Part shown: one piece after another, positions 1 to 64,000 of the stretch | How positions within the stretch are numbered: the stretch's first letter is position 1 | Layout of the letters: each line of letters begins with the position of its first letter | Origin: Methanoregula sp. | GTDB lineage: Archaea; Halobacteriota; Methanomicrobia; Methanomicrobiales; Methanospirillaceae | Assembly: GCA_026394605.1 (NCBI GenBank) | Contig: JAPKXY010000020.1 | Span: 1-64,000 of the forward strand | Direction of reading: 5' to 3' | DNA length: 64,000 bases | Position numbers and translations under genes: made by a program | The notes under the pieces: generated by a model | Told to the model about the DNA's origin: nothing | Databases searched by the model: none | Seen by the model: only the letters and a program-made list of their open reading frames with translations

Positions 1-684
1 TAGGACTTTTTTGTCATCAACCATCTTGCGTGCTGTCTGGTACGGTCCGAAGTTGAAGATCATCGCTGTCCGTTGTTCGGGTGTAGCGTTCTTGATGTTG
101 GTGGTGATATACCCGAGATCGATCTGGGTGCTCACGAATTTCGTGGTACCGTTGATCCATGAGGGCGAGGGGTCGGTGGTGTACTTCACGGTGGGCAACG
201 CGGACTGGACGACAGCGATTGAAGACACTGTGACGTTTCCATAGGTCAGGTTCCCTTTCCCCGCGATCCAGTCGGCAACAAGCTCGCCGGATTCTTCCTT
301 GTGGGTATTGATGTAATCGGTCGACGCGATGGTCAGGGCACTGATCGCGTTGACAATGTCGGGATTTTTCGCCATAAAGTCATCCCGCACGAACAGGGCA
401 CAACAGGGGTGGTCCTTCCACATGCCCGTTGGGGGGAGATCTCCTGAATAGGTAAGTACCTTTCCAATCCTGCTTTCTGCAGCCACAGCAACGAACGGCT
501 GCCACGCGATGTACCCGTCAATCTGGTTCGTTGCAAGAAGCATCGGAAGGGGCCCGACCCCTTTGCTGTACAGGATATTGACACTTGCATTGCCTGATTT
601 GACCGCCGGCTGCGTGCAGCCTGCGGTTAATAATACGAGCGCGACTGCCAGAATGGCGAGCGCTGCAAGAGAGATTCTTTTCAT
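1..684 (-). CDS. ABC transporter substrate-binding lipoprotein, NitT/TauT (SsuA)-like, 3' end outside window
   Basis: Read directly from the reverse strand: an ATG at 684 opens a frame without stops for 228 codons to the window edge, so the C-terminal end is missing. The N-terminus is a lipoprotein signal: basic MKR, a hydrophobic stretch, then the lipobox LTAGC, so the mature protein should be lipid-anchored outside the membrane. The body has features of the SsuA/TauA periplasmic-binding family, such as ILYSKGVGPLPMLL, then GYIAWQPFVAVAA and later KDHPCCALFVRDDF. By family it would present a small anion or organic substrate to an ABC permease; the substrate cannot be told. A TATA-like element sits about 25 bases upstream of the start, so the mRNA may be nearly leaderless. 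Permease and ATPase genes, if present, lie outside the window. Confidence 0.85.
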   Translation of the reverse strand, partial: MKRISLAALAILAVALVLLTAGCTQPAVKSGNASVNILYSKGVGPLPMLLATNQIDGYIAWQPFVAVAAESRIGKVLTYSGDLPPTGMWKDHPCCALFVRDDFMAKNPDIVNAISALTIASTDYINTHKEESGELVADWIAGKGNLTYGNVTVSSIAVVQSALPTVKYTTDPSPSWINGTTKFVSTQIDLGYITTNIKNATPEQRTAMIFNFGPYQTARKMVDDKKVL

Positions 685-705
685 GCGGAACTGTTGGACG
701 GGCAC

Positions 706-717
706 TATAAAAAATAT
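706..717 (-). promoter_or_regulatory. TATA box of the substrate-binding protein gene
   Basis: On the minus strand this reads ATATTTTTTATA. It lies 22-33 bases upstream of the ATG at 684, so transcription would start at or a few bases before the start codon, as is usual for leaderless archaeal mRNAs. No ribosome binding site is visible between it and the ATG, which agrees. Confidence 0.45.
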
Positions 718-840
718 CCGATTTAGGCAAATTTTTTCTCTTTTTGTGGAATTTATTGGAATTTTTTCCCCAATTGGATAAACTATTTGCCTTACTGTCC
801 ACACCCTTATCATCCTGTCCTCGCTGATCCGGCCAATATT

Positions 841-886
841 TTGTACAATTTAAACAAAGTATTTGAGGATTTGTCCCAATTGTACC
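841..886. promoter_or_regulatory. Inverted GTACAATT/AATTGTAC half-sites at the HTH regulator promoter
   Basis: GTACAATT at 843-850 and its exact complement AATTGTAC at 879-886 flank a TATA-like TTTAAAC (about 849-856) directly upstream of the HTH gene start at 893. The left copy is part of the palindrome TTGTACAA. A similar CCAATTGG palindrome lies at 769-776. The arrangement is what an autoregulatory operator would look like; binding by the neighbouring HTH protein is an inference. Confidence 0.4.
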
Positions 887-892
887 TGTATT

Positions 893-1426
893 ATGGTTCA
901 GGTAGACCCGGTTGACCGGCTCATACGAGCAGCGCTCATCTCAGATGAGGAGTTTGTCGGAACGCTCAACACCCTTTTGAAACACGACCTCAGGATCAGT
1001 GTGCGCGAGCTTGCCGACAGGAGTGGGATCTCCCAGAGCTCGCTTTACAAACTCCTGCATGGGAGGCGCTCCCCCAACCTTTCTACCCTGAGAGAGATAA
1101 TCCGTGCCCTCCGGCAGTTCTACCATGTCGGTGATGAGGACTTCATCGGCCTGATTGCCGCCCGCCCGGTGCTGGAGAACGTGGAGGAACGGGTAGCGGA
1201 GATCGAAGGGCACCGGATGCGGGTGCGGGAATATCCCGTGCACACCATGGAGGACGCGATTGTGGCGGCTGTGCGGGCAGAACGGGAAGGGGCGATTGCG
1301 ATCGTCTGCGCCCCGATTGTCTCGTCCATCATCGAGCAGCTTGTCCATGTGCCGGTCACAACCATCATCCCGCGGGAATCGGTGCAGCGGGCGATCGAGC
1401 TTGCGGCGCGCAAAGCGTGGGTTTAA
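893..1426 (+). CDS. HTH (XRE-like) transcriptional regulator with C-terminal ligand-type domain
   Basis: About 177 residues. The N-terminal part holds a helix-turn-helix: ISVRELADRSGISQSSLYKL followed by HGRRSPNLSTL, a classic XRE/Cro-type DNA-binding motif. The C-terminal part (VREYPVHTMEDAIVAAVRAE, then AIVCAPIVSSIIEQ and TTIIPRESVQRAIELAA) resembles the PrpR-type sensory fold, but the effector is unknown. A TTG start at 863 would add ten residues containing CPNC, but the ATG at 893 fits the promoter position and the family N-terminus (MVQVDPVD) better. Proteins of this architecture are common single genes in methanogens. It precedes argH by 44 bases, so co-transcription is possible but not required. 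Confidence 0.8.
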   Translation: MVQVDPVDRLIRAALISDEEFVGTLNTLLKHDLRISVRELADRSGISQSSLYKLLHGRRSPNLSTLREIIRALRQFYHVGDEDFIGLIAARPVLENVEERVAEIEGHRMRVREYPVHTMEDAIVAAVRAEREGAIAIVCAPIVSSIIEQLVHVPVTTIIPRESVQRAIELAARKAWV

Positions 1427-1470
1427 TCGCTTGATGATCAATAAAATACACAGGACAGGATGGTAAACGG

Positions 1471-2952
1471 ATGCGAACGGACGTGGTAAGGCTGGGACGC
1501 CTTTCGGGGGAGAGGACGGTGAAGATGATGCAGTTCCTCTCATCGATGAGGGCAGATCGCTGGATCGCCGATGCCGATATCCTTGTGGATATCGCGCATG
1601 TGCTGATGCTGGAGAAGCAGCGGATCATCAGTCACGATACTGCAAAACAGCTCCTGCCGGCACTGCTCGAACTCTATGATGAAGGGATACCGGAAGAAGC
1701 ATTCGACGAACAATTCGAGGACGTCCATGCCGGGATCGAGGCGCTTTTAATCGAGGCAATTGGTGCTGATATTGGGGGGCGCATGCATATCGGGCGCTCG
1801 CGGAACGATGAGGTTGCCACCTGTATCCGGATCAAACTGCGTGACGAACTGCTCAAGCAGATGGCAGCGCTCCTCAAGGTGCGGGAGGTGCTCGTAGCCA
1901 TCGCAGAACAGCATACCGAAACGGCAATGCCTGGCTTTACCCATCTCCAGCACGCCCAGCCGACAACCCTCGCCCACCACATGCTTGCCTATGAACAGGC
2001 ATTCTCCCGGGACTTTGACCGGCTCCGCGAAGCGTATGTCAGGGTAAACCAGTCCCCTCTCGGTGCCGCGGCATTTGCATCCACCGGCTATCCCATCAAC
2101 CGCGAGCTCACCGCACGTTTTTTGGGATTCGATGGGCTGGTCACGAACACCATGGACGCCGTAGCGACCCGTGACTTTGCGCTGGAGACACTGTCGGATC
2201 TCACCATTCTAATGGCAAACGTCAGCCGGCTCTGCGAGGACCTCATCATCTGGAGTACCTCATTTGTGAAATTCGTCGTGCTTGATGATGCATTCTGTTC
2301 GACCTCATCCATCATGCCGCAGAAGAAGAACCCTGACACCGCCGAAATTATGCGTGCCAAGACCGGCTCGGTATTCGGCGCATTTACCGGTGCACTGCTC
2401 ACAATAAAAGGGCTCCCGATGAGTTATAACCGGGACATGCAGGAACTCACCCCGAACATCTGGCGCGGGATGCGGGATGCAAAGGAGAGCATACGCCTTC
2501 TCATTGACATGCTCTCGAGCGCGACGTTTGATACCGGGCGGATGAAAGAAGAGGCAGGAAAAGGGTTTTCCACAGCGACAGAACTTGCCGATTCCTTTGT
2601 CAAAGCCTACGACATCCCGTTCCGTACCGCCCACAACATTGTCGGGAGGGCGATCCAGAAAGGATACCTCAACCTTGAAACGCTGGATACTGCGGCAAAA
2701 GAACTTGGTGTTGAGATATCATTTGCCGAGAAGGGGCTCACGCAGGATAAGATCAATGAGGTACTGGATGTGAGCTATTCGTTAGCCCTGCGAAAAGCTC
2801 CAGGAGGTCCCGCACCGCTTGCGACCAAGATTGCGATCGAAGAGCGCAAGAAGCAGCTCGATACCGATTCAGCGCTTATCGATGAACGGCTCGCAAAACT
2901 CTCCAGAGCAAAGGACGAGCTGATCACCGAAGCCCGGAGGCTGGTAACATAA
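1471..2952 (+). CDS. argH: Argininosuccinate lyase
   Basis: 493 residues, normal length for the family. It cleaves argininosuccinate to arginine and fumarate, the last step of arginine synthesis, in the cytoplasm. The fumarase/aspartase superfamily signature is present as SSIMPQKKNPD around residue 285, and the other conserved parts, HIGRSRNDEVATC and the TGFTHLQHAQPTTLAHH-type region with the catalytic histidine, are intact. The start MRTDVVRLGRLSG matches the family beginning. The stop TAA (2950-2952) overlaps the likely start of gatD as ATAA, where an ATGA coupling would be expected; see gatD. Confidence 0.96.
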   Translation: MRTDVVRLGRLSGERTVKMMQFLSSMRADRWIADADILVDIAHVLMLEKQRIISHDTAKQLLPALLELYDEGIPEEAFDEQFEDVHAGIEALLIEAIGADIGGRMHIGRSRNDEVATCIRIKLRDELLKQMAALLKVREVLVAIAEQHTETAMPGFTHLQHAQPTTLAHHMLAYEQAFSRDFDRLREAYVRVNQSPLGAAAFASTGYPINRELTARFLGFDGLVTNTMDAVATRDFALETLSDLTILMANVSRLCEDLIIWSTSFVKFVVLDDAFCSTSSIMPQKKNPDTAEIMRAKTGSVFGAFTGALLTIKGLPMSYNRDMQELTPNIWRGMRDAKESIRLLIDMLSSATFDTGRMKEEAGKGFSTATELADSFVKAYDIPFRTAHNIVGRAIQKGYLNLETLDTAAKELGVEISFAEKGLTQDKINEVLDVSYSLALRKAPGGPAPLATKIAIEERKKQLDTDSALIDERLAKLSRAKDELITEARRLVT

Positions 2953-4144
2953 GCGCACAATTCGCATCCGGCGATATCGTCCAGTGTGATTACGGCGGGA
3001 AACGCAGGAAAGGTATCTATATCACTGACCGCGATGGCAAGGCGGTCGTGAAACTGGATTCCGGGTATAAACACCTTCACAGACAAGGCGGCTTGAGGTT
3101 ACTCAAAACGCGTCACTCCCCATCCTCTCCATCGTATCAACCGGTGGGACCATTGCCAGCCGGATCGATTACCGGACAGGATCAGTCACCAGCCAGTTTG
3201 ATGCCAGTGATATCCTGATCGCGATCCCCGAACTGGCAACGATTGCAAATTACCGGACAAAACCCATCGCAACCATCCTCTCTGAGAACATGACACCGGC
3301 GATCTGGCGGGAGCTCGCCCGGGCAGTCCATGCAGAGATCAAGGCGGGAAGTTCAGGCGTGATTGTCACGCATGGCACCGATACGATGGCATACAGCGCT
3401 GCGGCGCTCAGCTTCATGATCGATACACCGGTGCCGATCGTCTTTGTCGGTTCACAGCGGTCTGCCGACCGGCCGTCCAGCGATAACGCGATGAACGCGG
3501 TATGTGCGGCAGCGGCAGCAAAGAGCGATCTCGGCGAAGTGGCGGTGGTGATGCATGCAACCACAAATGACGACCTTTGCGCGATCCACCGGGGAACGCG
3601 GGTGCGGAAGATGCACACATCACGTCGCGACGCGTTCCGGAGTATCGGGATAGAATCCATCGGCACTGTCGAATATCCGTCCCGTACTGTCACACTGGAG
3701 GATAGTGCGGTACGGCGTGGAAACGACAAGCTCGCCCTTCATGATAAACTGGAAGAACATTGCGGGCTCCTGCAGTTCTATCCCGGGATGTCCCCAGATC
3801 TTCTTAATGCGTATCAGGGTTACAAAGGCCTTGTGCTTGCCGGTACCGGTCTCGGGCACGTGAGCACAACGCTCATTCCGCGTCTGCGCACACTCATAGA
3901 GACCGGTACGATGATCGTGATGACCTCCCAGTGCATGCACGGGAGGGTCTGTGACCGTGTGTATGACACCGGGCGCGACCTGATCAGTGCCGGTGTGATA
4001 GAAGGCAGTGATACACTGCCCGAGACAGCTTTCGTGAAACTGATGTGGGTGCTCGCAAACGAGCGGGATCCAAAGAAAGCGCGTGCCATGATGCAGACGG
4101 ATCTCAAAGGTGAGTGCACAACGAGGAGTGCCCATGGACTATAA
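2949..4144 (+). CDS. gatD: Glutamyl-tRNA(Gln) amidotransferase subunit D, start codon and N-terminal frame damaged
   Basis: GatD is the asparaginase-like half of the archaeal GatDE enzyme; it releases ammonia from glutamine for GatE. The catalytic domain is clear: STGGTIASRIDYRTG, VTHGTDTMAYSAAALSF and GSQRSADRPSSDNAMN. The N-terminal GatD domain (GDIVQCDYGGKRRKG, VVKLDSGY) is also recognisable but lies in another frame. It reads from 2949 to about 3068 in one frame, then continues as LEVTQNASLPILSIVSTGG in the frame of the catalytic domain; one missing base near 3068-3072 would join them. The first frame has no ATG, GTG or TTG. The only candidate is ATA at 2949, eight bases after GGAGG (2936-2940), exactly where ATGA overlap with argH would fall. 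GatD is thought essential in archaea, so sequence error or very recent mutation is likely. The frame overlaps gatE by 11 bases. Confidence 0.85.
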
Positions 4145-5990
4145 GGATAACAGGCTCACCGCAGGGATAGAAATCCACCAGCAGCTGAACACACAGGAAA
4201 AACTCTTCTGTCACTGCCCGACAACACTTCGCGACACCGTGGAACATTCCGGCGAATTTTTCCGCTACCTGCGGGCGACTGAAAGCGAGATGGGCGAGAT
4301 CGACCGGGCAGCACAGGAGGAAATGAAGCGCGACCGTAAATTCGTGTATTATACCTACGATACCACCTGTCTTGTCGAAAACGATGAGGAACCGCCGGCA
4401 CCCATGAACGATGAGGCGCTTTCCCTCTCCCTCACGATCGCGAAGATGTTCTCGATGACCCCCGTGCCCCAGGTTCACCCGATGCGCAAGCTTGTGATCG
4501 ACGGTTCGAACACGAGCGGGTTCCAGCGGACAGCGCTCGTTGCGCTCAACGGGACACTCCCCAACGGTGGGCAGATAGAAACGATCTGCCTGGAAGAAGA
4601 GGCTGCGCAGCGCGTGAATGACGATATCTTCTCGCTTGACCGGCTCGGTATCCCGCTGATCGAGATCACGACGTCTCCCTGCATGCACACACCCGAGGAC
4701 GTCCAGCAGGTAGCCGAGTACATCGGCATGGTGCTGCGTTCCACCGGAAAGGTGAAGCGCGGGATCGGGACGATCCGGCAGGACGTGAACATCTCGATTG
4801 AGGGTGGCGCCCGCGTGGAGATCAAGGGCGTGCAGGAACTCGACCTTATTGCCGAGGTGGTCAGGCGGGAGGTGCAGCGGCAGAAAAACCTGCTCATGAT
4901 CCGGGATGAGCTGAAGAAGAGGGGAGCGAAAATTGACCCCAATGCAATGAAGGATGTTACCGATCTTTTTAAAAATACAAAATCCTCGATCCTGAAAAAG
5001 GCAAGAAGGATTGAAGCCGTCAGACTCAACGGCTTTGCCGGCCTGGTCGGGCGCGAGATCCAGCCGGACCGCAGGCTTGGGAGCGAGATGTCGGACTATG
5101 CGAAGGTGTGCGGGGTCGGCGGCATATTCCATACTGATGAACTTCCTGCGTACGGGATCACTGCTGATGAGGTCGCACGGCTACGGCATGCCATGAACGC
5201 CGGAGATGCGGATTGCATCGTGATCGTTGCCGGACTGAACCAGAAACAGACAGGATGTGCCAGTTTCCAGGTTTTTATCCGTGCAACAATGGCGCTCGCT
5301 TATGTCCCGGTCCCTGAGGAGACACGGAAGATGCTTGAAGGCGGGAGCACTGCATACATGCGACCGCTTCCCGGTGCGGCACGGATGTACCCCGAGACCG
5401 ATGTGCTTCCTGTCATCATCGATGACGAGCGTTGGAATGTGCTCACAGTTCCGGAACTCCTGACAGCGAAAACTAAACGCTATGCACAGGAATATGAAAT
5501 TGACCCAAACTATGCCACACAGCTGGCATTATCGGAAAAACTTCCACTGTTTGAACGCGCTGTCAGGGAAGGAATAAAACCAAAACTCACCGCGTTCACT
5601 ATTCTCTCCACAACCACGGAGCTCCGCCGCGAGGGCGTGGAGATACGAAATGTGCCTGATGATGCATACCTCGCAATCTGGCATGCGGTACAGGACGGCA
5701 GGGCTGCAAAAGAAGCCATTCCCGACCTCATCCGTTCGGTGGCATCGGGCAGCACCGTCGAGGATGCTCTTAATAAAATTGCCCCCTCAATCTCCCGAGA
5801 CGAACTCGAATCCCTTGTAAGAAAGATCATCGCACAACGTTCGGATGTTATCACGCAGAAAGGAAAGGCAGCGCTCGGCCCGCTCATGGGTGTCGTCATG
5901 GCGGAGGTTCGGGGCTCGGTTGACGGGAAAGTGGTCAGCGAGATTCTGAAACGCGAGATCGAGCGGGCGCTTGCTAAAAAGCCATCGTAA
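4134..5990 (+). CDS. gatE: Glutamyl-tRNA(Gln) amidotransferase subunit E
   Basis: 618 residues from the ATG at 4134, which follows GAGGAG at 4123-4128; a GTG at 4110 is possible but less likely. GatE is the GatB-like kinase/transamidase that activates Glu-tRNA(Gln) and converts it to Gln-tRNA(Gln). The GatB core begins with AGIEIHQQLNTQEKLFCHCP. The archaeal-specific AspRS-like insertion is in the middle (around GVGGIFHTDELPAYGI and VIVAGLNQKQTGCASFQ), and the tRNA-binding C-terminal tail ends near KREIERALAKK. It is translationally coupled to gatD by an 11-base overlap. The substrate tRNA-Gln gene is at 14261-14333. Confidence 0.96.
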   Translation: MDYKDNRLTAGIEIHQQLNTQEKLFCHCPTTLRDTVEHSGEFFRYLRATESEMGEIDRAAQEEMKRDRKFVYYTYDTTCLVENDEEPPAPMNDEALSLSLTIAKMFSMTPVPQVHPMRKLVIDGSNTSGFQRTALVALNGTLPNGGQIETICLEEEAAQRVNDDIFSLDRLGIPLIEITTSPCMHTPEDVQQVAEYIGMVLRSTGKVKRGIGTIRQDVNISIEGGARVEIKGVQELDLIAEVVRREVQRQKNLLMIRDELKKRGAKIDPNAMKDVTDLFKNTKSSILKKARRIEAVRLNGFAGLVGREIQPDRRLGSEMSDYAKVCGVGGIFHTDELPAYGITADEVARLRHAMNAGDADCIVIVAGLNQKQTGCASFQVFIRATMALAYVPVPEETRKMLEGGSTAYMRPLPGAARMYPETDVLPVIIDDERWNVLTVPELLTAKTKRYAQEYEIDPNYATQLALSEKLPLFERAVREGIKPKLTAFTILSTTTELRREGVEIRNVPDDAYLAIWHAVQDGRAAKEAIPDLIRSVASGSTVEDALNKIAPSISRDELESLVRKIIAQRSDVITQKGKAALGPLMGVVMAEVRGSVDGKVVSEILKREIERALAKKPS

Positions 5991-6071
5991 TTATTTTTTC
6001 CGCCGTGTCTTCCCATAGGTTGGCGCGAACATTTATCACCAGCACGGCAGAATTAGATAAGGAGTTTAATT

Positions 6072-6398
6072 ATGGGCAAGACAGGCACAACCATCTGGGC
6101 GCAGGTGAAGGGCGTCAAGGGACAAATCCGACTCGTCCCAAAAAAAGAATCTGAGCTCAAGACCCCGGGACCGAACCAGCGGTTCAAGGCAGGGGCGACA
6201 ACAAAGAAGTTGGACCAGGCGAACGAATCGCAATACGGTGGCAGGCGCGGGGGACGCGGCGGGCGCGGACGCAGCGGTAGCCGGCGGGGCGGGGACCGGG
6301 GGGGCACCCCGGAACGGACTGGACACCCGCTGATCAGACGGCGTATGCGCCGTGCAAAGGTCTCTGCGATGGGCACCAAGCAGAAATCCGTACGGTAA
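6072..6398 (+). CDS. Small basic RGG-rich protein, DUF5350-like
   Basis: 108 residues, very basic. The first 60 residues (MGKTGTTIWAQVKGVKGQ, then KTPGPNQRF) look like the Methanomicrobiales family DUF5350, as far as I can recall it. Residues 58-76 form an RG-rich tract (GGRRGGRGGRGRSGSRRGG) like RGG boxes of RNA-binding proteins, and the tail is Arg/Lys-rich. There is no membrane segment or signal. A short purine-rich AAGGAG (6058-6063) precedes the ATG. RNA or nucleic-acid binding is an inference from composition only. Confidence 0.7.
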   Translation: MGKTGTTIWAQVKGVKGQIRLVPKKESELKTPGPNQRFKAGATTKKLDQANESQYGGRRGGRGGRGRSGSRRGGDRGGTPERTGHPLIRRRMRRAKVSAMGTKQKSVR

Positions 6399-6440
6399 GT
6401 ACAGCACCTGAATAACCGCCTGTCTTTAGGGTGAGGTCCC

Positions 6441-6456
6441 GGGGAATGTCTTCCCC
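6441..6456 (+). terminator. Stem-loop after the RGG-rich gene
   Basis: GGGGAA (6441-6446) and TTCCCC (6451-6456) pair perfectly around a TGTC loop, 43 bases after the stop at 6398. There is no long T-run directly after it, so it may be a processing signal or an mRNA 3' end rather than a strict terminator. Confidence 0.35.
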
Positions 6457-6541
6457 CACGGTTCATCATCTCCTGACTATTGATCTATCCCCCTTTTGAG
6501 AAACTGGTGATAGTAATAATGATAACTATCTTTTATTGTGA

Positions 6542-6913
6542 ATGTCTATGGTGAGTATGAATCTCTCGACCGCAGTAAAGAGTTACCAGTTCGGCGAACG
6601 GGCAAAGTCAGAATTGATTATTGCATCCCAGCTTGCGATGGCGCTTGGAAGTTTTCCCGAACAGGAGCGGGCTGGAGGAAAGAGGATGCTACTCATGCTC
6701 ATGGAGACCATACGCTCCGAGATTCAGTTTGCCTACAATAGCACGAACCAGCAGGACTTTATGCGCGCGACCAATCCGCTCAACGAGGCAATCTCGCTTG
6801 TCGAGAGCAACCAGCTGGATAGGGCATCAGAGAAAATTGCCGCTGCTATCAGTGCTTCCACAACATCGGCACAAGAGGCATGGCAGGTACTTGCGGACCA
6901 TGGACTACTCTGA
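6542..6913 (+). CDS. Conserved small helical protein of unknown function
   Basis: 123 residues, predicted all alpha-helical (SELIIASQLAMALGSF, RMLLMLMETIRSEIQFAY, DRASEKIAAAISASTTSAQE), soluble, without cysteines or known motifs. A second ATG at 6557 would shorten it by five residues; both are plausible. Its stop overlaps the start of the nitroreductase by 14 bases, so the two are probably translated from one mRNA. I do not recognise the family. Confidence 0.65.
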   Translation: MSMVSMNLSTAVKSYQFGERAKSELIIASQLAMALGSFPEQERAGGKRMLLMLMETIRSEIQFAYNSTNQQDFMRATNPLNEAISLVESNQLDRASEKIAAAISASTTSAQEAWQVLADHGLL

Positions 6914-7427
6914 TTTTTTGGGATTTTTAACAAGCCGGTCTTCGGTACGGGAATACGTAAACGACCCTCTGAGTGATGACGAGATCACCTACATCCTTGA
7001 CTGTGCCAGCACGGCGCCAAGTGCCGGGAACCTTGAGGCATGGGACGTTGTCGTTGTGACGGACGAGGATGTGAGAATCGCGCTCAGGGACGCTGCGTAT
7101 GAACAGGACCACATCAGGGAGGCATCTGTGGTATTCGTATCGTGCGCAAACTACGTCCGCTCGATGTCGAAGTATGGCGATCGGGGTATTCTCTATGCGG
7201 TGCAGGATGCGACGATCGCGTGCACGTATATGATGCTCGCCGCCCACGCACGAAATCTCCACTCATGCTGGACCGGCGCATTCGATGAAGACGAAATCAA
7301 AGACATCCTCCGACTGCCACAGCATATCCGCCCGGTCTCGCTCCTTGCGATCGGAAAAGGTCACGCACCCCCATCACTCACAGAACGGATGGCGGTTGCC
7401 GAGCACGTGCATTTCGAACGGTGGTAA
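6900..7427 (+). CDS. Nitroreductase family flavoprotein
   Basis: 175 residues from the ATG at 6900. The open frame extends further upstream, but that part overlaps the previous gene and is not nitroreductase-like. The FMN-binding pattern is present: LTSRSSVREYVNDPLSDDEI at the N-terminus, APSAGNLEAWDVVVV, and the late GKGHAPPSLTERM. Members reduce nitro compounds, quinones or flavins with NAD(P)H and work as dimers; the substrate here is unknown. It overlaps the previous gene and is followed 15 bases later by a UPF0212 gene. Confidence 0.85.
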   Translation: MDYSDFLGFLTSRSSVREYVNDPLSDDEITYILDCASTAPSAGNLEAWDVVVVTDEDVRIALRDAAYEQDHIREASVVFVSCANYVRSMSKYGDRGILYAVQDATIACTYMMLAAHARNLHSCWTGAFDEDEIKDILRLPQHIRPVSLLAIGKGHAPPSLTERMAVAEHVHFERW

Positions 7428-7442
7428 CAGGAGTGAACAACA

Positions 7443-7781
7443 GTGCCTGACTACGTGGTGACGCTGGAATCGGCATGGATTGTCCGCGACGCGAAATCGC
7501 TGGATGATGCAATCGGGATTGCAATCAGCGAAGCGGGCAAGCGCCTGAATCCTGCTGCAAAATACGTGGATGTGGAGGCCGGCATGACCTCCTGCCCGTT
7601 CTGTGAACAGGACCTGTCCAGCGCAATCGTTGTCGCTGACACTGCACTCGTCGGGCTTGTGCTGGAAATGAAAGTTTTCAGGGCAGAGTCCACGGAACAC
7701 GCGGGACGGATCGCAAAATCGGTTATCGGCAAAGCGCTGCGGGATGTGCCGCTCAAGATTCTGGATGTGCAGGAACTATGA
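7443..7781 (+). CDS. UPF0212 / DUF555 family protein
   Basis: 112 residues, starting with GTG at 7443 behind GGAG. The family pattern is clear: [17 protein letters not shown], a CPFC pair near residue 51, [12 protein letters not shown], and [20 protein letters not shown] at the end. UPF0212 is found widely in methanogens and other Euryarchaeota; no function is established. The cysteine pair suggests a metal site or thiol role, which is only inference. The stop overlaps the next gene as ATGA, a tight translational coupling to the PfkB kinase. Confidence 0.88.
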
Positions 7782-8677
7782 TTCACATCGTAGGTCACAC
7801 GGCAATCGATCATATCTCGCATGTGCACCACCTGCCGGAGCGGAACGCTTCAACCCATATCACGGACCGCCGGATCTTTTTTGGGGGTGGAGCGGCAAAC
7901 ATCACTGCAGGCATTGCCCGGCTTGGTGAACCCTGCACGCTTGTGTCCTGCGTTGGCAGAGACTTTGCAGGATGCGAGTACGATTGCTGGCTGAACAATC
8001 TCGGGGTCCTTCAGCAGTTCTTTGTTATCCCGGATGCAAACACCCCCACAGCGTTCATGTTCACCGATGATGAGGGTGACCAGGTGACCTTTTTTGAATG
8101 GGGGGCATCAAAAGCGTTTGCATCTGCTGATGCACCGTACCTTCCCTTTGTTCATATGGCAACTGCGGATCCTGAATTCAACTGCCGCGTGGCGGAACGA
8201 AGCGAATTCACCTCGTTTGATCCGGGACAGGACGTATTCTGGTATACAAAGGAACAGCTTGAATCGATTATCTCAAATACGGATATCCTGTTTGCCAACC
8301 AGCATGAGGTTCTCGCCATGTGCAGCACCCTTGGCACCAGAAAAGAAGACCTCATTGGGCAGGTTGGCATGGCAATTTTCACCATGAGCGGTGAGGGGAG
8401 TACGCTCTATTCGCAGGGCACCGAACACGTCATCCCTGCTGTCCCTGTAAAGCTTGTCGATCCAACCGGAGCCGGTGACGCGTACCGTGCCGGATTTCTC
8501 ACCGCATATGTGCGCGGCTATTCACCACTCATCTGCTGCAAAATTGGCGCTGTGACAGCCTCCTTTGTCGTGGAGCACGCAGGGTGCCAGACACATCTGG
8601 CAGGCTGGGAGAGCATGCAGACCCGGTACCGGCAGCATTTCGGTGAGATTTCCACCCCGCAGGAACGGAGATTTTGA
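7778..8677 (+). CDS. PfkB-family carbohydrate/nucleoside kinase
   Basis: 299 residues of the ribokinase/PfkB fold. The glycine-rich first signature [18 protein letters not shown] is near residue 35, and the second signature [13 protein letters not shown], with its catalytic aspartate, is near residue 230. It should phosphorylate a sugar or nucleoside with ATP; archaeal members of this size include broad nucleoside kinases, but the substrate is not readable here. It overlaps UPF0212 (ATGA) and Dph6 (one base), so it sits in a tight operon of genes 6542-11069. Confidence 0.86.
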
Positions 8678-9333
8678 TGAGCTGGGCAGCGCTCACTTCC
8701 GGCGGCAAGGATTCAATCCTTGCATGCCAGAAAGCAATTGACAGTGGAAAAAATGTCGGATATCTTGTAACCGTCCGTCCCAAAAACAGAGACTCGTATA
8801 TGTTCCATTCCGCAAACCTTGATGCGGTAGTGGTGATTGCAGAGGTCACTGGCATGAAGTATGTTGAGATTCTCACGCACGGACGCAAGGAGGAAGAACT
8901 CGTTGACCTCGAGCAGGGGCTGTCACGCCTTCCCGTTGAGGGGATTATCGTAGGTGCGGTTGCATCTGCCTACCAGAATGACCGGATAAGGGCGATCGCA
9001 GACCTCTTATCACTCAAGGTATTTGCGCCGCTCTGGCAGATGGATCCCGAGAAGCTCCTGCATGAAGTGGCGGAGAGGATGGACGCGATGATCGTTGTCA
9101 CCGCAGCCGATGGTCTTGACACCAGTTTTCTGGGTGCCCGCATCGACGATCCCCTGATCAAGCGGCTCAGGAAGGTCGCAGCAAAGACAAGGATCAACCT
9201 TGCCGGTGAGGGCGGTGAATATGAGAGCCTGACGCTCAATGCACCGTTCTACAGCCGTCGGATTACGTATACAAAATCTGAGGTGCGTATGAAGGGAAAT
9301 CGTGGTGAACTCATCCTCGGGGGGTTTACCTGA
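8677..9333 (+). CDS. Diphthine--ammonia ligase family (Dph6, MJ0570-like)
   Basis: 218 residues. The PP-loop ATP pyrophosphatase motif TSGGKDSILA is at the N-terminus, and the family-specific GEGGEYESLTLNAPFY is at the C-terminus. Dph6 homologues finish diphthamide on elongation factor 2 by amidating diphthine with ammonia and ATP; archaeal members are assigned to this by homology. The start is the ATG at 8677, overlapping the kinase stop by one base; a TTG one codon earlier is less likely. The next gene again overlaps by one base. Confidence 0.87.
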   Translation: MSWAALTSGGKDSILACQKAIDSGKNVGYLVTVRPKNRDSYMFHSANLDAVVVIAEVTGMKYVEILTHGRKEEELVDLEQGLSRLPVEGIIVGAVASAYQNDRIRAIADLLSLKVFAPLWQMDPEKLLHEVAERMDAMIVVTAADGLDTSFLGARIDDPLIKRLRKVAAKTRINLAGEGGEYESLTLNAPFYSRRITYTKSEVRMKGNRGELILGGFT

Positions 9334-11069
9334 TGGCGCAGGACAGTGATGTCAGACTGGGGCAGCTGACACGTTTTCTTTTTACTGCCCCGTCATGGCA
9401 ACGCTCTCTTCTCACCATCGTTATTCTGGGTGTAATCATCGATCTCGCGAGTGCACGGAACTGGGTCCGGCTCCCGTTCTCGGGCACGGTCGCGTTCACG
9501 ATACCTGCACTTGTCGGATTTGTCCTGACCAAACCGATGATCGAGTTTAGCGGGAAAGCCATGACGTGGAACCGGTCCGCACTGCTTGCTCTCAGCTGCA
9601 CGGTGTTTGCCGTGATCATTACCCTCTCATCTTTTGTGTCGAATGTCGCGCTCATCCCGTTTTTCTATGCGATTTCTCTTGGCTTTGTCTTCGGAATCCG
9701 CCTGTTTGTGCTGGTTGCCATCGCGGATTACCGAATATCCAGGATGCTCATACCTGCATTGACCCAGAGCGGCACAGGAATTCTTGCCGGCATCCTGCTC
9801 TTCTCCATATCCTTTGGACTCTTTGCCCTTGTCCTCCACCTTGTATTCGGGCTTGTGTTCATCATCCTGATCTGGCTGATCGAACGCCCGCTCTACCGGG
9901 CATTCCGGATCCGCGGACTTGCCTTTGTCAACGCGTTCATCGCATATACCACCGATGGGTCCAAGGGGATGGAGGATTTCTTCCGCGAGATCGGTGAGGA
10001 GATTTCTGTCCCGCAGGTCTGCCTGTTTTTCCGGCAGGCGGGGGGGAAGCAGGTGCTCTTCACCGTCCCCAACCTCCACCCCGGACCGATGGGAGAGATC
10101 GGCGGGGGCAATCTTCCCAAGATCCTCCACGATAACTTTGAGGAGGAGACGCTTGTCGCCCATGGGAGCGCAAGCCATGATTTCAACCTTGTTTCCGAGA
10201 GTGAGATTCTCAAGGTGATCAGTGCAGTACGGGACTCAAAGCGGGGCCTGACCTACCTTGGCACCGCAACGAGATCTGAAAGACTCGACATGGGATCCGT
10301 GCACCTGCTCTACCAGCGGTTCGGCGACGTGCTGTTGATCGTCAGTTCGCGGTCGCCAGAGAGAACCGAGGATCTCGATTACGGGATTGGAATGGCGATC
10401 ATGGCTGAAGGGCACCGGTTCTTCCCGCACATTGCGTTTGTTGATGCACACAACTGCATGACCGACCTGTCATCACCCGTGCACATCGCAACGCTCATAG
10501 CCAATGAGTACCACGAGGCAGCTCTTGAGGCAATGGAACTGAACCGTGCCACCGGGCTTTCTCCCTTCGCCATTGGTGTTGCGCATCACACGCTCCCGTA
10601 TTCGCGCGAACAGGGGTTCGGTGATCTCGGGATTCAGGCGCTTGTAGTCGAGGTAAGCGGTCAGAAGACAGCATATGTGCTCATCGATGGGAACAACATG
10701 GCGCAGGGAGTGCGGGAGGATCTGCTCAGACAAATTCTGGCGCTGGTCGATCATGCAGAGGTGATGACCACCGATTCCCACGTGGTCAACACCATTTCCG
10801 GAAAAAACCCGGTCGGTCCCCGTGTTCCAGCCGGTGAATTTAGTGCGTTCGTTCTTAGAGGGGTGCAATCGGCAATTGAGGATTTATCGCCGGCTGAAAT
10901 CGCAGGCAGCACCGCACAGTGCAGGAATGTTGTCGTCTTTGGATCAGACCGTATTTCCCAACTGGCGAGTACGGTCAATGCCATGCTCATCTTTATCGCC
11001 CCACTCTCGCTTGCACTGCTGCTGTTGGCGTTTTTACTGTCACTGGTCACGTTCATCGTTATTGTGTAG
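9333..11069 (+). CDS. DUF2070 family integral membrane protein
   Basis: 578 residues. The N-terminal 200 residues hold about six to seven membrane segments (for example LLTIVILGVIIDLA, AFTIPALVGFVL, FFYAISLGFVFGI). A large soluble domain (about 210-540) follows, with LHPGPMGEIGGGNLPKIL and DSHVVNTISGKNPVGPRVP. A final membrane helix LIFIAPLSLALLLLAFLLSL precedes the C-terminus. This matches DUF2070, a euryarchaeal family without assigned function. The His- and Asp-rich loops in the soluble part suggest metal binding, which is inference. It is the last gene of the 6542-11069 run. Confidence 0.85.
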   Translation: MAQDSDVRLGQLTRFLFTAPSWQRSLLTIVILGVIIDLASARNWVRLPFSGTVAFTIPALVGFVLTKPMIEFSGKAMTWNRSALLALSCTVFAVIITLSSFVSNVALIPFFYAISLGFVFGIRLFVLVAIADYRISRMLIPALTQSGTGILAGILLFSISFGLFALVLHLVFGLVFIILIWLIERPLYRAFRIRGLAFVNAFIAYTTDGSKGMEDFFREIGEEISVPQVCLFFRQAGGKQVLFTVPNLHPGPMGEIGGGNLPKILHDNFEEETLVAHGSASHDFNLVSESEILKVISAVRDSKRGLTYLGTATRSERLDMGSVHLLYQRFGDVLLIVSSRSPERTEDLDYGIGMAIMAEGHRFFPHIAFVDAHNCMTDLSSPVHIATLIANEYHEAALEAMELNRATGLSPFAIGVAHHTLPYSREQGFGDLGIQALVVEVSGQKTAYVLIDGNNMAQGVREDLLRQILALVDHAEVMTTDSHVVNTISGKNPVGPRVPAGEFSAFVLRGVQSAIEDLSPAEIAGSTAQCRNVVVFGSDRISQLASTVNAMLIFIAPLSLALLLLAFLLSLVTFIVIV

Positions 11070-11295
11070 CATCGGATGGTTAATCCGGTTGTGCGGGAAT
11101 GCTGAGCCGGCATGTTCAATTTGGTTTCCATACTGCATCGGTTTTATCGTTTATCGCCTCAATCATGCCCGGTTTAAAAAAAAATATATATTGGCAGGCG
11201 AGTATTATCCAATAACAAGGAAAGGAGGAGATTGCTCTTAAACGGCGCCTGTTTTGATTGTTTTGTATCGCGGTCGAACGTCCATGATGTGAAAG

Positions 11296-12085
11296 GTGAT
11301 CAAATTTCATTTTGACACATTCGTGACAACACGCTGGATCGGCGTTGACCTCAACACAACGGGGCATGTTGCGGTTGCCGCAGACCTGTCCAGCGGAAAG
11401 GTGATGAAACTCGGGACAAATGCCCACTATGTTCACAGTCATTGTTTTAAAAAACTGCACACAACTCTATAAATCACAAAAGCTCTGGAAACTCAAAAAA
11501 TTCAAAAGCCGCCAACGCACTATTTTCAGAAATGCAATCCATAAGATCAGCAAACAGATCGTCTCGTTTGCAGAATCCCTCGGATCTGGGATAAAATTTG
11601 AAAAACTCTTCAACAGCCGGTATTACCTGCGACAGGAATCAACAAATTATTCGGAATTTTCTTTCTATAACGGTTCATTCTTTTTCCTCCAGAAAATGGT
11701 GGAAAAGAAGGCGACGCGGCTCGGCATCCCTGTCATCTACGTGAATCCTGCCTACACCTCCAAGAGGTGCAGCAGGTGCGGGGGATTTGGAAGGAGGTAC
11801 CGGAAACGGTTCGAGTGCCCGCACTGCGGGTATGTCGTACATGCTGACGTGAATGCAGCATTCAATATTGCATCCGCGTCGTTCCGTACTGACCTTTTCG
11901 ATGCGGTCGTGGATGCGGAGAAGGAACACGCGAATCTCACTAAGAAACATCTCAAAAAACTCACAAAGGATCAATCTCCGGATCCTGTGCAATTGCATAG
12001 CACAACGGCGCCAACACCGCTGGAGAATCTTCTATATCTTCTGGAGTACCAGCATTATATGCAGGTGCAATGTACTCCATCCTGA
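11296..12085 (+). pseudogene. Decayed TnpB-type (IS200/IS605, IS1341 group) gene
   Basis: Two frames together encode the back two thirds of a TnpB RNA-guided nuclease-like protein. The first (11296-11472) holds the RuvC start WIGVDLNTTGHVAVAADLSS with its aspartate and stops at TAA 11470. The second frame (open from 11420) takes over at about 11460 with LYKSQKLWKLKKFKSRQ, the second acidic residue in KFEKLF, the zinc ribbon CSRC...CPHC and the last motif HADVNAAFNIA. A one-base indel near 11461-11475 would join them. The N-terminal region before the RuvC domain is absent, and no tnpA is present. The 3' end overlaps the GntP permease start by 16 bases. The three acidic residues and the zinc ribbon are intact, so decay is recent. 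Confidence 0.8.
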
Positions 12086-13335
12086 TCTTTCCTTTGACCA
12101 TCGCGCTGATCACAGCGGTCGCGATCAAATACAGAACCCCGCCGTTTCTTACACTGATCGGCGGAGCACTCTTTTTCGGGATCGCATCCAACATGCCGCT
12201 TGACAGCCTTGTCAGGGAGGTGACTGCCGGCATGGGCAGGGTGTTTGCCCTCCTCGGGCTCGTGATCCTGGCCGGCGCCGTGATTGCAAAGGTGATGCAG
12301 GAGCAGCACCAGGTGGAACAGCTGGTGAACGATATCCAGAGAGCGGTGAAAAAACCGTTCGAACTCTTCGGCATCGCTGGTTTTCTCCTTGCCATCCCTC
12401 TTATGTGCTGCATCACCGCATTTGTGATCCTCACCCCTATCATCAACGCTCTTGGCGGTGATTCACAGAAGACAAAAGGGCTGCTCTACACCGCTGCTCT
12501 TGGGAGTCTGATCTCGTTTGCGCTCATCTACCCGACACCGGTGATCATTGCGCTTTTTTCCGCGATTCCCGGTGCAGCAGTCTCGCCATTCACATTCGAC
12601 CTGTATATCCTGCCGATAGCGCTCGTGCTGCTCGCAGGCGCGATCTTTTTAATGCGGAACCGGTACGAAACATACGAGGGGGCAAACCAACATATTCCGG
12701 AACCGGAAACTCCTGGTGCATCAACAAAAAACCACGCCCGTGCGTGGTACCCGTTTATCGCGATGGGAATAGCGATGGCACTGGGGATCGCGATCTTTCA
12801 CCTGTCGCCCGGCAGCCTGATCCAGATCGTGATGCTCGCCGGGGTTGTGACCGCACTCGCGCTCGCACCCGCCGAAGTCAGAAAAAGTGCATTTTCGTCC
12901 GGCGCAAAACACGCAGGTGTGATTATCTTTGATCTCTGCGGTGCCGGCGCGCTTGGCGCCGTCATAGGGGCAAGCGGTCTTGGAACGGAAGCATTTGGTC
13001 TGCTTACAATCGCGCTGCCGGCGATTGTAGTTCCGTTCCTGCTCGCGGCGCTGATCCAGACGGCGCAGGGGTCGCGGGTCGTCACAGCGGTTATCACCGG
13101 CGAAATCATCGCAGGGACCAGCATTGCCGCATCGATCCATCCCCTATCGCTCATCCTGCTCATTTCCGGCGGCGCATGCATTGTCTCCTATATCACCGAC
13201 CCGTACTTCTGGCTCGTCCAGCGGGCAACCGGCGATGACGTCATAACGGTCGTGAAAAATTACACGCTCCCGCTCGCTCTTTTCGGGATCGTCCTCTTTG
13301 CAATTGCCGCAGGACTTGAGTTTTTTACAGGGTAA
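12070..13335 (+). CDS. GntP-family permease
   Basis: 421 residues with about twelve predicted membrane segments. The pattern fits the gluconate:H+ symporter (GntP) family of the ion transporter superfamily, for example MGRVFALLGLVILAGAVIAKVM, CCITAFVILTPIINALG and the C-terminal SRVVTAVITGEIIAGTSIAAS. It likely imports an organic acid; gluconate itself is not assured. The ATG at 12070 follows AGGTG, and the 5' end overlaps the tnpB remnant, so this start may have been shaped by that insertion. It stands alone, convergent with the K+ channel gene. Confidence 0.82.
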   Translation: MYSILIFPLTIALITAVAIKYRTPPFLTLIGGALFFGIASNMPLDSLVREVTAGMGRVFALLGLVILAGAVIAKVMQEQHQVEQLVNDIQRAVKKPFELFGIAGFLLAIPLMCCITAFVILTPIINALGGDSQKTKGLLYTAALGSLISFALIYPTPVIIALFSAIPGAAVSPFTFDLYILPIALVLLAGAIFLMRNRYETYEGANQHIPEPETPGASTKNHARAWYPFIAMGIAMALGIAIFHLSPGSLIQIVMLAGVVTALALAPAEVRKSAFSSGAKHAGVIIFDLCGAGALGAVIGASGLGTEAFGLLTIALPAIVVPFLLAALIQTAQGSRVVTAVITGEIIAGTSIAASIHPLSLILLISGGACIVSYITDPYFWLVQRATGDDVITVVKNYTLPLALFGIVLFAIAAGLEFFTG

Positions 13336-13389
13336 GATACCAGACCGACTGAACTCAGTTCAAATTCATTAATATTTGATGTTGTAAAC

Positions 13390-14211
13390 CTATCGCACAG
13401 TCACTGATGCGCCCGCATCAAACGGATTCGTACGCATTGCAAGTGAGAAAAGATACGGGTAGTTAGATTTTAAGTGCTGCATATAGGTAAGCCATTCCCT
13501 GATCAAAAGCCCGTACACCCGGTTGACATCTCCCGAGAGGTGGGCGTAGTCTGTTTCCGGAAGATCAATGAGCTGTTTGCGAACTCTCAGCTCCTCCGTC
13601 ACATGAAACAGGGCCTGAATCAGTTCCGTAAACGTATCGTGCTCGAGTACGTACGGGTTTTCCAGCATCGCGACCATCAGGGGCTTATTTGCAGACAAGA
13701 AAAGGTTGAGTGCCGAAAGGTCAAGGTACCGGCTGTCAAGCAGGACATGATGGCCGGCAAGAACAGATCGGGCCTTTGCAAAATCTGCTTCTGACCAGTT
13801 ATCGGATACTATCAGTGCGTTATTAATTGTTGTTATGGCAGGGTCGATTATAGAAAATGTGCGGAGCAGGGTGGTTCCGATCTCGGAAAAAAATACACCG
13901 ACCAGCATGTTCATCTTGCGCAGGCGCTCTGTGCGCTCCCGTTCATCTATGAAGTACTCAACAGCATTTGCGGCGACGGCAACAAAACACCCGACGCCAC
14001 TCAGGATGATTGCAAGGGTTATGGCCTTGCCTGGCACAGTGTGAGGTGAGATATCGCCAAATCCCACCGTTGCGATTGTCACGATCACGAAATACAAGGC
14101 ATCAAACGGGTGCAGCCCTTCGACAATCATCAGGCCTATCGTACCACAGATGATAACTGTCGCAAGTATTGCGATATAGACCCGGAGCCGGAACCTGATA
14201 CGTTCCTGCAT
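13390..14211 (-). CDS. Two-helix potassium channel with unknown C-terminal domain
   Basis: 273 residues. Two membrane helices (YIAILATVIICGTIGLMIV and AITLAIILSGVGCFVAVAA) flank the pore loop IVTIATVGFGD, with the K+ selectivity filter TVGFG. Residues 95-273 are cytoplasmic and helical and do not show the Rossmann GxGxxG of a RCK/TrkA-N domain, so gating is not of the usual RCK kind. A TATA element TTTTATAG on the minus strand (about 14234-14241) lies some 25-30 bases upstream of the ATG at 14211. It is convergent with the GntP gene. Confidence 0.85.
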   Translation of the reverse strand: MQERIRFRLRVYIAILATVIICGTIGLMIVEGLHPFDALYFVIVTIATVGFGDISPHTVPGKAITLAIILSGVGCFVAVAANAVEYFIDERERTERLRKMNMLVGVFFSEIGTTLLRTFSIIDPAITTINNALIVSDNWSEADFAKARSVLAGHHVLLDSRYLDLSALNLFLSANKPLMVAMLENPYVLEHDTFTELIQALFHVTEELRVRKQLIDLPETDYAHLSGDVNRVYGLLIREWLTYMQHLKSNYPYLFSLAMRTNPFDAGASVTVR

Positions 14212-14260
14212 GCAATCTTGTCATACCCGCTGCTATAAAAGTACTGCGAAAAACGAAAGA

Positions 14261-14333
14261 TACCCCCGACCAGATTCGAACTGGTGTCGCCGGATCCAAA
14301 GTCCTGCATGATTGACCGCTACACTACGGGGGT
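14261..14333 (-). tRNA. tRNA-Gln (anticodon UUG)
   Basis: 73 nucleotides on the minus strand. The acceptor stem ACCCCCG/CGGGGGT has discriminator A; the T arm ACCAG-TTCGAAT-CTGGT is perfect. The anticodon loop CTTTGGA gives anticodon TTG, reading CAA for glutamine. The anticodon stem CAGGA/TCCGG has one A-G mismatch in its second pair, where other archaeal tRNA-Gln usually show a pair. There is no encoded CCA and no intron. In archaea this tRNA is charged with Glu and then amidated by GatDE, whose genes lie at 2949-5990. Confidence 0.92.
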
Positions 14334-14430
14334 GTTTAGTAAGACAGCCCGATCACCAGGAATGAATATCACGGGATTGCTGTCCCGGTGTCATTGGACT
14401 TTTTAAATAATGAACGTATCTTGAACGCTT

Positions 14431-14452
14431 GGAGATTAAAGTAGTAATCTCC
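14431..14452. repeat. Perfect 8-bp inverted repeat between tRNA-Gln and xerA
   Basis: GGAGATTA (14431-14438) and TAATCTCC (14445-14452) are exact complements separated by AAGTAG. It lies in the 240-base space between the tRNA-Gln gene and the 3' end of xerA. It could be the terminator of xerA, which is transcribed toward it, or a remnant of a mobile end. No T-run follows on either strand. Confidence 0.5.
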
Positions 14453-14572
14453 ATGCGGGCATTCTGGTTAAAAAACATGAAGAGGGCGAAACGCGGATTC
14501 GTCTCGTACGTACACACGGATTGGAAAAATACCTGTTTTGTATATAGCATCAGGCGGTTTATATGAGGAGAT

Positions 14573-15502
14573 TCACGTCGGACCCGGTGTATCAGGATCA
14601 TTGGATAACGGGAAAAACTGCTGGTATACCTGCCGGCGTTCATCGATATCCGTGTGCAGATAAATTTCCGTTGTTTTAATGGAGGTATGACCGAGATTTT
14701 CCTGCACGACGCGGAGGTTCTTTGACCTGCGGTACAGCTCGGTTGCATAACTATGCCGGATCTTATGAGGGGTTATGCCGGCAGGAGCATAATGACGGAA
14801 GAGGTGCTGGATTGCACGGGGAGAGATATGTTTGCCCTGCTGACCAACAAACAGGGGGCCCTCGACAGCGGTCCCGATAAATGTGCGTATTGCCCCGAGA
14901 GTCTCATCGTCCAGGAATACAATACGGATCTTGTCTCCCTTGCCCTTAATCCTGATCGTGTGCTCTTCAAAATCGATATCCTCGATATTGATACTACAGA
15001 GTTCCGATACCCGGACACCTGTTGCGTAAATGGTACGGACAATCAGTTTATCCCGGGGATCTTCGATGGCATCGATAAGCCGCAGTACCTGGCTGTGTTT
15101 GAGATACCTTATCTCCTGCTGTTTTATCCGCGGGCGTTCGATCCCCATCATAGGATTTGCCGTTACAGCTTCCTGAGTGTAGAGAAACCGGTAAAATGAG
15201 CTAAGCGTCGAGATCATCCGGTGGAACGTCTTGGCCTTATAACTCCGCATCGAAGACATGAACGAGAGAAAATCCGTGATCATGACCGGCGGTACTTCAA
15301 CACCTGTGTCGAGCCGGGCATTCTCAAAGTCTTTCCAGTAGATAACGAGTTTTGTCACTTCGGTATTCCGGCGCAGCCAGACATAATAGGCAAAGTGTTT
15401 GATGACCTGTTCGTAACTTTCAATGGTTCGGGCAGAGTAATTCCGCATGCGGAGATAGGTGCGGTAGCTTTTGAGCCACTCTGAAAAAAACCCGTTATTC
15501 AT
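14573..15502 (-). CDS. xerA: Tyrosine recombinase XerA
   Basis: 309 residues. The N-terminal SAM-like core-binding domain (about 1-110, NYSARTIESYEQVIKHFAYY) is followed by the catalytic domain. All active-site residues are visible: Arg164 in TGVRVSELCS, Lys186 in IKGKGDK, His246 and Arg249 in HKIRHSYATEL, His272 in LGHTSIKTTE and the nucleophile Tyr281. The length and the absence of an arm-binding extension fit the archaeal XerA/XerC-D family that resolves chromosome dimers, rather than a phage integrase. A dif-like palindrome lies 34 bases upstream of the start, and a tRNA gene lies 240 bases downstream, so an element integrase remains a second reading. Confidence 0.9.
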   Translation of the reverse strand: MNNGFFSEWLKSYRTYLRMRNYSARTIESYEQVIKHFAYYVWLRRNTEVTKLVIYWKDFENARLDTGVEVPPVMITDFLSFMSSMRSYKAKTFHRMISTLSSFYRFLYTQEAVTANPMMGIERPRIKQQEIRYLKHSQVLRLIDAIEDPRDKLIVRTIYATGVRVSELCSINIEDIDFEEHTIRIKGKGDKIRIVFLDDETLGAIRTFIGTAVEGPLFVGQQGKHISPRAIQHLFRHYAPAGITPHKIRHSYATELYRRSKNLRVVQENLGHTSIKTTEIYLHTDIDERRQVYQQFFPLSNDPDTPGPT

Positions 15503-15535
15503 GGTCTATTTTATCAAATCTCAAATAAATAAACT

Positions 15536-15563
15536 TTTGCGCAGAATACCTATTCTGCGACAA
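15536..15563. other. dif-like Xer recombination site (candidate) upstream of xerA
   Basis: Two 11-base arms flank a 6-base spacer TACCTA: left TTTGCGCAGAA (15536-15546), right TTCTGCGACAA (15553-15563). The left arm's complement is TTCTGCGCAAA, so 9 of 11 positions match the right arm, and the inner part CGCAGAATA/TATTCTGCG is perfectly inverted. The 11-6-11 layout is that of dif sites used by Xer recombinases, including the archaeal one. It could instead be an operator controlling xerA, since it lies just before that gene. The layout is seen; the role is inferred. Confidence 0.5.
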
Positions 15564-17607
15564 TTGGAAAAAGACCGGGTCTGATAGTGTACCATGCGAT
15601 CCCGATCCACTGATCATCCATATGAGACATCATACAAAGTACGGAGGTCTCATCCAGGACCATGTCGTCGCCCTTGAAAAACAGTTGAGTGTAGATTGAT
15701 GGAACCAATGAATAATTCCAAGAAGAGGAATAATGCCGTGTAACCAGGGCTTAAACTCACAAGAAGTATCCATTCATCAATCCTGTGCAGAGGTTCCCTG
15801 GGAATTTTTTTACGTCGGAAAAAAGAACCGCACGCCATAGTACCCCTCTTTGTGTGAAATGCCCGGCTTGAGAAAATAATTTATTTGTGAAACCCTGACG
15901 GGGGTTCAAAAAGCAGGGTTTTTTCATATCTGGGGATACAACCACCCAAGGAGCCTTGTGATCGCCCAAAAAACAAGCGCTGATGCAATCTTTTTGTTAC
16001 CGAAATTTTCGTTATTAATGGAGTAATACCCTCAACAGAGATCCAAAAAGTTCCAAAATACCTTCGGAATCAAGAATGATACGATTATACCTGAGATATT
16101 GATGAATCATTCCATTCCGGTTTTTTAACCTGATGCCGGGACAACCTCACATGGATCTCAAGACTGTTTTCATTTGAATATCAGGCACTGGAATACTCAG
16201 ATTTCTTGAGGGTGTCCGGGATTGATCAGGTACATATTCCCGTTCTTTTGGGTAGTAATAATAATTCGCGTTGAGGTTTTTGTTATAAACCGACAAGAGA
16301 ACAGGCACACACCAACGCAAGCATGATATTCCTATAATTTCCCGGACCAGACCCGTTCTTTGATAATTATTACAGGGGTTTTTTAATTGTGAGATATCGC
16401 CTGCTGAAATCGGCAAAAGATCACCATAATTGGTTGGAGATTTGGTCGGTGAAAAAGACTGAATCCGCAACTTTGTGTTGCTTTGGTATACATCAGGAAA
16501 TCAACAGGGTAAAGCCGATATTATACATATTCATTTTTTTTAATTGATAATCATCAGTATTTGAAGCGAAAATTAAACGTTTTTTCAATAATTGGTCAAT
16601 TTTTCCGGTATATTTTAACAATTTCTCCTTTTGCATTGAAATTTTTTAATTTCGAGGGTTATTCGGGGAGTTTTCATATATATAAACCATATGATGCTAT
16701 ACACTAGTGGAGTTTTTTATGTTCATTTTTTAACACGACACTCAAAATGTTACAAAAACGCAGGCACAAAGAGGCGTTTCCCATAATGCGAGGGTATGAT
16801 CAGATAGCAAAAAGGAATCCGATATCAAAACCTGCGGAACCTGAATAGATTGCGCAAACGCTGAACAAAAGAAATTCCGATGAAAAGATCCATTCCGTCC
16901 TCTACTTCACCGTGACTGGTGATGAGAAATTAAGTCCTCCGACAATAATTTTTCCAGAAACGTTACACATCAGCAAAAAAATGAGAACGATGGTAATTGT
17001 ACAATCGTTCCTTAAAAAATATCACCGGAACCTTAATTCATTTTCTTATCTGGCTTTTGGTTTGTTTCCCGGTATAATCTGATACGGACTTTTTGGTTTT
17101 TCCTGATTGTATGACCATACCTATTTTTACTCAGTTACCTTTTGCCTGAAGAAAAGGTGCAAACACCTGTGCGATGTGCCCACCTAAATGTGATAGAAAT
17201 TCTTCGATTTCCTTAGTATCCCTTCACAGGACCGCAGATCAGTTATTTAATGAAAACTGCGAATAGGGGCAACTTCGGGTGGACGCATCATCTGATACTC
17301 CTGTCCCCCACATACCATTTCCTATAATTTCCATGTGAGGTTTTTTGATGGTTTTCTATATACCCAAGACCTGAAAATGTCATCTAGAGCCCCGTATTGT
17401 AATCGATACGATAATTCAAGGCTGACCATGTCAATAAACAACCTGCGGATTTGCCCATTTCGGCATTCAACTGCTCCAAATTTCGATCCCATAGACGGTG
17501 GTTTTTTAAGGATAAACCAAATAATGCTATATAAAAAGAGCAATTTTGTTATCATATACCAAATGCTCACCAACCGTCGAATTCCCTCATAACATGGAGC
17601 ACAGTTC
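15564..17607. other. AT-rich gene desert of about 2 kb
   Basis: No convincing gene is visible, although the rest of the window is packed. The sequence is clearly more AT-rich than its surroundings, above all from 16500 to 17600. Noticed inside it: AACCCTG (15891-15897) and CAGGGTT (15914-15920) followed by T4, a weak stem; a 13-base repeat TCCTATAATTTCC near 16331 and again near 17319; two similar TATA-like stretches (around 16682 and 17513, ATAAACCA..TGCTATA); and a frame 16747-17082 with only one internal stop, TAG at 16846. This looks like a decayed mobile or foreign segment next to xerA. Confidence 0.6.
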
Positions 17608-18468
17608 ATGGATGACGCACGGATTCAGGACGAGATCAATAAGTATAAAAAATTTAAAAAAGTGGACGGCGCAACATACCGGAAGGTGAACCAGTTCCTC
17701 CGAAAACGGACCTACATCACCGCACGTGAATGGGCGCTTGCCCGGCTGTGTACGGATTTCAGGACAACTGGCGGCGCAGAGATGACATTTATCGGGGAGC
17801 ACCTGCCTCAGCTTGTCCCCTTCATGGAAGATACTTATACCCCTCAGGCTGTGAATCAGGCACGCAATTCCTTCAAAAAGAAAGTGCGCAAGGCAAGTGC
17901 CACGTTTTTCTATGGTACGATGTGCGGTTTTTTCACCACAGACGAGCTGGATGACCTGCTCTTTGAGGCAAGCGAGGTGGCACGGTTCCTTCTTGAAGTG
18001 GAGGGCACCACACTCGATATCGATGAGGAGATAGAAATTGAGGATCGTATTACAAAGGTCATGAGAAGTGTTGGCGAAGCGGCAAAAACAATCCTTAAAA
18101 CCCGCAGCATGGAAACGGAACAGAAAACCAACGAGATCCGCTCGTCAAATGACATCACGGACAGCACACTGGCAATCAACCCGTATCCCCCAGTTAAAAT
18201 CAAAAGAACCAAGAACAGGAAAACCAGGCAGCCGCAAACGACTGTTCTTCCACAAGAGACAATCGAAAAGACAGGTAAGGGTAAACCTGAACCACAATTA
18301 CCACCTAATGAAACGTTAATTGATCAATTCCCTTACATAAAAGAGACTTTACCCGAAGAGATGACCGTCCGTAAAAAAGATCGCCAGAAGAACGGATTAC
18401 ACGGAATCAGTGATGCCGATACTACGATCGAAAGTACCGGGACTGAACCGGGAGCCGATCAGCAATGA
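17608..18468 (+). CDS. DUF5806-like conserved archaeal protein
   Basis: 286 residues. Residues 1-165 match a family I recall from haloarchaea and Methanomicrobiales (DUF5806): VDGATYRKVNQFLRKRTYI, TAREWALARLCTDFRTTGG, TFIGEHLPQLVPFMEDTYTP, and FLLEVEGTTLDIDEEIEIED. The C-terminal 120 residues are low-complexity, charged and Pro/Lys-rich, probably disordered. It is soluble, and its function is unknown. The stop overlaps mobB by ATGA, and mobB overlaps glmM the same way, so the three form one translational unit. Confidence 0.78.
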   Translation: MDDARIQDEINKYKKFKKVDGATYRKVNQFLRKRTYITAREWALARLCTDFRTTGGAEMTFIGEHLPQLVPFMEDTYTPQAVNQARNSFKKKVRKASATFFYGTMCGFFTTDELDDLLFEASEVARFLLEVEGTTLDIDEEIEIEDRITKVMRSVGEAAKTILKTRSMETEQKTNEIRSSNDITDSTLAINPYPPVKIKRTKNRKTRQPQTTVLPQETIEKTGKGKPEPQLPPNETLIDQFPYIKETLPEEMTVRKKDRQKNGLHGISDADTTIESTGTEPGADQQ

Positions 18469-18926
18469 AAATCGTCCATATTGTGGGGCAGTCAAATGCC
18501 GGCAAGACCACATTTATCAAACAGTTAATCCCCAAACTTGAGAGAAAAGGACGTGTGGGGGTAGTGAAACACTTGGGGGACCATAGATATAATCTCCAGA
18601 AAGGAAAGGATACAACCGAATTTTTCGATAGCGGGGCGACCATCTCAATCGGCATTGATCATGAGAAATCAGTCGCCGCGATTCGGACCACTGCGCTGGA
18701 CGACATACTCCAATTCCTCTTTTTGGAAGGGATTGAATATACAATCATCGAGGGTTTCAAGACCCGGGAGTTTCCAAAAATCGTCATCGGAGATCTCCCT
18801 GCAGAGAACACTGTCCTGTCAAACCCAATGGTGAAAGACGTGCTCTCATCCCTCGACCGGTTTGAAGACTATACCCCTGGAATTAAATCGGGAAAATCTC
18901 ATAAGAAAAGGGGCACGACCAGATGA
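18465..18926 (+). CDS. mobB: Molybdopterin-guanine dinucleotide biosynthesis protein MobB-like GTPase
   Basis: 153 residues. The P-loop GQSNAGKTTFI is at residues 8-18, and VKHLGDHRYNLQKGKDTTEFF carries the MobB family's conserved KHxxH region, followed by a GATISIG element and IEGFK. MobB helps MobA attach GMP to molybdopterin for Mo/W enzymes such as formylmethanofuran or formate dehydrogenases in methanogens. ATGA overlaps link it to the DUF5806-like gene before and glmM after. No mobA lies in the window. Confidence 0.85.
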   Translation: MKIVHIVGQSNAGKTTFIKQLIPKLERKGRVGVVKHLGDHRYNLQKGKDTTEFFDSGATISIGIDHEKSVAAIRTTALDDILQFLFLEGIEYTIIEGFKTREFPKIVIGDLPAENTVLSNPMVKDVLSSLDRFEDYTPGIKSGKSHKKRGTTR

Positions 18927-20314
18927 AACGAAATATCCATGCAAAACGACTGTTCGGAACCAATGGGGTCCGCGGTATTGTCGGAAAAGAGATTACCCCC
19001 GAACTCGTCCTTCATATCGGAGAGGCATTCGGTTCGATGCGCCCGGGACGCATTGCGGTTGGCAGGGATACACGAACCTCTGGTGAAACCCTGATCCTTG
19101 CGCTGAAATCGGGACTGTTGGCAACCGGCTGTGATGTCGTGGATTGTGGGATCCTGCCCACACCTGCCCTTCAGTTCCTTGTAAAAGAGGAATTCGACGG
19201 GGGAGCGATGATTACCGCGTCCCACAACCCCCCTGAATACAACGGCGTCAAGATCATCGAACCAGACGGTACTGAAATGAGTGATGAAGAGACCATACTC
19301 CTCGAACAGCGTTTATTTGATAAATCGTTTGCATTAAAACCCTGGAACAAGGTGGGACGAGAAGCGAGTGCGCCCGACCTCATCGATCACTATATCAACG
19401 CAATTGTCGGGCATTTTCCCCCAAATATCGGAAAGGGCATGCTTGTGGCTGTTGATCCGGGTTCTGGTCCTGCTTGCCTGACAACCCCAAAAATTCTAAA
19501 AAAACTCGGGTGCAGGGTGATGACTGTTAATGGTGTAATGAACGGGACATTTCCCGGAAGGCTGCCGGAACCATCCATGGAAGGACTCAAAGCACTTTCA
19601 TCACTGGTCGTAAGTTCCGGTACATCTTTTGGTGTTGCCCATGATGGAGATGCCGACCGTGCGGTCTTTGTCGATGAGAATGGTGTATATATTGAGGAAA
19701 ACCAGGAATTTGCTCTTGTAGCACAGTATCTCTGTCAGCAACAAAAAGGGATCGTTGTTACACCTGTGAGTACTTCGCAGTTAGTCGAGGCAGTTGTTGC
19801 AGCTAAAAAAAATTGCAGCGTCACGTACACAAAAGTCGGAAGCATCTATGTGGCCCGGACCATGCATTCGCTGATGAATGAGGGGAAAAAAGTTGTGTTT
19901 GGCGGTGAGGGGAATGGGGGGCTCATCTTTCCCGATCATCAGTTCTGCAGGGACGGGGGCATGACAGCAGCTATGATGGTGTCAATTCTTTCAAAAACAA
20001 AAAAACCACTTTCTGGTCTCGTTGCCTGCCTTCCGAAAAGGTTCATGATCAAGGATAAAATAGCGACACCTGATGCACAGAAGGTCGTTAAAAGACTGGA
20101 ACAAAAATTTCCTCACGACAGGATCGATCTCACTGATGGTGTAAAAATTACCCGTAATTCAACATCGGCATTGATACGGGCATCGGGAACAGAACCCCTT
20201 ATCCGGATAATTGTTGAATCTGATCAGAGGGATCATGCCGAATCATTGTTCCAAGAACTCATGAAACGTGTCTCAGAATGTCTGAAAACTACAACAAAAC
20301 AGAAAAAAAGATGA
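18923..20314 (+). CDS. glmM: Phosphoglucosamine mutase / phosphomannomutase
   Basis: 463 residues of the alpha-D-phosphohexomutase superfamily. The phosphoserine loop ITASHNPPEYNG places the catalytic Ser at 100, the metal-binding loop is HDGDADRAVFVDENG, the sugar loop is GGEGNGGLIFPDH, and the phosphate loop is RASGTEPLIRIIVE. It converts glucosamine-6-P to glucosamine-1-P (or mannose-6-P to mannose-1-P) for UDP-sugar synthesis; archaeal members often do more than one. It ends the coupled run DUF5806-mobB-glmM. Confidence 0.92.
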   Translation: MKRNIHAKRLFGTNGVRGIVGKEITPELVLHIGEAFGSMRPGRIAVGRDTRTSGETLILALKSGLLATGCDVVDCGILPTPALQFLVKEEFDGGAMITASHNPPEYNGVKIIEPDGTEMSDEETILLEQRLFDKSFALKPWNKVGREASAPDLIDHYINAIVGHFPPNIGKGMLVAVDPGSGPACLTTPKILKKLGCRVMTVNGVMNGTFPGRLPEPSMEGLKALSSLVVSSGTSFGVAHDGDADRAVFVDENGVYIEENQEFALVAQYLCQQQKGIVVTPVSTSQLVEAVVAAKKNCSVTYTKVGSIYVARTMHSLMNEGKKVVFGGEGNGGLIFPDHQFCRDGGMTAAMMVSILSKTKKPLSGLVACLPKRFMIKDKIATPDAQKVVKRLEQKFPHDRIDLTDGVKITRNSTSALIRASGTEPLIRIIVESDQRDHAESLFQELMKRVSECLKTTTKQKKR

Positions 20315-20540
20315 TCCGGCGAACATTGAATTGTCACATCAAGAAAAGACTAAAAATTTGATAATATCGTAAAAACTAATAATTAAACCGATAAATCTTT
20401 AAAAAAACGAAAAATTTCTGTTTATTTCTGGAACAAATGAAAATTCTCTGGAATAATTAAATGAATTCTATAAGGTAAATAAAAAGATTTATTAATTGTT
20501 TTGTCAAAATGAGTGTATCTATAAAAAACGTTGTGAATAC

Positions 20541-23500
20541 ATGGTTATCTCCCAATCCCAGACACTGAGAAAAATAGAGAACGCTGCATCACTCAATGAC
20601 AGCCCCGGTCTCCAGAAGATCATCAACAGGGCTATCCTTGATTCCGTACGCCGGGACCGCAAGGACTTGCTCAGGGAAATCAACCGGGTGCTTATTGAAA
20701 CAGCAATAAAAAAAAATAATCCGGATATTATCATAGGGCTGAAAGGGATTTCAGATGATACGATAGTTGAATCTTTTTCAAAAATAATCAAACACTATAT
20801 CAAGACACGGGATGAAACGTGGCTTCAAACACTATTGAACGTCACGCACGGATTGGAAAGAAAGAGCAATCAATCCAGAATGTTTGCCATTCTGACTAGG
20901 ATGCTGATTGAAACAGGAGTATCAGAATCGAATCCGGTCTTTATCAGACACGGCCTGGAAACGCTTCAATGCATAACGGTTAAAAAATATCGCTCGGAGA
21001 TCATGGGTGAGATTGTACCCCCCCTTATAAGCTGGGCGATCAGAACAACGGATATCGAACTTTTACACAGGGTATATTCCCTGATCGAAGATATCGGGGA
21101 TATCTCGAAACGCTCTGTTTTACAGGATACATGTGCACAATCGGTTGCAGCAGTGGCAATAGCGGGAAAAAAAACCACACTCCTTTTTGACAGCATCCGT
21201 TTTGCATGTACCATCAAACCAAAAACACGACGCGAAACCTGCATTTCATCGATAATAGATAAAGCAGTTAATACAACGCTCGGTAAAATTTCATTTGCCA
21301 TTCCGGAATGTATTTATCTCTTCGATGATTTTTCGGAAGAAACACGACTTGAAATCATCGATCCCCTCCTCAAACATCTTATCAATGATGAAAAAAACCA
21401 TAAAACACTCCTCGCCAGTCTCGATACTATTTCTAAAAAACTGTCCTTTTCGCAAAAGACCATCGTTACAAACCTGCTGAAAAAAGCGAAATCTGACGGA
21501 AATATCTGGTATCTTTCCACAGCCATGGAGATCCAGGACCGCCTGCCCAATCCCGGCACTTACCCCATCCGCGACGTGGTAAAAGCTGGCATTTCCATTG
21601 CGGAGCATTCCACTACTATGGAGGCATTCACCCTTATTATTCCGATGATTGAAAAAATGGGTGACAAAACACTCTCATCACGCATTTTCATCCAGCTGAC
21701 GCAGGTGATGCTGTCCCTGGGCAGATTCCAGGATGCTCTGGAGTTGTATGCAAAAATTGACGGGGGGCTCGAAAATCTCCCTCATTTTGATGAATGTTCG
21801 ATAACACTGTTTAAACACAGTGTCATGAATGATAACGTCGCTCTTGTAAGTGAATTACTCAAAAAAAAATCGGATAAAAAAATATATTTCACTACGATTT
21901 CGAGGGCGATAACTGATATATGTAAAAATTATTCATTTCAGGAAATTTCCCGGCATATTGATTCAATGACAACTCTCATTTTCCTTCACCCCCATTACAA
22001 CCAGATTATTTTTGAGAGCGTTTCAATTCTTACGAATCGTGGGTTCCTTGAAGAAACAGACCCGACTGTTTTAATAAAATTTTCCGTTCCTATCAGTGAC
22101 AGGTCCATCAAAGAGCGGACGCTCTCTATGATTGTCATTAAACTCGCGAAGCTGGGGGTTAAAACCAAAAACCGTGATCACCTCCAGCGAGCTGTTGGTC
22201 TCACCTGCCTGATTGAAGAAGAACAGACCCGATCGGCGACATTAAACAGTATCATTGATGATGCAACCGTGCTCGCGGTTCTCGATGGCGATCTCGATCT
22301 CCTCATGAGAATGCGGGAATGGAGCTCCTCCCTTCTATCACCAGATGTGGAAATTTTTGCCATGGCAAAGATCATCGATGGTATCATAACCTATGCCATC
22401 GACATGCGGTATCCAACCGCTCTTGAAGAGGCATACCGTATCACGCAGGATATCCATGACCCCTCAATGAACAAGGGATTGATTGAACGCATCTGTGAAT
22501 GTTTTGTAAAAATCGGGTGTCTTCTGTTGAAAGACAATCAGGTATTCACACAACCGGATAATATAAAACCTGCTCTAAACCCATTTGAACGCGGGTTGGA
22601 GTTGTTAATCCAACACGGTAAAAGCGAAGAGCGATCCCTGAAAGTGGCAAATTTAATTGATATTATCCTTGGGTTCCTGCAGGAGTACTATCACCCATAT
22701 TATCTCATTCCCCTTGTCCTGTATTCGCTGGAGATTGAAAATACCCTTGAGCGGCATGCAATGGTCTCAAGAATTGTATCCAATATCAAGATGGCTATTG
22801 ACTCCGTAGACTCGACAGATCCTTATGAGATACTTGTAAATCATCTTGAGCAAATTGACTATATCCACAATGACCCTGCATTACTCGGCCTTATGGTGCG
22901 TGTAGTCAGACAGATCAAGGACCCGTTTACCCGACTATCACATTTATCCTCTCTTGCTGATTTGTATATACGTCTGGACAACCATACGAAAGCAGAGGAG
23001 GTCCTCACCACAATCCATTCATCTCTTGAACAAGTTGGGGAAATCTCTCAAAAAGTGCTCATCCTTTCCGATCTCATATATCATTATTCACGGGTTTCCG
23101 AAGATAGTGCACAAAAATACCTGCGGGAAGCACTGCATCTCATCTCAACTATTGAATATGATCGCGAATCGATGGCACGCAAACTGGTCGTGATTGCTAT
23201 TGCCAGATTGCATGAGAAAAAACCGGATCAATCACTGGTAGAATTAGCCTTTGAGGTCATATCCAGAATCCGAGATCCAATCGAATATACTGAGGCGATG
23301 ATCTATGTCTACGGCATGGTACGGGGCGATCAGGCCCGTCGCAAAGATATTATCATAAAAATTTTAGAGAAATGCGATACAATTACATCTCCTGCACAAA
23401 AAGCATCGATCCTTCTGGATATTGTACCATTTATCATCCATGACGACGATTACGAAATGGCATTTATCCTTCTCAAGCATGTTACGCTTGTGGCACGGTC

Positions 23501-24098
23501 CATCAGAATTCCTTCAATTACTGATAGTATCAGGGCAGGGATTTCAAACGCATATTATATGGTATTTCAAAAAAGCCATAATGAAAAAACATTGAAAACT
23601 GCGATTGAATGTGCCCATGAGATAAATAATGAAGAAACCCGCATCATTGTTTTAAACCAGATTGGGCATGAGAGCATCGACAGATCCTCTCACTATTTAA
23701 AAATCAAGACTTATATCGAGAAAATCAGCACAGAAAGCTACGGTTCAGGACAGATTGATGTACTTGAGAGATTGATCCGATCAGATTCACATAGAGGAAA
23801 AATCGTACAGCATTTCTGCAATGCGGCAGTGCTACTCAAAAATTATGGTAAAAACAAGATAGCAAAACGGATGGTAGAAGCAGCGATCGATGAGGCGAGT
23901 ATTATCAGGCCACTGTCACGACGTGCTTATGTGTTATGTGATATTGCATTGATTCTTCATTCCGCAGGGTGCGTAGAGGAGGAACACACCATCATTGATA
24001 TGGCAGTGAACACTGCGACAAATATCCGGCAATTTCATATTCGGGACGAGGTTTTCGATAATCTCGCGTACGCGATGAGATATATGCAGGTGGTATGA
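20541..24098 (+). CDS. Giant alpha-helical repeat protein (TPR/HEAT-like solenoid)
   Basis: About 1185 residues from the ATG at 20541. A TTG at 20496 would add a Cys-rich 15-residue leader and has no clear ribosome site. The whole chain reads as paired amphipathic helices of roughly 38-46 residues, best seen toward the end (TKAEEVLTTIHSSLEQVG, AQKYLREALHLISTIEYDRE, SLVELAFEVISRIRDPIEY, ETRIIVLNQIG). No signal, membrane segment, catalytic motif or cysteine cluster is seen. Such solenoids usually scaffold protein-protein contacts. The upstream 200 bases are AT-rich with an ATAAAAAGATTTATTA element that can serve as promoter. Its stop overlaps acyP by ATGA. The family is not recognised beyond the fold. 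Confidence 0.8.
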   Translation: MVISQSQTLRKIENAASLNDSPGLQKIINRAILDSVRRDRKDLLREINRVLIETAIKKNNPDIIIGLKGISDDTIVESFSKIIKHYIKTRDETWLQTLLNVTHGLERKSNQSRMFAILTRMLIETGVSESNPVFIRHGLETLQCITVKKYRSEIMGEIVPPLISWAIRTTDIELLHRVYSLIEDIGDISKRSVLQDTCAQSVAAVAIAGKKTTLLFDSIRFACTIKPKTRRETCISSIIDKAVNTTLGKISFAIPECIYLFDDFSEETRLEIIDPLLKHLINDEKNHKTLLASLDTISKKLSFSQKTIVTNLLKKAKSDGNIWYLSTAMEIQDRLPNPGTYPIRDVVKAGISIAEHSTTMEAFTLIIPMIEKMGDKTLSSRIFIQLTQVMLSLGRFQDALELYAKIDGGLENLPHFDECSITLFKHSVMNDNVALVSELLKKKSDKKIYFTTISRAITDICKNYSFQEISRHIDSMTTLIFLHPHYNQIIFESVSILTNRGFLEETDPTVLIKFSVPISDRSIKERTLSMIVIKLAKLGVKTKNRDHLQRAVGLTCLIEEEQTRSATLNSIIDDATVLAVLDGDLDLLMRMREWSSSLLSPDVEIFAMAKIIDGIITYAIDMRYPTALEEAYRITQDIHDPSMNKGLIERICECFVKIGCLLLKDNQVFTQPDNIKPALNPFERGLELLIQHGKSEERSLKVANLIDIILGFLQEYYHPYYLIPLVLYSLEIENTLERHAMVSRIVSNIKMAIDSVDSTDPYEILVNHLEQIDYIHNDPALLGLMVRVVRQIKDPFTRLSHLSSLADLYIRLDNHTKAEEVLTTIHSSLEQVGEISQKVLILSDLIYHYSRVSEDSAQKYLREALHLISTIEYDRESMARKLVVIAIARLHEKKPDQSLVELAFEVISRIRDPIEYTEAMIYVYGMVRGDQARRKDIIIKILEKCDTITSPAQKASILLDIVPFIIHDDDYEMAFILLKHVTLVARSIRIPSITDSIRAGISNAYYMVFQKSHNEKTLKTAIECAHEINNEETRIIVLNQIGHESIDRSSHYLKIKTYIEKISTESYGSGQIDVLERLIRSDSHRGKIVQHFCNAAVLLKNYGKNKIAKRMVEAAIDEASIIRPLSRRAYVLCDIALILHSAGCVEEEHTIIDMAVNTATNIRQFHIRDEVFDNLAYAMRYMQVV

Positions 24099-24394
24099 AC
24101 GAGAAAACACTCCAGATCAATATTTCTGGAAGGGTTCAGGGAGTGGGATTCAGGGCCTGTGTCCGGCGCATTGCGTTTGATCTGCATGTTTCGGGAACGG
24201 TCATGAATCTGCAAGATGGGAGAGTCCAGATTTATGCAACAGGGGATCCGATTATTCTTGAAAAACTTGTATCGATGCTCTATGGGTGTCCCCGTGCACA
24301 AATCCGGGATATCCGGGTTATTGATGTCAATTTCCAGCGATTCGAGGATTTTACCATAATCAAAGGAGAAAGAAAGGTCAGTACAGGACTTTAA
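24095..24394 (+). CDS. acyP: Acylphosphatase
   Basis: 99 residues, full length. The signature SGRVQGVGFRACVRRIA contains the phosphate-binding Arg20, and GTVMNLQDGRVQIYATG contains the catalytic Asn38, at the standard positions. It hydrolyses acyl phosphates such as carbamoyl phosphate or acetyl phosphate. The start overlaps the stop of the giant repeat protein (ATGA), and the 3' end overlaps the Cas1-like gene on the other strand by 17 bases. Why an acylphosphatase should be co-translated with a scaffold protein is unclear. Confidence 0.93.
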   Translation: MNEKTLQINISGRVQGVGFRACVRRIAFDLHVSGTVMNLQDGRVQIYATGDPIILEKLVSMLYGCPRAQIRDIRVIDVNFQRFEDFTIIKGERKVSTGL

Positions 24395-25310
24395 ACGTAT
24401 CACGCTCTTTGAGCGCTTCACAGAGCAGATATACCTGTTCATTAATCCTGTCACTATAGATCGTTTTTTGCAATAATTTGATCAGATGGTGTACACAATC
24501 ATCGGACAGGATACAACGGCCGGAACTCAACTCAAAATCTTCCATGCTGATGGAGTTCATTACAAGCTTAAACACGGGTTCATCGATCATGCTGGCTTTG
24601 AACGGATCCATGAGATCGAGGACGAGACTCCCTTTTCCCATGTGCATAAACCCATTATCAGGGTCAAGGCAAGCCCCCAGAACGGAGACGCAGCAATTCC
24701 CATAGAGCATCGCATACCCCAGCGAGAGCAGGGAGTTCACAACATCCTGCTGGGGGGGAACCGTTCTTCGTTTAAATCCCAGTTCGTGTGAAAGAGTTCT
24801 GGACAAAATTTCATAATACATATCGCTTGTCAGACGATTCAGCCGGCGGATTTCGTCCAGTTTTATCAGATATTCCAGTTCGTCAAAGGCTTTATGAATG
24901 AACTCAGACTCACCTTCATAGAGCAGCGGTTCGCCACGGGATTCCTCGATTTTTTCGAGAAAAACAAGCCTCGATTTTAATGATCCCTGCGCAATTTCTA
25001 TTGCATACCTGTGTCTCGGTGCGCCATCCTGCAATTTTCGCATGACACTTTCGGTATCATTCCCATAAGGCCGGAGAATACCAATTGGCGTTCCATCAAC
25101 TTCAAAAAATGAAACAAATGCCCCATGTTTGATCAGGGTCGCTACGGTTGACGTATGAATGGTGTGCCCACCCACGAGAAGTAAGTGGTTCACATTCTCG
25201 ATAGGATATTCTTCAGAATTGTTTTTTTTCTGGATGATCAGCTTTTTTTGGGTTGATTTGATATGTGCGCCAAAACCACTCACCAGTAACCACGGAATTT
25301 GTGACGTCAT
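24378..25310 (-). CDS. CRISPR-less Cas1-like protein, predicted catalytic Glu replaced
   Basis: 310 residues, close to the Cas1 length. The N-terminal beta domain (WLLVSGFGAHIKSTQKKLII, NVNHLLLVGGHTIHTSTVAT) and the C-terminal helical domain (QQDVVNSLLSLGYAMLYG, LDPDNGFMHMGKGSLVLDLM, then DPF) align well with Cas1. The metal-binding His223 and Asp232 are present. The catalytic glutamate, expected in an IEG..AR.YW-like motif, appears as Asn158 in RRLNRLTSDMYY, so nuclease/integrase activity is doubtful. No cas2, cas4, effector or repeat array is visible in the 64 kb. It is convergent with acyP. Either a non-CRISPR Cas1 homologue with another job, or an orphan. Confidence 0.85.
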   Translation of the reverse strand: MTSQIPWLLVSGFGAHIKSTQKKLIIQKKNNSEEYPIENVNHLLLVGGHTIHTSTVATLIKHGAFVSFFEVDGTPIGILRPYGNDTESVMRKLQDGAPRHRYAIEIAQGSLKSRLVFLEKIEESRGEPLLYEGESEFIHKAFDELEYLIKLDEIRRLNRLTSDMYYEILSRTLSHELGFKRRTVPPQQDVVNSLLSLGYAMLYGNCCVSVLGACLDPDNGFMHMGKGSLVLDLMDPFKASMIDEPVFKLVMNSISMEDFELSSGRCILSDDCVHHLIKLLQKTIYSDRINEQVYLLCEALKERDTFKVLY

Positions 25311-25470
25311 CGTTTGAGGAAAAGGATCGAGTACGATAGATAATTACTACCGTGTTCCCTCCTGATTAAGGCATCGTTTTTTTTATTATTATTAAAGAAA
25401 TGTTGATAAATCCACTCGTTATCTGGTAAATTCATCCCAGAACGTTTTGTAGTATCAGTTCTCCTTGCGC

Positions 25471-25520
25471 AGAATATAAACGATAAAAAACCTCACCTGT
25501 ACAATATCATGCTTTAGCAT
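25471..25520 (+). promoter_or_regulatory. Promoter and short palindrome upstream of the paaK pair
   Basis: AGAATATAAAC (25471-25481) is a good TATA box, with the paaK start 55 bases further on. Around the expected transcription start lies ATGCT-TT-AGCAT (25509-25520), a short perfect palindrome, followed by GAGGTGA (25525-25531) as ribosome site. The palindrome could be an operator or leader hairpin. Confidence 0.45.
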
Positions 25521-25534
25521 ACCAGAGGTGACGG

Positions 25535-26827
25535 ATGTTCTGGGATAAAAAAATTGAGACATTAAAACGAGATGAACTTAAATCACTTCAGCTCAAGCGT
25601 TTAAAAAAAACAGTTCGGCAGACGCTGAATGTTGATTTTTATCGCCAACATCTGTCAAATGCCCGTATTCGGGTAGAAGATATCAGGACACTCGATGATA
25701 TTGAGAAGATCCCCTTTACCAAAAAACAGGATCTCAGGGACGGGTACCCATTCGGTTTCCTTGCTGTACCGTTGAATAATGTAGTCAGAATTCACACAAC
25801 TTCCGGCACGACGGGAAAGCCGACTGTGGTCGGGTATACAAGAAAAGATCTGGACACATGGGCGGACCTGATCGCACGGAACATGACGATGGTCGGCATC
25901 ACGGAAGATGATGTCTTCCAGAACATGGTCAATTATGGCATGTTCACCGGTGGGCTCGGGTTCCACTACGGCGCGGAGAAAATCGGTATGACCGTGATCC
26001 CGAGCGCGACAGGAAACACCAAACGCCAGATCGAGATGATTGCGGATTTCGGGGTAACCACGATCCACTGCACACCCAGCTACGCTATGCACCTCTCCGA
26101 GGTCGCCGAAGAGATGCATGCATCACTCGATAGTTTAAGAACCGGCATCTTTGGCGCCGAACCGTGGTCTGAGACGATGCGCCATTCCCTTGAAGAGCGC
26201 CTCGGGGTGACCGCCTTTGACTCGTACGGACTCTCTGAGCTGTTCGGACCCGGGGTCGCGTTTGAATGTCCCGAGCGGAACGGTCTGCACATCTGGCACG
26301 ATGCCTATCTCATCGAGATAATCAACCCGCAGACTGGCGAACAGCTCTCAGATGGCGAACGCGGCGAGCTCGTCGTCACCCCGCTTATGAAAGAAGCCAT
26401 GCCTCTCCTGAGATACCGCACCGGGGATATCACGATGAAAATGGAGGATGGCTGCATCTGCACACGCGGTCAGAAGATCGCACGGATCACCGGAAGAAGC
26501 GATGATATGCTGGTCATCCGCGGAATCAACGTCTTCCCCTCCCAGATCGAGCACGTGCTCTTAAAAATCCCGGAAGTGGGCAATCAGTTTATGGTCTATG
26601 TGGACAGAGTGAATCACTTGGATGAGATGATTGTGGACGTTGAGATCAACAGGGACAATTTTAGCGGGGAGCTTGCTGACCTTGCACGAATCCAGAAAAA
26701 AGTCGTAAAAGAACTCAGGGACGCACTCGAACTCCGGACAACGGTTAAACTCGTTGAACCGGGATCGCTACCCCGCTTCGAAGGCAAGGCAAAGAGAGTC
26801 ATCGACCGGAGGGGAGATACAATATGA
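25535..26827 (+). CDS. paaK: Phenylacetate--CoA ligase family protein (first copy)
   Basis: 430 residues of the ANL adenylate-forming superfamily. The ATP-binding core is HTTSGTTGKPTVVGYT near residue 90; the later motifs are DSYGLSELFGPG and RYRTGDI, then ITGRSDDMLVIRGINVFPSQ. It activates an aryl or acyl acid to its CoA thioester with ATP; in methanogens such enzymes are linked to recovery or use of aromatic acids made by indolepyruvate:ferredoxin oxidoreductase. A good ribosome site GAGGTGA precedes it. The next paaK overlaps by four bases (ATGA). Confidence 0.9.
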   Translation: MFWDKKIETLKRDELKSLQLKRLKKTVRQTLNVDFYRQHLSNARIRVEDIRTLDDIEKIPFTKKQDLRDGYPFGFLAVPLNNVVRIHTTSGTTGKPTVVGYTRKDLDTWADLIARNMTMVGITEDDVFQNMVNYGMFTGGLGFHYGAEKIGMTVIPSATGNTKRQIEMIADFGVTTIHCTPSYAMHLSEVAEEMHASLDSLRTGIFGAEPWSETMRHSLEERLGVTAFDSYGLSELFGPGVAFECPERNGLHIWHDAYLIEIINPQTGEQLSDGERGELVVTPLMKEAMPLLRYRTGDITMKMEDGCICTRGQKIARITGRSDDMLVIRGINVFPSQIEHVLLKIPEVGNQFMVYVDRVNHLDEMIVDVEINRDNFSGELADLARIQKKVVKELRDALELRTTVKLVEPGSLPRFEGKAKRVIDRRGDTI

Positions 26828-28125
26828 GATGCTGGGACCCGCGTATTGAGGAACTGCCAACAGCAGAACTCAAGCAAATGCAGTATAAGTTATTGAAAAG
26901 CCTCGTGTACCGGTTATTTAGTTTTTCACCGTTTTATCATGACCGGATGAAGGAACAGAACGTCCATCCGGATGATATACGGGAGCTTTCCGATGTCAGA
27001 AAATTGCCATTTATGTTCAAACGCGATCTCAGGGATAGTTACCCGGACAAAATATTCACAGCGACGCAGGAAGATCTTGTCCGCTACCATGTCTCGTCAG
27101 GGACGACCGGAAAGCCGACAGTCGTGGGGTATACACAGAATGACCTGAACAGCTGGACAACGTCACTCGCCCGCGCCCTGACTTCCATCGGGCTGGGCAG
27201 AGGCGATGTGATCCAGGTCAGTTACGGTTACGGCCTGTTCACAGGAGGGCTGGGCCTGCACTATGGCGCCGAGCGGATCGGGGCAACGGTGCTTCCGACC
27301 AGTGTCGGCAACACCGAGCGGCAGATCGAACTGATGCAGGATCTTGGCTCAACCGCAATCGCCTGCACTCCCTCATACCTGCTCCACATGGGGGAAGTTG
27401 CCGAGAAGATGGGACTTTCCATTAAAAAAGATACCAGATTGCGGGCAGGCATCCTCGGTGCCGAGCCCTGGACTGAAAGGATGAGGAAGCGGATCGAGGA
27501 ATGGCTGGGGATAAAGGCGTTTGACATCTATGGTACCAGCGAACTCTCCGGTCCGATGTTCACTGAATGCTCCGAACAACTCGGGTTCCATGTCTGGTCG
27601 GACCTCGCACTGACCGAGATTATCGATCCAAAGACCGGTGAACGGGTTGCACCGGGAGAGAAAGGGGAACTGACCGTCACCATCCTCCAGAAAGAGGCGC
27701 TCCCGATGATCCGGTACCGGATCGGTGACATCACCAGCATTGATGAGGACATCTGCCCATGCGGCAGGACGCACCCGAGGGTCCAGCGGATCCAGGGGCG
27801 CGTTGATGACATGCTCATCATTCGGGGCATTAATGTCTTCCCGTCGCAGGTTGAGTACGCGCTCATGGCCATCCCTGAGGTCGGGCAGCACTTCCAGATC
27901 GTGGTCGACCGCAAGGGGGCGCTTGATGACATGCTCGTCAGGGTCGAGCTGACCAAGGAATCGTTCTCCGACAAGATTACCGACCTGATGATTATCAGGG
28001 ATAGAATCGAACACAAGTTGCGCAATGCACTCAACGTGAACGCGAACGTGGAGCTCGTAGAGCCGGGTTCATTGCCGAGATATGAGGGAAAATCAAAGAA
28101 AGTCCTTGACAGGAGGTCGTTGTAA
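26824..28125 (+). CDS. paaK: Phenylacetate--CoA ligase family protein (second copy)
   Basis: 433 residues, clearly homologous to the preceding gene over its whole length. Shared motifs are SSGTTGKPTVVGYTQNDL, FTGGLGLHYGAERIG, DIYGTSELSGP, RYRIGDI and QGRVDDMLIIRGINVFPSQ. It keeps the CPCG pair (residues about 312-315) where the first copy has a CICTRG sequence, so the two differ near a possible metal site. It probably arose by tandem duplication; they may differ in substrate (for example phenylacetate versus indoleacetate) or form a heteromer, which is inference. Overlap of one base with the ACT gene. Confidence 0.9.
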   Translation: MRCWDPRIEELPTAELKQMQYKLLKSLVYRLFSFSPFYHDRMKEQNVHPDDIRELSDVRKLPFMFKRDLRDSYPDKIFTATQEDLVRYHVSSGTTGKPTVVGYTQNDLNSWTTSLARALTSIGLGRGDVIQVSYGYGLFTGGLGLHYGAERIGATVLPTSVGNTERQIELMQDLGSTAIACTPSYLLHMGEVAEKMGLSIKKDTRLRAGILGAEPWTERMRKRIEEWLGIKAFDIYGTSELSGPMFTECSEQLGFHVWSDLALTEIIDPKTGERVAPGEKGELTVTILQKEALPMIRYRIGDITSIDEDICPCGRTHPRVQRIQGRVDDMLIIRGINVFPSQVEYALMAIPEVGQHFQIVVDRKGALDDMLVRVELTKESFSDKITDLMIIRDRIEHKLRNALNVNANVELVEPGSLPRYEGKSKKVLDRRSL

Positions 28126-28559
28126 TGGATGTGAAAAAATTTGTGATCAAACAGATATCGGTGTTTTCCGAAAACCGCCCGGGTCGGCTTGCCGCGATTG
28201 CCCATGCGCTGGGAGAAGAGAATGTCAATATTCTCGCATTTTCCATCGCCGAAGCAAATGGGTTTGGTGTGGTCCGGGCGCTGGTCGATCAACCGGAGAA
28301 AGCATATAAAAAACTGTCATCAATCGGGTTCAATGTCGCGTTCACCGATGTCATTGCCGTCCATATGCAGGACAGGCCCGGCGGGCTATATGAGATTGCG
28401 AAGATGCTCGGTGATGCCAATATCAATATTGAGTACTCCTATGCCTATTCGGGAAAAGAGGGGGCGGTTCTCATCCTGCGTGTCGATCAGGTCGTTGACG
28501 CCATTGAGAAGATTTCAAAATCCGGCGCGACCCTGATCGAAAGTTCGGTCTTCCATTGA
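28125..28559 (+). CDS. Tandem ACT-domain protein
   Basis: 144 residues, made of two ACT domains: residues 3-70 (KQISVFSENRPGRLAAIAHA) and 72-140 (VIAVHMQDRPGGLYEIAKML, then NINIEYSYAYSGKEGAVLIL). ACT domains bind amino acids and control enzymes. Paired ACT proteins are commonly placed directly behind phenylacetate-CoA ligases in archaea and bacteria, where they are assumed to sense an aromatic or branched amino acid. One-base overlap with the second paaK supports a joint role. Confidence 0.88.
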   Translation: MDVKKFVIKQISVFSENRPGRLAAIAHALGEENVNILAFSIAEANGFGVVRALVDQPEKAYKKLSSIGFNVAFTDVIAVHMQDRPGGLYEIAKMLGDANINIEYSYAYSGKEGAVLILRVDQVVDAIEKISKSGATLIESSVFH

Positions 28560-28566
28560 AAAACAT

Positions 28567-29853
28567 TCACTTCTTTTCCCACTTTATCAGCTCTGCCACT
28601 TGGGAGAGCGTGCTCCCGCGCCGGATCTCCTCCCGGATTCTTTCTTCATTTTTCCTGACTTCCAAGGCCCTGCGGGCGATTTCATAGGCGCGCTTTTTTG
28701 GGACGACAACAACCCCGTTTTCGTCACCGATGATCCAGTCGCCGGGGTTCACAACCTGCCCTGCGCACTGTATCTCCGCATTGATCTCGCCAAAACCCTT
28801 GGGTTCACCGGCATTGGGAACAATTGCCTTTGCAAAGGTGGGGAATTTTGTTTTCCGGATCTCCTCTACATCCCGCACCGCACCATCGATGACCACCCCC
28901 GCGATTCCCTTTTTTATGCAGCTTATGGTTGCCAGTTCCCCCCACGGGGCAACACGGGTTATGCTGTCATTGTTAATCACGATTACATCACCTGGGGATG
29001 CGAGATCGATCGCCTCAACCGGCTTTGCCCAGTCGCCGGCAAACGTCTGGACCGTGACCGCCCTTCCCACCATCTTCACATTGCCGCAGATAGAGATTAT
29101 TCCTTCCATCGCCCCTTTCCGGTGCATTGCATCAGAAACATTCGGCGAAGAAACCCGGGAAAAAATTTCCCGGATCCTGTCATCCAGAGAACCTTTCTGT
29201 ACCGGCTGGAGTGAAGGGTTGTCAATCGACATCCGGATCGCGGCGGTAGACCCGGTCACATCCGCCGAGCGGACAATTGCCCCGCCAACAATGACCATTA
29301 CAGCGCCATGCTGAACCGCTTGGGCTGCAGTCACCACATCAAGCCCGCCTGCCACGGCAACCGGAACCGTGACTTCCCCGGTGATTGCGGCGAGGAGGTC
29401 GATGGAGCTCTTCCCCATCATCTGCTGGTCAATGCCGACATGGGCTACGATGATGTCGATACCCATCGATTCCATTTGTTTTGCTCTGGGCACCGGATCG
29501 GGCGTGTTGATCAGGTCCGCCATCAGCCGGACACCGTAAAGGCGTGCCGCCCGGACTGCCTCGGCAATGACCGAATCATCAGCGTCAGCAAGAATGCAGA
29601 CAATATTGGCGCCGGCTTTTGCCGCCATCTCGACCTCGAGGGCACCGGTGTCGGCGATCTTCATGTCGGCAACGATCATATGGTCAGGAAACTGCACTTT
29701 AAGAGTCCGTACCGCCTGCATTCCCTCACTCTTGATTAAGGGAGTCCCTGCTTCAATCCAGTCCGCCCCGCCACGCACAGCTTCTTTGGCAATCTGCAGG
29801 GCACGGGTCAGTTCGGTGAGATCGAGTGCAACCTGCAGAACCGGTCGTTTCAT
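28567..29853 (-). CDS. 3-hexulose-6-phosphate synthase fused to RraA-like domain
   Basis: 428 residues in two domains. Residues 1-210 are a HPS TIM barrel: [17 protein letters not shown], the DxKxxD motif ADMKIADTG, and [17 protein letters not shown]. Residues 225-400 are RraA-like ([65 protein letters not shown]), a family of regulators and aldolases. In methanogens HPS runs in reverse to make ribulose-5-P from fructose-6-P by releasing formaldehyde. No phosphohexuloisomerase gene is adjacent. Fusions of this kind are known from archaea; the second domain's reaction is not certain. It is convergent with the ACT gene. Confidence 0.87.
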
Positions 29854-30055
29854 ACCCAGAGATTATGGAATGCCAGTGCATAATGGTTGCTTACCAGAGC
29901 ATGCCGGTAATGAGGATCTGTGAACAGTAATTCAAGGTATGGTTCCAAGCCAAAATGACCGAAGTACTTCGTAATGATATCATTGCATCTTAAATACGGG
30001 ATTTTTTTTTAAAATCTATTAAATCGCAATAAAACAGACATACAATCCGCACGAT

Positions 30056-30979
30056 ATGGATATCATCTCTACCATCCTCATCATTGCAGGGCTCTGTCTC
30101 TTTGAGACGATTAGCAGCATCGATAACGCGATCATCAATGCTGAAGTACTTTCCACGATGGGGGAACGAGCACGAAAATGGTTCCTTTTCTGGGGGATCC
30201 TTGCTGCTGTCTTTGTGATCCGCGGCGTCCTGCCATGGCTCATCGTCTGGGTGGCAACGCCCTCCCTCGGGCCGATGGGCGCCTTTTTTGCCACATTTTC
30301 CAGTGACCCCACAGTCACTGGGGCAATCGAGCAGTCCGCACCGATCCTGTTGATTGGCGGGGGGACATTCCTGCTCTTCCTCTTCTTCCACTGGATTTTT
30401 TTAGAGGAGAAGCACTACGGGCTGCGCGGTGAGCGGTATATCGAATCAAAAGGCGTCTGGTTTTTTGCCGTTGTGTCAATCCTCCTTGCGCTCATTGTCT
30501 GGTTCGCCCTGCAAAAAAACCCTATGATGGCGTACGGGGCGGTCATCGGTTCGACAGCGTTTTTCATCGTCCACGGGTTCCGGCAGAACGCGGAGCTCCA
30601 TGAAAAGATGATGATAGGGGGCGGTCTTTCCGACGTAAGCAAATTATTCTACCTCGAAGTGATCGATGCGACCTTTTCGATTGATGGTGTGCTTGGCGCG
30701 TTTGCCTTTACCCTATCTGTCCCCCTCATCCTGATCGGGAACGGGCTCGGTGCCTTTGTGGTCCGGGAACTTACCATGAAGAACATTAACACCATCAAAC
30801 GGTATGTATTTTTGAAAAACGGTGCGATGTACTCGATTTTGTTCCTTGGCATGATCATGCTGTTTGACAGCTTCGGAGTACATATCCCTCCCTTGCTCTC
30901 ACCATTGATTACGTTTGGCGTTGTCGGGTTCTTCCTCCTCAAATCCATGAGGCATATACCAGAATCGGATCCGGCGTAA
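30056..30979 (+). CDS. DUF475 / TerC-like integral membrane protein
   Basis: 307 residues with about eight membrane segments. Both halves carry the LysE/TerC-type acidic motif: ETISSIDNAIINAEVL near residue 16 and EVIDATFSIDGVLGAFAF near residue 203. This matches DUF475 proteins, related to TerC, thought to move metal ions or help load exported metalloproteins. The internal PWLIVWVATPSLGPMGAF loop is typical. The gene stands alone, preceded by a T/A-rich stretch and followed by a very strong T-tract terminator. Confidence 0.85.
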   Translation: MDIISTILIIAGLCLFETISSIDNAIINAEVLSTMGERARKWFLFWGILAAVFVIRGVLPWLIVWVATPSLGPMGAFFATFSSDPTVTGAIEQSAPILLIGGGTFLLFLFFHWIFLEEKHYGLRGERYIESKGVWFFAVVSILLALIVWFALQKNPMMAYGAVIGSTAFFIVHGFRQNAELHEKMMIGGGLSDVSKLFYLEVIDATFSIDGVLGAFAFTLSVPLILIGNGLGAFVVRELTMKNINTIKRYVFLKNGAMYSILFLGMIMLFDSFGVHIPPLLSPLITFGVVGFFLLKSMRHIPESDPA

Positions 30980-31011
30980 TATCATCGATGAATACCACCA
31001 GACACAACCTC

Positions 31012-31039
31012 TCTTTTTTGTTTTTATTTTTTTTTTTTT
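31012..31039 (+). terminator. Poly-T terminator after the DUF475 gene
   Basis: The stretch is nearly all T: T6, G, T5, A, then a run of 13 or more T. It lies 33 bases after the stop codon at 30979. Long T-tracts without a hairpin are the usual transcription end signal in archaea. Confidence 0.75.
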
Positions 31040-31149
31040 GACCATTGTAAGGTTGTGCTCAATTCTTCATGATACCATTCCATGGGCGCATTTTTGGGTT
31101 ATAGAATACCTTAAGGATGAGCCCCGAACATTTTATTGAGTGAATTCAT

Positions 31150-32391
31150 ATGAGAAGAATGCCCAATCATTCATTGGCCATATCAGAAATTATCGCTGAA
31201 TTTATGATTATCTTCCTGATCATTCTTCTTGCATCAGTGGCCTATATCATTTTCGGCGGTTCAATCCCGTTTCTCCAGAAGACCTCTCTTGTCGCGGCAT
31301 CAGCGGGTGTTGCCTATATCCCGATCGATGCGAAGACCACGATTCCGGTCTTTGATGTGCTCCCCCGGGCCGGGAAGGAGTTCTTCCTGACAGGGCAGCA
31401 GAATATTCCCGGTGGTGCCCCATCTGTTTCATTCCTGCTGGTTGGCCCTGACGGATCGAATATGAAGACCTCACTTGCCGATGTCTCAGGCACAGGGAAT
31501 CTCTATGGAAAATCGCTGTATCTGTACCGGGATATGCGGGGCGGGGGGTACTGGGTCACCGATTCCATGCAGACCAATTATAAACCCAATTATCTGCTGC
31601 CCCTCAGGGGAGGCGATTGGATCATCAAAATGATCGATGACACTGCTAATGTCCCCCTCAATGAAATGACGGTATTCATTACCGGGAATGGGTCCATTGC
31701 AAACCCCCTCGCACCAAAAACCATCTGGACCAATACTACCAATATAACCCTGACCAATTCATCCGGATATCAGATACCATTCACAAATAATGGTGTGATA
31801 CCATTTACCGGACCCAATGGCCTGAAAGCATTCCAGTTCAACGGTTCCGGGGCGTATATCCAAGGGGCGAATAATCCTGATCTTTCATATACAGGAGACC
31901 TCTCGCTCTCCTTATGGTTGCAGCCAACACCGGCGGGGGTGAATGGCTACCACCAGCTTGTCGGCAAGGGCGCCCAAAGTGACACGAACGAGAACTATGA
32001 TATGTTCATCATCAACCAGCGGTTGTATTTGGAATTGACCGACCGGAACACCAACCAGGTGTATCACATCATGACGAATACTGCCATGACATGGGGAAGT
32101 CCCCCGTCATGGAATTACGTTACAATGACCATCAATTCTGGATCCCCAACAGTGTATTTTGCAGGAAACCCTGTTCCGGTCGGCTTTTACCAGAGCAACG
32201 TTCCTGGAAACAACCCTATTGCATCAGTATCGATGAATCTGAAGGATAATAATAACCCGATCACCATCGGGAAACAGAATTACCCCGGGGCTGAATTCTT
32301 CTATGCCGGTAATATAAGTGAGGTTTCATTCTACAACCGGGCACTTTCGCCGTCCGAGATCACTGCCAATAAGAATAATTACCAGACGTAA
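31150..32391 (+). CDS. Type IV pilin-like surface protein with LamG-type domain
   Basis: 413 residues. The N-terminus (MRRMPNHSLAISEIIAEFMI then IFLIILLASVAYIIFGG) has the archaeal pilin form: a short basic leader, an SEIIA-like cleavage region and a hydrophobic helix of about 22 residues. The middle (45-180) is beta-rich with a GPDGSN segment. Residues 200-413 look like a concanavalin/LamG domain (FQFNGSGAYIQGANNPDLSY, TGDLSLSLWLQP, then GNISEVSFYNRALSPSEI). It is likely anchored or assembled at the surface and binds a sugar or surface polymer. No pilus assembly genes are near. Confidence 0.8.
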   Translation: MRRMPNHSLAISEIIAEFMIIFLIILLASVAYIIFGGSIPFLQKTSLVAASAGVAYIPIDAKTTIPVFDVLPRAGKEFFLTGQQNIPGGAPSVSFLLVGPDGSNMKTSLADVSGTGNLYGKSLYLYRDMRGGGYWVTDSMQTNYKPNYLLPLRGGDWIIKMIDDTANVPLNEMTVFITGNGSIANPLAPKTIWTNTTNITLTNSSGYQIPFTNNGVIPFTGPNGLKAFQFNGSGAYIQGANNPDLSYTGDLSLSLWLQPTPAGVNGYHQLVGKGAQSDTNENYDMFIINQRLYLELTDRNTNQVYHIMTNTAMTWGSPPSWNYVTMTINSGSPTVYFAGNPVPVGFYQSNVPGNNPIASVSMNLKDNNNPITIGKQNYPGAEFFYAGNISEVSFYNRALSPSEITANKNNYQT

Positions 32392-32544
32392 TCTTTTTAT
32401 TTAATCCCGTTTTGGAGCCATATCCGTGAATGAAGCGTTTTTTCCCCTGTTTACGATTCTGCCGCACGATTGGCCGCAGGGTTCTTTTCGGTTACCGATT
32501 GGCTACATTAAAGTGACCATAACCTCATACCCTTTGGTAGCGCA

Positions 32545-33120
32545 ATGCACAAAATCCGTAAATGCTGCTTTCGGTTGCGGACAGCGAAAACAAGAGGTGA
32601 ACTCTCCACCATTCTCTTTGAAGAGGTGAGCAGGTTTTCGCTCCATGACCTCCAGCACCTGCGCGGAGTCCTTGAACATGAGTTCAGGGACCTTCCTCAA
32701 AATTACCGGAAAAAATTGTATCCAAAGGCAATGGAGCAGATCTTCGGGACACACCATACCCTGATCCACATGTCCCGCAGCGGTCATCTCTCAACCCTGA
32801 CAGCACCGCTTGATGTACGTTTTACCGAGTACTGTGATATGGTTGAGCGAACCGTTCTTGCCGAACCGGATCAAAAAAAGCAAAAATTTGATCTCCTGTA
32901 CTTCCTCCTTGCTGCATTCAACCTCTTTGTCATCGACCTCCCGGGCCACCCCATCGGCACCCCGTTTCCAGGTGGCATGATCGTCGAACAAAAAAACGGG
33001 GAGTATCTCTGTCCGGTGCAAGGGAAAACCGAAGGGGTCGAGAACTCCATCTGCCCGTTCTGCAGCGCGAAAAACCCGTTTGATGAGGATATACCAAAAA
33101 AACAAAAGCCAAAAAAATAA
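32545..33120 (+). CDS. DUF2115 / UPF0305 family protein
   Basis: 191 residues. The C-terminal part has the family marks: LLYFLLAAFNLFVIDLPGHP, TPFPGGMIVEQKNGEYLCPV and a CPFC pair near residue 174, together with the earlier cysteine giving a likely zinc site. It ends in a Lys-rich tail. DUF2115 is a methanogen-centred family without known function. The first 20 residues (MHKIRKCCFRLRTAKTRGEL) are basic and less typical. It is convergent with the nitroreductase at 33150. Confidence 0.8.
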   Translation: MHKIRKCCFRLRTAKTRGELSTILFEEVSRFSLHDLQHLRGVLEHEFRDLPQNYRKKLYPKAMEQIFGTHHTLIHMSRSGHLSTLTAPLDVRFTEYCDMVERTVLAEPDQKKQKFDLLYFLLAAFNLFVIDLPGHPIGTPFPGGMIVEQKNGEYLCPVQGKTEGVENSICPFCSAKNPFDEDIPKKQKPKK

Positions 33121-33149
33121 AGGGTAAATGACTTTTTACGGTGCAGCGT

Positions 33150-33662
33150 TCATGATGCATCGCGCTTGAACGATTCCTCAAACAATACAAATTTTTTGTC
33201 CTTTTTCGTTACCACAGAGATGTCCGCGGGTATCCCTGCAGGCACGAGCGAGACCAAGGTATAGCCATCAGGCACATTGAGCAGTGAACGCACCTGCTCG
33301 GCATACCCCTTTTTGTCGCCGGCAACCCAGCAGGAGCTCACACCATACGCCTGCAGTGCGATGATCAGGTTCTCGGTCGCCGCAGAGCAGTCCTCCAGAT
33401 AATAGGTTGCCTTTTTTTCGCCAAAGACCGCAATGCAGAGGGGGGCGTCGGCGATGAATTTCCCGTGGTCGGTGAGGTGTGCAATTTTTTGGAGCATCTG
33501 TTTGTCTTTAATGATACCAAAAAGCCATGGCTGCAGGTTCATGGCGGTGGGTGCATGGCGGGCGCATTCAATGGCATCTTTGATTACATTGTCATCAATG
33601 CGATCGGGTTTGAACTTCCTGACACTGTGCCGGGACTTGATAACCGTGGTTACAACATTCAT
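33150..33662 (-). CDS. Nitroreductase family flavoprotein (second in the window)
   Basis: 170 residues. FMN-binding pattern: VIKSRHSVRKFKPDRIDDNV, CARHAPTAMNLQPWLFGII, and the central DCSAATENLIIALQAYGVSS with CWVAGDKKGYAEQVRSLL. Like the copy at 6900 it should be an NAD(P)H/FMN reductase of unknown substrate; the two share only family-level similarity. It stands alone on the minus strand between convergent and surface genes. Confidence 0.88.
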   Translation of the reverse strand: MNVVTTVIKSRHSVRKFKPDRIDDNVIKDAIECARHAPTAMNLQPWLFGIIKDKQMLQKIAHLTDHGKFIADAPLCIAVFGEKKATYYLEDCSAATENLIIALQAYGVSSCWVAGDKKGYAEQVRSLLNVPDGYTLVSLVPAGIPADISVVTKKDKKFVLFEESFKRDAS

Positions 33663-33726
33663 AGTGATGGGTTTGCACTCGCGCTGATAAAAAATGTCGG
33701 TGCTGACTTACCATAAAAAGAGAGGA

Positions 33727-34725
33727 TTACCGGCGCCGTGCACTATATATGGCACAACCAATGATACCAGCAACGATTGCGCAGATCCCGCAGATACCGG
33801 CAGCTTTCGTGGGTGTCGGGGATGGAGCAGGTGTCACGGGTGGCTGGACCGTTTCCTGAGTGGTGGCAGTCGTGGAAACCGTGGTGGGTGGTTGTGTGGT
33901 CACAACGGTGGTGGGTTTCGGAGTTACCGTTGTTGTCATCAGGATGGTCGGGTTGGTTGTCGGGACTTTTACGCTGATGAGGGGGTTTTGCTCCTGTACG
34001 GCAAGGGATCTCTCCGGGGCAACGGTTTTTCCGGCGATATCGTAGTTGTCTTTCATCCTGTTCGCGTTGCATTCCGCCCAGATTGTGTAGGTGCCCGGTG
34101 TGTACGCACTATTGATGGTATCCCAGAAAGCGCCGGTATAATACGGTGTTGTGGAAACAGGGACATTGAGTGAATTTGTGATTCCCGCCTTATTTACCAG
34201 TGCCGTATAAGTGCCCCCGTCTGGCCCCTGAACCTTGATCGTTACCGGGGCCCCGGGCACACCGCGGCCGGTGAGATCCGCCAGGTTGCTGTCGATCCTG
34301 AACCGTATTTCGTCCCCGCGGTACACCCACCCGTTTTCCGTGACATCGACATTGACGCTCACATCCTCGATCCTGATGGTGAGCTGGGGGTCTTTTACAT
34401 TGAATGCCAGTGTTTTTGCCGGCATCACGTACCAGTTGCCCGTGCGTGAGCCAAATTCAGTCGGCGATATGTAAAAATTTGCCGGGTTTGTAACCATGAT
34501 CTGGGAATCCGGTGAGCTGCCGAAGACCCTTGCCCCGGAACTCCACCACGCGATGTAGGTATTCCCAAGAGGAACGGAAGCTGATATATCCAGCCCCTCC
34601 TCCCCGGTATATACCGTTCCACCCGCGGGGACCTGATTGAGAAGAGCCCCCGCGTGCGACACAACGCATACTGCAACCATGACAAGCAGGATACCCGTTT
34701 TCACTACGACTCCGTTCATATGCAT
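33727..34725 (-). CDS. DUF3821-type secreted, membrane-anchored surface protein
   Basis: 332 residues. Signal peptide VVVKTGILLVMVAVCVVSHA, then a beta-rich ectodomain (AGGTVYTGEEGLDISASVPL and repeated Ig-like strands to about 255). A Thr/Pro-rich linker with many TT, PTT and PTP units (about 255-305) is likely glycosylated. It ends with a C-terminal helix GICGICAIVAGIIGCAIY and an Arg tail. This is the layout of the DUF3821 surface proteins common in Methanomicrobiales. Start may be the ATG at 34725 or 34719: a TATA box (CTTATATAAT, minus strand, 34741-34750) puts the transcription start almost on them, so the mRNA is probably leaderless. Confidence 0.82.
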   Translation of the reverse strand: MHMNGVVVKTGILLVMVAVCVVSHAGALLNQVPAGGTVYTGEEGLDISASVPLGNTYIAWWSSGARVFGSSPDSQIMVTNPANFYISPTEFGSRTGNWYVMPAKTLAFNVKDPQLTIRIEDVSVNVDVTENGWVYRGDEIRFRIDSNLADLTGRGVPGAPVTIKVQGPDGGTYTALVNKAGITNSLNVPVSTTPYYTGAFWDTINSAYTPGTYTIWAECNANRMKDNYDIAGKTVAPERSLAVQEQNPLISVKVPTTNPTILMTTTVTPKPTTVVTTQPPTTVSTTATTQETVQPPVTPAPSPTPTKAAGICGICAIVAGIIGCAIYSARRR

Positions 34726-34740
34726 CCGGTTCTTTCTTGG

Positions 34741-34750
34741 ATTATATAAG
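34741..34750 (-). promoter_or_regulatory. TATA box of the DUF3821 gene
   Basis: The minus strand reads CTTATATAAT. Its centre is 20-27 bases from the two candidate ATGs at 34725 and 34719, consistent with a leaderless transcript. Confidence 0.55.
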
Positions 34751-34812
34751 GGTGCCAGCCGTTGATCGGAAGAGATCGTTTTTTATTGGCAGAATCAAAA
34801 AAATTGGCCGGA

Positions 34813-36012
34813 TCAGGGCATGCCCAAGGTCATCCAGTGCCACATGTTGCCAAATCCCTGCGTGATCAGCACACCTGGATCGATATTAAGGAACGGGAAG
34901 ATGACAATGAAATAGAGAACCGTGCCAAGGGTGCTGCCGACATTTGCGAGCGCGGCAACAAGCACAACCCTGAAGAGCGGGATGCGCCACATATCCGAAA
35001 ATGTCTCAGCTTCAAAGATCTTTTTGAAATCGCCCGGGACCGGTTTTCTCACCTTCGCCTCCACGATAGCGGAAAACCAGCCTGCTGCGACCAGCGGATG
35101 CAATGCCGTAAGCCACGATACCATAAAACCGGTCAGAGCGGAGAGCGGATGGCCGCCGGCAAGGAGCGTGAAGATCGCGGTGAGTGCGCCGTGGATGAGA
35201 ACCCAGTAGATAAGGGCAGTAACAAGTACATTCATCCCGACGCCTGAGAACGCGATGGCGAGGATTAGCAGGGCAAACAGAAGCGTAACCGCACTACCAA
35301 AGATCAGCCCCCAGCGCGGTGTTTTAATATCTGCTGTAAGTTCTGATATCGGGGGCAGGGAGGATGGCTGTTGTAGGTACTTCTGGACACCTTTCACATG
35401 ACCTGCGCCGATCACTGCAAGCACACGTCCGTTTTGTGCATCGAGTGCCAGCAGCTGGTGGGCAAGATATGCATCCCTCTCGTCGATGAGTGCACGCGCC
35501 CCGTTGGGGGAGAATTTCCGGAACTCCTCGAGCGCGAGCGTGATCACGTCTTCCTGTTTTAAGGACTCAATATCGATCTCTTCACCCTCCATGCCCACCA
35601 CCGATGCAGACAGGGCATAGAACATCTTGAGTTTCTCCCACAGTGAAATCGAGTGCCAGAACCGCATCAGGGTGATCCGGATATCCCGGTCGATGAGCCC
35701 GATCTTTAAGTGGCGCTCTTCCGCCCCATTGATAGCTGCTTTCATCTCGGCACCCGGTTCAACACCGACATCCATACCGATCCGTCGCTGGAGATAGGAA
35801 AGTACCCACTGGACAAGGAGCTGGTTAAAATTTCCTGCCTGAATCACCTCGGAAACCGAGGGGTCAGCCATGCTCTTTTTCAGCGCCTGGAACCGGGCAG
35901 GGTCCAGTTCCACCGCCACGACATCCGGCTGGAATTCGCTGATAGCCGAGGTTACCTCATCAACGCTCTTCTGTGAAACGTGCGCAGTCCCGACAATTCT
36001 GATTTCAGCCAT
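34813..36012 (-). CDS. TraB/PrgY family membrane protein
   Basis: 399 residues. The TraB domain is residues 1-210: IVGTAHVSQKSVDEV with the GxxH motif, DVVAVELDPARFQAL, and ERHLKIGLIDRDIRITL, with VLAVIGAGHVKGVQKYL as the second GxxH. The C-terminal half carries about six membrane segments. PrgY in enterococci lowers pheromone activity; in archaea the role is unknown but a membrane metalloprotease-like function is suspected for the fold. Its start overlaps the restored stop of the upstream YkgJ-like gene by 8 bases, so both belong to one transcript. Confidence 0.88.
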   Translation of the reverse strand: MAEIRIVGTAHVSQKSVDEVTSAISEFQPDVVAVELDPARFQALKKSMADPSVSEVIQAGNFNQLLVQWVLSYLQRRIGMDVGVEPGAEMKAAINGAEERHLKIGLIDRDIRITLMRFWHSISLWEKLKMFYALSASVVGMEGEEIDIESLKQEDVITLALEEFRKFSPNGARALIDERDAYLAHQLLALDAQNGRVLAVIGAGHVKGVQKYLQQPSSLPPISELTADIKTPRWGLIFGSAVTLLFALLILAIAFSGVGMNVLVTALIYWVLIHGALTAIFTLLAGGHPLSALTGFMVSWLTALHPLVAAGWFSAIVEAKVRKPVPGDFKKIFEAETFSDMWRIPLFRVVLVAALANVGSTLGTVLYFIVIFPFLNIDPGVLITQGFGNMWHWMTLGMP

Positions 36013-36546
36013 CGATCACCCTGACACCGTCACTATCGATGACCACAAACGCATCTGCCGGTAGTGAGGCCTGCTGAATGACCTGCCGGACCCTCCGCTC
36101 TTCCTCCTTTTCGGCAGACTGGCGCTGCAGGAGGGTAGTTGCGATAATCCGGCTTCCTGCTCTGGCAGGGGTTGTCCCAGTCCTTCGCAGGAAGATACAA
36201 CCAGCATATCCTCATCAAGCACGAACGGATAGGTGCGGCAGATCCACGGACGGCTGTTATAGATCGTGCATGTGATCTCATCGAGAAACCGGCACCTGTC
36301 GTTCTCACGGCGCAGGTACCATCCCAAGGTAAACCGGGCACCGCTGCGATCGTTGATAGTCGCCGGATAGGGCTCTGCAATCCTGTCCCATACCAGTCCG
36401 GTCGAGGCGATGATAGCCCGCACCTCACCTGGGGAGACCATGACAAGGTTTGAATCGGGCGATACGCACCGGCAACAGGTGCCGCAACGTCTGCACTCAA
36501 AGCCGATCGATGTAATCTTTTCGGTAAGACTCTTGATTGAAATCAT
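36005..36546 (-). CDS. YkgJ-like cysteine-cluster protein with a one-base frameshift near its end
   Basis: About 180 residues when corrected. The N-terminal cysteine cluster FECRRCGTCCRCVSPDSNLV and the later CRFLDEITCTIYNSRPWICR give the zinc/iron-binding pattern of the YkgJ (UPF0153) family, proposed as metal-binding Fe-S or Zn proteins. After CEGLGQPLPEQEA the open frame turns into a Ser/Arg-rich sequence unlike the family. Adding one base near 36148-36154 restores IIATTLLQRQSAEKEEERRV and a helical end VVIDSDGVRVIDG that stops at 36005, overlapping the traB ATG in the usual coupled way. This makes a deletion or sequencing error in a CC/GG run very likely. Confidence 0.8.
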
Positions 36547-36566
36547 GGTTAAAAGCGGGATGCGTT

Positions 36567-37130
36567 CTATAATCCGTGCTCCAGTGTTATGGTGTTGAAG
36601 TTTTTAAAAATTCTTTTGCCATCCACGGTGTGGCTGACTTCAGGATGCCACTGGAGCCCGTAGATGTGCCTGCCGGGGTATGCGATTGCCTCGGCGCTGC
36701 TTATATTGGAGCGGGCGAGCAGGGAAAAATCCGGAGGAATTGTAATCACCTCATCGGCATGTGACGCCCAGACATGGATGGTATCCGGATATCCGGCAAG
36801 AATTTCATTGTGCTGGCAGATCTCGACATCGATTGGACCATACCCCCCACTCTGTCCCTGCCTGACTTCACCGCCGAATTTTGTTGCGATAATATGCAGG
36901 CCAAGACAGATCCCGAGTACCGGAAGCCCGAGGTCGAGATACGCTGAGCAGTTGCCGGCACGGTCGATCGTTGGTCCCCCGCCGAGAATAATCCCCCGGC
37001 AGCCCTCCGCAATATCAGAGGGCGGCGTGGTGTTGGGAACCAGGACAACCGGGATGTCCATGTCCCTGTGGGCACGGTGGATCAGGTGGTTGAACTGCCC
37101 GTAATTATTGACCACGAATAAGGGGCGCAT
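36567..37130 (-). CDS. guaAA: GMP synthase, glutamine amidotransferase subunit A
   Basis: 187 residues, the stand-alone archaeal type. The class I amidotransferase triad is present: Cys in LPVLGICLGLHIIATKFGGE, and His/Glu in YGLQWHPEVSHT. It supplies ammonia from glutamine to the ATP-pyrophosphatase subunit (GuaAB) for XMP to GMP. The GuaAB gene is not in the window. It lies 37 bases after cobT in the same direction. Confidence 0.92.
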   Translation of the reverse strand: MRPLFVVNNYGQFNHLIHRAHRDMDIPVVLVPNTTPPSDIAEGCRGIILGGGPTIDRAGNCSAYLDLGLPVLGICLGLHIIATKFGGEVRQGQSGGYGPIDVEICQHNEILAGYPDTIHVWASHADEVITIPPDFSLLARSNISSAEAIAYPGRHIYGLQWHPEVSHTVDGKRIFKNFNTITLEHGL

Positions 37131-37167
37131 TGCATACAGATTGGCGATAATGCGTGATAAGCCCTTT

Positions 37168-38193
37168 TCAGCTGTATTTGCTCACCGTTTCATAGATTTT
37201 CGCCCGGATCGCCTCAGGTGAATACCCGAGGAGATACGCAAGGAGCATTGCACCCCCGGCACCCATTCCTTCCTTAACCTCGCCGATGCAGTACCGTGCG
37301 AGCCCGGCATGCCCGAGATCGTCAAAACCCGGGTCGACAAAAACGATGCGGGCTCCTATCTCACCGGCAAGCTCCTCCACGTTGGCAGTCGGGTCATCAC
37401 GGACATATGACGTGGTGACGATCATGGGCACCGCATCTCCCATCGCACGCACCAGCGCAGCAACGGCAAGCATCTGCGTCCCGCCTGCAAAGAGAATGTC
37501 ACCTTTATAGGCATGGGCAATACCGGCAGCGACCGGCATCATCGGGTCTCCGGTGGCGCGGATGAGGTCGAGGGGTTGTGAGACGCCGTTTGACCTGATC
37601 CGGTTCTGGACCACCTCACAGATCTCTTCTTTTTTTGAGACGGGATTGTTGACAAAACTGCTGCTTACGGATGCCGTATAGCCAAGCGCACGCAGAATGC
37701 AGAGCGCTGTGGTTGTGCCGCCGGGTACGCATTCCCCAAGCACCAGAAGATCGCTTGATACGGAGAGGAATTCCCCGATCCACATGCCCCGCTGGTAGAG
37801 GACATCGGCGCAGGGGAGGGCGTCCCGCTCCCGCGGATCATCACCCACGCACCCGTACACGTCAAGACAGGGAACGGTCGGGGTATGGGCGAGTCCGGCA
37901 TTGATGAAGAGCGGATGCAGATTCATCAGATCCATCATGGCACGGGTGATCGATGCCGGTGTCGGGCAGCCGGTCGGCGTGTTTGGTTTGACGGGCATGC
38001 TGGTAATGGACCCGTACATGATCAGTTCTGCATCGAGGACAGGGGTAAGCAGCGTCTTCTCCGGAGTCGGGCCTGCGGCTGAGATGCCCGGGACAGTACT
38101 CAGGCGGGTGTTCCCCAGAATGCTGCAGAACAGAGGTGCGGTAAGTGAAAGCTGCGGGACTTCTGAAACAAATGCCATATAATGTGCAAACAT
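37168..38193 (-). CDS. cobT: CobT-like nicotinate-nucleotide phosphoribosyltransferase family (archaeal type)
   Basis: 341 residues. Matches the archaeal TIGR00303/UPF0284 family: SAAGPTPEKTLLTPVLDAEL, NPVSKKEEICEVVQNR, DLIRATGDPMMPVAAGIAHA and GGTQMLAVAALVRAMGDAV. It is assigned to making alpha-ribazole phosphate, the lower ligand of cobamides, from NaMN and a base. Its placement opposite cobZ and cobS, which continue that path, supports this. No B12 riboswitch is visible in the 87-base space between cobT and cobZ. Confidence 0.85.
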   Translation of the reverse strand: MFAHYMAFVSEVPQLSLTAPLFCSILGNTRLSTVPGISAAGPTPEKTLLTPVLDAELIMYGSITSMPVKPNTPTGCPTPASITRAMMDLMNLHPLFINAGLAHTPTVPCLDVYGCVGDDPRERDALPCADVLYQRGMWIGEFLSVSSDLLVLGECVPGGTTTALCILRALGYTASVSSSFVNNPVSKKEEICEVVQNRIRSNGVSQPLDLIRATGDPMMPVAAGIAHAYKGDILFAGGTQMLAVAALVRAMGDAVPMIVTTSYVRDDPTANVEELAGEIGARIVFVDPGFDDLGHAGLARYCIGEVKEGMGAGGAMLLAYLLGYSPEAIRAKIYETVSKYS

Positions 38194-38280
38194 TCATCTC
38201 GTCCTCATTCAGTTTGAAGGTATCGCTTCCGACAGGCTCCACAACCTAATAATACCATCATCAATACAACCACTGATCAC

Positions 38281-38715
38281 ATGTTTGAGATTGAACGCAG
38301 GCTGCAGGAAAAGGGTGTCTCTCTCGATGCCATCGTGGCAGCCGGGATGGAACTGTATGTCTCGCACGGCATGAGCGAGGCGGATGCAGCCCTTAATCTT
38401 TATAAAAAGATTCAAAAATATCTCAACGATCCCAACGTCTCATCCCTGATCCTTGGGGCAATCCTGCTCGAAGATGAACTCTATTACAACCGGGCAGATT
38501 CGGAGATCAGGGATGATCCGGTCTTTTTATTAAGTGACGAGATCATCGGTATGGCAATCGCTGAGTGCATCGGCGGTACATATGCACGGTTCGAGTTCAC
38601 CCGGTACGACCAGAAGAAACCCGGTATCCTTTCAAAACTGGGGCCATTTCTCGATGATGCGGTTGCAGGGCTGATCGCCGGCTGCACATCCCGTCTATAC
38701 AGCGAATGCTTATGA
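38281..38715 (+). CDS. cobZ: Alpha-ribazole phosphatase CobZ (PgpA-like)
   Basis: 144 residues. It resembles phosphatidylglycerophosphatase A (RLQEKGVSLDAIVAAGMELY, LNDPNVSSLILGAILLEDEL, SDEIIGMAIAECIGGTYARF, LGPFLDDAVAGLIAGC). Methanosarcina CobZ has this fold and removes the phosphate from alpha-ribazole-5'-phosphate. The direct overlap with cobS (ATGA at 38712) makes the cobamide assignment much more likely than lipid metabolism. Confidence 0.85.
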   Translation: MFEIERRLQEKGVSLDAIVAAGMELYVSHGMSEADAALNLYKKIQKYLNDPNVSSLILGAILLEDELYYNRADSEIRDDPVFLLSDEIIGMAIAECIGGTYARFEFTRYDQKKPGILSKLGPFLDDAVAGLIAGCTSRLYSECL

Positions 38716-39425
38716 AAGCGCTCATTGCCCTTTTACAGTTTGCAACCATCCTGCCACTGGGAAAACCCCGTGATATCGAGCACTTCGCACGGCATTCGTA
38801 TCTCTATCCTCTCGCAGGGTATGTGATCGGCGGTATTATTGCATTGCTCGTGTACTGGATTGCCAACCGGACCATTGCTGCAGCCGTTGCGGTCGCAGGG
38901 CTGCTGATTCTCTCGGGATGCCATCACTTTGACGGGCTCCTCGATTTCGGGGATGCGGCCATGGCGCAGGGCGATCGTGAAAAACGCATCCGGGCATTGA
39001 CCGATAAACAGGTCGGTGCCGGCGGGGTGGCACTGGGCATCATCATCACCCTGATCCTCTTTGCCGGCCTGCAGGCATCGGGATCGATGATTTCTGCAAT
39101 CATTATCGGAGAGGTCGGTGCAAAATACTCGATGGCGTTTTTAACTGCTGCCGGCACCCCGTTTCAGGAGGGCATCCACAGTTATCTCCACCGGTTCTCA
39201 CGACCGTATTTTTCCGCACTCGCGTTCGTACTCTGCATTCCCCTGATCCTGCTTCCGGTCCCTTTAAAAAAACTTGCCGCAGGACTCATCCTGATGGTGC
39301 TCTGCCCGATCATCCTTCTTGTGATCTCGAAACGATTGTTCGGCGGGATCAACGGAGATGTTGCCGGCGCATCCAATGAGATCACCCGTGCCGTGGTCAT
39401 CCTTGGAATGGCACTTATCGGGTAA
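38712..39425 (+). CDS. cobS: Adenosylcobinamide-GDP ribazoletransferase
   Basis: 237 residues from the ATG at 38712, which overlaps the cobZ stop as ATGA; an ATG two codons earlier is possible. It is an integral membrane enzyme with about six to seven helices and the family motif ILSGCHHFDGLLDFGDAAMA followed by RIRALTDKQVGAGGVALGII. It joins alpha-ribazole to adenosylcobinamide-GDP to make the complete cobamide, at the membrane. Cobamides are cofactors of the methyltransferases of methanogenesis. Confidence 0.93.
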   Translation: MKALIALLQFATILPLGKPRDIEHFARHSYLYPLAGYVIGGIIALLVYWIANRTIAAAVAVAGLLILSGCHHFDGLLDFGDAAMAQGDREKRIRALTDKQVGAGGVALGIIITLILFAGLQASGSMISAIIIGEVGAKYSMAFLTAAGTPFQEGIHSYLHRFSRPYFSALAFVLCIPLILLPVPLKKLAAGLILMVLCPIILLVISKRLFGGINGDVAGASNEITRAVVILGMALIG

Positions 39426-39475
39426 CCCTGCCATAACGCCATCCTTTTTAACCCCGATACCCGTAGTATTGATAG

Positions 39476-40345
39476 ATGCACAAGGATTTTGGCATACACA
39501 TGAAGGGGGGTGTCATCACAGAACGAAATCCTGATCTGTGTACGGTCCGTATACGCCTGCCCGCCGGCAAGATTTCAGTCGAACAGCTCCGGGGTATCGC
39601 CCGCATTGCAAAAAAATACGGAGATGGTGTCGTTCACTGCACCACCCGGCAGACCATCGAGATGCCTCATATCCTGCCATCGTCTTTATCCAGAGTTGAA
39701 AAAGCGCTTGAAAAAAATGGGACCCCGGTTGGATCTGAACGCGATGAGATTGTCAATATCATTGCCTGCCCCGGCACCGAGCGGTGCAAGTTCGCAAACA
39801 TCGACACCATCAGCCTTGCACAGAAGATCGATGCGAAACTGTTCGGAAAAGAGATGCCGGTAAAAATCCGCATTGCGATCTCGGGTTGTCCCAATGCGTG
39901 CACCAGCCCCATGCTCAACGAGATCGGGATCATCGGCCGCATCCAGCCGGTGCGCAAACCGGGGATGTGCACGGGCTGCGGCACCTGCGTCGAGTACTGC
40001 AAGGAGCGTGCGATCCGGATCAAGAACGGTGTCTGTGTCCTCGATCCTAAGAAATGTGTCCAGTGCGGTGTCTGCATCCATTCCTGCCCCTTTGCAATCA
40101 TTCAGGCAGAGCACCGGCATTACCTTCTTCTTGTCGGGGGGAGGAGGGGGCGGCACCCGCACATCGGGAGGGAGATGATTACCCTGGAAGACGAAGAGCA
40201 GGTCGTATTCGCAGTGGAAAAGATCGTGACCTGGGTCTACCGCCGGGCATGGAGCGGGCGGCTCCTCTCTGACCAGATGGATGACCTGCAGTTTGAAATG
40301 TTTAAACAGGAGATTGCTAAAAATCTCCTCAAAAAACCCAAATAA
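39476..40345 (+). CDS. Small sulfite/nitrite-reductase-like protein with inserted ferredoxin domain
   Basis: 289 residues. The siroheme/4Fe-4S motif of sulfite reductases is split in the usual way: ACPGTERCKFA and ISGCPNACTSP. Between it and the C-terminus lies a 2[4Fe-4S] ferredoxin segment: CTGCGTCVEYCKERA and CVQCGVCIHSCPF. The N-terminal half has VHCTTRQTIEMPHI, with substrate-site basic residues. This short form is known as a Dsr-like protein of methanogens (related to Fsr); it may reduce sulfite or serve in siroheme or assimilation steps, but its reaction is unsettled. It sits right after cobS with 50 bases between. Confidence 0.85.
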   Translation: MHKDFGIHMKGGVITERNPDLCTVRIRLPAGKISVEQLRGIARIAKKYGDGVVHCTTRQTIEMPHILPSSLSRVEKALEKNGTPVGSERDEIVNIIACPGTERCKFANIDTISLAQKIDAKLFGKEMPVKIRIAISGCPNACTSPMLNEIGIIGRIQPVRKPGMCTGCGTCVEYCKERAIRIKNGVCVLDPKKCVQCGVCIHSCPFAIIQAEHRHYLLLVGGRRGRHPHIGREMITLEDEEQVVFAVEKIVTWVYRRAWSGRLLSDQMDDLQFEMFKQEIAKNLLKKPK

Positions 40346-40355
40346 CCAGGTTCAA

Positions 40356-40652
40356 TCAATACCGGCTATGGTACCCATGGTTCGCATCATCATCGCATTC
40401 GACCGCGGAGCCATCCCGGATCAGCGTGTTGAACATCATTGCAGCATTCATGAGGTTCTCATCAGGTGCAACACCCCTGTGGATATCTGAGTACGCCTGT
40501 GACTGCGGCGTCGGTACCATCCGTTTTTTTACCCATATTCCTTTGCAGTGCTGACAGTAGGCACAGTGGCTGTATACCGAGATTTCTCCGTCCACGCATG
40601 CAACAGTTACCCGATCCTTTTTTTCATCCCGATGGAATTCCAGTGTCTTCAT
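40356..40652 (-). CDS. Small cysteine-containing protein of unknown function
   Basis: 98 residues. MKTLEFHRDEKKDRVTVACV is followed by YSHCAYCQHCKGIWVKKR, whose three cysteines plus the earlier one could bind zinc or iron, and by a less regular tail. It ends 10 bases from the convergent sulfite-reductase-like gene. A GCCCCG/CGGGGC stem (40706-40722) lies upstream of its start. I do not recognise a family; cysteine spacing and position argue for a real gene. Confidence 0.6.
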   Translation of the reverse strand: MKTLEFHRDEKKDRVTVACVDGEISVYSHCAYCQHCKGIWVKKRMVPTPQSQAYSDIHRGVAPDENLMNAAMMFNTLIRDGSAVECDDDANHGYHSRY

Positions 40653-40741
40653 CGTACGGGAATTGTTGTTATCATGTGATAAGGGAGTTTCGGTATACAG
40701 AACCGCCCCGTAAACCGGGGCTTTGGTGTACTCAAAATGTT

Positions 40742-40817
40742 TTATATAGATGGGTTTCCTATATGTAATACTCGCATAAACTGACTATAAACGGACAGTT
40801 TTGATATTTACTGGAGG
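40742..40817 (+). promoter_or_regulatory. tuf promoter and ribosome binding site
   Basis: TATA box TTTATATA (40742-40749), a leader of about 50 bases, and the strong ribosome site GGAGG (40813-40817) six bases before the ATG at 40824. A second weak ACTATAAAC lies in the leader. Fits a highly expressed gene with a defined leader. Confidence 0.6.
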
Positions 40818-40823
40818 AACATA

Positions 40824-42101
40824 ATGGCATCTGAAAAGCCCCATATGAATCTTGCTATTATCGGACACATCGACCACGGGAAGTCAACGCTCGTGGGTCG
40901 GATGATGTTCGAGACCGGCGCAGTACCGGCACACATCATCGAAGGCTACCGTAAGGAAGCCGAATCGAAGGGGAAGGCAACCTTCGAGTTCGCGTGGGTC
41001 ATGGACAACCTCAAAGAGGAACGTGAAAGAGGTATCACGATCGATATCGCTCACAAGCGGTTTGATACCCCGAAATACTATTTCACGATTGTCGATTGCC
41101 CGGGACACAGGGACTTTGTGAAAAACATGATCACCGGTGCATCGCAGGCTGATGCGGCGATCCTTGTTGTCGCAGCTGCCGATGGTGTCATGGAACAGAC
41201 AAAGGAGCACGTATTTCTGGCACGCACGCTTGGCATCACCCAGATCATCATCGCCATCAACAAGATGGATATGGTCAAGTTTGATGAGAAACGCTTCAAT
41301 GAGGTGAAAAAGGACCTCTCAGACCTGATCAAGATGGTTGGTTACAAGCCCGAAGAAACCCTTTTTATCCCAATCAGTGCGTTAAACGGTGTCAACATCA
41401 AGACCGTCGGTTCCGAAACCCCGTGGTATAAAGGCCCGGCACTCATTCCTTCGCTTGACACATTTAAGGAGCCGGAAAAGCCAACCGACAAGCCGCTTCG
41501 CGTTCCAATCCAGGACGTTTACAGCATCAGCGGTATCGGCACGGTGCCGGTCGGTCGTGTTGAGACCGGTATCATGAAGAAGGGGATGAAGGTTTCATTC
41601 ATGCCCGCAAACAAAGATGGTGAGATCAAGTCCATCGAGATGCACCACGAAGAGATACCACAGGCTGTACCGGGCGACAACATCGGCTTCAACGTCCGTG
41701 GGATTGGCAAAGGTGACATCCGTCGCGGCGATGTCTGTGGTCCGGTTGAGGCTCCACCGACCGTTGCCGATGAGTTCACTGCCCAGATAGTCGTGCTCCA
41801 GCACCCGAGCGCGATTACGGTCGGGTATACCCCGGTCTTCCACTGTCACACCACACAGACTGCATGCACCTTTATCGAGCTGAAAAAGAAGCTTGACCCG
41901 AGGTCAGGTCAGACCAAGGAAGAGAACCCCACATTCCTCAAGACGGGCGATGCGGCGATCGTCCAAATCAAGCCGAGCAAACCCATGGTCATCGAGAGCG
42001 TAAAGGAGCTCCCGCAGCTCGGCAGGTTCGCCATCCGTGATATGGGAACAACGATTGCTGCCGGTATGTGTATTGCAATCAACAAAAAACAGATGAGATA
42101 A
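40824..42101 (+). CDS. tuf: Translation elongation factor EF-1alpha (aEF1A)
   Basis: 425 residues. All G motifs are intact: [14 protein letters not shown] (G1), [18 protein letters not shown] (G3), NKMD (G4) and SAL (G5). Domains 2 and 3 follow, including [20 protein letters not shown]. It carries aminoacyl-tRNA to the ribosome with GTP. The close partner rps10 follows after a T-rich 19-base gap, as is standard in archaea. Confidence 0.97.
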
Positions 42102-42120
42102 TTTTTTTTGGTGATACAAC

Positions 42121-42429
42121 ATGCAAAAAGCCAGAATCCGCCTGACAGGGACCGACTTCAAAAAAGTGGAGATGGTCTGTGAGCGAATCCGGGAGATAGC
42201 AGAGCGCACAGGTGTGAATCTGGCTGGTCCGATACCGCTCCCGACAAAACGGTTGATTGTCCCGATCCGGAAAAGCCCCGATGGTGAGGGGACGGCGACA
42301 TGGGATCGGTGGCAGATGCGCGTCCACAAACGGTTGATCGATATTGATGCAGATGAACGTGCACTGCGCCAGTTGATGCGCATTCAGGTGCCAAAGGATA
42401 TCGGCATTGAGATTGTTTTAGAGAGCTGA
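42121..42429 (+). CDS. rps10: 30S ribosomal protein S10
   Basis: 102 residues, archaeal S10P length. It opens [20 protein letters not shown] and has the conserved [20 protein letters not shown] and [21 protein letters not shown]10 is a 30S head protein. T8 at 42102-42109 between tuf and this gene may lower read-through rather than end it. Confidence 0.96.
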
Positions 42430-42438
42430 GGGTGCGGC

Positions 42439-44079
42439 GTGCCAGCCGCGGGTTTTTCAGAGACAATAAAAAAAATTTTCACGTTTGAGCGGACTTTTTT
42501 TTTAATCCTTTTAATTGGAATTGTTCTACGGTTCTATTTCCTTGATCTGAAGCTCTTTCATCATGACGAAGCGATCCATGCATGGTTCTCCTATGACCTG
42601 TTAACAAAAGGGTCGTGGATGTACGATCCGAGTTACCACGGTCCCTTCCTCTACTATGCCACCGCCGGTATGTTCGCTCTTTTTGGGGATTCCGACCTTG
42701 TGGCAAGGTTATTACCCTCCCTTTTCGGGACCCTGCTCATCCCCCTCGTGTATTGTATTTACCAGATCGGGTATCTTGACAGAAAACAGACACTCGTTGG
42801 TGCGTTATTCATCGCGGTATCCCCTGACATGGTGTACTTCTCCCGGTTCCTCCGTCATGATATCTTCATGCTCTTCTTTACGTTCCTGCTTGTTGTTGCA
42901 ATGCTCTATTACTTCGAGCGGGGGCAGACACGGTTTGCCGTCCTTGCCGCAATCGCAACAGCGGGGAGCCTGTGCTGCAAGGAGGAGATGCCCCTCATTC
43001 TCCTCATCTTTGCAGCGTTTTTCATCTATGTGGTCTGGAGGGGGAGGTTTACGCTTCCCCCACAGTGGAAGACCGATCTCCTCATCGGAGTATTTTTTGT
43101 CATTGCCACCATGAGCATCCTGTACTCAGCATTTGGCACGCATGTCGATACCCTCATAGGCCAGGAATTCAATCTCACCACAACGGGGTGGTATCAGGCA
43201 ATCGAGCACTGGGCGGCAATGCACAACCAGCAGCGCCTCGGCGGACCGTGGTTTTTCTATATCCCCTTATTGTTGCTGTATGAGCTGCCGGTCTTCATTC
43301 TCGCACTTATCGGGGTCGTGCAGTTCCTTGTATCGGGCACGGATATTACCCTGACCCTAAAACGTGCAAAAAACTGGGTTGTTCACCGGACATTTTCGCT
43401 CCCTGCTTCTGACCTCGTGAATGCAAATCTGAGGCAATTAACCGCAAAGGATCAGGGGTCCGTAAAATCCGCCGAATTCTTCAGGTTCTGCATCTGGTGG
43501 ATGCTGCTTTCCATGGCGTTTTATGCCTACGTCGGCGAAAAGGTGCCGTGGCTGCTCATCCACCAGCTGCTGCCGATGACCTTTGTTGCCGTCTACCGGC
43601 TTAGCTGGCCAAAGGTTGTATTCGCCGTCATCGGTACAGTCTTCCTGCTTGCGATGACATGGCACGTTGCATTCGTGCCGGTAGACATCAATGAACCCAT
43701 CGTGCAGGTCCAGAACTCAGAAGATTTGCGCGTTGTAATGGAGATTATCGATCAATCGGACGGGGTCATTCTTGCATCGAAAAATTACTGGCCGTTGCCA
43801 TGGTACTACCGTGGTGACCGGTGGAAGAAGATCACGATGTATGGGGATACCGTCGACAAGTCAACTTTGACTGGCTCGCAACCAGGGGTCATTATCATGC
43901 ACGATGCGGCGAGTTATGATTCGCTGGATGGTTACAATAAAACAACCTACAAGCTCAGCTACTGGTTCTCGTTTTATGATAATCAGGACCGGTTATTTGA
44001 GTATTATCTCCATCGTGACGGTACGATGGGCGCGATCAATATCGATGTTTTTACCCGGCAGAATATAACTCATACTTGA
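42439..44079 (+). CDS. GT-C glycosyltransferase, TIGR03663 / Agl23-like
   Basis: 546 residues, starting with GTG at 42439. It has about twelve membrane segments. The GT-C mark KLFHHDEAIHAWFSYDLLTK in the first outer loop has the acidic catalytic pair (DE), and SRFLRHDIFMLFFTFLLVVA follows. This fits TIGR03663, the Agl23-type family associated with flippases in protein N-glycosylation. It would use a lipid-linked sugar at the outer membrane face. Soluble C-terminal part (about 415-546) holds ASKNYWPLPWYYRGDRW. It lies after rps10 by 9 bases; that closeness is unusual for a membrane enzyme behind a ribosomal gene. Confidence 0.85.
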   Translation: MPAAGFSETIKKIFTFERTFFLILLIGIVLRFYFLDLKLFHHDEAIHAWFSYDLLTKGSWMYDPSYHGPFLYYATAGMFALFGDSDLVARLLPSLFGTLLIPLVYCIYQIGYLDRKQTLVGALFIAVSPDMVYFSRFLRHDIFMLFFTFLLVVAMLYYFERGQTRFAVLAAIATAGSLCCKEEMPLILLIFAAFFIYVVWRGRFTLPPQWKTDLLIGVFFVIATMSILYSAFGTHVDTLIGQEFNLTTTGWYQAIEHWAAMHNQQRLGGPWFFYIPLLLLYELPVFILALIGVVQFLVSGTDITLTLKRAKNWVVHRTFSLPASDLVNANLRQLTAKDQGSVKSAEFFRFCIWWMLLSMAFYAYVGEKVPWLLIHQLLPMTFVAVYRLSWPKVVFAVIGTVFLLAMTWHVAFVPVDINEPIVQVQNSEDLRVVMEIIDQSDGVILASKNYWPLPWYYRGDRWKKITMYGDTVDKSTLTGSQPGVIIMHDAASYDSLDGYNKTTYKLSYWFSFYDNQDRLFEYYLHRDGTMGAINIDVFTRQNITHT

Positions 44080-44110
44080 GCGGGTCACCCATAATTCCGA
44101 TTATAATTAA

Positions 44111-44145
44111 CACCTCACAATGAGCAATCTCATGTTGATGAGGTG
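44111..44145. repeat. Nested stem-loop between convergent genes
   Basis: Outer arms CACCTCA (44111-44117) and TGAGGTG (44139-44145) pair completely; inner TGAG and CTCA pair around CAAT. It lies 31 bases after the GT-C gene stop and before the cetZ operon end at 44260, so it may act as a transcript end or processing signal. No T-run follows directly. Confidence 0.45.
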
Positions 44146-44259
44146 CTCTCACGCTCCCCCGGCGGTTAGATTGAACGTAGTGACCGGCGGATACCAGTAC
44201 GTGATCACCCCGGATACCTTTCTTAGATCTGATTGTTGGTAAAAGAGAGAAGAGAGAAA

Positions 44260-45411
44260 TTAACCCAGTTCATCCCACCGGGTGCGCTTGCGGTAGATGA
44301 TGACGCCAACCGCAACCAGCACGACAGCAACAACACCGACGATGATGAGAACCGTAAATGAGCCAAAGAGTCTTCCTATTGCTCCCAGTGGATTAAACCC
44401 TTCCGTGATCTGTTTCTTTAAGTCAAGGGCATCATTATAGGACTCATTTCCCTTTCCAAAAGCTTCCTGTGCTTTTTCCCGTGCCCTTTCATAATTGCCT
44501 GAAAATATCTCGTCATTTGCTGTCGAGATAAATCCTGCAGCAACCTCACGCTTCGCGATGATCGGGGAAAGGCGGGGATCGGTATTGCTGACGTTTGGCT
44601 TGATAAAGTTGATGGTCTGATCGACATTGTTGATGGGGATCTGCGCATCGGCTACTGTTTTTTCTGCCCAAGCCTTATCCAGCAGTTTTTCGCCCTCGTC
44701 GATCAGAGCCTTGGCACTTTGAAGACTTGCCCTAGCTGCATCAAACTGGGAGGATGGCTGCGAACGGGCGTTATTGATGGCTGTATTTGCTTCGGTATAT
44801 TTTCCTTCCGCAGTTGACGTATCAACTTCAAGGGCCTCCTTTTCATCAATGTGTGTCCTGAAGATCTGGAGAGTTGATTCGGTTTCGGCAATTTGATTAT
44901 TGACCTCGGCAATGTTGACAATTGTTGCCTGTTTTAAATAGCTATCAGTTGAGATGGGTTTACCATAGGAATCCAGTTCGGTGATTTTGATGATGGTTTT
45001 ATTCTGGGTTTTATCGACATCAGGTGCCAGACCGTCAAGGGTGACGCGGATGCTTAGTTCACGGTCGGGATAACTCAAGATCCAACCCCCCATCTGTATT
45101 CTCGGGCCGCCATCATTGGGCAATGGAGTGTCGTGGGGAGTGCCTTCAAAGGTCTCCACTTTGACAAATGACCATTTGGCAGTCGTCAGCTCGGTATACA
45201 TGTCCAGCGTATTGGCATTCTCAAATGTTTTGCCATTCACGAGCGGGAAATTGAGGATATAGGATACCGATACCCTCTGCCCTGGTGTAAGGCTGCCGGA
45301 CGGTTCAATATTCATATTACTGATGGTAAACGCAGAAACGATCGGAATACAACATATAAGGATAATACCAAGCAACAGGATTCTACAAATCCCCTTCATT
45401 TTGACCCTCAC
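44260..45411 (-). CDS. Secreted coiled-coil protein anchored by a C-terminal helix, cetZ partner
   Basis: 383 residues. Signal peptide ILLLGIILICCIPIVSAF, then a beta-type domain (about 25-165, GSLTPGQRVSVSYILNFPLV), then a long helical region (about 170-335) rich in Ala, Glu, Asn and Lys (AEVNNQIAETESTLQIF, TAEGKYTEANTAINNA). A C-terminal membrane helix VLIIVGVVAVVLVAVGVII and a basic tail RKRTRWDELG complete it. The bulk is outside the cell, the tail inside. The ATGA overlap with cetZ suggests a linked function, perhaps a link between the cell wall and a tubulin filament. No family recognised. Confidence 0.75.
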   Translation of the reverse strand: MRVKMKGICRILLLGIILICCIPIVSAFTISNMNIEPSGSLTPGQRVSVSYILNFPLVNGKTFENANTLDMYTELTTAKWSFVKVETFEGTPHDTPLPNDGGPRIQMGGWILSYPDRELSIRVTLDGLAPDVDKTQNKTIIKITELDSYGKPISTDSYLKQATIVNIAEVNNQIAETESTLQIFRTHIDEKEALEVDTSTAEGKYTEANTAINNARSQPSSQFDAARASLQSAKALIDEGEKLLDKAWAEKTVADAQIPINNVDQTINFIKPNVSNTDPRLSPIIAKREVAAGFISTANDEIFSGNYERAREKAQEAFGKGNESYNDALDLKKQITEGFNPLGAIGRLFGSFTVLIIVGVVAVVLVAVGVIIYRKRTRWDELG

Positions 45412-46583
45412 TCAAACAATGGTTCGATACCCTCATCGAACATACTCGATTTTTTCTCCTTTGACTTAATAACATCTTCCTTTGTCTCCTTTGCGATATC
45501 GAGGAGTTCCTTAATCCGTGGTGCGTTCCCTACGGTCGCGAGCATGACAACGGCTGCGACATATTCGCTGTCCACCGGATAATCCCCGCCTCTCACTTCC
45601 ACACCGGCAATATTTTCCTCCACCCAGCTCTTTGCCTTCTCAACACCCTTGCGGTCAAGCTCGTTGGGCGGACCGGCAACCAGTACCAGTGCCCTTTCCG
45701 CAGTGGAGTAATCACACGGCATCGTGAGTCTCCCGAGCATGGCACGGCGAACGAGCGCGACAATTTTTGCAGATTTATCCTCGCCCAGAAGGACTTCTTC
45801 ATTTGCCTCCCGTTTCTTGAATCTGTCCTTTATTCCGCCGAAAATTCCTCGTTTCTTTTTAGTATGTTTGCTCATTACCTCGCTGATTGCGTATCCCACC
45901 GATGTGATGCCACCTCCCCGCAGCGTGTTAATGATCTCACTTGAATCAACAACCATCTCGCCGACACCCATGCTGGTTACTTCACCGGCGCGGAAGAGGA
46001 CACCGAACCTCCTGACCACCTCAGTATTCAGCCGGTGGAATGCACTCTTGACGCTCTCTCCTTCGTTTTTCCAAGCACTATTATCGAATATAAAACAGTT
46101 ATCTGTTTCATTGACAAGTGTCGTCAGGCTTCTGGCAGCATTATAGGAATAGAGGCGCCCCTCCTCGGGGGCAGGAATGATGCCAAGCGCATACACCGGC
46201 TCGCGGTAAATCCTTTTTAAGTGTCGTGCAAGTACCGGCGAGCCCCCGGAACCGGTACCGCCGCCAAGACCTGCGATAATGACAAACGCATCCACATCGT
46301 GTGTGCCTCGGGTATCAACCGCAGTGATGATGCTGTCGATCTCATCGGCGGTAACGCGTGCACCGGTGACGTTGTCGGTTCCCACACCATGACCTTTGAC
46401 CAACGTCTGCCCGATGAGGATCCTATCACGCATCTCGATATTTTTCAACCCCATCAGATCGGTTCGGGCGGTATTAATGGCAATCCCCCTGAAGCTGTTG
46501 GTTCCGAGCTTTTTGTCATGTTCAATAAACATATCAACAATTTTTCCGCCCGCCTGACCAAAACCTATGAAAAATACCCTCAT
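45408..46583 (-). CDS. CetZ-type tubulin/FtsZ family GTPase
   Basis: 391 residues. The GTP signature AGLGGGTGSGGSPVLARHL is near residue 105, after RVFFIGFGQAGGKIVDMF at the start. The C-terminal part contains a charged tail (KEDVIKSKEKKSSMF) and no FtsZ-type conserved C-terminal peptide. Sequence features fit CetZ, the archaeal cell-shape tubulins best known in haloarchaea, though other FtsZ-like groups cannot be ruled out. The next gene overlaps by ATGA, so a membrane partner is made from the same mRNA. Confidence 0.85.
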   Translation of the reverse strand: MRVFFIGFGQAGGKIVDMFIEHDKKLGTNSFRGIAINTARTDLMGLKNIEMRDRILIGQTLVKGHGVGTDNVTGARVTADEIDSIITAVDTRGTHDVDAFVIIAGLGGGTGSGGSPVLARHLKRIYREPVYALGIIPAPEEGRLYSYNAARSLTTLVNETDNCFIFDNSAWKNEGESVKSAFHRLNTEVVRRFGVLFRAGEVTSMGVGEMVVDSSEIINTLRGGGITSVGYAISEVMSKHTKKKRGIFGGIKDRFKKREANEEVLLGEDKSAKIVALVRRAMLGRLTMPCDYSTAERALVLVAGPPNELDRKGVEKAKSWVEENIAGVEVRGGDYPVDSEYVAAVVMLATVGNAPRIKELLDIAKETKEDVIKSKEKKSSMFDEGIEPLFE

Positions 46584-46781
46584 CCGGAGACACCCTCCAC
46601 TGGGCTGAACGTAACTATTATTGTTATTTGTTTTAAGTCCTTTTGTTTTTAAGAAGTTTAATTCGACAGTACAAAAACTTTGTTATAATTATTGGAGAAT
46701 TTTTAAAGAGATTTCACAAAAACAGGTCGATTATCGGAGGTTTTTTCAAATCAGCCTTAATAATACTACAGATATCACATC

Positions 46782-48014
46782 ATGAAGATCTGTATCATCG
46801 GTGGAGGATTAACCGGTCTTACCGCTGCTCATGCACTATCTGACATACATGACGTCGAACTCTTTGAAAAAAGATCCCAGCTTGGCGGTTGCCTCTCCTC
46901 CTACCAAGTGAATCACTATCGGATTGAACAGTATTATCATCACTGTTTTTCAGGCGATTTGCATTTTTTTTCATTCCTTGATGCGTTGAACCTTTCCGAT
47001 CGCCTCGAATGGTTCAATGCCACGTCCGGGTATTATGTCGATAACACCATACACCCGCTTAGTACCCCGTTCCAGATACTACGGTATCCACACCTTTCCC
47101 TCCTTGATAAGATCAAACTGGCATGGCTTACGATGAGGTCCAAAAAAATCGATGTCAGAAACCTCGATTGCATTCCTGCTGAACAGTTTATTACAGAATC
47201 TCTTGGTTCCGATGTATATAGCTCTTTTTTTGAACCCCTGCTCAACAGCAAATTCGGTGAAAACCGGAAGAATGTATCAGCTGCATGGTTACTGAGCCGG
47301 ATAGCAATTCGTTCGAACCGCGGGCTTTCAGGGGAGCGTCTCGGGTATCTCAACGGAGGGTTTTACCAGCTGATCGATGCACTGGAGCGTTCCATTCAAA
47401 CGAAAGGAGGAACAATCATGCGGCAATCTCCTGTTTCTGCCATACGCCGCATCAATGGTTCTTGGGACATCGACGGCGCCCAATACGATACCGTGCTCTC
47501 GACAATACCTCCTCAGGAGCTGGGAAAAATCGGTGGACCGGAATTGCGGAACATTCCCTACCAGGGAGCTGCCTGTATGGCCCTTGGTCTGGAACTAGAG
47601 ATGACCGGGGGGATATACTGGCTGAACATGAAAGATCCTGCACCTTACGGGGCGGTCATCTCGCACACGAACTTTGTCCCCCAAAAACGCTATGGCGAGC
47701 ATATTGTCTACCTCGCCTCGTATTTCAACGGAAACCTGCCAAAGAATATTGACCAGCAGATGCTGACAGATTTCTCTTTGCGGTTTTCTGTTAAAAAAGA
47801 GGAGATCCACTGGACGAGAATGGCAGTGGATCCCTACGCGGGACCTGTCTATACGCTCGGGTACCGGTCGCTAATCCCCGCGTATGAACAGCATGGGCTC
47901 TTTATGGCTGGCATGTTCTCGCTCCCGAATTACCCGGAACGGAGCATGGATGGGGCGGTCAGGGCAGGCAATGAAGTAGCGGACCGGATTATGAAGGTGA
48001 CTTCACATGGCTGA
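46782..48014 (+). CDS. FAD-dependent amine-oxidase-like oxidoreductase
   Basis: 410 residues. FAD-binding IIGGGLTGLTAAHALSDIHD at the N-terminus, then ELFEKRSQLGGCLSSYQVNH typical of protoporphyrinogen oxidase and UDP-galactopyranose mutase-like flavoproteins, and a C-terminal ITW-type nucleotide end (LFMAGMFSLPNYPERSMDGA). In a cluster with a glycosyltransferase and a flippase it may act on a lipid or sugar. The next gene overlaps by 8 bases. Confidence 0.8.
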   Translation: MKICIIGGGLTGLTAAHALSDIHDVELFEKRSQLGGCLSSYQVNHYRIEQYYHHCFSGDLHFFSFLDALNLSDRLEWFNATSGYYVDNTIHPLSTPFQILRYPHLSLLDKIKLAWLTMRSKKIDVRNLDCIPAEQFITESLGSDVYSSFFEPLLNSKFGENRKNVSAAWLLSRIAIRSNRGLSGERLGYLNGGFYQLIDALERSIQTKGGTIMRQSPVSAIRRINGSWDIDGAQYDTVLSTIPPQELGKIGGPELRNIPYQGAACMALGLELEMTGGIYWLNMKDPAPYGAVISHTNFVPQKRYGEHIVYLASYFNGNLPKNIDQQMLTDFSLRFSVKKEEIHWTRMAVDPYAGPVYTLGYRSLIPAYEQHGLFMAGMFSLPNYPERSMDGAVRAGNEVADRIMKVTSHG

Positions 48015-48723
48015 AATCGAAGTGACAGCGATCATTCCGGTCTTCAACGATCGGGCAGCCCTTGAACGTGCGATCCCCCGATCAATCGATGTCTTATCAT
48101 ATATTTCAGATAATTTCGAATTGATTGTTGCTGAAGACGGCAGCGCAGACGGCAGTGCTGAGTTCGTTCACCAGTATGAACAGCAGGATCCCCGGATACG
48201 GCTGCTCCACAGCGATGAACGGCTGGGTCGCGGGAGAGCCCTGAACCGTGCCATCCACGAGGCAAAAGGAACAATCATCTGTTATTATGATGTTGATCTC
48301 GCGACGGATATGCAGCACCTCCCAACACTTGTCAGCGCGATACGCGATGGGTTTGATATTGCCACCGGATCGCGGCTGCTTCCAGATAGTGATATCAAAC
48401 GAACAGGCGGCAGGGAAATTGCAAGTCGTACCTATAATTTCCTTGTGCAAATTATTCTGGGAAGTTCTGTGCATGATCACCAGTGCGGTTTCAAGGCGTT
48501 CAACAAACAACGAATCCTTGCAATAGTTCCTGCAATAAAATCCGGACACTGGTTCTGGGATACTGAACTTATTGTCAGGTGCCAGAGGCAGGGGTACCGT
48601 ATCAGGGAACTCCCGGTCCGCTGGCGTGCCGGTAAAGGCACGACCGTGAAAATGAAGGATGTCTTAGAGATGGGATCGTCAATCCTGAGGCTCTGGTGGC
48701 AGATCCATGTTCCGGAAAATTAG
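48007..48723 (+). CDS. Family 2 glycosyltransferase
   Basis: 238 residues. GT-A fold: TAIIPVFNDRAALERAIPRS, VAEDGSADGSAEFVHQYEQQ, the DxD motif in YYDVDLATDMQHL, and FKAFNKQRILAIVPAIKSG. It resembles dolichyl-phosphate glucose/mannose synthases, so a polyprenyl-phosphate sugar product is likely. No membrane anchor is visible. It overlaps the FAD gene and the flippase-like gene, making one translational unit. Confidence 0.88.
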   Translation: MAEIEVTAIIPVFNDRAALERAIPRSIDVLSYISDNFELIVAEDGSADGSAEFVHQYEQQDPRIRLLHSDERLGRGRALNRAIHEAKGTIICYYDVDLATDMQHLPTLVSAIRDGFDIATGSRLLPDSDIKRTGGREIASRTYNFLVQIILGSSVHDHQCGFKAFNKQRILAIVPAIKSGHWFWDTELIVRCQRQGYRIRELPVRWRAGKGTTVKMKDVLEMGSSILRLWWQIHVPEN

Positions 48724-49678
48724 CGCTATCGTCGTGCCGACCCTGATTGCAATTGGCATCATAGCGTACATGCTCCTGCGGGTCTGGGGCGATCTCCTTG
48801 TCGCGCTCCAGCATATGGTTCCGGCCTATCTCATCGTCGCTGTTGTCATCTGTGTTTGTGCATGGGTGCTGAGGGGGTGGAGGTACTGTGCTATCCTCAA
48901 AAGCCTGAACTATGATGTCCACCTCACCGTCGCAACAGCATGTATTTTTGTGAGCCAGACCGCAAACCTGGTCGTGCCTGCACGGTTGGGAGATTTTGTG
49001 CGGGTGTTCATCCTCAACCACGAGAACAACACCACGTATTCCGAAGGTGTCTCATCAATTGTGGTGGAGCGTGTCTTTGATATCATCATGGTCGCGCTGC
49101 TCGGCGCAATTTCCCTGCCCTTTGTCCTCAATGTACCGCCATGGTTCCTGACAGTCATCATTGTCCCCCTTGTTGCAGGAGCTCTCTTTTTTGGTTTTTT
49201 AATAGTCTCCGGGAAATTACAGGCTCAAAACCGGTACATCCGGATCCTCTTGACGATGCTCAACGAAATCCGTCGCGCATCGCTTGGCATATGTTCAATT
49301 GTTTCCCTTTCAGTATCATCCCTCATTATCTGGATTCTTGATGTACTGGTCTGTCTTGCTGTCGTGTTGATGTTTGGGCAGCAGATCCCCTTTGCAATCG
49401 TAGTACTCGCAATTGTCATCGGCAACCTTGTCAAGGCTGTCCCGATCACCCCGGGAGGCGTCGGGACATATGAACTGTCCCTTGTACTGACCTTTGAACT
49501 TGCAGGAGTCTCTCCCGCAGTTGCGACGCTGATCGCGGTCATCGACCACCTGATCAAAAACCTCGTCACGCTTGCCGGCGGCATAATCTCGATCTACCTC
49601 TTCGGCGACTGGGTCATCCCGAGTATAAAAAAGGCACTCGGTTCGAGACTGGATGGGGGGGGTTCGACTGATCGCTGA
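48707..49678 (+). CDS. Flippase-like membrane protein (UPF0104, LPG-synthase TM domain)
   Basis: 323 residues with about eight membrane segments. The family mark NLVVPARLGDFVRVFILNHE and the later VPITPGGVGTYELSL are typical of the lysylphosphatidylglycerol synthase TM region family, which includes haloarchaeal AglR-like and AglD-linked proteins. It probably moves a lipid-linked sugar across the membrane. Overlaps the glycosyltransferase by 17 bases. Confidence 0.85.
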   Translation: MFRKISAIVVPTLIAIGIIAYMLLRVWGDLLVALQHMVPAYLIVAVVICVCAWVLRGWRYCAILKSLNYDVHLTVATACIFVSQTANLVVPARLGDFVRVFILNHENNTTYSEGVSSIVVERVFDIIMVALLGAISLPFVLNVPPWFLTVIIVPLVAGALFFGFLIVSGKLQAQNRYIRILLTMLNEIRRASLGICSIVSLSVSSLIIWILDVLVCLAVVLMFGQQIPFAIVVLAIVIGNLVKAVPITPGGVGTYELSLVLTFELAGVSPAVATLIAVIDHLIKNLVTLAGGIISIYLFGDWVIPSIKKALGSRLDGGGSTDR

Positions 49679-49688
49679 ACTGCAGATC

Positions 49689-51668
49689 ATGTCGGTGGCA
49701 AGCTGGCTCCTTGTCCTGTTGCTGCTCCAGCTCTCCCTCTATCCTTCGTTAAAAAAGACATTTGGGAACTGCGCGTTTCCCGTATCGTTCAGTGCGTCTC
49801 TGCTCATATTTACACTGATCTCGTGGTACTGCGGCCTCTTCCAGCTCCCGGTCCAGCTTTCCCTCGTACCGTTTATCATCCTGTTCGTCTACCAGATATA
49901 CCGGCGCCAGATCACGGGAGACGATCTCAAGGGTCAATGGCGCTGGGAACTGGTATTTCTCATCTTTTTCTTCCTGATGCTCGAGCTGCGGTATGTCAAC
50001 CCCACGATATCATATGCTGAAAAATTCATGGACCATGCGTTTCTCGCATCGGTGATGCGCAGTCCCGTCGTTCCCCCACTTGACCCGTGGTTTGCCGGCG
50101 GATCATTAAACATCTATTACTACCTTAGCTCCTGGATGTTCGGATGCCTCGGGATTGTGAGCGGGGTCCCGTCAAACGTCGCCTTCAATCTCGCGCTGCC
50201 GACAGTCCTCGGTATTGCAGCAGTGAACCTGTATGCGATTGGCAGCCTCCTGCTCGACCGGTTCCACTGGGTGCCCCTCATCACCCTCCTGGTACCGAAC
50301 CCCTCGTTTTTCTACCAGGTGGTTTTGGGCAAGGGCGTGAATGCGATTCTCTGGGACAGCACCCGCACCATCACCAACACGATCAATGAATACCCGCTCT
50401 TTTCGTTTATCTGGGGCGATCCCCACCCCCATGTTATCGGGATATTTAACCAGCTCTTCCTGATCTTTATTTTTGTGTTCGCATTCAAACGGTGGCATAC
50501 TCTCTCTGGTGGCGCCAAGCGGGTAGTTTGCGTCCTTGCCGCGGTCAGCTTGGGGTCAATGCCGCTCTTCAATACATGGGATGTCCTGATCTATGCGCCA
50601 ATCACCGTGCTGTTTGGCGTTCTTATCTGGTGGAAGAACCGGTCTGCTGAATTTCTGGGGGATACCGTTCGTTTCCTGATATTCGTCCCCATACTTTCCA
50701 TTGTATGTTACCTACCATTCTATTTCCAATTAAAAACCAGTACCAGTGGTTTTGCGCTTGTACAAGCACCGTCAGATCCCGTCCAGTTTATCCTTGTTCA
50801 CGGGTTCTTTTTCGCAATCCTGCTGACGCTCCTTATACACGATATCATCCGGCGCCCGTACTATCTGCTCGTGGCAATCCCCTTTATCCTCGCAGGCTAT
50901 CCCTCGGCTGCAATTGCGATAATCCCCTTGGTGTGCCTGCTTGCAAGAAAAGAGCACGAAATTGCCGAAATTCTCGCGATTCTCGGTCTTGTGCTCATTA
51001 CGTTCTGCGAACTATTCTATCTCAAAGACAACATGGGTGACACGTACTTCAGGATGAATACCATCTTCAAATGCTATATTGCGGCGTGGTTGTTGTTGGG
51101 CATATCAGCCTTTACCATGACAGGGCAGGCGCTCTCGCGCTGGGATCGCATGCCGTTCATCTCGCGCCAGTCACAGGCAGTGATCACCCTGAGCGCAATT
51201 GTGATCCTTTTCATGATCCCACTCTCAGTGCCCCTTGACATGAATTACGGGAGCCGATCGCTTGACGGGCTCGATTACCTTCAAACGGCACATCCTGGCG
51301 ATGCTGCGGCAGTTGCGTACCTGCGGGCGTTGCCCAATGGAGTACGTATCGTTGAGGCAGAGGGTGGCGATTACACGTACTACTCGCGGATGTCATCGTT
51401 TACCGGTATTCCCACGATCATCGGCATGCCGTTCCATGAATACATGTGGCGGGGCGATGATACGGGATGGTACAGTCAGCGGATGAACGATATCCGGGTG
51501 ATGTACGAGCAGCCGGATGAGACGCGCGCCCTTATGCAGAAATACAATGTAACATTCCTAGTTCTTGGCGAGCCGGAGCAGAACCGGTACAACGTCAGCC
51601 GGATCTCACCGGACCTCGGGCTGGTCTTTTCACAAGACAGCACCGCCATCTACCGGCTTTCCGGTTAG
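49689..51668 (+). CDS. DUF2298 (Chlor_Arch_YYY) multi-pass membrane protein
   Basis: 659 residues from the ATG at 49689; an ATG at 49653 is possible and would overlap the previous gene. It has about fourteen membrane segments, with the DUF2298 mark LDPWFAGGSLNIYYYLSSWM in an outer loop. Family members occur in archaea and Chloroflexi and look like GT-C glycosyltransferases. The soluble end (about 550-659) contains VRIVEAEGGDYTYYSRMSS. The gene closes the glycan cluster 46782-51668. The predicted role is glycan transfer on the outer face; this is inference. Confidence 0.82.
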   Translation: MSVASWLLVLLLLQLSLYPSLKKTFGNCAFPVSFSASLLIFTLISWYCGLFQLPVQLSLVPFIILFVYQIYRRQITGDDLKGQWRWELVFLIFFFLMLELRYVNPTISYAEKFMDHAFLASVMRSPVVPPLDPWFAGGSLNIYYYLSSWMFGCLGIVSGVPSNVAFNLALPTVLGIAAVNLYAIGSLLLDRFHWVPLITLLVPNPSFFYQVVLGKGVNAILWDSTRTITNTINEYPLFSFIWGDPHPHVIGIFNQLFLIFIFVFAFKRWHTLSGGAKRVVCVLAAVSLGSMPLFNTWDVLIYAPITVLFGVLIWWKNRSAEFLGDTVRFLIFVPILSIVCYLPFYFQLKTSTSGFALVQAPSDPVQFILVHGFFFAILLTLLIHDIIRRPYYLLVAIPFILAGYPSAAIAIIPLVCLLARKEHEIAEILAILGLVLITFCELFYLKDNMGDTYFRMNTIFKCYIAAWLLLGISAFTMTGQALSRWDRMPFISRQSQAVITLSAIVILFMIPLSVPLDMNYGSRSLDGLDYLQTAHPGDAAAVAYLRALPNGVRIVEAEGGDYTYYSRMSSFTGIPTIIGMPFHEYMWRGDDTGWYSQRMNDIRVMYEQPDETRALMQKYNVTFLVLGEPEQNRYNVSRISPDLGLVFSQDSTAIYRLSG

Positions 51669-51782
51669 AGGCCTGTTTTTCCCGGAATTATCGGGCATGG
51701 GGCGGGGTAAAACAGGCGGGCGTGAATAAGGTTTATTGCCCATCCTGTCGATGTCATATGGCACATCATCAACTGACTGATG

Positions 51783-51812
51783 AGTAATGAAGGAGTGCAC
51801 CACTCCTGAATG
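51783..51812 (+). promoter_or_regulatory. Candidate k-turn in the rpl7ae leader (autoregulation)
   Basis: In the leader just before the ribosome site: bulge AAT (51786-51788), GA (51789-51790), stem A-GGAGTG (51791-51797), loop CAC, CACTCC-T (51801-51807), then GA (51808-51809). GA faces GA as the tandem sheared pairs, a 7-bp stem sits beyond, and a 3-base bulge before it, the k-turn consensus. The outer stem is weak (T-A and G-T). The ribosome site GAGGTGA (51812-51818) follows directly. L7Ae binds k-turns and is reported to regulate its own mRNA in archaea, so bound L7Ae would hide the ribosome site here. Confidence 0.55.
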
Positions 51813-51821
51813 AGGTGAGTT

Positions 51822-52190
51822 ATGGCAAAAGGCTACGTAAAAACCCAAGCTCCAGACGAGCTCCAGAACAAGGCGCTTGAAGCCCTTGAAGTCGCACGAG
51901 ATACCGGCAAGATCAAGAAGGGATCCAATGAGGCAACCAAGGCGATTGAACGCAGCATCGCCCAGCTTGTGCTGATCGGTGCTGATGTTGAACCCGAAGA
52001 GATAGTGATGCACCTTGGCCCTCTCTGCGAAGAGAAAAAGATCCCGTATATCTTTATCAACAAACAGAACGACATCGGCGCCGCGAGCGGTCTCGATGTC
52101 GGTTCTGCCGCTGCTGCAATTATAAAATCCGGTAAAGCAAAAGAAGTTGTCGACGATCTGGCAAAGCAACTGGTTGCCCTGAAGGCGTGA
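51822..52190 (+). CDS. rpl7ae: 50S ribosomal protein L7Ae
   Basis: 122 residues, archaeal length. Conserved RNA-binding parts: [40 protein letters not shown] and [14 protein letters not shown]-like [20 protein letters not shown]. It binds k-turns in 23S rRNA, C/D and H/ACA sRNPs and RNase P. Its leader carries a candidate k-turn. The stop overlaps the region just before rps28e, whose ribosome site GTGAGG lies on this gene's last codons. Confidence 0.96.
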
Positions 52191-52198
52191 GGCTCTTT

Positions 52199-52408
52199 AT
52201 GGCAGACGATGCAACCCCAGCAGAAGTAATTGAGGTCGTTGGTTCTACCGGTATGCATGGAGAGGCCATGCAGGTGAAATGCCGCATTCTTGATGGTACC
52301 AACAAGGGGCGCATCATCACCCGCAACACGGTCGGTCCAATCCGTGAGGGTGATATCGTGATGCTGCTTGAGACCGAGCGCGAGGCAAAGAAACTCTCGA
52401 GGCGGTGA
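52199..52408 (+). CDS. rps28e: 30S ribosomal protein S28e
   Basis: 69 residues from ATG 52199; a GTG four codons upstream is less likely, as family proteins begin [13 protein letters not shown] here. Conserved [38 protein letters not shown] and the ending AKKLSRR. Standard neighbour of L7Ae in archaea. Confidence 0.94.
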
Positions 52409-52415
52409 AAAACCC

Positions 52416-52607
52416 ATGGTCGAACAGCATACCTGCAGTTTCTGCGGGGCAACACTTGAGCCGGGTACCGGCAAGATGTATGTCAAAAAAGACGGGACCA
52501 TTTTCTTTTTCTGCAGCTCCAAGTGCCAGAACAACCACAATCTTGGCAGGGTTTCGCGCCGTGTCCAGTGGACAAAGGCTGGAAAAAAGGCTCTTGGCAA
52601 GGAGTAA
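52416..52607 (+). CDS. rpl24e: 50S ribosomal protein L24e
   Basis: 63 residues from ATG 52416. Zinc-binding [18 protein letters not shown] and [20 protein letters not shown] give the four-cysteine treble-clef of L24e. Part of the L7Ae-S28e-L24e-Ndk run, six bases before ndk. Confidence 0.94.
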
Positions 52608-52613
52608 TGAAAT

Positions 52614-53066
52614 ATGGACCGCACCTTTGTGATGATCAAACCGGACGGTGTCCAGCGCGGGCTTGTGGGTGAGATCGTATCACGTCTTGAATCAAAGGGT
52701 TTGAAACTCATTGCAGCACGTTTTGAAATACTTTCGGAAAAGCGCATAAACGAGCAGTATAGGGAACACCTCAAAAAACCCTTCTTCCCATCCCTTAAAA
52801 AATACATCATGGGGGGCCCGTGTTTTCTGATGGTCTGGGAGGGCAGGGATGTTGTTTCCATTGTCCGCAAGGTCATCGGTGCTACCAACCCGCAGGAAGC
52901 ATCGCCTGGTACTATCCGTGGAGATTTCGGGAACGATATCGGGAGGAATGTGATCCATGCATCTGATTCCCATGAGAGTGCCGCACACGAGATCGCGATT
53001 CATTTCAAACCTGCAGAACTCTTCCCGTACACCCGGATTGATGAGTCCGTAATCTACGAGTATTAA
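52614..53066 (+). CDS. ndk: Nucleoside diphosphate kinase
   Basis: 150 residues. The N-terminal [15 protein letters not shown] and the active-site loop [14 protein letters not shown] with the phosphohistidine His115 are intact. Moves phosphate between nucleoside di- and triphosphates. Usual follower of the L7Ae-S28e-L24e genes in archaea; infB, often next, is not present here. Confidence 0.96.
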
Positions 53067-53121
53067 CCCTTTTTTAAAAAAAACCATAAATGCTATAACC
53101 CATCCCGCCGCAGTACCGCTC

Positions 53122-53775
53122 ATGGACGGGGACATCATCACATTTACGTTGCTTGCCCTTTCGTCTATCATCATCATTGTCAACCCGCTGGGGGCCACTC
53201 TCATCTATGTGTCCCTCACCACGAACCTCGACCGGGCGCAGAAAGATATCATTGCAAGGGACTCCTGCAGGTTCGCACTCATCGTGCTGCTGTTCGTTGC
53301 GGTGCTGGGAGCCTGGATACTCCAGCTCTTCGGCATTACCCTCGAGGCGTTCCGGATCGCAGGGGGCATCCTCCTCTTTGGCATTGGCATGGAAATGGTC
53401 TATGCAAAAACTTCGCGTACCAAGCTCACCGCAACCGAACGATACGAGTCGCGGGACATGGATGATATTGCCTTCATGCCGATTGCGATCCCGATGATCG
53501 CGGGGCCCGGTGCGATTACAACCACCATTGTACTCATGAACGAGGCGTCTGTCATGACGCCGCTCGCGATCGCGATTGTTTTTGTCTCGATTATGCTGTC
53601 GATCGCGATCACCTATGTCATGATGCGGAACTCTGACTTTATCATGACAAAGGTCGGGCAGCGGGAGTATAGGGCAATCAACCGGCTTATGGGGATGCTG
53701 CTTATCGCCATCGCTGTGCAATTTGTTATCAATGGGATCAAGATTGCCTTCCCGATTCTGATCAGAGGAGTCTGA
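53122..53775 (+). CDS. MarC family integral membrane protein
   Basis: 217 residues, six membrane segments. Family signature IIIIVNPLGATLIYVSLT at the start and IPMIAGPGAITTTIVLM in the middle. MarC proteins have no proven function despite the historic antibiotic-resistance name. It stands between ndk and the nitrilase as a single gene. Confidence 0.87.
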   Translation: MDGDIITFTLLALSSIIIIVNPLGATLIYVSLTTNLDRAQKDIIARDSCRFALIVLLFVAVLGAWILQLFGITLEAFRIAGGILLFGIGMEMVYAKTSRTKLTATERYESRDMDDIAFMPIAIPMIAGPGAITTTIVLMNEASVMTPLAIAIVFVSIMLSIAITYVMMRNSDFIMTKVGQREYRAINRLMGMLLIAIAVQFVINGIKIAFPILIRGV

Positions 53776-53894
53776 TGAGTGATCGGGATCTCACATCAAG
53801 CGGCAGGGCACCGGTTGTTGTGGGCGCTGCCGTGATGTTCATCTCCCCCATACTGAGATTTAAACAACAAACGTAAAGCGAACGGTAACCGCCT

Positions 53895-54680
53895 ATGAAG
53901 TGCTGTAGCGCCCAGATAGCAAGCTGCTGGGAAGATGCGGAAAAAACTCTCAAAAAAGCAGAACCTTTTATCAGGAACGCCGCCTCTGCAGGTGCCCGCA
54001 TCATCACGTTTCCTGAACAATTCGCAACCGGTTGGGACCCGTGCTCGCAGAGGCAGGTCCAGGACCGTTCGGGCGCGATCGTGTCTGCATTACAACACTA
54101 TTCAAAAAAATATTCCATCGCAATTCTTGGGTCGTTCCGTGAACACCGCCAGCCGCTCCCGACAAATACGGCAGTTCTGGTTGATGCAGACGGCTCGATC
54201 CGTTCGATGTATGCAAAAATGCACCCCTTTGCCCCGGCGCATGAAGACCGGTACTATGCGGCGGGAAACGATATTGCCGTGTTCGACATCGAAGGCATGA
54301 GATTCGGCATCGCAATCTGTTACGACCTTCGGTTCCCGTCATTATTCCAGATCTATGCCCATCGGGGGGTACATGGCATTTTTGTGCCGGCAGCTTGGCC
54401 TGCAAGCCGGGCCAGACACTGGGAACTGTTCATCAGGGCGCGGGCAGTAGAGAACCAGATGTACATAATCGGCATCAACACTGTCGGGAAAACCCCAGTC
54501 GACCTGTATGCTGGCGCATCGATGACGGCGGATCCGGAGGGGACCATTATCGCAAAGGCGGGCGATGGGGAGGAACTCCTCGTGTCTGATCTGGACCCGA
54601 CAGCCGTTGATGATGCCCGGCGCAGATTACCTGTCTCCAAGGACCTGAGGACGGAGCTGTACCAACGGTTGTACGGATGA
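53895..54680 (+). CDS. Carbon-nitrogen hydrolase (nitrilase superfamily)
   Basis: 261 residues. The catalytic triad is visible: Glu41 in ITFPEQFATG, Lys108 in SMYAKMHPF and Cys142 in GIAICYDLRFPSLFQ. It should hydrolyse an amide such as omega-amidodicarboxylates or N-carbamoyl compounds; the substrate is unknown. A TATA-like ATTTAAACA (about 53858-53866) precedes the ATG. Confidence 0.88.
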   Translation: MKCCSAQIASCWEDAEKTLKKAEPFIRNAASAGARIITFPEQFATGWDPCSQRQVQDRSGAIVSALQHYSKKYSIAILGSFREHRQPLPTNTAVLVDADGSIRSMYAKMHPFAPAHEDRYYAAGNDIAVFDIEGMRFGIAICYDLRFPSLFQIYAHRGVHGIFVPAAWPASRARHWELFIRARAVENQMYIIGINTVGKTPVDLYAGASMTADPEGTIIAKAGDGEELLVSDLDPTAVDDARRRLPVSKDLRTELYQRLYG

Positions 54681-54723
54681 GCATGGCGCCGCCTATATCT
54701 ATAACGGGCGCAAACTGTACAGC

Positions 54724-55929
54724 ATGGAGCGGCTCGTATGCGTCAACTGCGGTGCTGCATATCCGGCTGACGAGATCCTGTATAATTGCATAAAATGCGG
54801 CCACCTTCTGGCTGTGCAATACAATCTCGATGAGATCGCCGTAACAAAGAAAGTATGGGAGAAGCGCCCGCTCTCTGTCTGGAGATACCGTGAACTGCTG
54901 CCGGTGCGAATTGAACCGGTTACCCTGCAGGAGGGCGGTACACCGCTCTATCACCTCAATCGCCTGGGAGAGGAGATGGGACTTTTACATCTCTATGCAA
55001 AGCACGAGGGCATGAACCCGTCCGGCTCGTTCAAGGACAGGGGTATGACTGTCGGGGTTTCCATGGCACTCCAGTTAAATATGCGGAGCGTTGCCTGTGC
55101 GAGTACCGGAAACACCTCCGCAAGCCTTGCTGTCTATGCAGCAAAGGCAGGGATCCCCGCAGTCGTCCTCCTGCCGGCAGGAAAAGTCGCGATCGGTAAG
55201 GTTGCGCAGGCACTGATACACGGTGCACGGGTCATTTCGATCCGCGGCAACTTTGACCGTGCGCTGGAGATGGTGCATGACCTTTGTCTCTCCCATGGGC
55301 TCTACCTCCTCAATTCCATCAACCCATACCGGCTTGAGGGACAGAAAACGATCGGCTTTGAAGCAGTCGACCAGCTGGGTGGTGTGCCGGACCGGTTTGT
55401 GCTCCCGGTCGGCAACGCGGGGAATATCTCAGCGGTGTATAAGGGTCTGCTCGAACTAGAGGGACTCGGATTTATCGATGCACTGCCGATGATGACCGGC
55501 ATCCAAGCGCTGGGGTCCAGCCCGGTGGTCAGGGCAATCCGCGAGAACCTGCCTGAAGTAATCCCCGAACCGCACCCCGAGACCGTGGCAACCGCCATCC
55601 GGATCGGTGCACCAGTGAATGCGGAGAAGGCGCTTGTTGCGATACGAAAGACCGGCGGGTATGCTGAATCGGTGACCGATGAAGAGATTTTGCAGATGCA
55701 GCGTGACCTTGCGAGAAAGGAAGGGATCGGCGTTGAACCGGCATCCGCCGCATCGGTGGCTGGCGTGAAAAAACTGGTGGAGAGCGGGGTGATCGACAGA
55801 TCCGAAAGGATTGTTTGTGTCGTCACCGGTCATCTCCTCAAAGACCCGGATACGGTGATCAGGCAATGCGAACCCCCGACAGAGATCGATGCAGACCTGC
55901 CATCTCTGCTCTCTGCGCTGCGCTTGTAA
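54724..55929 (+). CDS. thrC: Threonine synthase
   Basis: 401 residues. It begins with a zinc ribbon: Cys6, Cys9, Cys22 and Cys25 (CVNCG, CIKCG). The PLP lysine is Lys104 in NPSGSFKDRGMTVG, and the phosphate loop is ASTGNTSASLAVYAAKAG. Makes threonine from O-phosphohomoserine. The next gene starts 64 bases before its end. Confidence 0.93.
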   Translation: MERLVCVNCGAAYPADEILYNCIKCGHLLAVQYNLDEIAVTKKVWEKRPLSVWRYRELLPVRIEPVTLQEGGTPLYHLNRLGEEMGLLHLYAKHEGMNPSGSFKDRGMTVGVSMALQLNMRSVACASTGNTSASLAVYAAKAGIPAVVLLPAGKVAIGKVAQALIHGARVISIRGNFDRALEMVHDLCLSHGLYLLNSINPYRLEGQKTIGFEAVDQLGGVPDRFVLPVGNAGNISAVYKGLLELEGLGFIDALPMMTGIQALGSSPVVRAIRENLPEVIPEPHPETVATAIRIGAPVNAEKALVAIRKTGGYAESVTDEEILQMQRDLARKEGIGVEPASAASVAGVKKLVESGVIDRSERIVCVVTGHLLKDPDTVIRQCEPPTEIDADLPSLLSALRL

Positions 55930-56486
55930 TTACGCTGCTGGTCATACCCTGCGCAGCGCTCCATGCAGAGTACCGTGTTCTCTCAAATGGAACCGCATAC
56001 AATGCATCGATTGATGTTGCCGATGTGAATAAATTTGATTTTTTTGAATTAGGGATGATGGGGGAACGAATCCCCCAGAAAGTCGGCAACATTGAGGTCA
56101 CGGGGAACTGCTCGCCGTGCGAGTTCAATGTGAGCGGGATCTCCTCTATTACGTTTGCACGCGGCAATTACACCATCCTGTACACTGCCCCGATGCGTGA
56201 TTATCACCTTCAGGCAGCATTTGATAGCCTGTACCGTGTCAATGTCACGCTCCCGCAGGATTTTGATGCCCGAAACCCCCTGCTCGCGGGCATAAGCTCA
56301 GGCGCGGTAATAATCGGAGAATACGATAATACCACAACGGTGATGTGGAACCGGACCATGTCGGTCGATCTCCGGTTTTACGATAATAACCGTGAGGCAC
56401 TGCTCTACATGTTTGGCAATTTCTGGGTTGTAATCGCTATCGTCCTGCTGGTGCCTTTCCTGATCACTGTGAGAAGGAAGGGTTAA
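55866..56486 (+). CDS. Secreted, membrane-anchored protein, possibly DUF5803-like
   Basis: 206 residues from ATG 55866, overlapping thrC by 64 bases. Signal segment ALCAALVITLLVIPCAAL, a beta-rich outer domain (AEYRVLSNGTAYNASIDVAD through MRDYHLQAAFDSLYRVNV), then a C-terminal membrane helix NFWVVIAIVLLVPFLITV and a basic end. Possibly DUF5803, seen in haloarchaea and methanogens, but my recall of that family is not firm. Confidence 0.7.
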   Translation: MRTPDRDRCRPAISALCAALVITLLVIPCAALHAEYRVLSNGTAYNASIDVADVNKFDFFELGMMGERIPQKVGNIEVTGNCSPCEFNVSGISSITFARGNYTILYTAPMRDYHLQAAFDSLYRVNVTLPQDFDARNPLLAGISSGAVIIGEYDNTTTVMWNRTMSVDLRFYDNNREALLYMFGNFWVVIAIVLLVPFLITVRRKG

Positions 56487-57097
56487 TTTTTTTCATTTGA
56501 GTGAACCCCCAAACCAGAAAAAGAGATCCCCGGTACTTGATGAACAGGGCTGTTACCTTGTTCTTCAGTCATCCTTCGTGTAAAAGCCTTGGCTTATTTG
56601 CAAGAAGCGGACATTTTTTTTTTTGGAAATTGATCTGCCATGTGTGATTGAATTCCTTATGATGCTTAAAAAAATTCTGCAGATGGCGGGAATTGCCCCT
56701 TTGAGTCATATTGGTGGGGGACCCCCATGACTCCCCCAAAGAACTCTGCCCTGAACCAGCAGAGGCGTTATCGACAGGGTAAACTGTAATATGATTTATG
56801 GATGGGGGAAACTGGGGGTTGTAGATGGGGGTATGGCTAAAACCACCACCCGCGATGCGATCGTGCATCCAAATAGGGCTAAATAGGTATTTTTTGGACG
56901 AATGTGCTGCCTTATTTCGTCAAACCGGGTAAAATTGTCAGGATTCAAAAAATAACTGTCCCGCTTTTTTTCGAATTACGCCCTCTGGATCGGCAACGGA
57001 GGGGAATCAGGGCTCAATTTAGGCTCCGTTTCCCCCAAGACACCGGGGGTCGTTTTCAGGGGGGTGTCTCCCTGATCATGAGGTGCCCCCACTCTCC
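56487..57097. other. Intergenic region with clustered G-runs and hairpins
   Basis: No gene is seen in these 611 bases. Features: a stem GAACAGGG (56542-56549)/CCTTGTTC (56556-56563) with loop CTGTTA; the near-palindrome TGGGGGACCCCCA near 56714; three G5 runs in 28 bases (56804-56831); C5 and G5 runs near 57032 and 57045, and a G6 run at 57059-57064. TGGGGGAAAC occurs at about 56803 and, inverted, near 57029. It lies 1.8 kb from orc1/cdc6, but no standard origin box was found. Confidence 0.5.
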
Positions 57098-57736
57098 CTA
57101 CAAATGCAAATTCCTGAACCGGATCAGCTTATCGCAGAACTCCCCAAGATATTCATCCATGGAGAGGCTTCCTTCCTGGAATGAGCAGTCCCCCTCTTCT
57201 ATGACCTTATTGATGATATCATGGGTGGGAAGAATGATATCGATTGGTACGCCGGCTTCTTTTGATCCATGGATGAGCGCCTCGCGGAAGACGCCGAGGC
57301 AGTACCCGATGCGGTACTTGTAGACATTCCGTGTCTTGCCGAGGTATCCCGCAACCCGTTCGGTCTCGATACGGAGAAAATCGTCCTTGACCTTGTCGTC
57401 GTTGCATTTTCCAAGCATGTACTTATAATGGGCATATGGGTACATGGTCTCGAGTTCGGCAGGAACAATACCGCAGGTCCCGAAGATAACAATATGATAC
57501 TGTGACGGGTCAAAAACCTGCGAGATGATCATCCTGATGAGCTGGTGGCTCGGGCTTGCACTATAGGGTTTTTTCACCGCACATGGCAAAAAAATCGCAA
57601 TATCTCGGGAAGTCACCTCATACTGGTCGATGATATACCGGTACGATTTCTCAAACTCCGGAAGATAAAATGGGGGATCGGTCAGGATAGCATGCTGTCC
57701 GGTGTCTGGTTCCGTTTGTTGTTGGCGCTCTCCCAT
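57098..57736 (-). CDS. DUF5591 domain protein (archaeosine-synthase-related)
   Basis: 212 residues. Shows the DUF5591 pattern: IFLPCAVKKPYSASPSHQLI, FGTCGIVPAELETMYPYAHY and GKTRNVYKYRIGYC. In ArcS (archaeosine synthase) this domain sits between a TGT-like part and a PUA; here it stands alone with a leading disordered stretch. Role may be in tRNA archaeosine formation, but a lone domain could have another job. Confidence 0.75.
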   Translation of the reverse strand: MGERQQQTEPDTGQHAILTDPPFYLPEFEKSYRYIIDQYEVTSRDIAIFLPCAVKKPYSASPSHQLIRMIISQVFDPSQYHIVIFGTCGIVPAELETMYPYAHYKYMLGKCNDDKVKDDFLRIETERVAGYLGKTRNVYKYRIGYCLGVFREALIHGSKEAGVPIDIILPTHDIINKVIEEGDCSFQEGSLSMDEYLGEFCDKLIRFRNLHL

Positions 57737-57884
57737 GGATATTCCATATCAGCTTGCCCCATTGATACAAGAATCAACCGCCCAGCTCGAACACGAATTG
57801 CTGACCGGATCGTTCCTGCAATATCTTCTCTGTCCATGCTTGTTATAAGATTAACAAAACAGTAAAAAAATATTTAAAAAAGAA

Positions 57885-58832
57885 TCAGGTCAACCCGAAC
57901 GATTTGAGAGTCACTTCGGGGTTAACAGAACCGGTATGATAGATTACTCCTTCGGTGAGTTCATTGATGATGACCTCTGCCGGTGAGAAGAGTGAGGTGT
58001 CGATCTTGTAGAAGTCAAACTTTGCCTCCTTGAAGATCTCGTAGAACGGTTTGCCGTATCCCTTGGATTTGCTGCTCGGGATCTTTTCAAGATAGTCCTT
58101 GATCTCCGGCGCCTTCATCGTGAGCATGATCCTGCCGTAGTAGATGGTTGCATCGTTTGTGGTACCCATTGCTTTGGTTGCGTCCTTTTTGACCGGGGGG
58201 ACCGGTGCCGTACCCATCGCAGCGGTGATCTTCTTTGTGTCAAATCCGAGTTCATTTAATTTGTAGACCGCGGTTTCAACACATCGACCCGAAACCTGTA
58301 TTGAGCCAACCAGCGATGCGGTAGGAGCGACAACAGCACAGACATTTGTCACATCAACATGGCATTCCTCGGCGATCTTCTCCATGACTTCCCCATTGGG
58401 CAGGTGGTCGCTTTCAAGGCAGATCACCGCACAGTCATAATCGTCCTCGTAATCGATCACTTCATAGGTGTGTTTGGGTTTGAGCGAAAGCGCCCGTGCA
58501 GGACCGCTGCCCATCGCAAAATAGTTGCCAACCTTGATCGTCCAGCCGGCTTTCTGAGCCCCGAGACATGCAATGGAGGGAAAGTCTGTATTGACATCGA
58601 TGAAGGGGAAGGGAAACTCCTTGATGTGCCCCATCCGGAAATTCACTTCCCCAAGACCACCCATGCAGATTTCGGTGAATGCCCTTCCGGCAGCATATCC
58701 GCCACTTGTGCTCACGCCACAATCGATAATGCGGGCGCCGTTGTCCAGCTCATGGTATGCCGCATTGAATTCTTCCGAAACTTCGGCAAGATTATCAAAA
58801 ATCTCCGATGCCAGTTCGTTTACACTGAGCAT
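57885..58832 (-). CDS. mch: Methenyltetrahydromethanopterin cyclohydrolase
   Basis: 315 residues from ATG 58832 (MLSVNELASEIFDN), which has GGGGGT just upstream; ATG 58853 is the longer alternative. Family parts: DCGVSTSGGYAAGRAFTEIC, NYFAMGSGPARALSLKPKHT, and ESDHLPNGEVMEKIAEECHV. It interconverts formyl- and methenyl-H4MPT, the third step of hydrogenotrophic methanogenesis. A TATA-like ATTATTTATT (minus strand, about 58867-58891) precedes it. A T-rich tract on its strand (57864-57882) ends the transcript. Confidence 0.95.
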   Translation of the reverse strand: MLSVNELASEIFDNLAEVSEEFNAAYHELDNGARIIDCGVSTSGGYAAGRAFTEICMGGLGEVNFRMGHIKEFPFPFIDVNTDFPSIACLGAQKAGWTIKVGNYFAMGSGPARALSLKPKHTYEVIDYEDDYDCAVICLESDHLPNGEVMEKIAEECHVDVTNVCAVVAPTASLVGSIQVSGRCVETAVYKLNELGFDTKKITAAMGTAPVPPVKKDATKAMGTTNDATIYYGRIMLTMKAPEIKDYLEKIPSSKSKGYGKPFYEIFKEAKFDFYKIDTSLFSPAEVIINELTEGVIYHTGSVNPEVTLKSFGLT

Positions 58833-58898
58833 ATGTTTTACCCCCTGTACCATACAAGATGGTTGCGGAATAAATAATCCTTGCCAAATGATTGCGTA

Positions 58899-60023
58899 TC
58901 AGGAGAGGTACTCGAGGACGTTCTGTGGCTCATACCGCAGGCTGATCAGGCGTGTCCTTCCCTTACCCGCGCGGTAGTGCAGGTTTATGAGGCGAAGCGC
59001 ATCGAGCTTTTTTATGACTTCGTAAAACCTTGTATAGCCGATTTTTACCGATTCCGAAATGGTCTTGTATACATCACCTGCGTTCATCTCCTTTTCTTTG
59101 TGGCTCGCTTCGGCAAGGGCTTTTAAGATCTTTTTCTCCTCGTCTTTGAGTGTCTTTACCGTATAGGATAGGTGCAGGTATCTGGAGATATGGTACGCCC
59201 CGCAGATGTCATCCCTCTCAATGGAGCGCCGGGCTGCATGTTCCGCGCTCATCGTTGCCCGTTTGAGCAGGTCAATCCCGACACGCAGGTCCCCGATCTT
59301 CTGGGTCTGGTCGATGACAAGCAAGAGCATCTCTTCGGAGAGGACATTCGGGTACAACCCCTGTATCACACGCACCTGGATAATCTCGCGGATCTCTGCA
59401 GGCTCGTAGGGTGGGAAATAGATCTCGGTAGGCCTGAATACCGAGGTGACGCGGGCGTCCACCGCACGGAAAAGATCGATATCGAGGTCACTGATGATCA
59501 CGATCACGCCGATCCTGACGCCCTCGTACGCTTCGTGGGCGCGCAGCAGCGTATAGAGCACCTTGTTGATCTCGTTCTCATAGAGCAGGTAGTTGGCATC
59601 ATCCAGTGCAACAAGCAGGACAAGTTCCTCTTTTACAAGGATGCGTGCGATCGCATCGAAGAGCTGCTTGAAAGAGGTGCCGGATGCGGGGGGCAGGTGC
59701 CCGGTGAGCCTGCGGTAGATCTGGGAAAATATCGCGAACTTGGTGTTATCGATCTGGCAGTTGATGTACACCGGCACCAGTTTTTTTGTCGTTTCTTCAA
59801 TCTCGGTGAAGAGTTTGCGCACACTGGTCGTCTTTCCGGTGCCGGGAAGTCCCTTGCAGATGCTATTGAGCGGGCGCCCCCCGCGCAATCCCGGGCGGAT
59901 CTGGAACGCAAGTTCGCGCATCTGGTTATCGCGAAACTGGAACTGCTCGGGGACATAGTCAAACTCGAAAACTTCGGGATCACGAAACAGCGTTTCATCC
60001 CACATCAGCAAGTTCTTTTTCAT
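58899..60023 (-). CDS. Orc1/Cdc6 replication initiation protein
   Basis: 374 residues. AAA+ core: Walker A GLPGTGKTTSVRKLF, Walker B VALDDANYLLYENEIN, sensor VIIISDLDID, then a lid and a winged-helix end (VKIGYTRFYEVIKKLDALRL). Family members bind origin boxes and load MCM. It begins near RDNQMRELAFQIRPGLRG, shorter at the front than some. Archaeal origins often lie beside such genes, but no origin box (dyad plus G-string) was seen in the flanking 328 bases. Confidence 0.9.
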   Translation of the reverse strand: MKKNLLMWDETLFRDPEVFEFDYVPEQFQFRDNQMRELAFQIRPGLRGGRPLNSICKGLPGTGKTTSVRKLFTEIEETTKKLVPVYINCQIDNTKFAIFSQIYRRLTGHLPPASGTSFKQLFDAIARILVKEELVLLVALDDANYLLYENEINKVLYTLLRAHEAYEGVRIGVIVIISDLDIDLFRAVDARVTSVFRPTEIYFPPYEPAEIREIIQVRVIQGLYPNVLSEEMLLLVIDQTQKIGDLRVGIDLLKRATMSAEHAARRSIERDDICGAYHISRYLHLSYTVKTLKDEEKKILKALAEASHKEKEMNAGDVYKTISESVKIGYTRFYEVIKKLDALRLINLHYRAGKGRTRLISLRYEPQNVLEYLS

Positions 60024-60222
60024 CTCACTCCATTCCTCAACTGCCCGGATATTAACTGCAGATGAACGGCACCGCTGTATCAGTCTGATGCATGGTGTAC
60101 CCTGTATCCGCAGTACTCGGTTGGTGCCATATCATATCAACGTCACTTATTTGAACCGGTACAATTTTTTTTAGATAAAAGATTTATCCCGCAAGCAACC
60201 ACATACCATTGCCTGCGCCGCC

Positions 60223-60279
60223 GGGCAGATGATGAAAGTTACCCCCACTGAATGGTGATGATGCAGGGGACTGATGCCC
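60223..60279 (+). ncRNA. C/D box sRNA (2'-O-methylation guide), not in any coding frame
   Basis: All four boxes are in order: C ATGATGA (60229-60235), D' CTGA (60248-60251), C' GTGATGA (60255-60261), D CTGA (60271-60274). The outer stem GGGCA (60223-60227)/TGCCC (60275-60279) closes it, giving a k-turn with bulge GAT. The D'-C' gap is 3 bases; the guides are 12 bases (AAGTTACCCCCA) and 9 bases (TGCAGGGGA). Length and layout are those of archaeal C/D sRNAs, which with L7Ae, Nop5 and fibrillarin methylate RNA. The D' guide complements GGGGGTAACT, resembling helix 69 of 23S rRNA (GUAACU conserved). Confidence 0.85.
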
Positions 60280-60352
60280 TTTTAAGGCTGATATAAACGT
60301 GCCTTTTTTTAATCCTGGCGCTCCAGCGGTGCCGCAACGCGGCAAAGCGCAC

Positions 60353-61504
60353 TCAGCTGAAGATGAAAGGCAGGAAATCAACCGCGTTTTTCATGCCGAA
60401 CATCCCGTGTGCCGCCTCGCGTTCCGTGAACCGCCGGGTCGCATCCGTGCCCTTCCCACGGATCACAAACGGCACCGGATCCGCAGTGTGGGTCTTCACT
60501 CTGATAGGAGTCGGGTGATCGGGCAGCACCGCAACTATGCCGTGAAACCCATCCAGAACCGTGCCAACAAGCCCGTCGAACCGCTCGATCGCTTTAACTT
60601 TTTCCTCAATGCTCCCCAGGTGCCCCGCCTCGTCCGGTGCCTCGACATGGAGGTACAGGAAATCGAGGTGCCGGATCGCGTCGAGCGCATACCGTGCTTT
60701 TGCCTGGTAATTGGTATCAAGATAGCCGGTCGCCCCCGGCACTTTTATGATTTTCATACCTGCGCACCGTCCGATGCCATTCAGGAGATCAACGGCAGCG
60801 ATGATCCCCCCGCTCTTATCAAATTTATCTGAGAAGAGGGGGAGGCGCGGTTTCCTGCCGCCGCTCCAGGGCCAGATCTGCGTGGCCGGGGATGTGCCGG
60901 ACGTTTTTCGCGCAGCATTTACGGGATGGTGTGCAAACACCCTGCGGCTTATGTCCATGTACTGCGCGAGGAGCCGGGCATCCCCGCCTACCGGGAGGTA
61001 TCCGGCGATTACCATTCCCACAATATCGTGCGGGGGAGTTGAGGTACAGCCTTTGCCCTGAGGGATGACAAGGAGGTTGCGGTAACTGACGCCGGGTTTT
61101 ATAAGCACGTCCGGTAGTTCCTTTTCAAGGGATGCGAGGAGAGCGGCACCATCTGCGCTGGAGATATGCCCAGCAGAAAAGTCCCGCATCATCCCCCCTT
61201 CGATCGTGACAAGGTTGCAGCGATAGGCGATGTCATCGTCTTTCAAGTCAATGCCCATGCTCATCGCTTCAAGCGGCCCCCTGCCGGTATAGTACGTCCC
61301 GGGGTCGTACCCGAGGATCGACATATTCGCAATATCGCTTCCCGCCTCGAGCCCTTCGGGGATGGTGCGGAGCATCCCGCACGCGCCTGTGCCGGTCATG
61401 CGGTCAAGGTTCGGGGTCCGGGCGTATTCCAGCGGGGTCTTCCCTCCTAGTTCGGGGAGTGGTTCATCCGCCATGCCGTCCCCGAGAATGACGATATACT
61501 TCAT
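60353..61504 (-). CDS. apgM: Cofactor-independent phosphoglycerate mutase (archaeal ApgM)
   Basis: 383 residues from ATG 61504; upstream frame is spurious. Alkaline-phosphatase fold: metal-binding VILGDGMADEPLPELGG, catalytic Ser in DIANMSILGYDPGTYYTGRG, and later HVEAPDEAGHLGS and AHGMFGMKN. Interconverts 3- and 2-phosphoglycerate in central metabolism. The gene begins 16 bases after the end of the epimerase gene, same direction. Confidence 0.92.
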   Translation of the reverse strand: MKYIVILGDGMADEPLPELGGKTPLEYARTPNLDRMTGTGACGMLRTIPEGLEAGSDIANMSILGYDPGTYYTGRGPLEAMSMGIDLKDDDIAYRCNLVTIEGGMMRDFSAGHISSADGAALLASLEKELPDVLIKPGVSYRNLLVIPQGKGCTSTPPHDIVGMVIAGYLPVGGDARLLAQYMDISRRVFAHHPVNAARKTSGTSPATQIWPWSGGRKPRLPLFSDKFDKSGGIIAAVDLLNGIGRCAGMKIIKVPGATGYLDTNYQAKARYALDAIRHLDFLYLHVEAPDEAGHLGSIEEKVKAIERFDGLVGTVLDGFHGIVAVLPDHPTPIRVKTHTADPVPFVIRGKGTDATRRFTEREAAHGMFGMKNAVDFLPFIFS

Positions 61505-61520
61505 GGTCGTTTCCGCCCTA

Positions 61521-62456
61521 CTATTCCCCGAGCAATGCCCGTACCGCCATGCGCACGCTCTCATTCGATCCGTACCTGGGTTTCCAGCCGAGCCCCTTGA
61601 TCTTTGCAAGCGAGAGTTGCATTTTCGGCACATCGCCAACCCAGCCCCGCTCACCACCGGTGAACCGGTACCGGACAGGGGAAATCTGCATCTCTTCTGC
61701 CACGATATCCGCGATAGTCTTCACATCGATCCAGTCCTCTGACCCGATATTATACGTATTCACCGTCCCTTGCGCATGGTCACCGGCAAAGAGCATCGCG
61801 TCCACGCCCTCCTGTACTTCGAGGTATGATTTTGTCTGCTTCCCATCGCCGAGGATCTCCAGCTCCCGGGGGTTGTCCTTTAATTTTTTAATAAAATCGC
61901 AAATAACGCCGTGACCGCTCCTCGCCCCGACTATATTGGCAAACCGGAAGATCCAGGATTTCATGGAAAACGAGTGGCAGTACGCTGCAATCAGCGCTTC
62001 GCACGCGAGTTTGCTCGCTCCGTAGACCGATATGGGTTCCAGCGGCGTGTAGTCCTCGGGAGTTGGCAGGACCGTCGCATCCCCGTAGACCGTGGACGTT
62101 GATGTGAAGACAATTTCGGGGACGTCAAAGAGGCGCATTGCCTCAAGGACCTTGAAAGTCGCATACATGTTGTTATTAAACGGGCCTTCCGGTGAACGGG
62201 CACTCTGCCTCACGTCGGGATCCGCTGCTAGGTGGTAGATCCGGTCAGCGCCTTTGAAGGTATCCTGCCACCCGTCGGAAAGGAGGTCGGTGACCACGAG
62301 ATGGACCCTGCCACCGTCAGGATGCTGTGCGATATTAAAACGAGAACCCGCACCGAGCGAGTCAATCACCGTGACACGGCTGCCACGCTTCACCAGCGCG
62401 TCCACGAGATGGGACCCGATGAACCCGGCGCCGCCCGTTACGATATCAACCATCAT
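61521..62456 (-). CDS. NAD-dependent sugar nucleotide epimerase/dehydratase, GalE-like
   Basis: 311 residues. NAD-binding VTGGAGFIGSHLVDALVKRG, catalytic S/T-YxxxK as STSTVYGDAT and VYGASKLACE, and YNIGSEDWIDVKTIADIVAE. Likely UDP-glucose 4-epimerase or related. Start is ATG 62456 or 62453. Divergent from methanogenesis marker 12. Confidence 0.88.
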   Translation of the reverse strand: MMVDIVTGGAGFIGSHLVDALVKRGSRVTVIDSLGAGSRFNIAQHPDGGRVHLVVTDLLSDGWQDTFKGADRIYHLAADPDVRQSARSPEGPFNNNMYATFKVLEAMRLFDVPEIVFTSTSTVYGDATVLPTPEDYTPLEPISVYGASKLACEALIAAYCHSFSMKSWIFRFANIVGARSGHGVICDFIKKLKDNPRELEILGDGKQTKSYLEVQEGVDAMLFAGDHAQGTVNTYNIGSEDWIDVKTIADIVAEEMQISPVRYRFTGGERGWVGDVPKMQLSLAKIKGLGWKPRYGSNESVRMAVRALLGE

Positions 62457-62492
62457 AACCTATTATGTCGTCAATGCTATAGGATTACTGCT

Positions 62493-63365
62493 ATGTTCAT
62501 CGGGATCGACCATGGCACCACCGCGATGCGCTTTGCCACTGAATCGGATGAGTTCAAGATGTCAAGGGAAGAAGCGATGTCATTTTCCTTTTCTGACCTT
62601 TCAAAACTCTGCCCACCTGACGAGATCGAGGGTATTGCCCTCAGCTACTCCATGGGGGACAATATATCAAAAATCACCGCTCTTCACAAGGTGAAAAACC
62701 GCGGGCTTGTCAGCCAGGAAGGCGCGGGCAAACATATCGGTGGGGGGACGAGGGTATTTGATGAAGTGGCAAAAAGCACCATTCCGGCTGTTGTCATGTG
62801 CGGGCTTCACCGCGGTTCACCGACCGATCCACGGTTCAAGGCATATTCGCACCAGGCAAGCCCTGAAAAAATCGGGATTGCTTACGAGGTCTGCCACGCG
62901 CTCGGTGGCGACGTTATCATATCAGACGTGAGTTCCAACACCGTCACGCTCCTTGTGAGCAACGGTAAGATAACCGGTGCATTTGATGCATGCATCTTTG
63001 CACCGGGCACCCGCCACGGCGCTCTCGATGTCGATGCGATACGGCGCATCGATGCGGGCGGGTGCACGGCAAACGAAGCCTTCCAGCGGGCAGGGGTGGA
63101 CTATTCCCTGCCTGAGCACGAGCGCATGAGAACTGTCGCAATGTTTGCGGCAATGGAATGCGCTGCAATGCTCCAATTGAACCAGAAAGCGCGGATCGCT
63201 CTCGCAGGTACCCTTGCACCGGTTATCGCCCTCGAAGTGCATTCCCTCCTGAAAAAAGAGGTCGCTGTTTATGACGAGTGGTGTGCTTCACGCGGGCTTG
63301 CACGAATTGCGCACGATGTGTTCTCGGGGGTACCCGAAATCCTCGGGCTCGGTGTGGATCTGTAG
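62493..63365 (+). CDS. Methanogenesis marker protein 12
   Basis: 290 residues from ATG 62493; the longer upstream frame overlaps the epimerase on the other strand and is not real. Matches TIGR03281: MFIGIDHGTTAMRFATES, ALSYSMGDNISKITALHKVK, VVMCGLHRGSPTDPRFKAYS and SDVSSNTVTLLVSNGKITGA. Actin/Hsp70-like ATPase fold; found only in methanogens, function unsettled. A gap of 41 bases precedes porC. Confidence 0.9.
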   Translation: MFIGIDHGTTAMRFATESDEFKMSREEAMSFSFSDLSKLCPPDEIEGIALSYSMGDNISKITALHKVKNRGLVSQEGAGKHIGGGTRVFDEVAKSTIPAVVMCGLHRGSPTDPRFKAYSHQASPEKIGIAYEVCHALGGDVIISDVSSNTVTLLVSNGKITGAFDACIFAPGTRHGALDVDAIRRIDAGGCTANEAFQRAGVDYSLPEHERMRTVAMFAAMECAAMLQLNQKARIALAGTLAPVIALEVHSLLKKEVAVYDEWCASRGLARIAHDVFSGVPEILGLGVDL

Positions 63366-63406
63366 ATTTATATCAATTAATCATGTAAGATTACTGGGGA
63401 TTTTTC

Positions 63407-63949
63407 TTGAGAGAACTGCGTATCCACGGCAGGGGCGGGCAGGGGTCCGTTACTGCTGCTGAACTGATTGCGGTCGCTGCATTTGAGGGCGGCGTCTATG
63501 TGCAGGCATTCCCCGCATTCGGCGTCGAGCGCCGGGGGGCACCTGTGCAGGCATTTGTGCGATTCGATGACAAAAAAATAAGGAAACGGAGCCAGGTCTA
63601 TGAACCTGATTATATTATCGTACAGGACAGCACGCTTATTAAGGACGTGAACGTGTTTCTTGGCGTAAAGAAAGGGGGGATTGTAATCGTCAATACGGAA
63701 AAAACGCCTGATTACAAGGTGCCTGAGGGAGTAAAACTTATCACGATCGATGCCACCTCAATTGCGCTCAAAGCACTCGGACTCCCGATCACAAATACCT
63801 CGCTCATGGGCGCATTTGCCGCCGCAACCGGCGAGATCAAGTTCACTGCACTGGAAAACGCGCTCAACCACCGGTTCCCAAAAGACCTCGCTTTAAAGAA
63901 CATTGAAGCGGCGCGGCAGGCATTCGAGACCGTCAGGGGGGCGAAATAA
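63407..63949 (+). CDS. porC: Pyruvate:ferredoxin oxidoreductase, gamma subunit
   Basis: 180 residues; TTG start at 63407. Signature RIHGRGGQGSVTAAELIAVA and QAFPAFGVERRGAPVQAFVR. Carries the gamma domain of 2-oxoacid:ferredoxin oxidoreductases; with porD after it, this is the pyruvate enzyme that makes acetyl-CoA. In methanogens it works in carbon fixation. Confidence 0.9.
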   Translation: MRELRIHGRGGQGSVTAAELIAVAAFEGGVYVQAFPAFGVERRGAPVQAFVRFDDKKIRKRSQVYEPDYIIVQDSTLIKDVNVFLGVKKGGIVIVNTEKTPDYKVPEGVKLITIDATSIALKALGLPITNTSLMGAFAAATGEIKFTALENALNHRFPKDLALKNIEAARQAFETVRGAK

Positions 63950-64000
63950 TTGGCGCTTGCCATCGGGTGCCGGGCCAAACCGGGAAAATCGCGTGACAAT
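63950..64000 (+). CDS. porD: Pyruvate:ferredoxin oxidoreductase, delta subunit (start only)
   Basis: Only the first 17 codons are in the window. TTG at 63950 directly follows the porC stop, then ALAIGCRAKPGKSRDN, like the usual PorD beginning (IGC.A.PGKSR). PorD is the small 2[4Fe-4S] subunit. The rest is past the window edge. Confidence 0.7.
   Translation, partial: MALAIGCRAKPGKSRDN

Follow-up and report, generated by a model that had tools for sequence, protein, structure and literature searches.

Cas1 proteins that stand outside CRISPR loci, the Cas1-solo proteins, have reportedly been in print since 2013–2014, with Makarova 2013 said to be the founding paper. The closest described family is Cas1-solo group 1, which the accessible sections of Krupovic 2014 (PMC4046053) present as exclusive to Methanomicrobiales, as without evidence of horizontal transfer, and as lacking the full active-site set in every member; the accessible part of a review (PMC9939771) restates this picture, and the available excerpt of PMC9755687 reads the group as probably vestigial, with non-conserved catalytic residues. 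Casposases (Cas1-solo group 2) are described in the same sections of PMC4046053 as keeping all catalytic residues and as sitting with PolB inside terminal inverted repeats. Our search of the openly licensed literature found neither a functional study of group 1 nor a paper on a linkage of its cas1 gene with acylphosphatase, although such a linkage may be in print (Makarova 2013).

The window analysed here, a 64-kb stretch of Methanoregula DNA, carries a minus-strand gene (24378..25310) that is a member of Cas1-solo group 1. It has no cas neighbours, its orthologues are restricted to Methanomicrobiales and fall in a clade separate from other Cas1, its active-site set is incomplete, and there is no sign of horizontal transfer. 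It does not differ in kind from the published group, the one departure being an orthologue (L049) that does carry Glu, His and Asp together. The first-pass annotation of this DNA could be read as implying a new type of Cas1, a reading that falls because the type has already been published (PMC4046053). What is added here for the group is its near-universal presence in the order, purifying selection, drift of the Glu and His positions at the background rate, a reversal of charge, and linkage to a solenoid protein and an acylphosphatase.

The annotation had placed a 310-residue Cas1 homologue at these coordinates, and the minus-strand open reading frame and its matches to Pfam Cas_Cas1 (PF01867; E 3.1e-52, residues 8–281) and NCBIfam cas1 (E 6.4e-45) bear this out. 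Among solved structures the closest in sequence is the Cas1 of Archaeoglobus fulgidus (4n06, E 2.1e-17). An AlphaFold2 model computed from 45 aligned sequences (the window protein plus 44 drawn from 57 non-redundant named loci) has a pLDDT of 92.4 and a pTM of 0.89; in a fold search it matches full-length Cas1 structures with Z up to 30.1 and the DNA-bound casposase 6opm with Z 29.5, and the matches listed are Cas1-family proteins and their complexes only. A complete Cas1 fold is thus shown by prediction.

Whether residue 158 corresponds to the catalytic Glu of Cas1, a question raised by the annotation, is answered by alignment: Asn158 (codon AAT on the minus strand, 24837..24839) lies opposite the Glu of the I-E-G motif of 4n06. 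A joint alignment of 61 orthologues with 39 other Cas1 proteins places Glu in this column in 39/39 of the latter vs 5/61 of the former, and the catalytic Glu is indeed gone. (Among the 39 reference proteins, 20 are encoded within about 1.5 kb of Cas2, with coordinates compared by eye, and 3 more near Cas2 by Pfam; for the other 16 CRISPR status is assumed.) His occupies the metal-binding His column in 39/39 other Cas1 vs 30/61 orthologues, and Asp232 is kept in all 100 aligned sequences. The window protein has both metal-binding residues, His223 (24642..24644) and Asp232 (24615..24617).

Sampling the family more widely gave 125 distinct orthologues, where sequences differing in the first residue only were merged and close relatives are still included. 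Position 158 is His in 70 of these, Ser in 28, Glu in 6, Phe in 5, Tyr in 4, Ala, Gln and Asn in 3 each, Asp in 2, and Leu in 1. Position 223 is His in 73/125, the residues elsewhere including Asn, Arg, Ser and Tyr, and Asp232 is present in 125/125. On the tree of 61 orthologues position 158 changes 18 times and position 223 changes 19 times, close to the median of 17 over 308 columns, so that neither is more constrained than the average residue. The statement that His223 and Asp232 are kept thus holds for the window protein, and for Asp232 family-wide, but not for the His, which drifts within the family; retention of the metal-binding His scarcely exceeds that of the Glu, and the idea that it is specially kept has to be given up. 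At the level of sequence, these counts establish that the metal-dependent integrase/nuclease site has been lost and that its Glu and His positions drift freely. All three residues occur together in only 1/125 distinct orthologues, L049 (identical to L116 except at the first residue), so activity is possible in some members. L055, a relative of L049, has Glu with Asn223, and the Glu of L049 is probably a chance return. As candidates for a compensating glutamate we considered Glu153 and Glu167, which share the predicted helix 151–170 with residue 158; lying 5 and 9 residues from it, they should by helix geometry face away from the old site.

No CRISPR system accompanies the gene. The window Cas1 is the sole PF01867 match in the source assembly (1.62 Mb, 60 contigs, 91.67% complete), a search of this 91.67% complete assembly for Cas2 (PF09827) gave no match, no 20-mer reaches three copies in the 64-kb window as one would in an exact-repeat array, and no cas gene was found by Pfam among the nine neighbour genes scanned at 17608–29853. 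The annotation's view of a Cas1 without CRISPR is thereby upheld beyond the window as regards Cas1 and Cas2 genes, and a Cas1 belonging to a CRISPR system just outside it is rejected, the assembly having no other Cas1 and no Cas2. Across the order Cas2 is present in 51/121 genomes (PF09827 search), so most genomes keep cas1-solo without it. With the Cas1 of CRISPR adaptation the protein shares the whole fold and the columns Gln94, Tyr165, Arg182, Asn192, Asp232 and Asp243; it differs in having Asn158 in place of the Glu of the Glu/His/Asp set, in a His that drifts in the family, in belonging to a separate clade, and in being acidic rather than basic. It resembles casposases in its fold and in being a Cas1 outside CRISPR, but a casposase identity was rejected on residues and neighbours: Glu158 is missing from the active site, and no polymerase (PolB) was found among the nine other genes scanned at 17608–29853. 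A viral or mobile gene was rejected as well: a scan of viral contigs returned 38 pattern matches and no relative.

A search with the window protein gave a match in 113/121 Methanomicrobiales genomes, and 112/121 have a strong cas1-solo orthologue, the match in G006 (E 6.3e-5) being too weak to count as one. A match is present in 88/89 of the genomes whose completeness is 90% or more and whose contamination is 5% or less; the exception is G120, in which the solenoid gene ends early, as at a contig end. In a phylum-wide sample of 392 genomes, searched with a 33-row profile (98 genomes gave no match and may include genomes of the order), the 94 listed genomes of the order score at least 344 bits, and outside the order scores reach no more than 158 bits. 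That 158-bit protein adjoins Cas2 and a Csm6-type protein (both by Pfam) and is thus an ordinary CRISPR Cas1. The solo proteins form one clade with 100/100 support in a tree of 35 of the 61 solo and 37 of the 39 other Cas1 sequences, from which the long proteins L202 and L203 were left out and to which no casposase was added on purpose. Of 120 named loci, the best 80 carry titles of Methanomicrobiales, of unspecific Euryarchaeota, or of one Geobacter bin. The last of these (L168, DFYU01000109.1, titled Geobacter sp. UBA4074) has a Methanoregula-type block with a cas1-solo of 53% identity and is probably a case of bin contamination. The Cas1 paralogue may date back to the ancestor of Methanomicrobiales and have come down vertically from it as a core gene.

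The gene is under purifying selection. Values of dN/dS range from 0.06 to 0.33 in 22 pairs of related sequences, one of which is counted twice (L049/L124 = L055/L116) and some of which share a genome; 18 columns are without any change among the 61 orthologues; and Arg156, Glu134, Glu167, Arg171, His49, Cys266, Asp232 and Asp243 are identical in 125/125 distinct orthologues. The first five of these are features of the group, most other Cas1 differing there. The dN/dS values and invariant columns together indicate that the gene is not vestigial.

The charge of the protein has turned. The cas1-solo proteins have a median pI of 6.18 and a net charge of −5, compared with 8.82 and +5 for 21 non-solo Cas1 proteins from this order (Mann-Whitney p 4e-8 for net charge, with relatedness ignored and the long L202 and L203 left out). 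In eight columns the basic residue of other Cas1 has mostly been lost, which together with the acidic charge argues against extensive contact with DNA. Seven basic columns have been gained, at 114, 155, 156, 171, 180, 181 and 265, and basic Lys18, Arg182 and Lys238 have been retained; positions 155 and 156 lie, in the AlphaFold2 model, in the helix (151–170) that carried the Glu. The conserved arginines speak for a ligand that bears phosphate.

We consider the best explanation, with a probability of about one half, to be a non-cutting housekeeping protein that binds such a phosphate-bearing ligand in an arginine-rich pocket where the active site used to be. The predicted Cas1 fold is kept whole, the metal-dependent site has been abandoned, and conservation now falls on arginines and lysines, several of them in the former Glu helix (Arg155, Arg156) and in the stretch 180–182, as well as on Glu134, Glu167, Arg171, His49, Arg265, Cys266 and the old Asp232; these conserved residues may form a single arginine-rich pocket. 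Candidate ligands are nucleotides and the ends or junctions of nucleic acids, and the process served would be a housekeeping one unrelated to CRISPR. The annotation had proposed a Cas1 fold reused for binding nucleic acid without cutting; the loss of the Glu site and the conserved arginines close to the old site in sequence agree with this, the acidic character (pI 6.2 vs 8.8) does not, and binding of DNA or RNA by cas1-solo is possible. Somewhat more tentatively, at less than an even chance, we suggest that this dead Cas1 is a core, CRISPR-independent protein of the whole order, its pocket rebuilt around arginines for a ligand other than that of integration, and serving neither adaptation nor transposition.

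An alternative that we regard as unlikely, yet as the most likely of the rivals, is that the protein is a nuclease-dead, structure-specific DNA binder. A Cas1 dimer would then grip branched or 3′-ended DNA during replication or repair, with a long DNA as its ligand; the non-catalytic subunits of the Cas1–Cas2 integrase hold DNA in this way. The whole Cas1 fold, the similarity to the DNA-bound casposase, the invariant arginines near the old site and the near-universal vertical retention all fit a DNA binder, whereas an acidic protein that has lost eight conserved basic Cas1 columns does not. The same loss of basic columns gives some weight to a somewhat less likely proposal, that the fold was recruited for protein contacts or for a metabolite and that the protein acts as a scaffold or small-molecule binder with no role in nucleic acids. 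Its acidic charge resembles that of other window proteins (20 chosen open reading frames, median pI 6.2) and its new invariant residues lie outside the metal site; the basic columns gained at 155–156 and 180–182, near the old site in sequence, point the other way, and no neighbour gene is present at every one of 60 neighbourhoods.

On the plus strand, convergent with cas1, lie genes for a predicted all-helical (TPR-like) repeat protein of 1185 residues (20541..24098, with the ATG at 20541 taken as the start; the open reading frame as listed begins at a TTG and has 1200 residues) and for a 99-residue acylphosphatase (24095..24394; PF00708, E 4.6e-19). The acylphosphatase frame overlaps that of the repeat protein by four bases (ATGA) and meets that of cas1 tail to tail in an overlap of 17 bases (24378..24394). 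Arg20 and Asn38, which we take to be the acylphosphatase catalytic pair, are kept in the window copy and in 115/115 distinct copies aligned. The repeat protein gave no Pfam match above the cut-off, and its single-sequence model, weak at a pLDDT of 54.7, is all helical. An old conserved block surrounds these genes in much of the order, with DUF5806-MobB-GlmM (17608–20314) on one side and, on the other (25535–29853), two phenylacetate-CoA-ligase-like genes, ACT and HUMPS/RraA.

Conservation of the linkage of cas1 to these two genes in other genomes, which the annotation proposed to check, is borne out. The arrangement of solenoid followed by acylphosphatase, facing cas1, recurs among 60 neighbourhoods across the order and among the best 80 of 120 named loci, and in all 80 of those loci the acylphosphatase faces cas1. 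The solenoid is present in 56/121 genomes and lies beside cas1 in 52 of them (coordinates compared by eye; in G060 as fragments only); of the other four, G094 has a contig break, the G009 and G120 assemblies are without cas1, and in G115 the genes are on different contigs. At L039, L041 and L089 the triplet adjoins putative RNA polymerase genes instead of glmM, whose orthologue in these genomes is far off or on another contig. No solenoid match was found in the other 65/121 genomes of the order, and by subtraction 58 of the 112 cas1-solo genomes are without it; a diverged copy at solenoid-less loci was looked for with a 73-sequence profile run over the window and the 60 neighbourhoods, which recovered 31 clear copies and otherwise only three fragments at L091. 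Presence of the solenoid changes six times on the Cas1 tree, and in the five genomes of the g29 group the acylphosphatase lies elsewhere in the genome. Methanoregula sp. SKADARSKE-2 (L112, CP121470.1, a locus also listed as L091) has an intact cas1, but its solenoid gene is in fragments and one phenylacetate-CoA-ligase-like (AMP-binding) neighbour gene is split. We take this organism, by its strain name, to be the methanogen endosymbiont of the amoeba Pelomyxa schiedti strain SKADARSKE described in the available portion of PMC10579272. The matches to cas1-solo, acylphosphatase, ACT and HUMPS/RraA in this genome extend over nearly their full length.

These data bear on the suggestion that the neighbouring operon is part of the same system, so that cas1-solo, solenoid and acylphosphatase would work together. 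Close linkage stands: the solenoid genomes in which the genes are not adjacent are contig breaks or unresolved, the acylphosphatase faces cas1 throughout the best 80 named loci, and the triplet has stayed together in another setting. An obligatory partnership does not, the solenoid being missing from more than half of the order and broken in the endosymbiont, with several changes of presence on the tree and an acylphosphatase that can lie elsewhere. Part of the linkage is, moreover, ordinary old synteny, since the wider block is conserved too; independent breakpoints are few, and the 3′ overlap, which occurs at some length in 78/114 distinct cas1/acylphosphatase pairs, makes these two genes harder to separate. 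We judge a single working system improbable; for the phosphate-binding Cas1 that we prefer, the solenoid/acylphosphatase operon would be linked yet dispensable, and might perhaps supply a scaffold where it is present.

A still-active enzyme with a rebuilt site, made up for example of His158, His223 and Asp232, or of Glu134, Glu167, His49 and Cys266, is very unlikely. His158 and His223 are combined in 39/125 distinct sequences, always with Asp232, and the other four residues are invariant, but Ser, Phe, Tyr, Ala or Leu can also stand at position 158 and Asn, Arg, Ser or Tyr at position 223, and both positions change at the background rate. That the gene is a vestige being lost, as in the excerpt of PMC9755687, is hardly credible and already contradicted, for although its catalytic positions drift at the background rate, the dN/dS values, the 18 unchanged columns and the retention of cas1 beside broken genes in the endosymbiont all stand against it.

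Known uses of Cas1 are spacer acquisition and casposon transposition, and a dead Cas1 maintained by selection in nearly all members of an order would, if true, be a third, cellular use. The selection data, in arguing against the vestigial reading in the excerpt of PMC9755687, also point to residues for mutation, and cultivated Methanomicrobiales exist, so that the function is open to experiment. Two minor observations concern the neighbours: the acylphosphatases beside cas1-solo have invariant Cys22, Cys65 and Lys57 in 115/115 distinct copies, and the repeat protein, with about 1185–1208 residues across relatives in 56/121 genomes, is a candidate new protein family.

Follow-up and report, generated by a model that had tools for sequence, protein, structure and literature searches.

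A C/D box sRNA gene between orc1/cdc6 and apgM

The window (the whole 64-kb stretch of Methanoregula sp. DNA analyzed here) contains a complete, free-standing archaeal C/D box sRNA gene at positions 60223–60279 of the plus strand, as confirmed by the following evidence. Read directly, the locus has the layout GGGCA G AUGAUGA A AGUUACCCCC A CUGA AUG GUGAUGA UGCAGGGGA CUGA UGCCC, in which the C, D', C', and D boxes (RUGAUGA, CUGA, RUGAUGA, and CUGA) follow one another with archaeal spacings and a terminal stem of 5 bp is available for the C/D k-turn (Table 1). When both strands of the 64 kb were searched, the strict C-D'-C'-D pattern matched once and a looser pattern recovered the same single match, and the strict pattern gave no matches in 100 Markov shuffles of the window. 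The closing stem covaried when homologues were compared (score 0.267 versus 0.090 for shuffled data, reached by 0 of 500 shuffles), with 17 double-change cells observed versus 6.3 in the shuffled data. The minimum free energy fold of the naked sRNA was uninformative (z = −0.45), as expected for an RNA that is shaped by protein. The original prediction that four boxes and a 5-bp stem together make a C/D box sRNA was thus borne out by the direct reading, the uniqueness of the pattern, and its conservation. It is exceedingly improbable that a C/D-like sequence simply arose by chance here, or is a decayed remnant, and that the locus holds no RNA gene, given that the box pattern was absent from the shuffles and that the sequence is conserved across the order, with a covarying stem and boxes that stay fixed while the linkers change.

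Table 1. Features of the sRNA locus and its surroundings, with positions in the window
Feature	Position	Strand	Basis
Cdc6/Orc1 gene (upstream neighbor)	58899–60023	−	Pfam
TATA-like element ATTTATCC	60182–60189	+	Upstream of sRNA; putative promoter role
5' arm of closing stem, GGGCA	60223–60227	+	Direct reading; covariation
C box, AUGAUGA	60229–60235	+	Direct reading; strict box pattern
D' guide, AGUUACCCCC	60237–60246, plus A at 60247	+	Direct reading; invariant in the order
D' box, CUGA	60248–60251	+	Direct reading
C' box, GUGAUGA	60255–60261	+	Direct reading
D guide, UGCAGGGGA, orphan	60262–60270	+	rRNA matches at chance level
D box, CUGA	60271–60274	+	Direct reading
3' arm of closing stem, UGCCC	60275–60279	+	Direct reading; covariation
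T7 run, possible terminator	60304–60310	+	Downstream of sRNA; putative function
apgM-type phosphoglycerate mutase gene (downstream neighbor)	60353–61504	−	Pfam

The predicted location between orc1/cdc6 and apgM held when both neighbors were checked against Pfam; the gap between them is 329 bp, and transcription of the sRNA, if it occurs at all, would head for the 3' end of apgM. One or both of these genes adjoin the sRNA in many of the relatives that carry it. At the position equivalent to that of the TATA-like element, same-genus loci have the A/T-rich boxes ATATATCC and CTATATCC, and DNA homology with two same-genus members begins at 60185. Two same-genus loci (L002 and L006) also have a T run comparable to the one downstream of the sRNA.

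Distribution of the sRNA among relatives

DNA similarity identified the sRNA in 39 of 61 relatives, covering five of the six sampled families of the order. Within the order, the D' guide and the boxes are fixed, while the D'–C' linker, the letters of the stem, and the flanks vary. The box–guide–box string matched named genomes of Methanoregula, Methanoculleus, Methanocorpusculum, Methanocalculus, and others, and further genomes of Methanosarcina, Methanolobus, Haloquadratum, and Methanocaldococcus, the last four of which have the D' guide in the same register. The loci of Methanocaldococcus and Methanothermococcus are full C/D RNAs, indicating that the guide extends outside the phylum of the window's organism. 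In the family with Methanosarcina-type genomes (f8), the register of the homologues is unchanged and 9 of the 10 guide–target pairs are kept, position 2 being variable, and apgM mostly lies on the same side of the sRNA, approximately 700 bp farther off. A search with a sequence model recovered haloarchaeal copies with degenerate boxes, e.g., GAUGACGA AAGUUACCCCCG CUUA. Two Archaeoglobaceae-type loci (L172 and L173), in which the guide is off by one base and the architecture irregular, were excluded from the same-register set, and two loose-pattern matches (L225 and L229) were judged to be due to chance. A Methanoregula-like copy of the sRNA was also present in a bacterial bin, in a record titled Ignavibacteriae bacterium (L358), probably through a binning error.

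The sRNA was not found by similarity and model searches in some of the nearly complete genomes from the order. In one member of the same genus (G002; 99% complete, 4% contamination), the gap between orc1/cdc6 and apgM is 48 bp long (L272, positions 2649–2698) and lacks the sRNA, and the rest of that genome yielded no copy. Two further genomes (G016 and G018) have orc1 and apgM adjacent, with the sRNA absent. The occurrence of several related genomes without the sRNA suggests that the guide is dispensable in some lineages. The model search for missing copies scored part of the first-look candidates, and a diverged copy may lie elsewhere in the apparent-loss genomes. One genome without the helix 69 guide (G030) contains a different C/D sRNA (L266, positions 1503–1559) that scored 45.9 bits against Rfam sR41.

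Candidate pairing partners of the D' and D guides

A search of the window's own draft genome found no rRNA genes, and the 23S sequences of relatives were therefore used as the target. In agreement with the possible helix 69 target of the original prediction, the D' guide finds its complement there, in the 5' strand of helix 69: the target, GGGGGUAACU, was unchanged in all the 23S genes checked except for one divergent copy. GGCGGGGGUAACUAU was present in the 23S rRNA of 19 of the 20 relatives read, the exception being a genome (G012) whose only 23S copy is divergent and reads GGCGGGAGUAACUAU. That copy (L079), the sole 23S match in the draft, has a divergent helix 69 (GGGAGUAACUAUAAC), its contig is possibly a contaminant, and the sRNA guide of the same genome is normal. 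In the phylum-wide search, GGGGGUAAC occurred in every one of the matches listed, so that among these the target is effectively unvarying. One part of the predicted complement did not stand: the 23S rRNA reads CGGGGGUAACU rather than UGGGGGUAACU, leaving guide position 1 unpaired and confining the duplex to positions 2–11, and UCCCCUGCA was not found in the 23S sequence checked. Positions 2–11 form 10 Watson–Crick pairs with helix 69 (−19.8 kcal/mol), a length within the span of about 9–12 nt expected for the guide of an archaeal C/D box sRNA. A Watson–Crick run of 10 in 16S plus 23S rRNA was reached by 5 of 400 shuffled guides, giving a p value of about 0.01 that derives from guide shuffling alone. 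The 10-bp duplex and its register are kept across many lineages.

Under the N+5 rule, the fifth guide base before the D' box pairs with the fourth G of the target. This G, which the original prediction had named as the guided base, corresponds to E. coli position 1909 when counted from Ψ1915 and Ψ1917 of the same loop. Grosjean et al. (2008, PMC2584109), from whom we took the equivalence between the two numberings, list, for Haloarcula marismortui 23S rRNA, a Gm at position 1950 (E. coli 1909). They attribute it to fibrillarin together with an sRNA, describe a candidate C/D guide in Haloferax volcanii, and state that homologues of this candidate occur in 25 archaeal genomes. Helices 68, 69, and 71 are also hotspots among the predicted targets of archaeal guides (Dennis et al., PMC4644070). 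Given the published Gm1909 guide family and the helix 69 hotspot, the window's sRNA most likely belongs to the proposed family. A review (PMC11542601) equates Gm1950 of H. marismortui with Gm2251 of E. coli; PMC2584109 places it at 1909, in helix 69, and the table entry in the review appears to be mistaken.

These observations point, with a probability of about 0.93, to an sRNA gene whose D' guide is predicted to direct 2'-O-methylation at G1909 of 23S helix 69. The sRNA would form an RNP with L7Ae, Nop5, and fibrillarin, the D' guide would pair with the 5' strand of helix 69, and the G opposite the fifth base before the D' box (E. coli 1909, Gm1950 in Haloarcula) would be 2'-O-methylated. We infer that transcription, RNP assembly, and methylation take place in the window's organism.

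The original prediction had left the target of the D guide open, and we likewise found no convincing one: comparison with 23S rRNA, 16S rRNA, and tRNAs from one close relative yielded matches at the chance level only. The best Watson–Crick run in rRNA was 7; of 400 shuffled guides, 154 attained this length. The motif GCA-N-GG is kept in the D guide of nearly every member of the order, and its N is G, C, A, or U and in most members is the fifth base before the D box; the D guide of the Methanosarcina-type homologues is entirely unrelated. A match to the D guide in L073, CCCCUGC, was discarded because the locus is in reverse orientation and the match lies on the wrong strand. The comparison suggests that the D guide is an orphan or a lineage-specific guide, and most likely it directs nothing in the rRNA of the window's lineage. 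Orphan guides are common in archaeal sRNAs (PMC7994747).

Three other roles for the D side were considered. If the sRNA were a dual guide or folding chaperone, with D' on helix 69 and D on 16S rRNA or another RNA, the 16S site would be GUCCCUGC (about E. coli 1379–1386, just before the decoding region). This site scored highest in the 16S rRNA in a column scan, GCA-N-GG is maintained across the order, and archaeal sRNAs linking distant rRNA segments have been described (PMC4644070, PMC7994747); however, another 16S site scores nearly as high, the 7-bp match is at the chance level seen with the shuffled guides, and the 16S site is invariant, yet the N+5 guide base changes by species. Mismatching at the methylation site has been read as indicating that a guide is defective (PMC4644070). 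With the D guide also differing entirely in the Methanosarcina-type homologues, we regard such a dual function as very unlikely. A tRNA or other stable RNA that differs among species is a somewhat better candidate, although still an improbable one: a variable base within a conserved guide could track a variable target, archaeal sRNAs with tRNA targets have been described (PMC7994747), and the tRNA-Ser of a close relative (G004) contains UGCCCUGCAC, which pairs over 7 bp at guide positions 3–9. However, the comparison covered a single relative, matches of 7 bp are expected by chance, and position 2 is mismatched. There is a similarly small chance that the D side is a conserved holding or structural element rather than a methylation guide, which might, for example, pair with pre-rRNA or 16S rRNA and thereby position the helix 69 region.

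Significance and known C/D RNAs

Read as a helix 69 guide, the sRNA connects one particular and deeply conserved gene with a ribose methylation that has been reported at the intersubunit bridge, and does so in a methanogen group for which our literature search found no modification map. Some close relatives carry the gene and others lack it, among the latter one of the same genus with a short orc1–apgM gap at the expected site, and comparing them offers a natural test of the role of the methyl group. What is known of archaeal C/D RNAs is unchanged. The sRNA is a well-preserved member of a guide family that had already been described, and the interest of the locus is modest, lying in the clean lineage-specific losses and the partly conserved orphan D guide.

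When the interval was scored against Rfam, the best matches were C/D box RNAs, but the gathering cut-offs were missed: snoPyro_CD (RF00095) scored 42.1 bits (E = 1e−7), falling just short of its gathering score of 45, and the sRNA was not placed in that family, and sR1 (RF01152) scored 36.6 bits, also under its gathering score. These families share the C/D architecture of the window's sRNA and differ from it in their guides. The H. volcanii candidate (the predicted Gm1934/Gm1950 guide of PMC2584109) has the same target nucleotide, E. coli 1909, as the window's sRNA. The haloarchaeal loci found by the model share the register and the D' guide core GUUACCCCC with the window's sRNA, and their boxes are degenerate. 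The D guide, the box sequences, and the stem vary from lineage to lineage. The Pyrococcus orphan sR41 (RF01126) has been proposed as a modifier of the same G (PMC2584109), but the window's sRNA scored only 18.4 bits against it.
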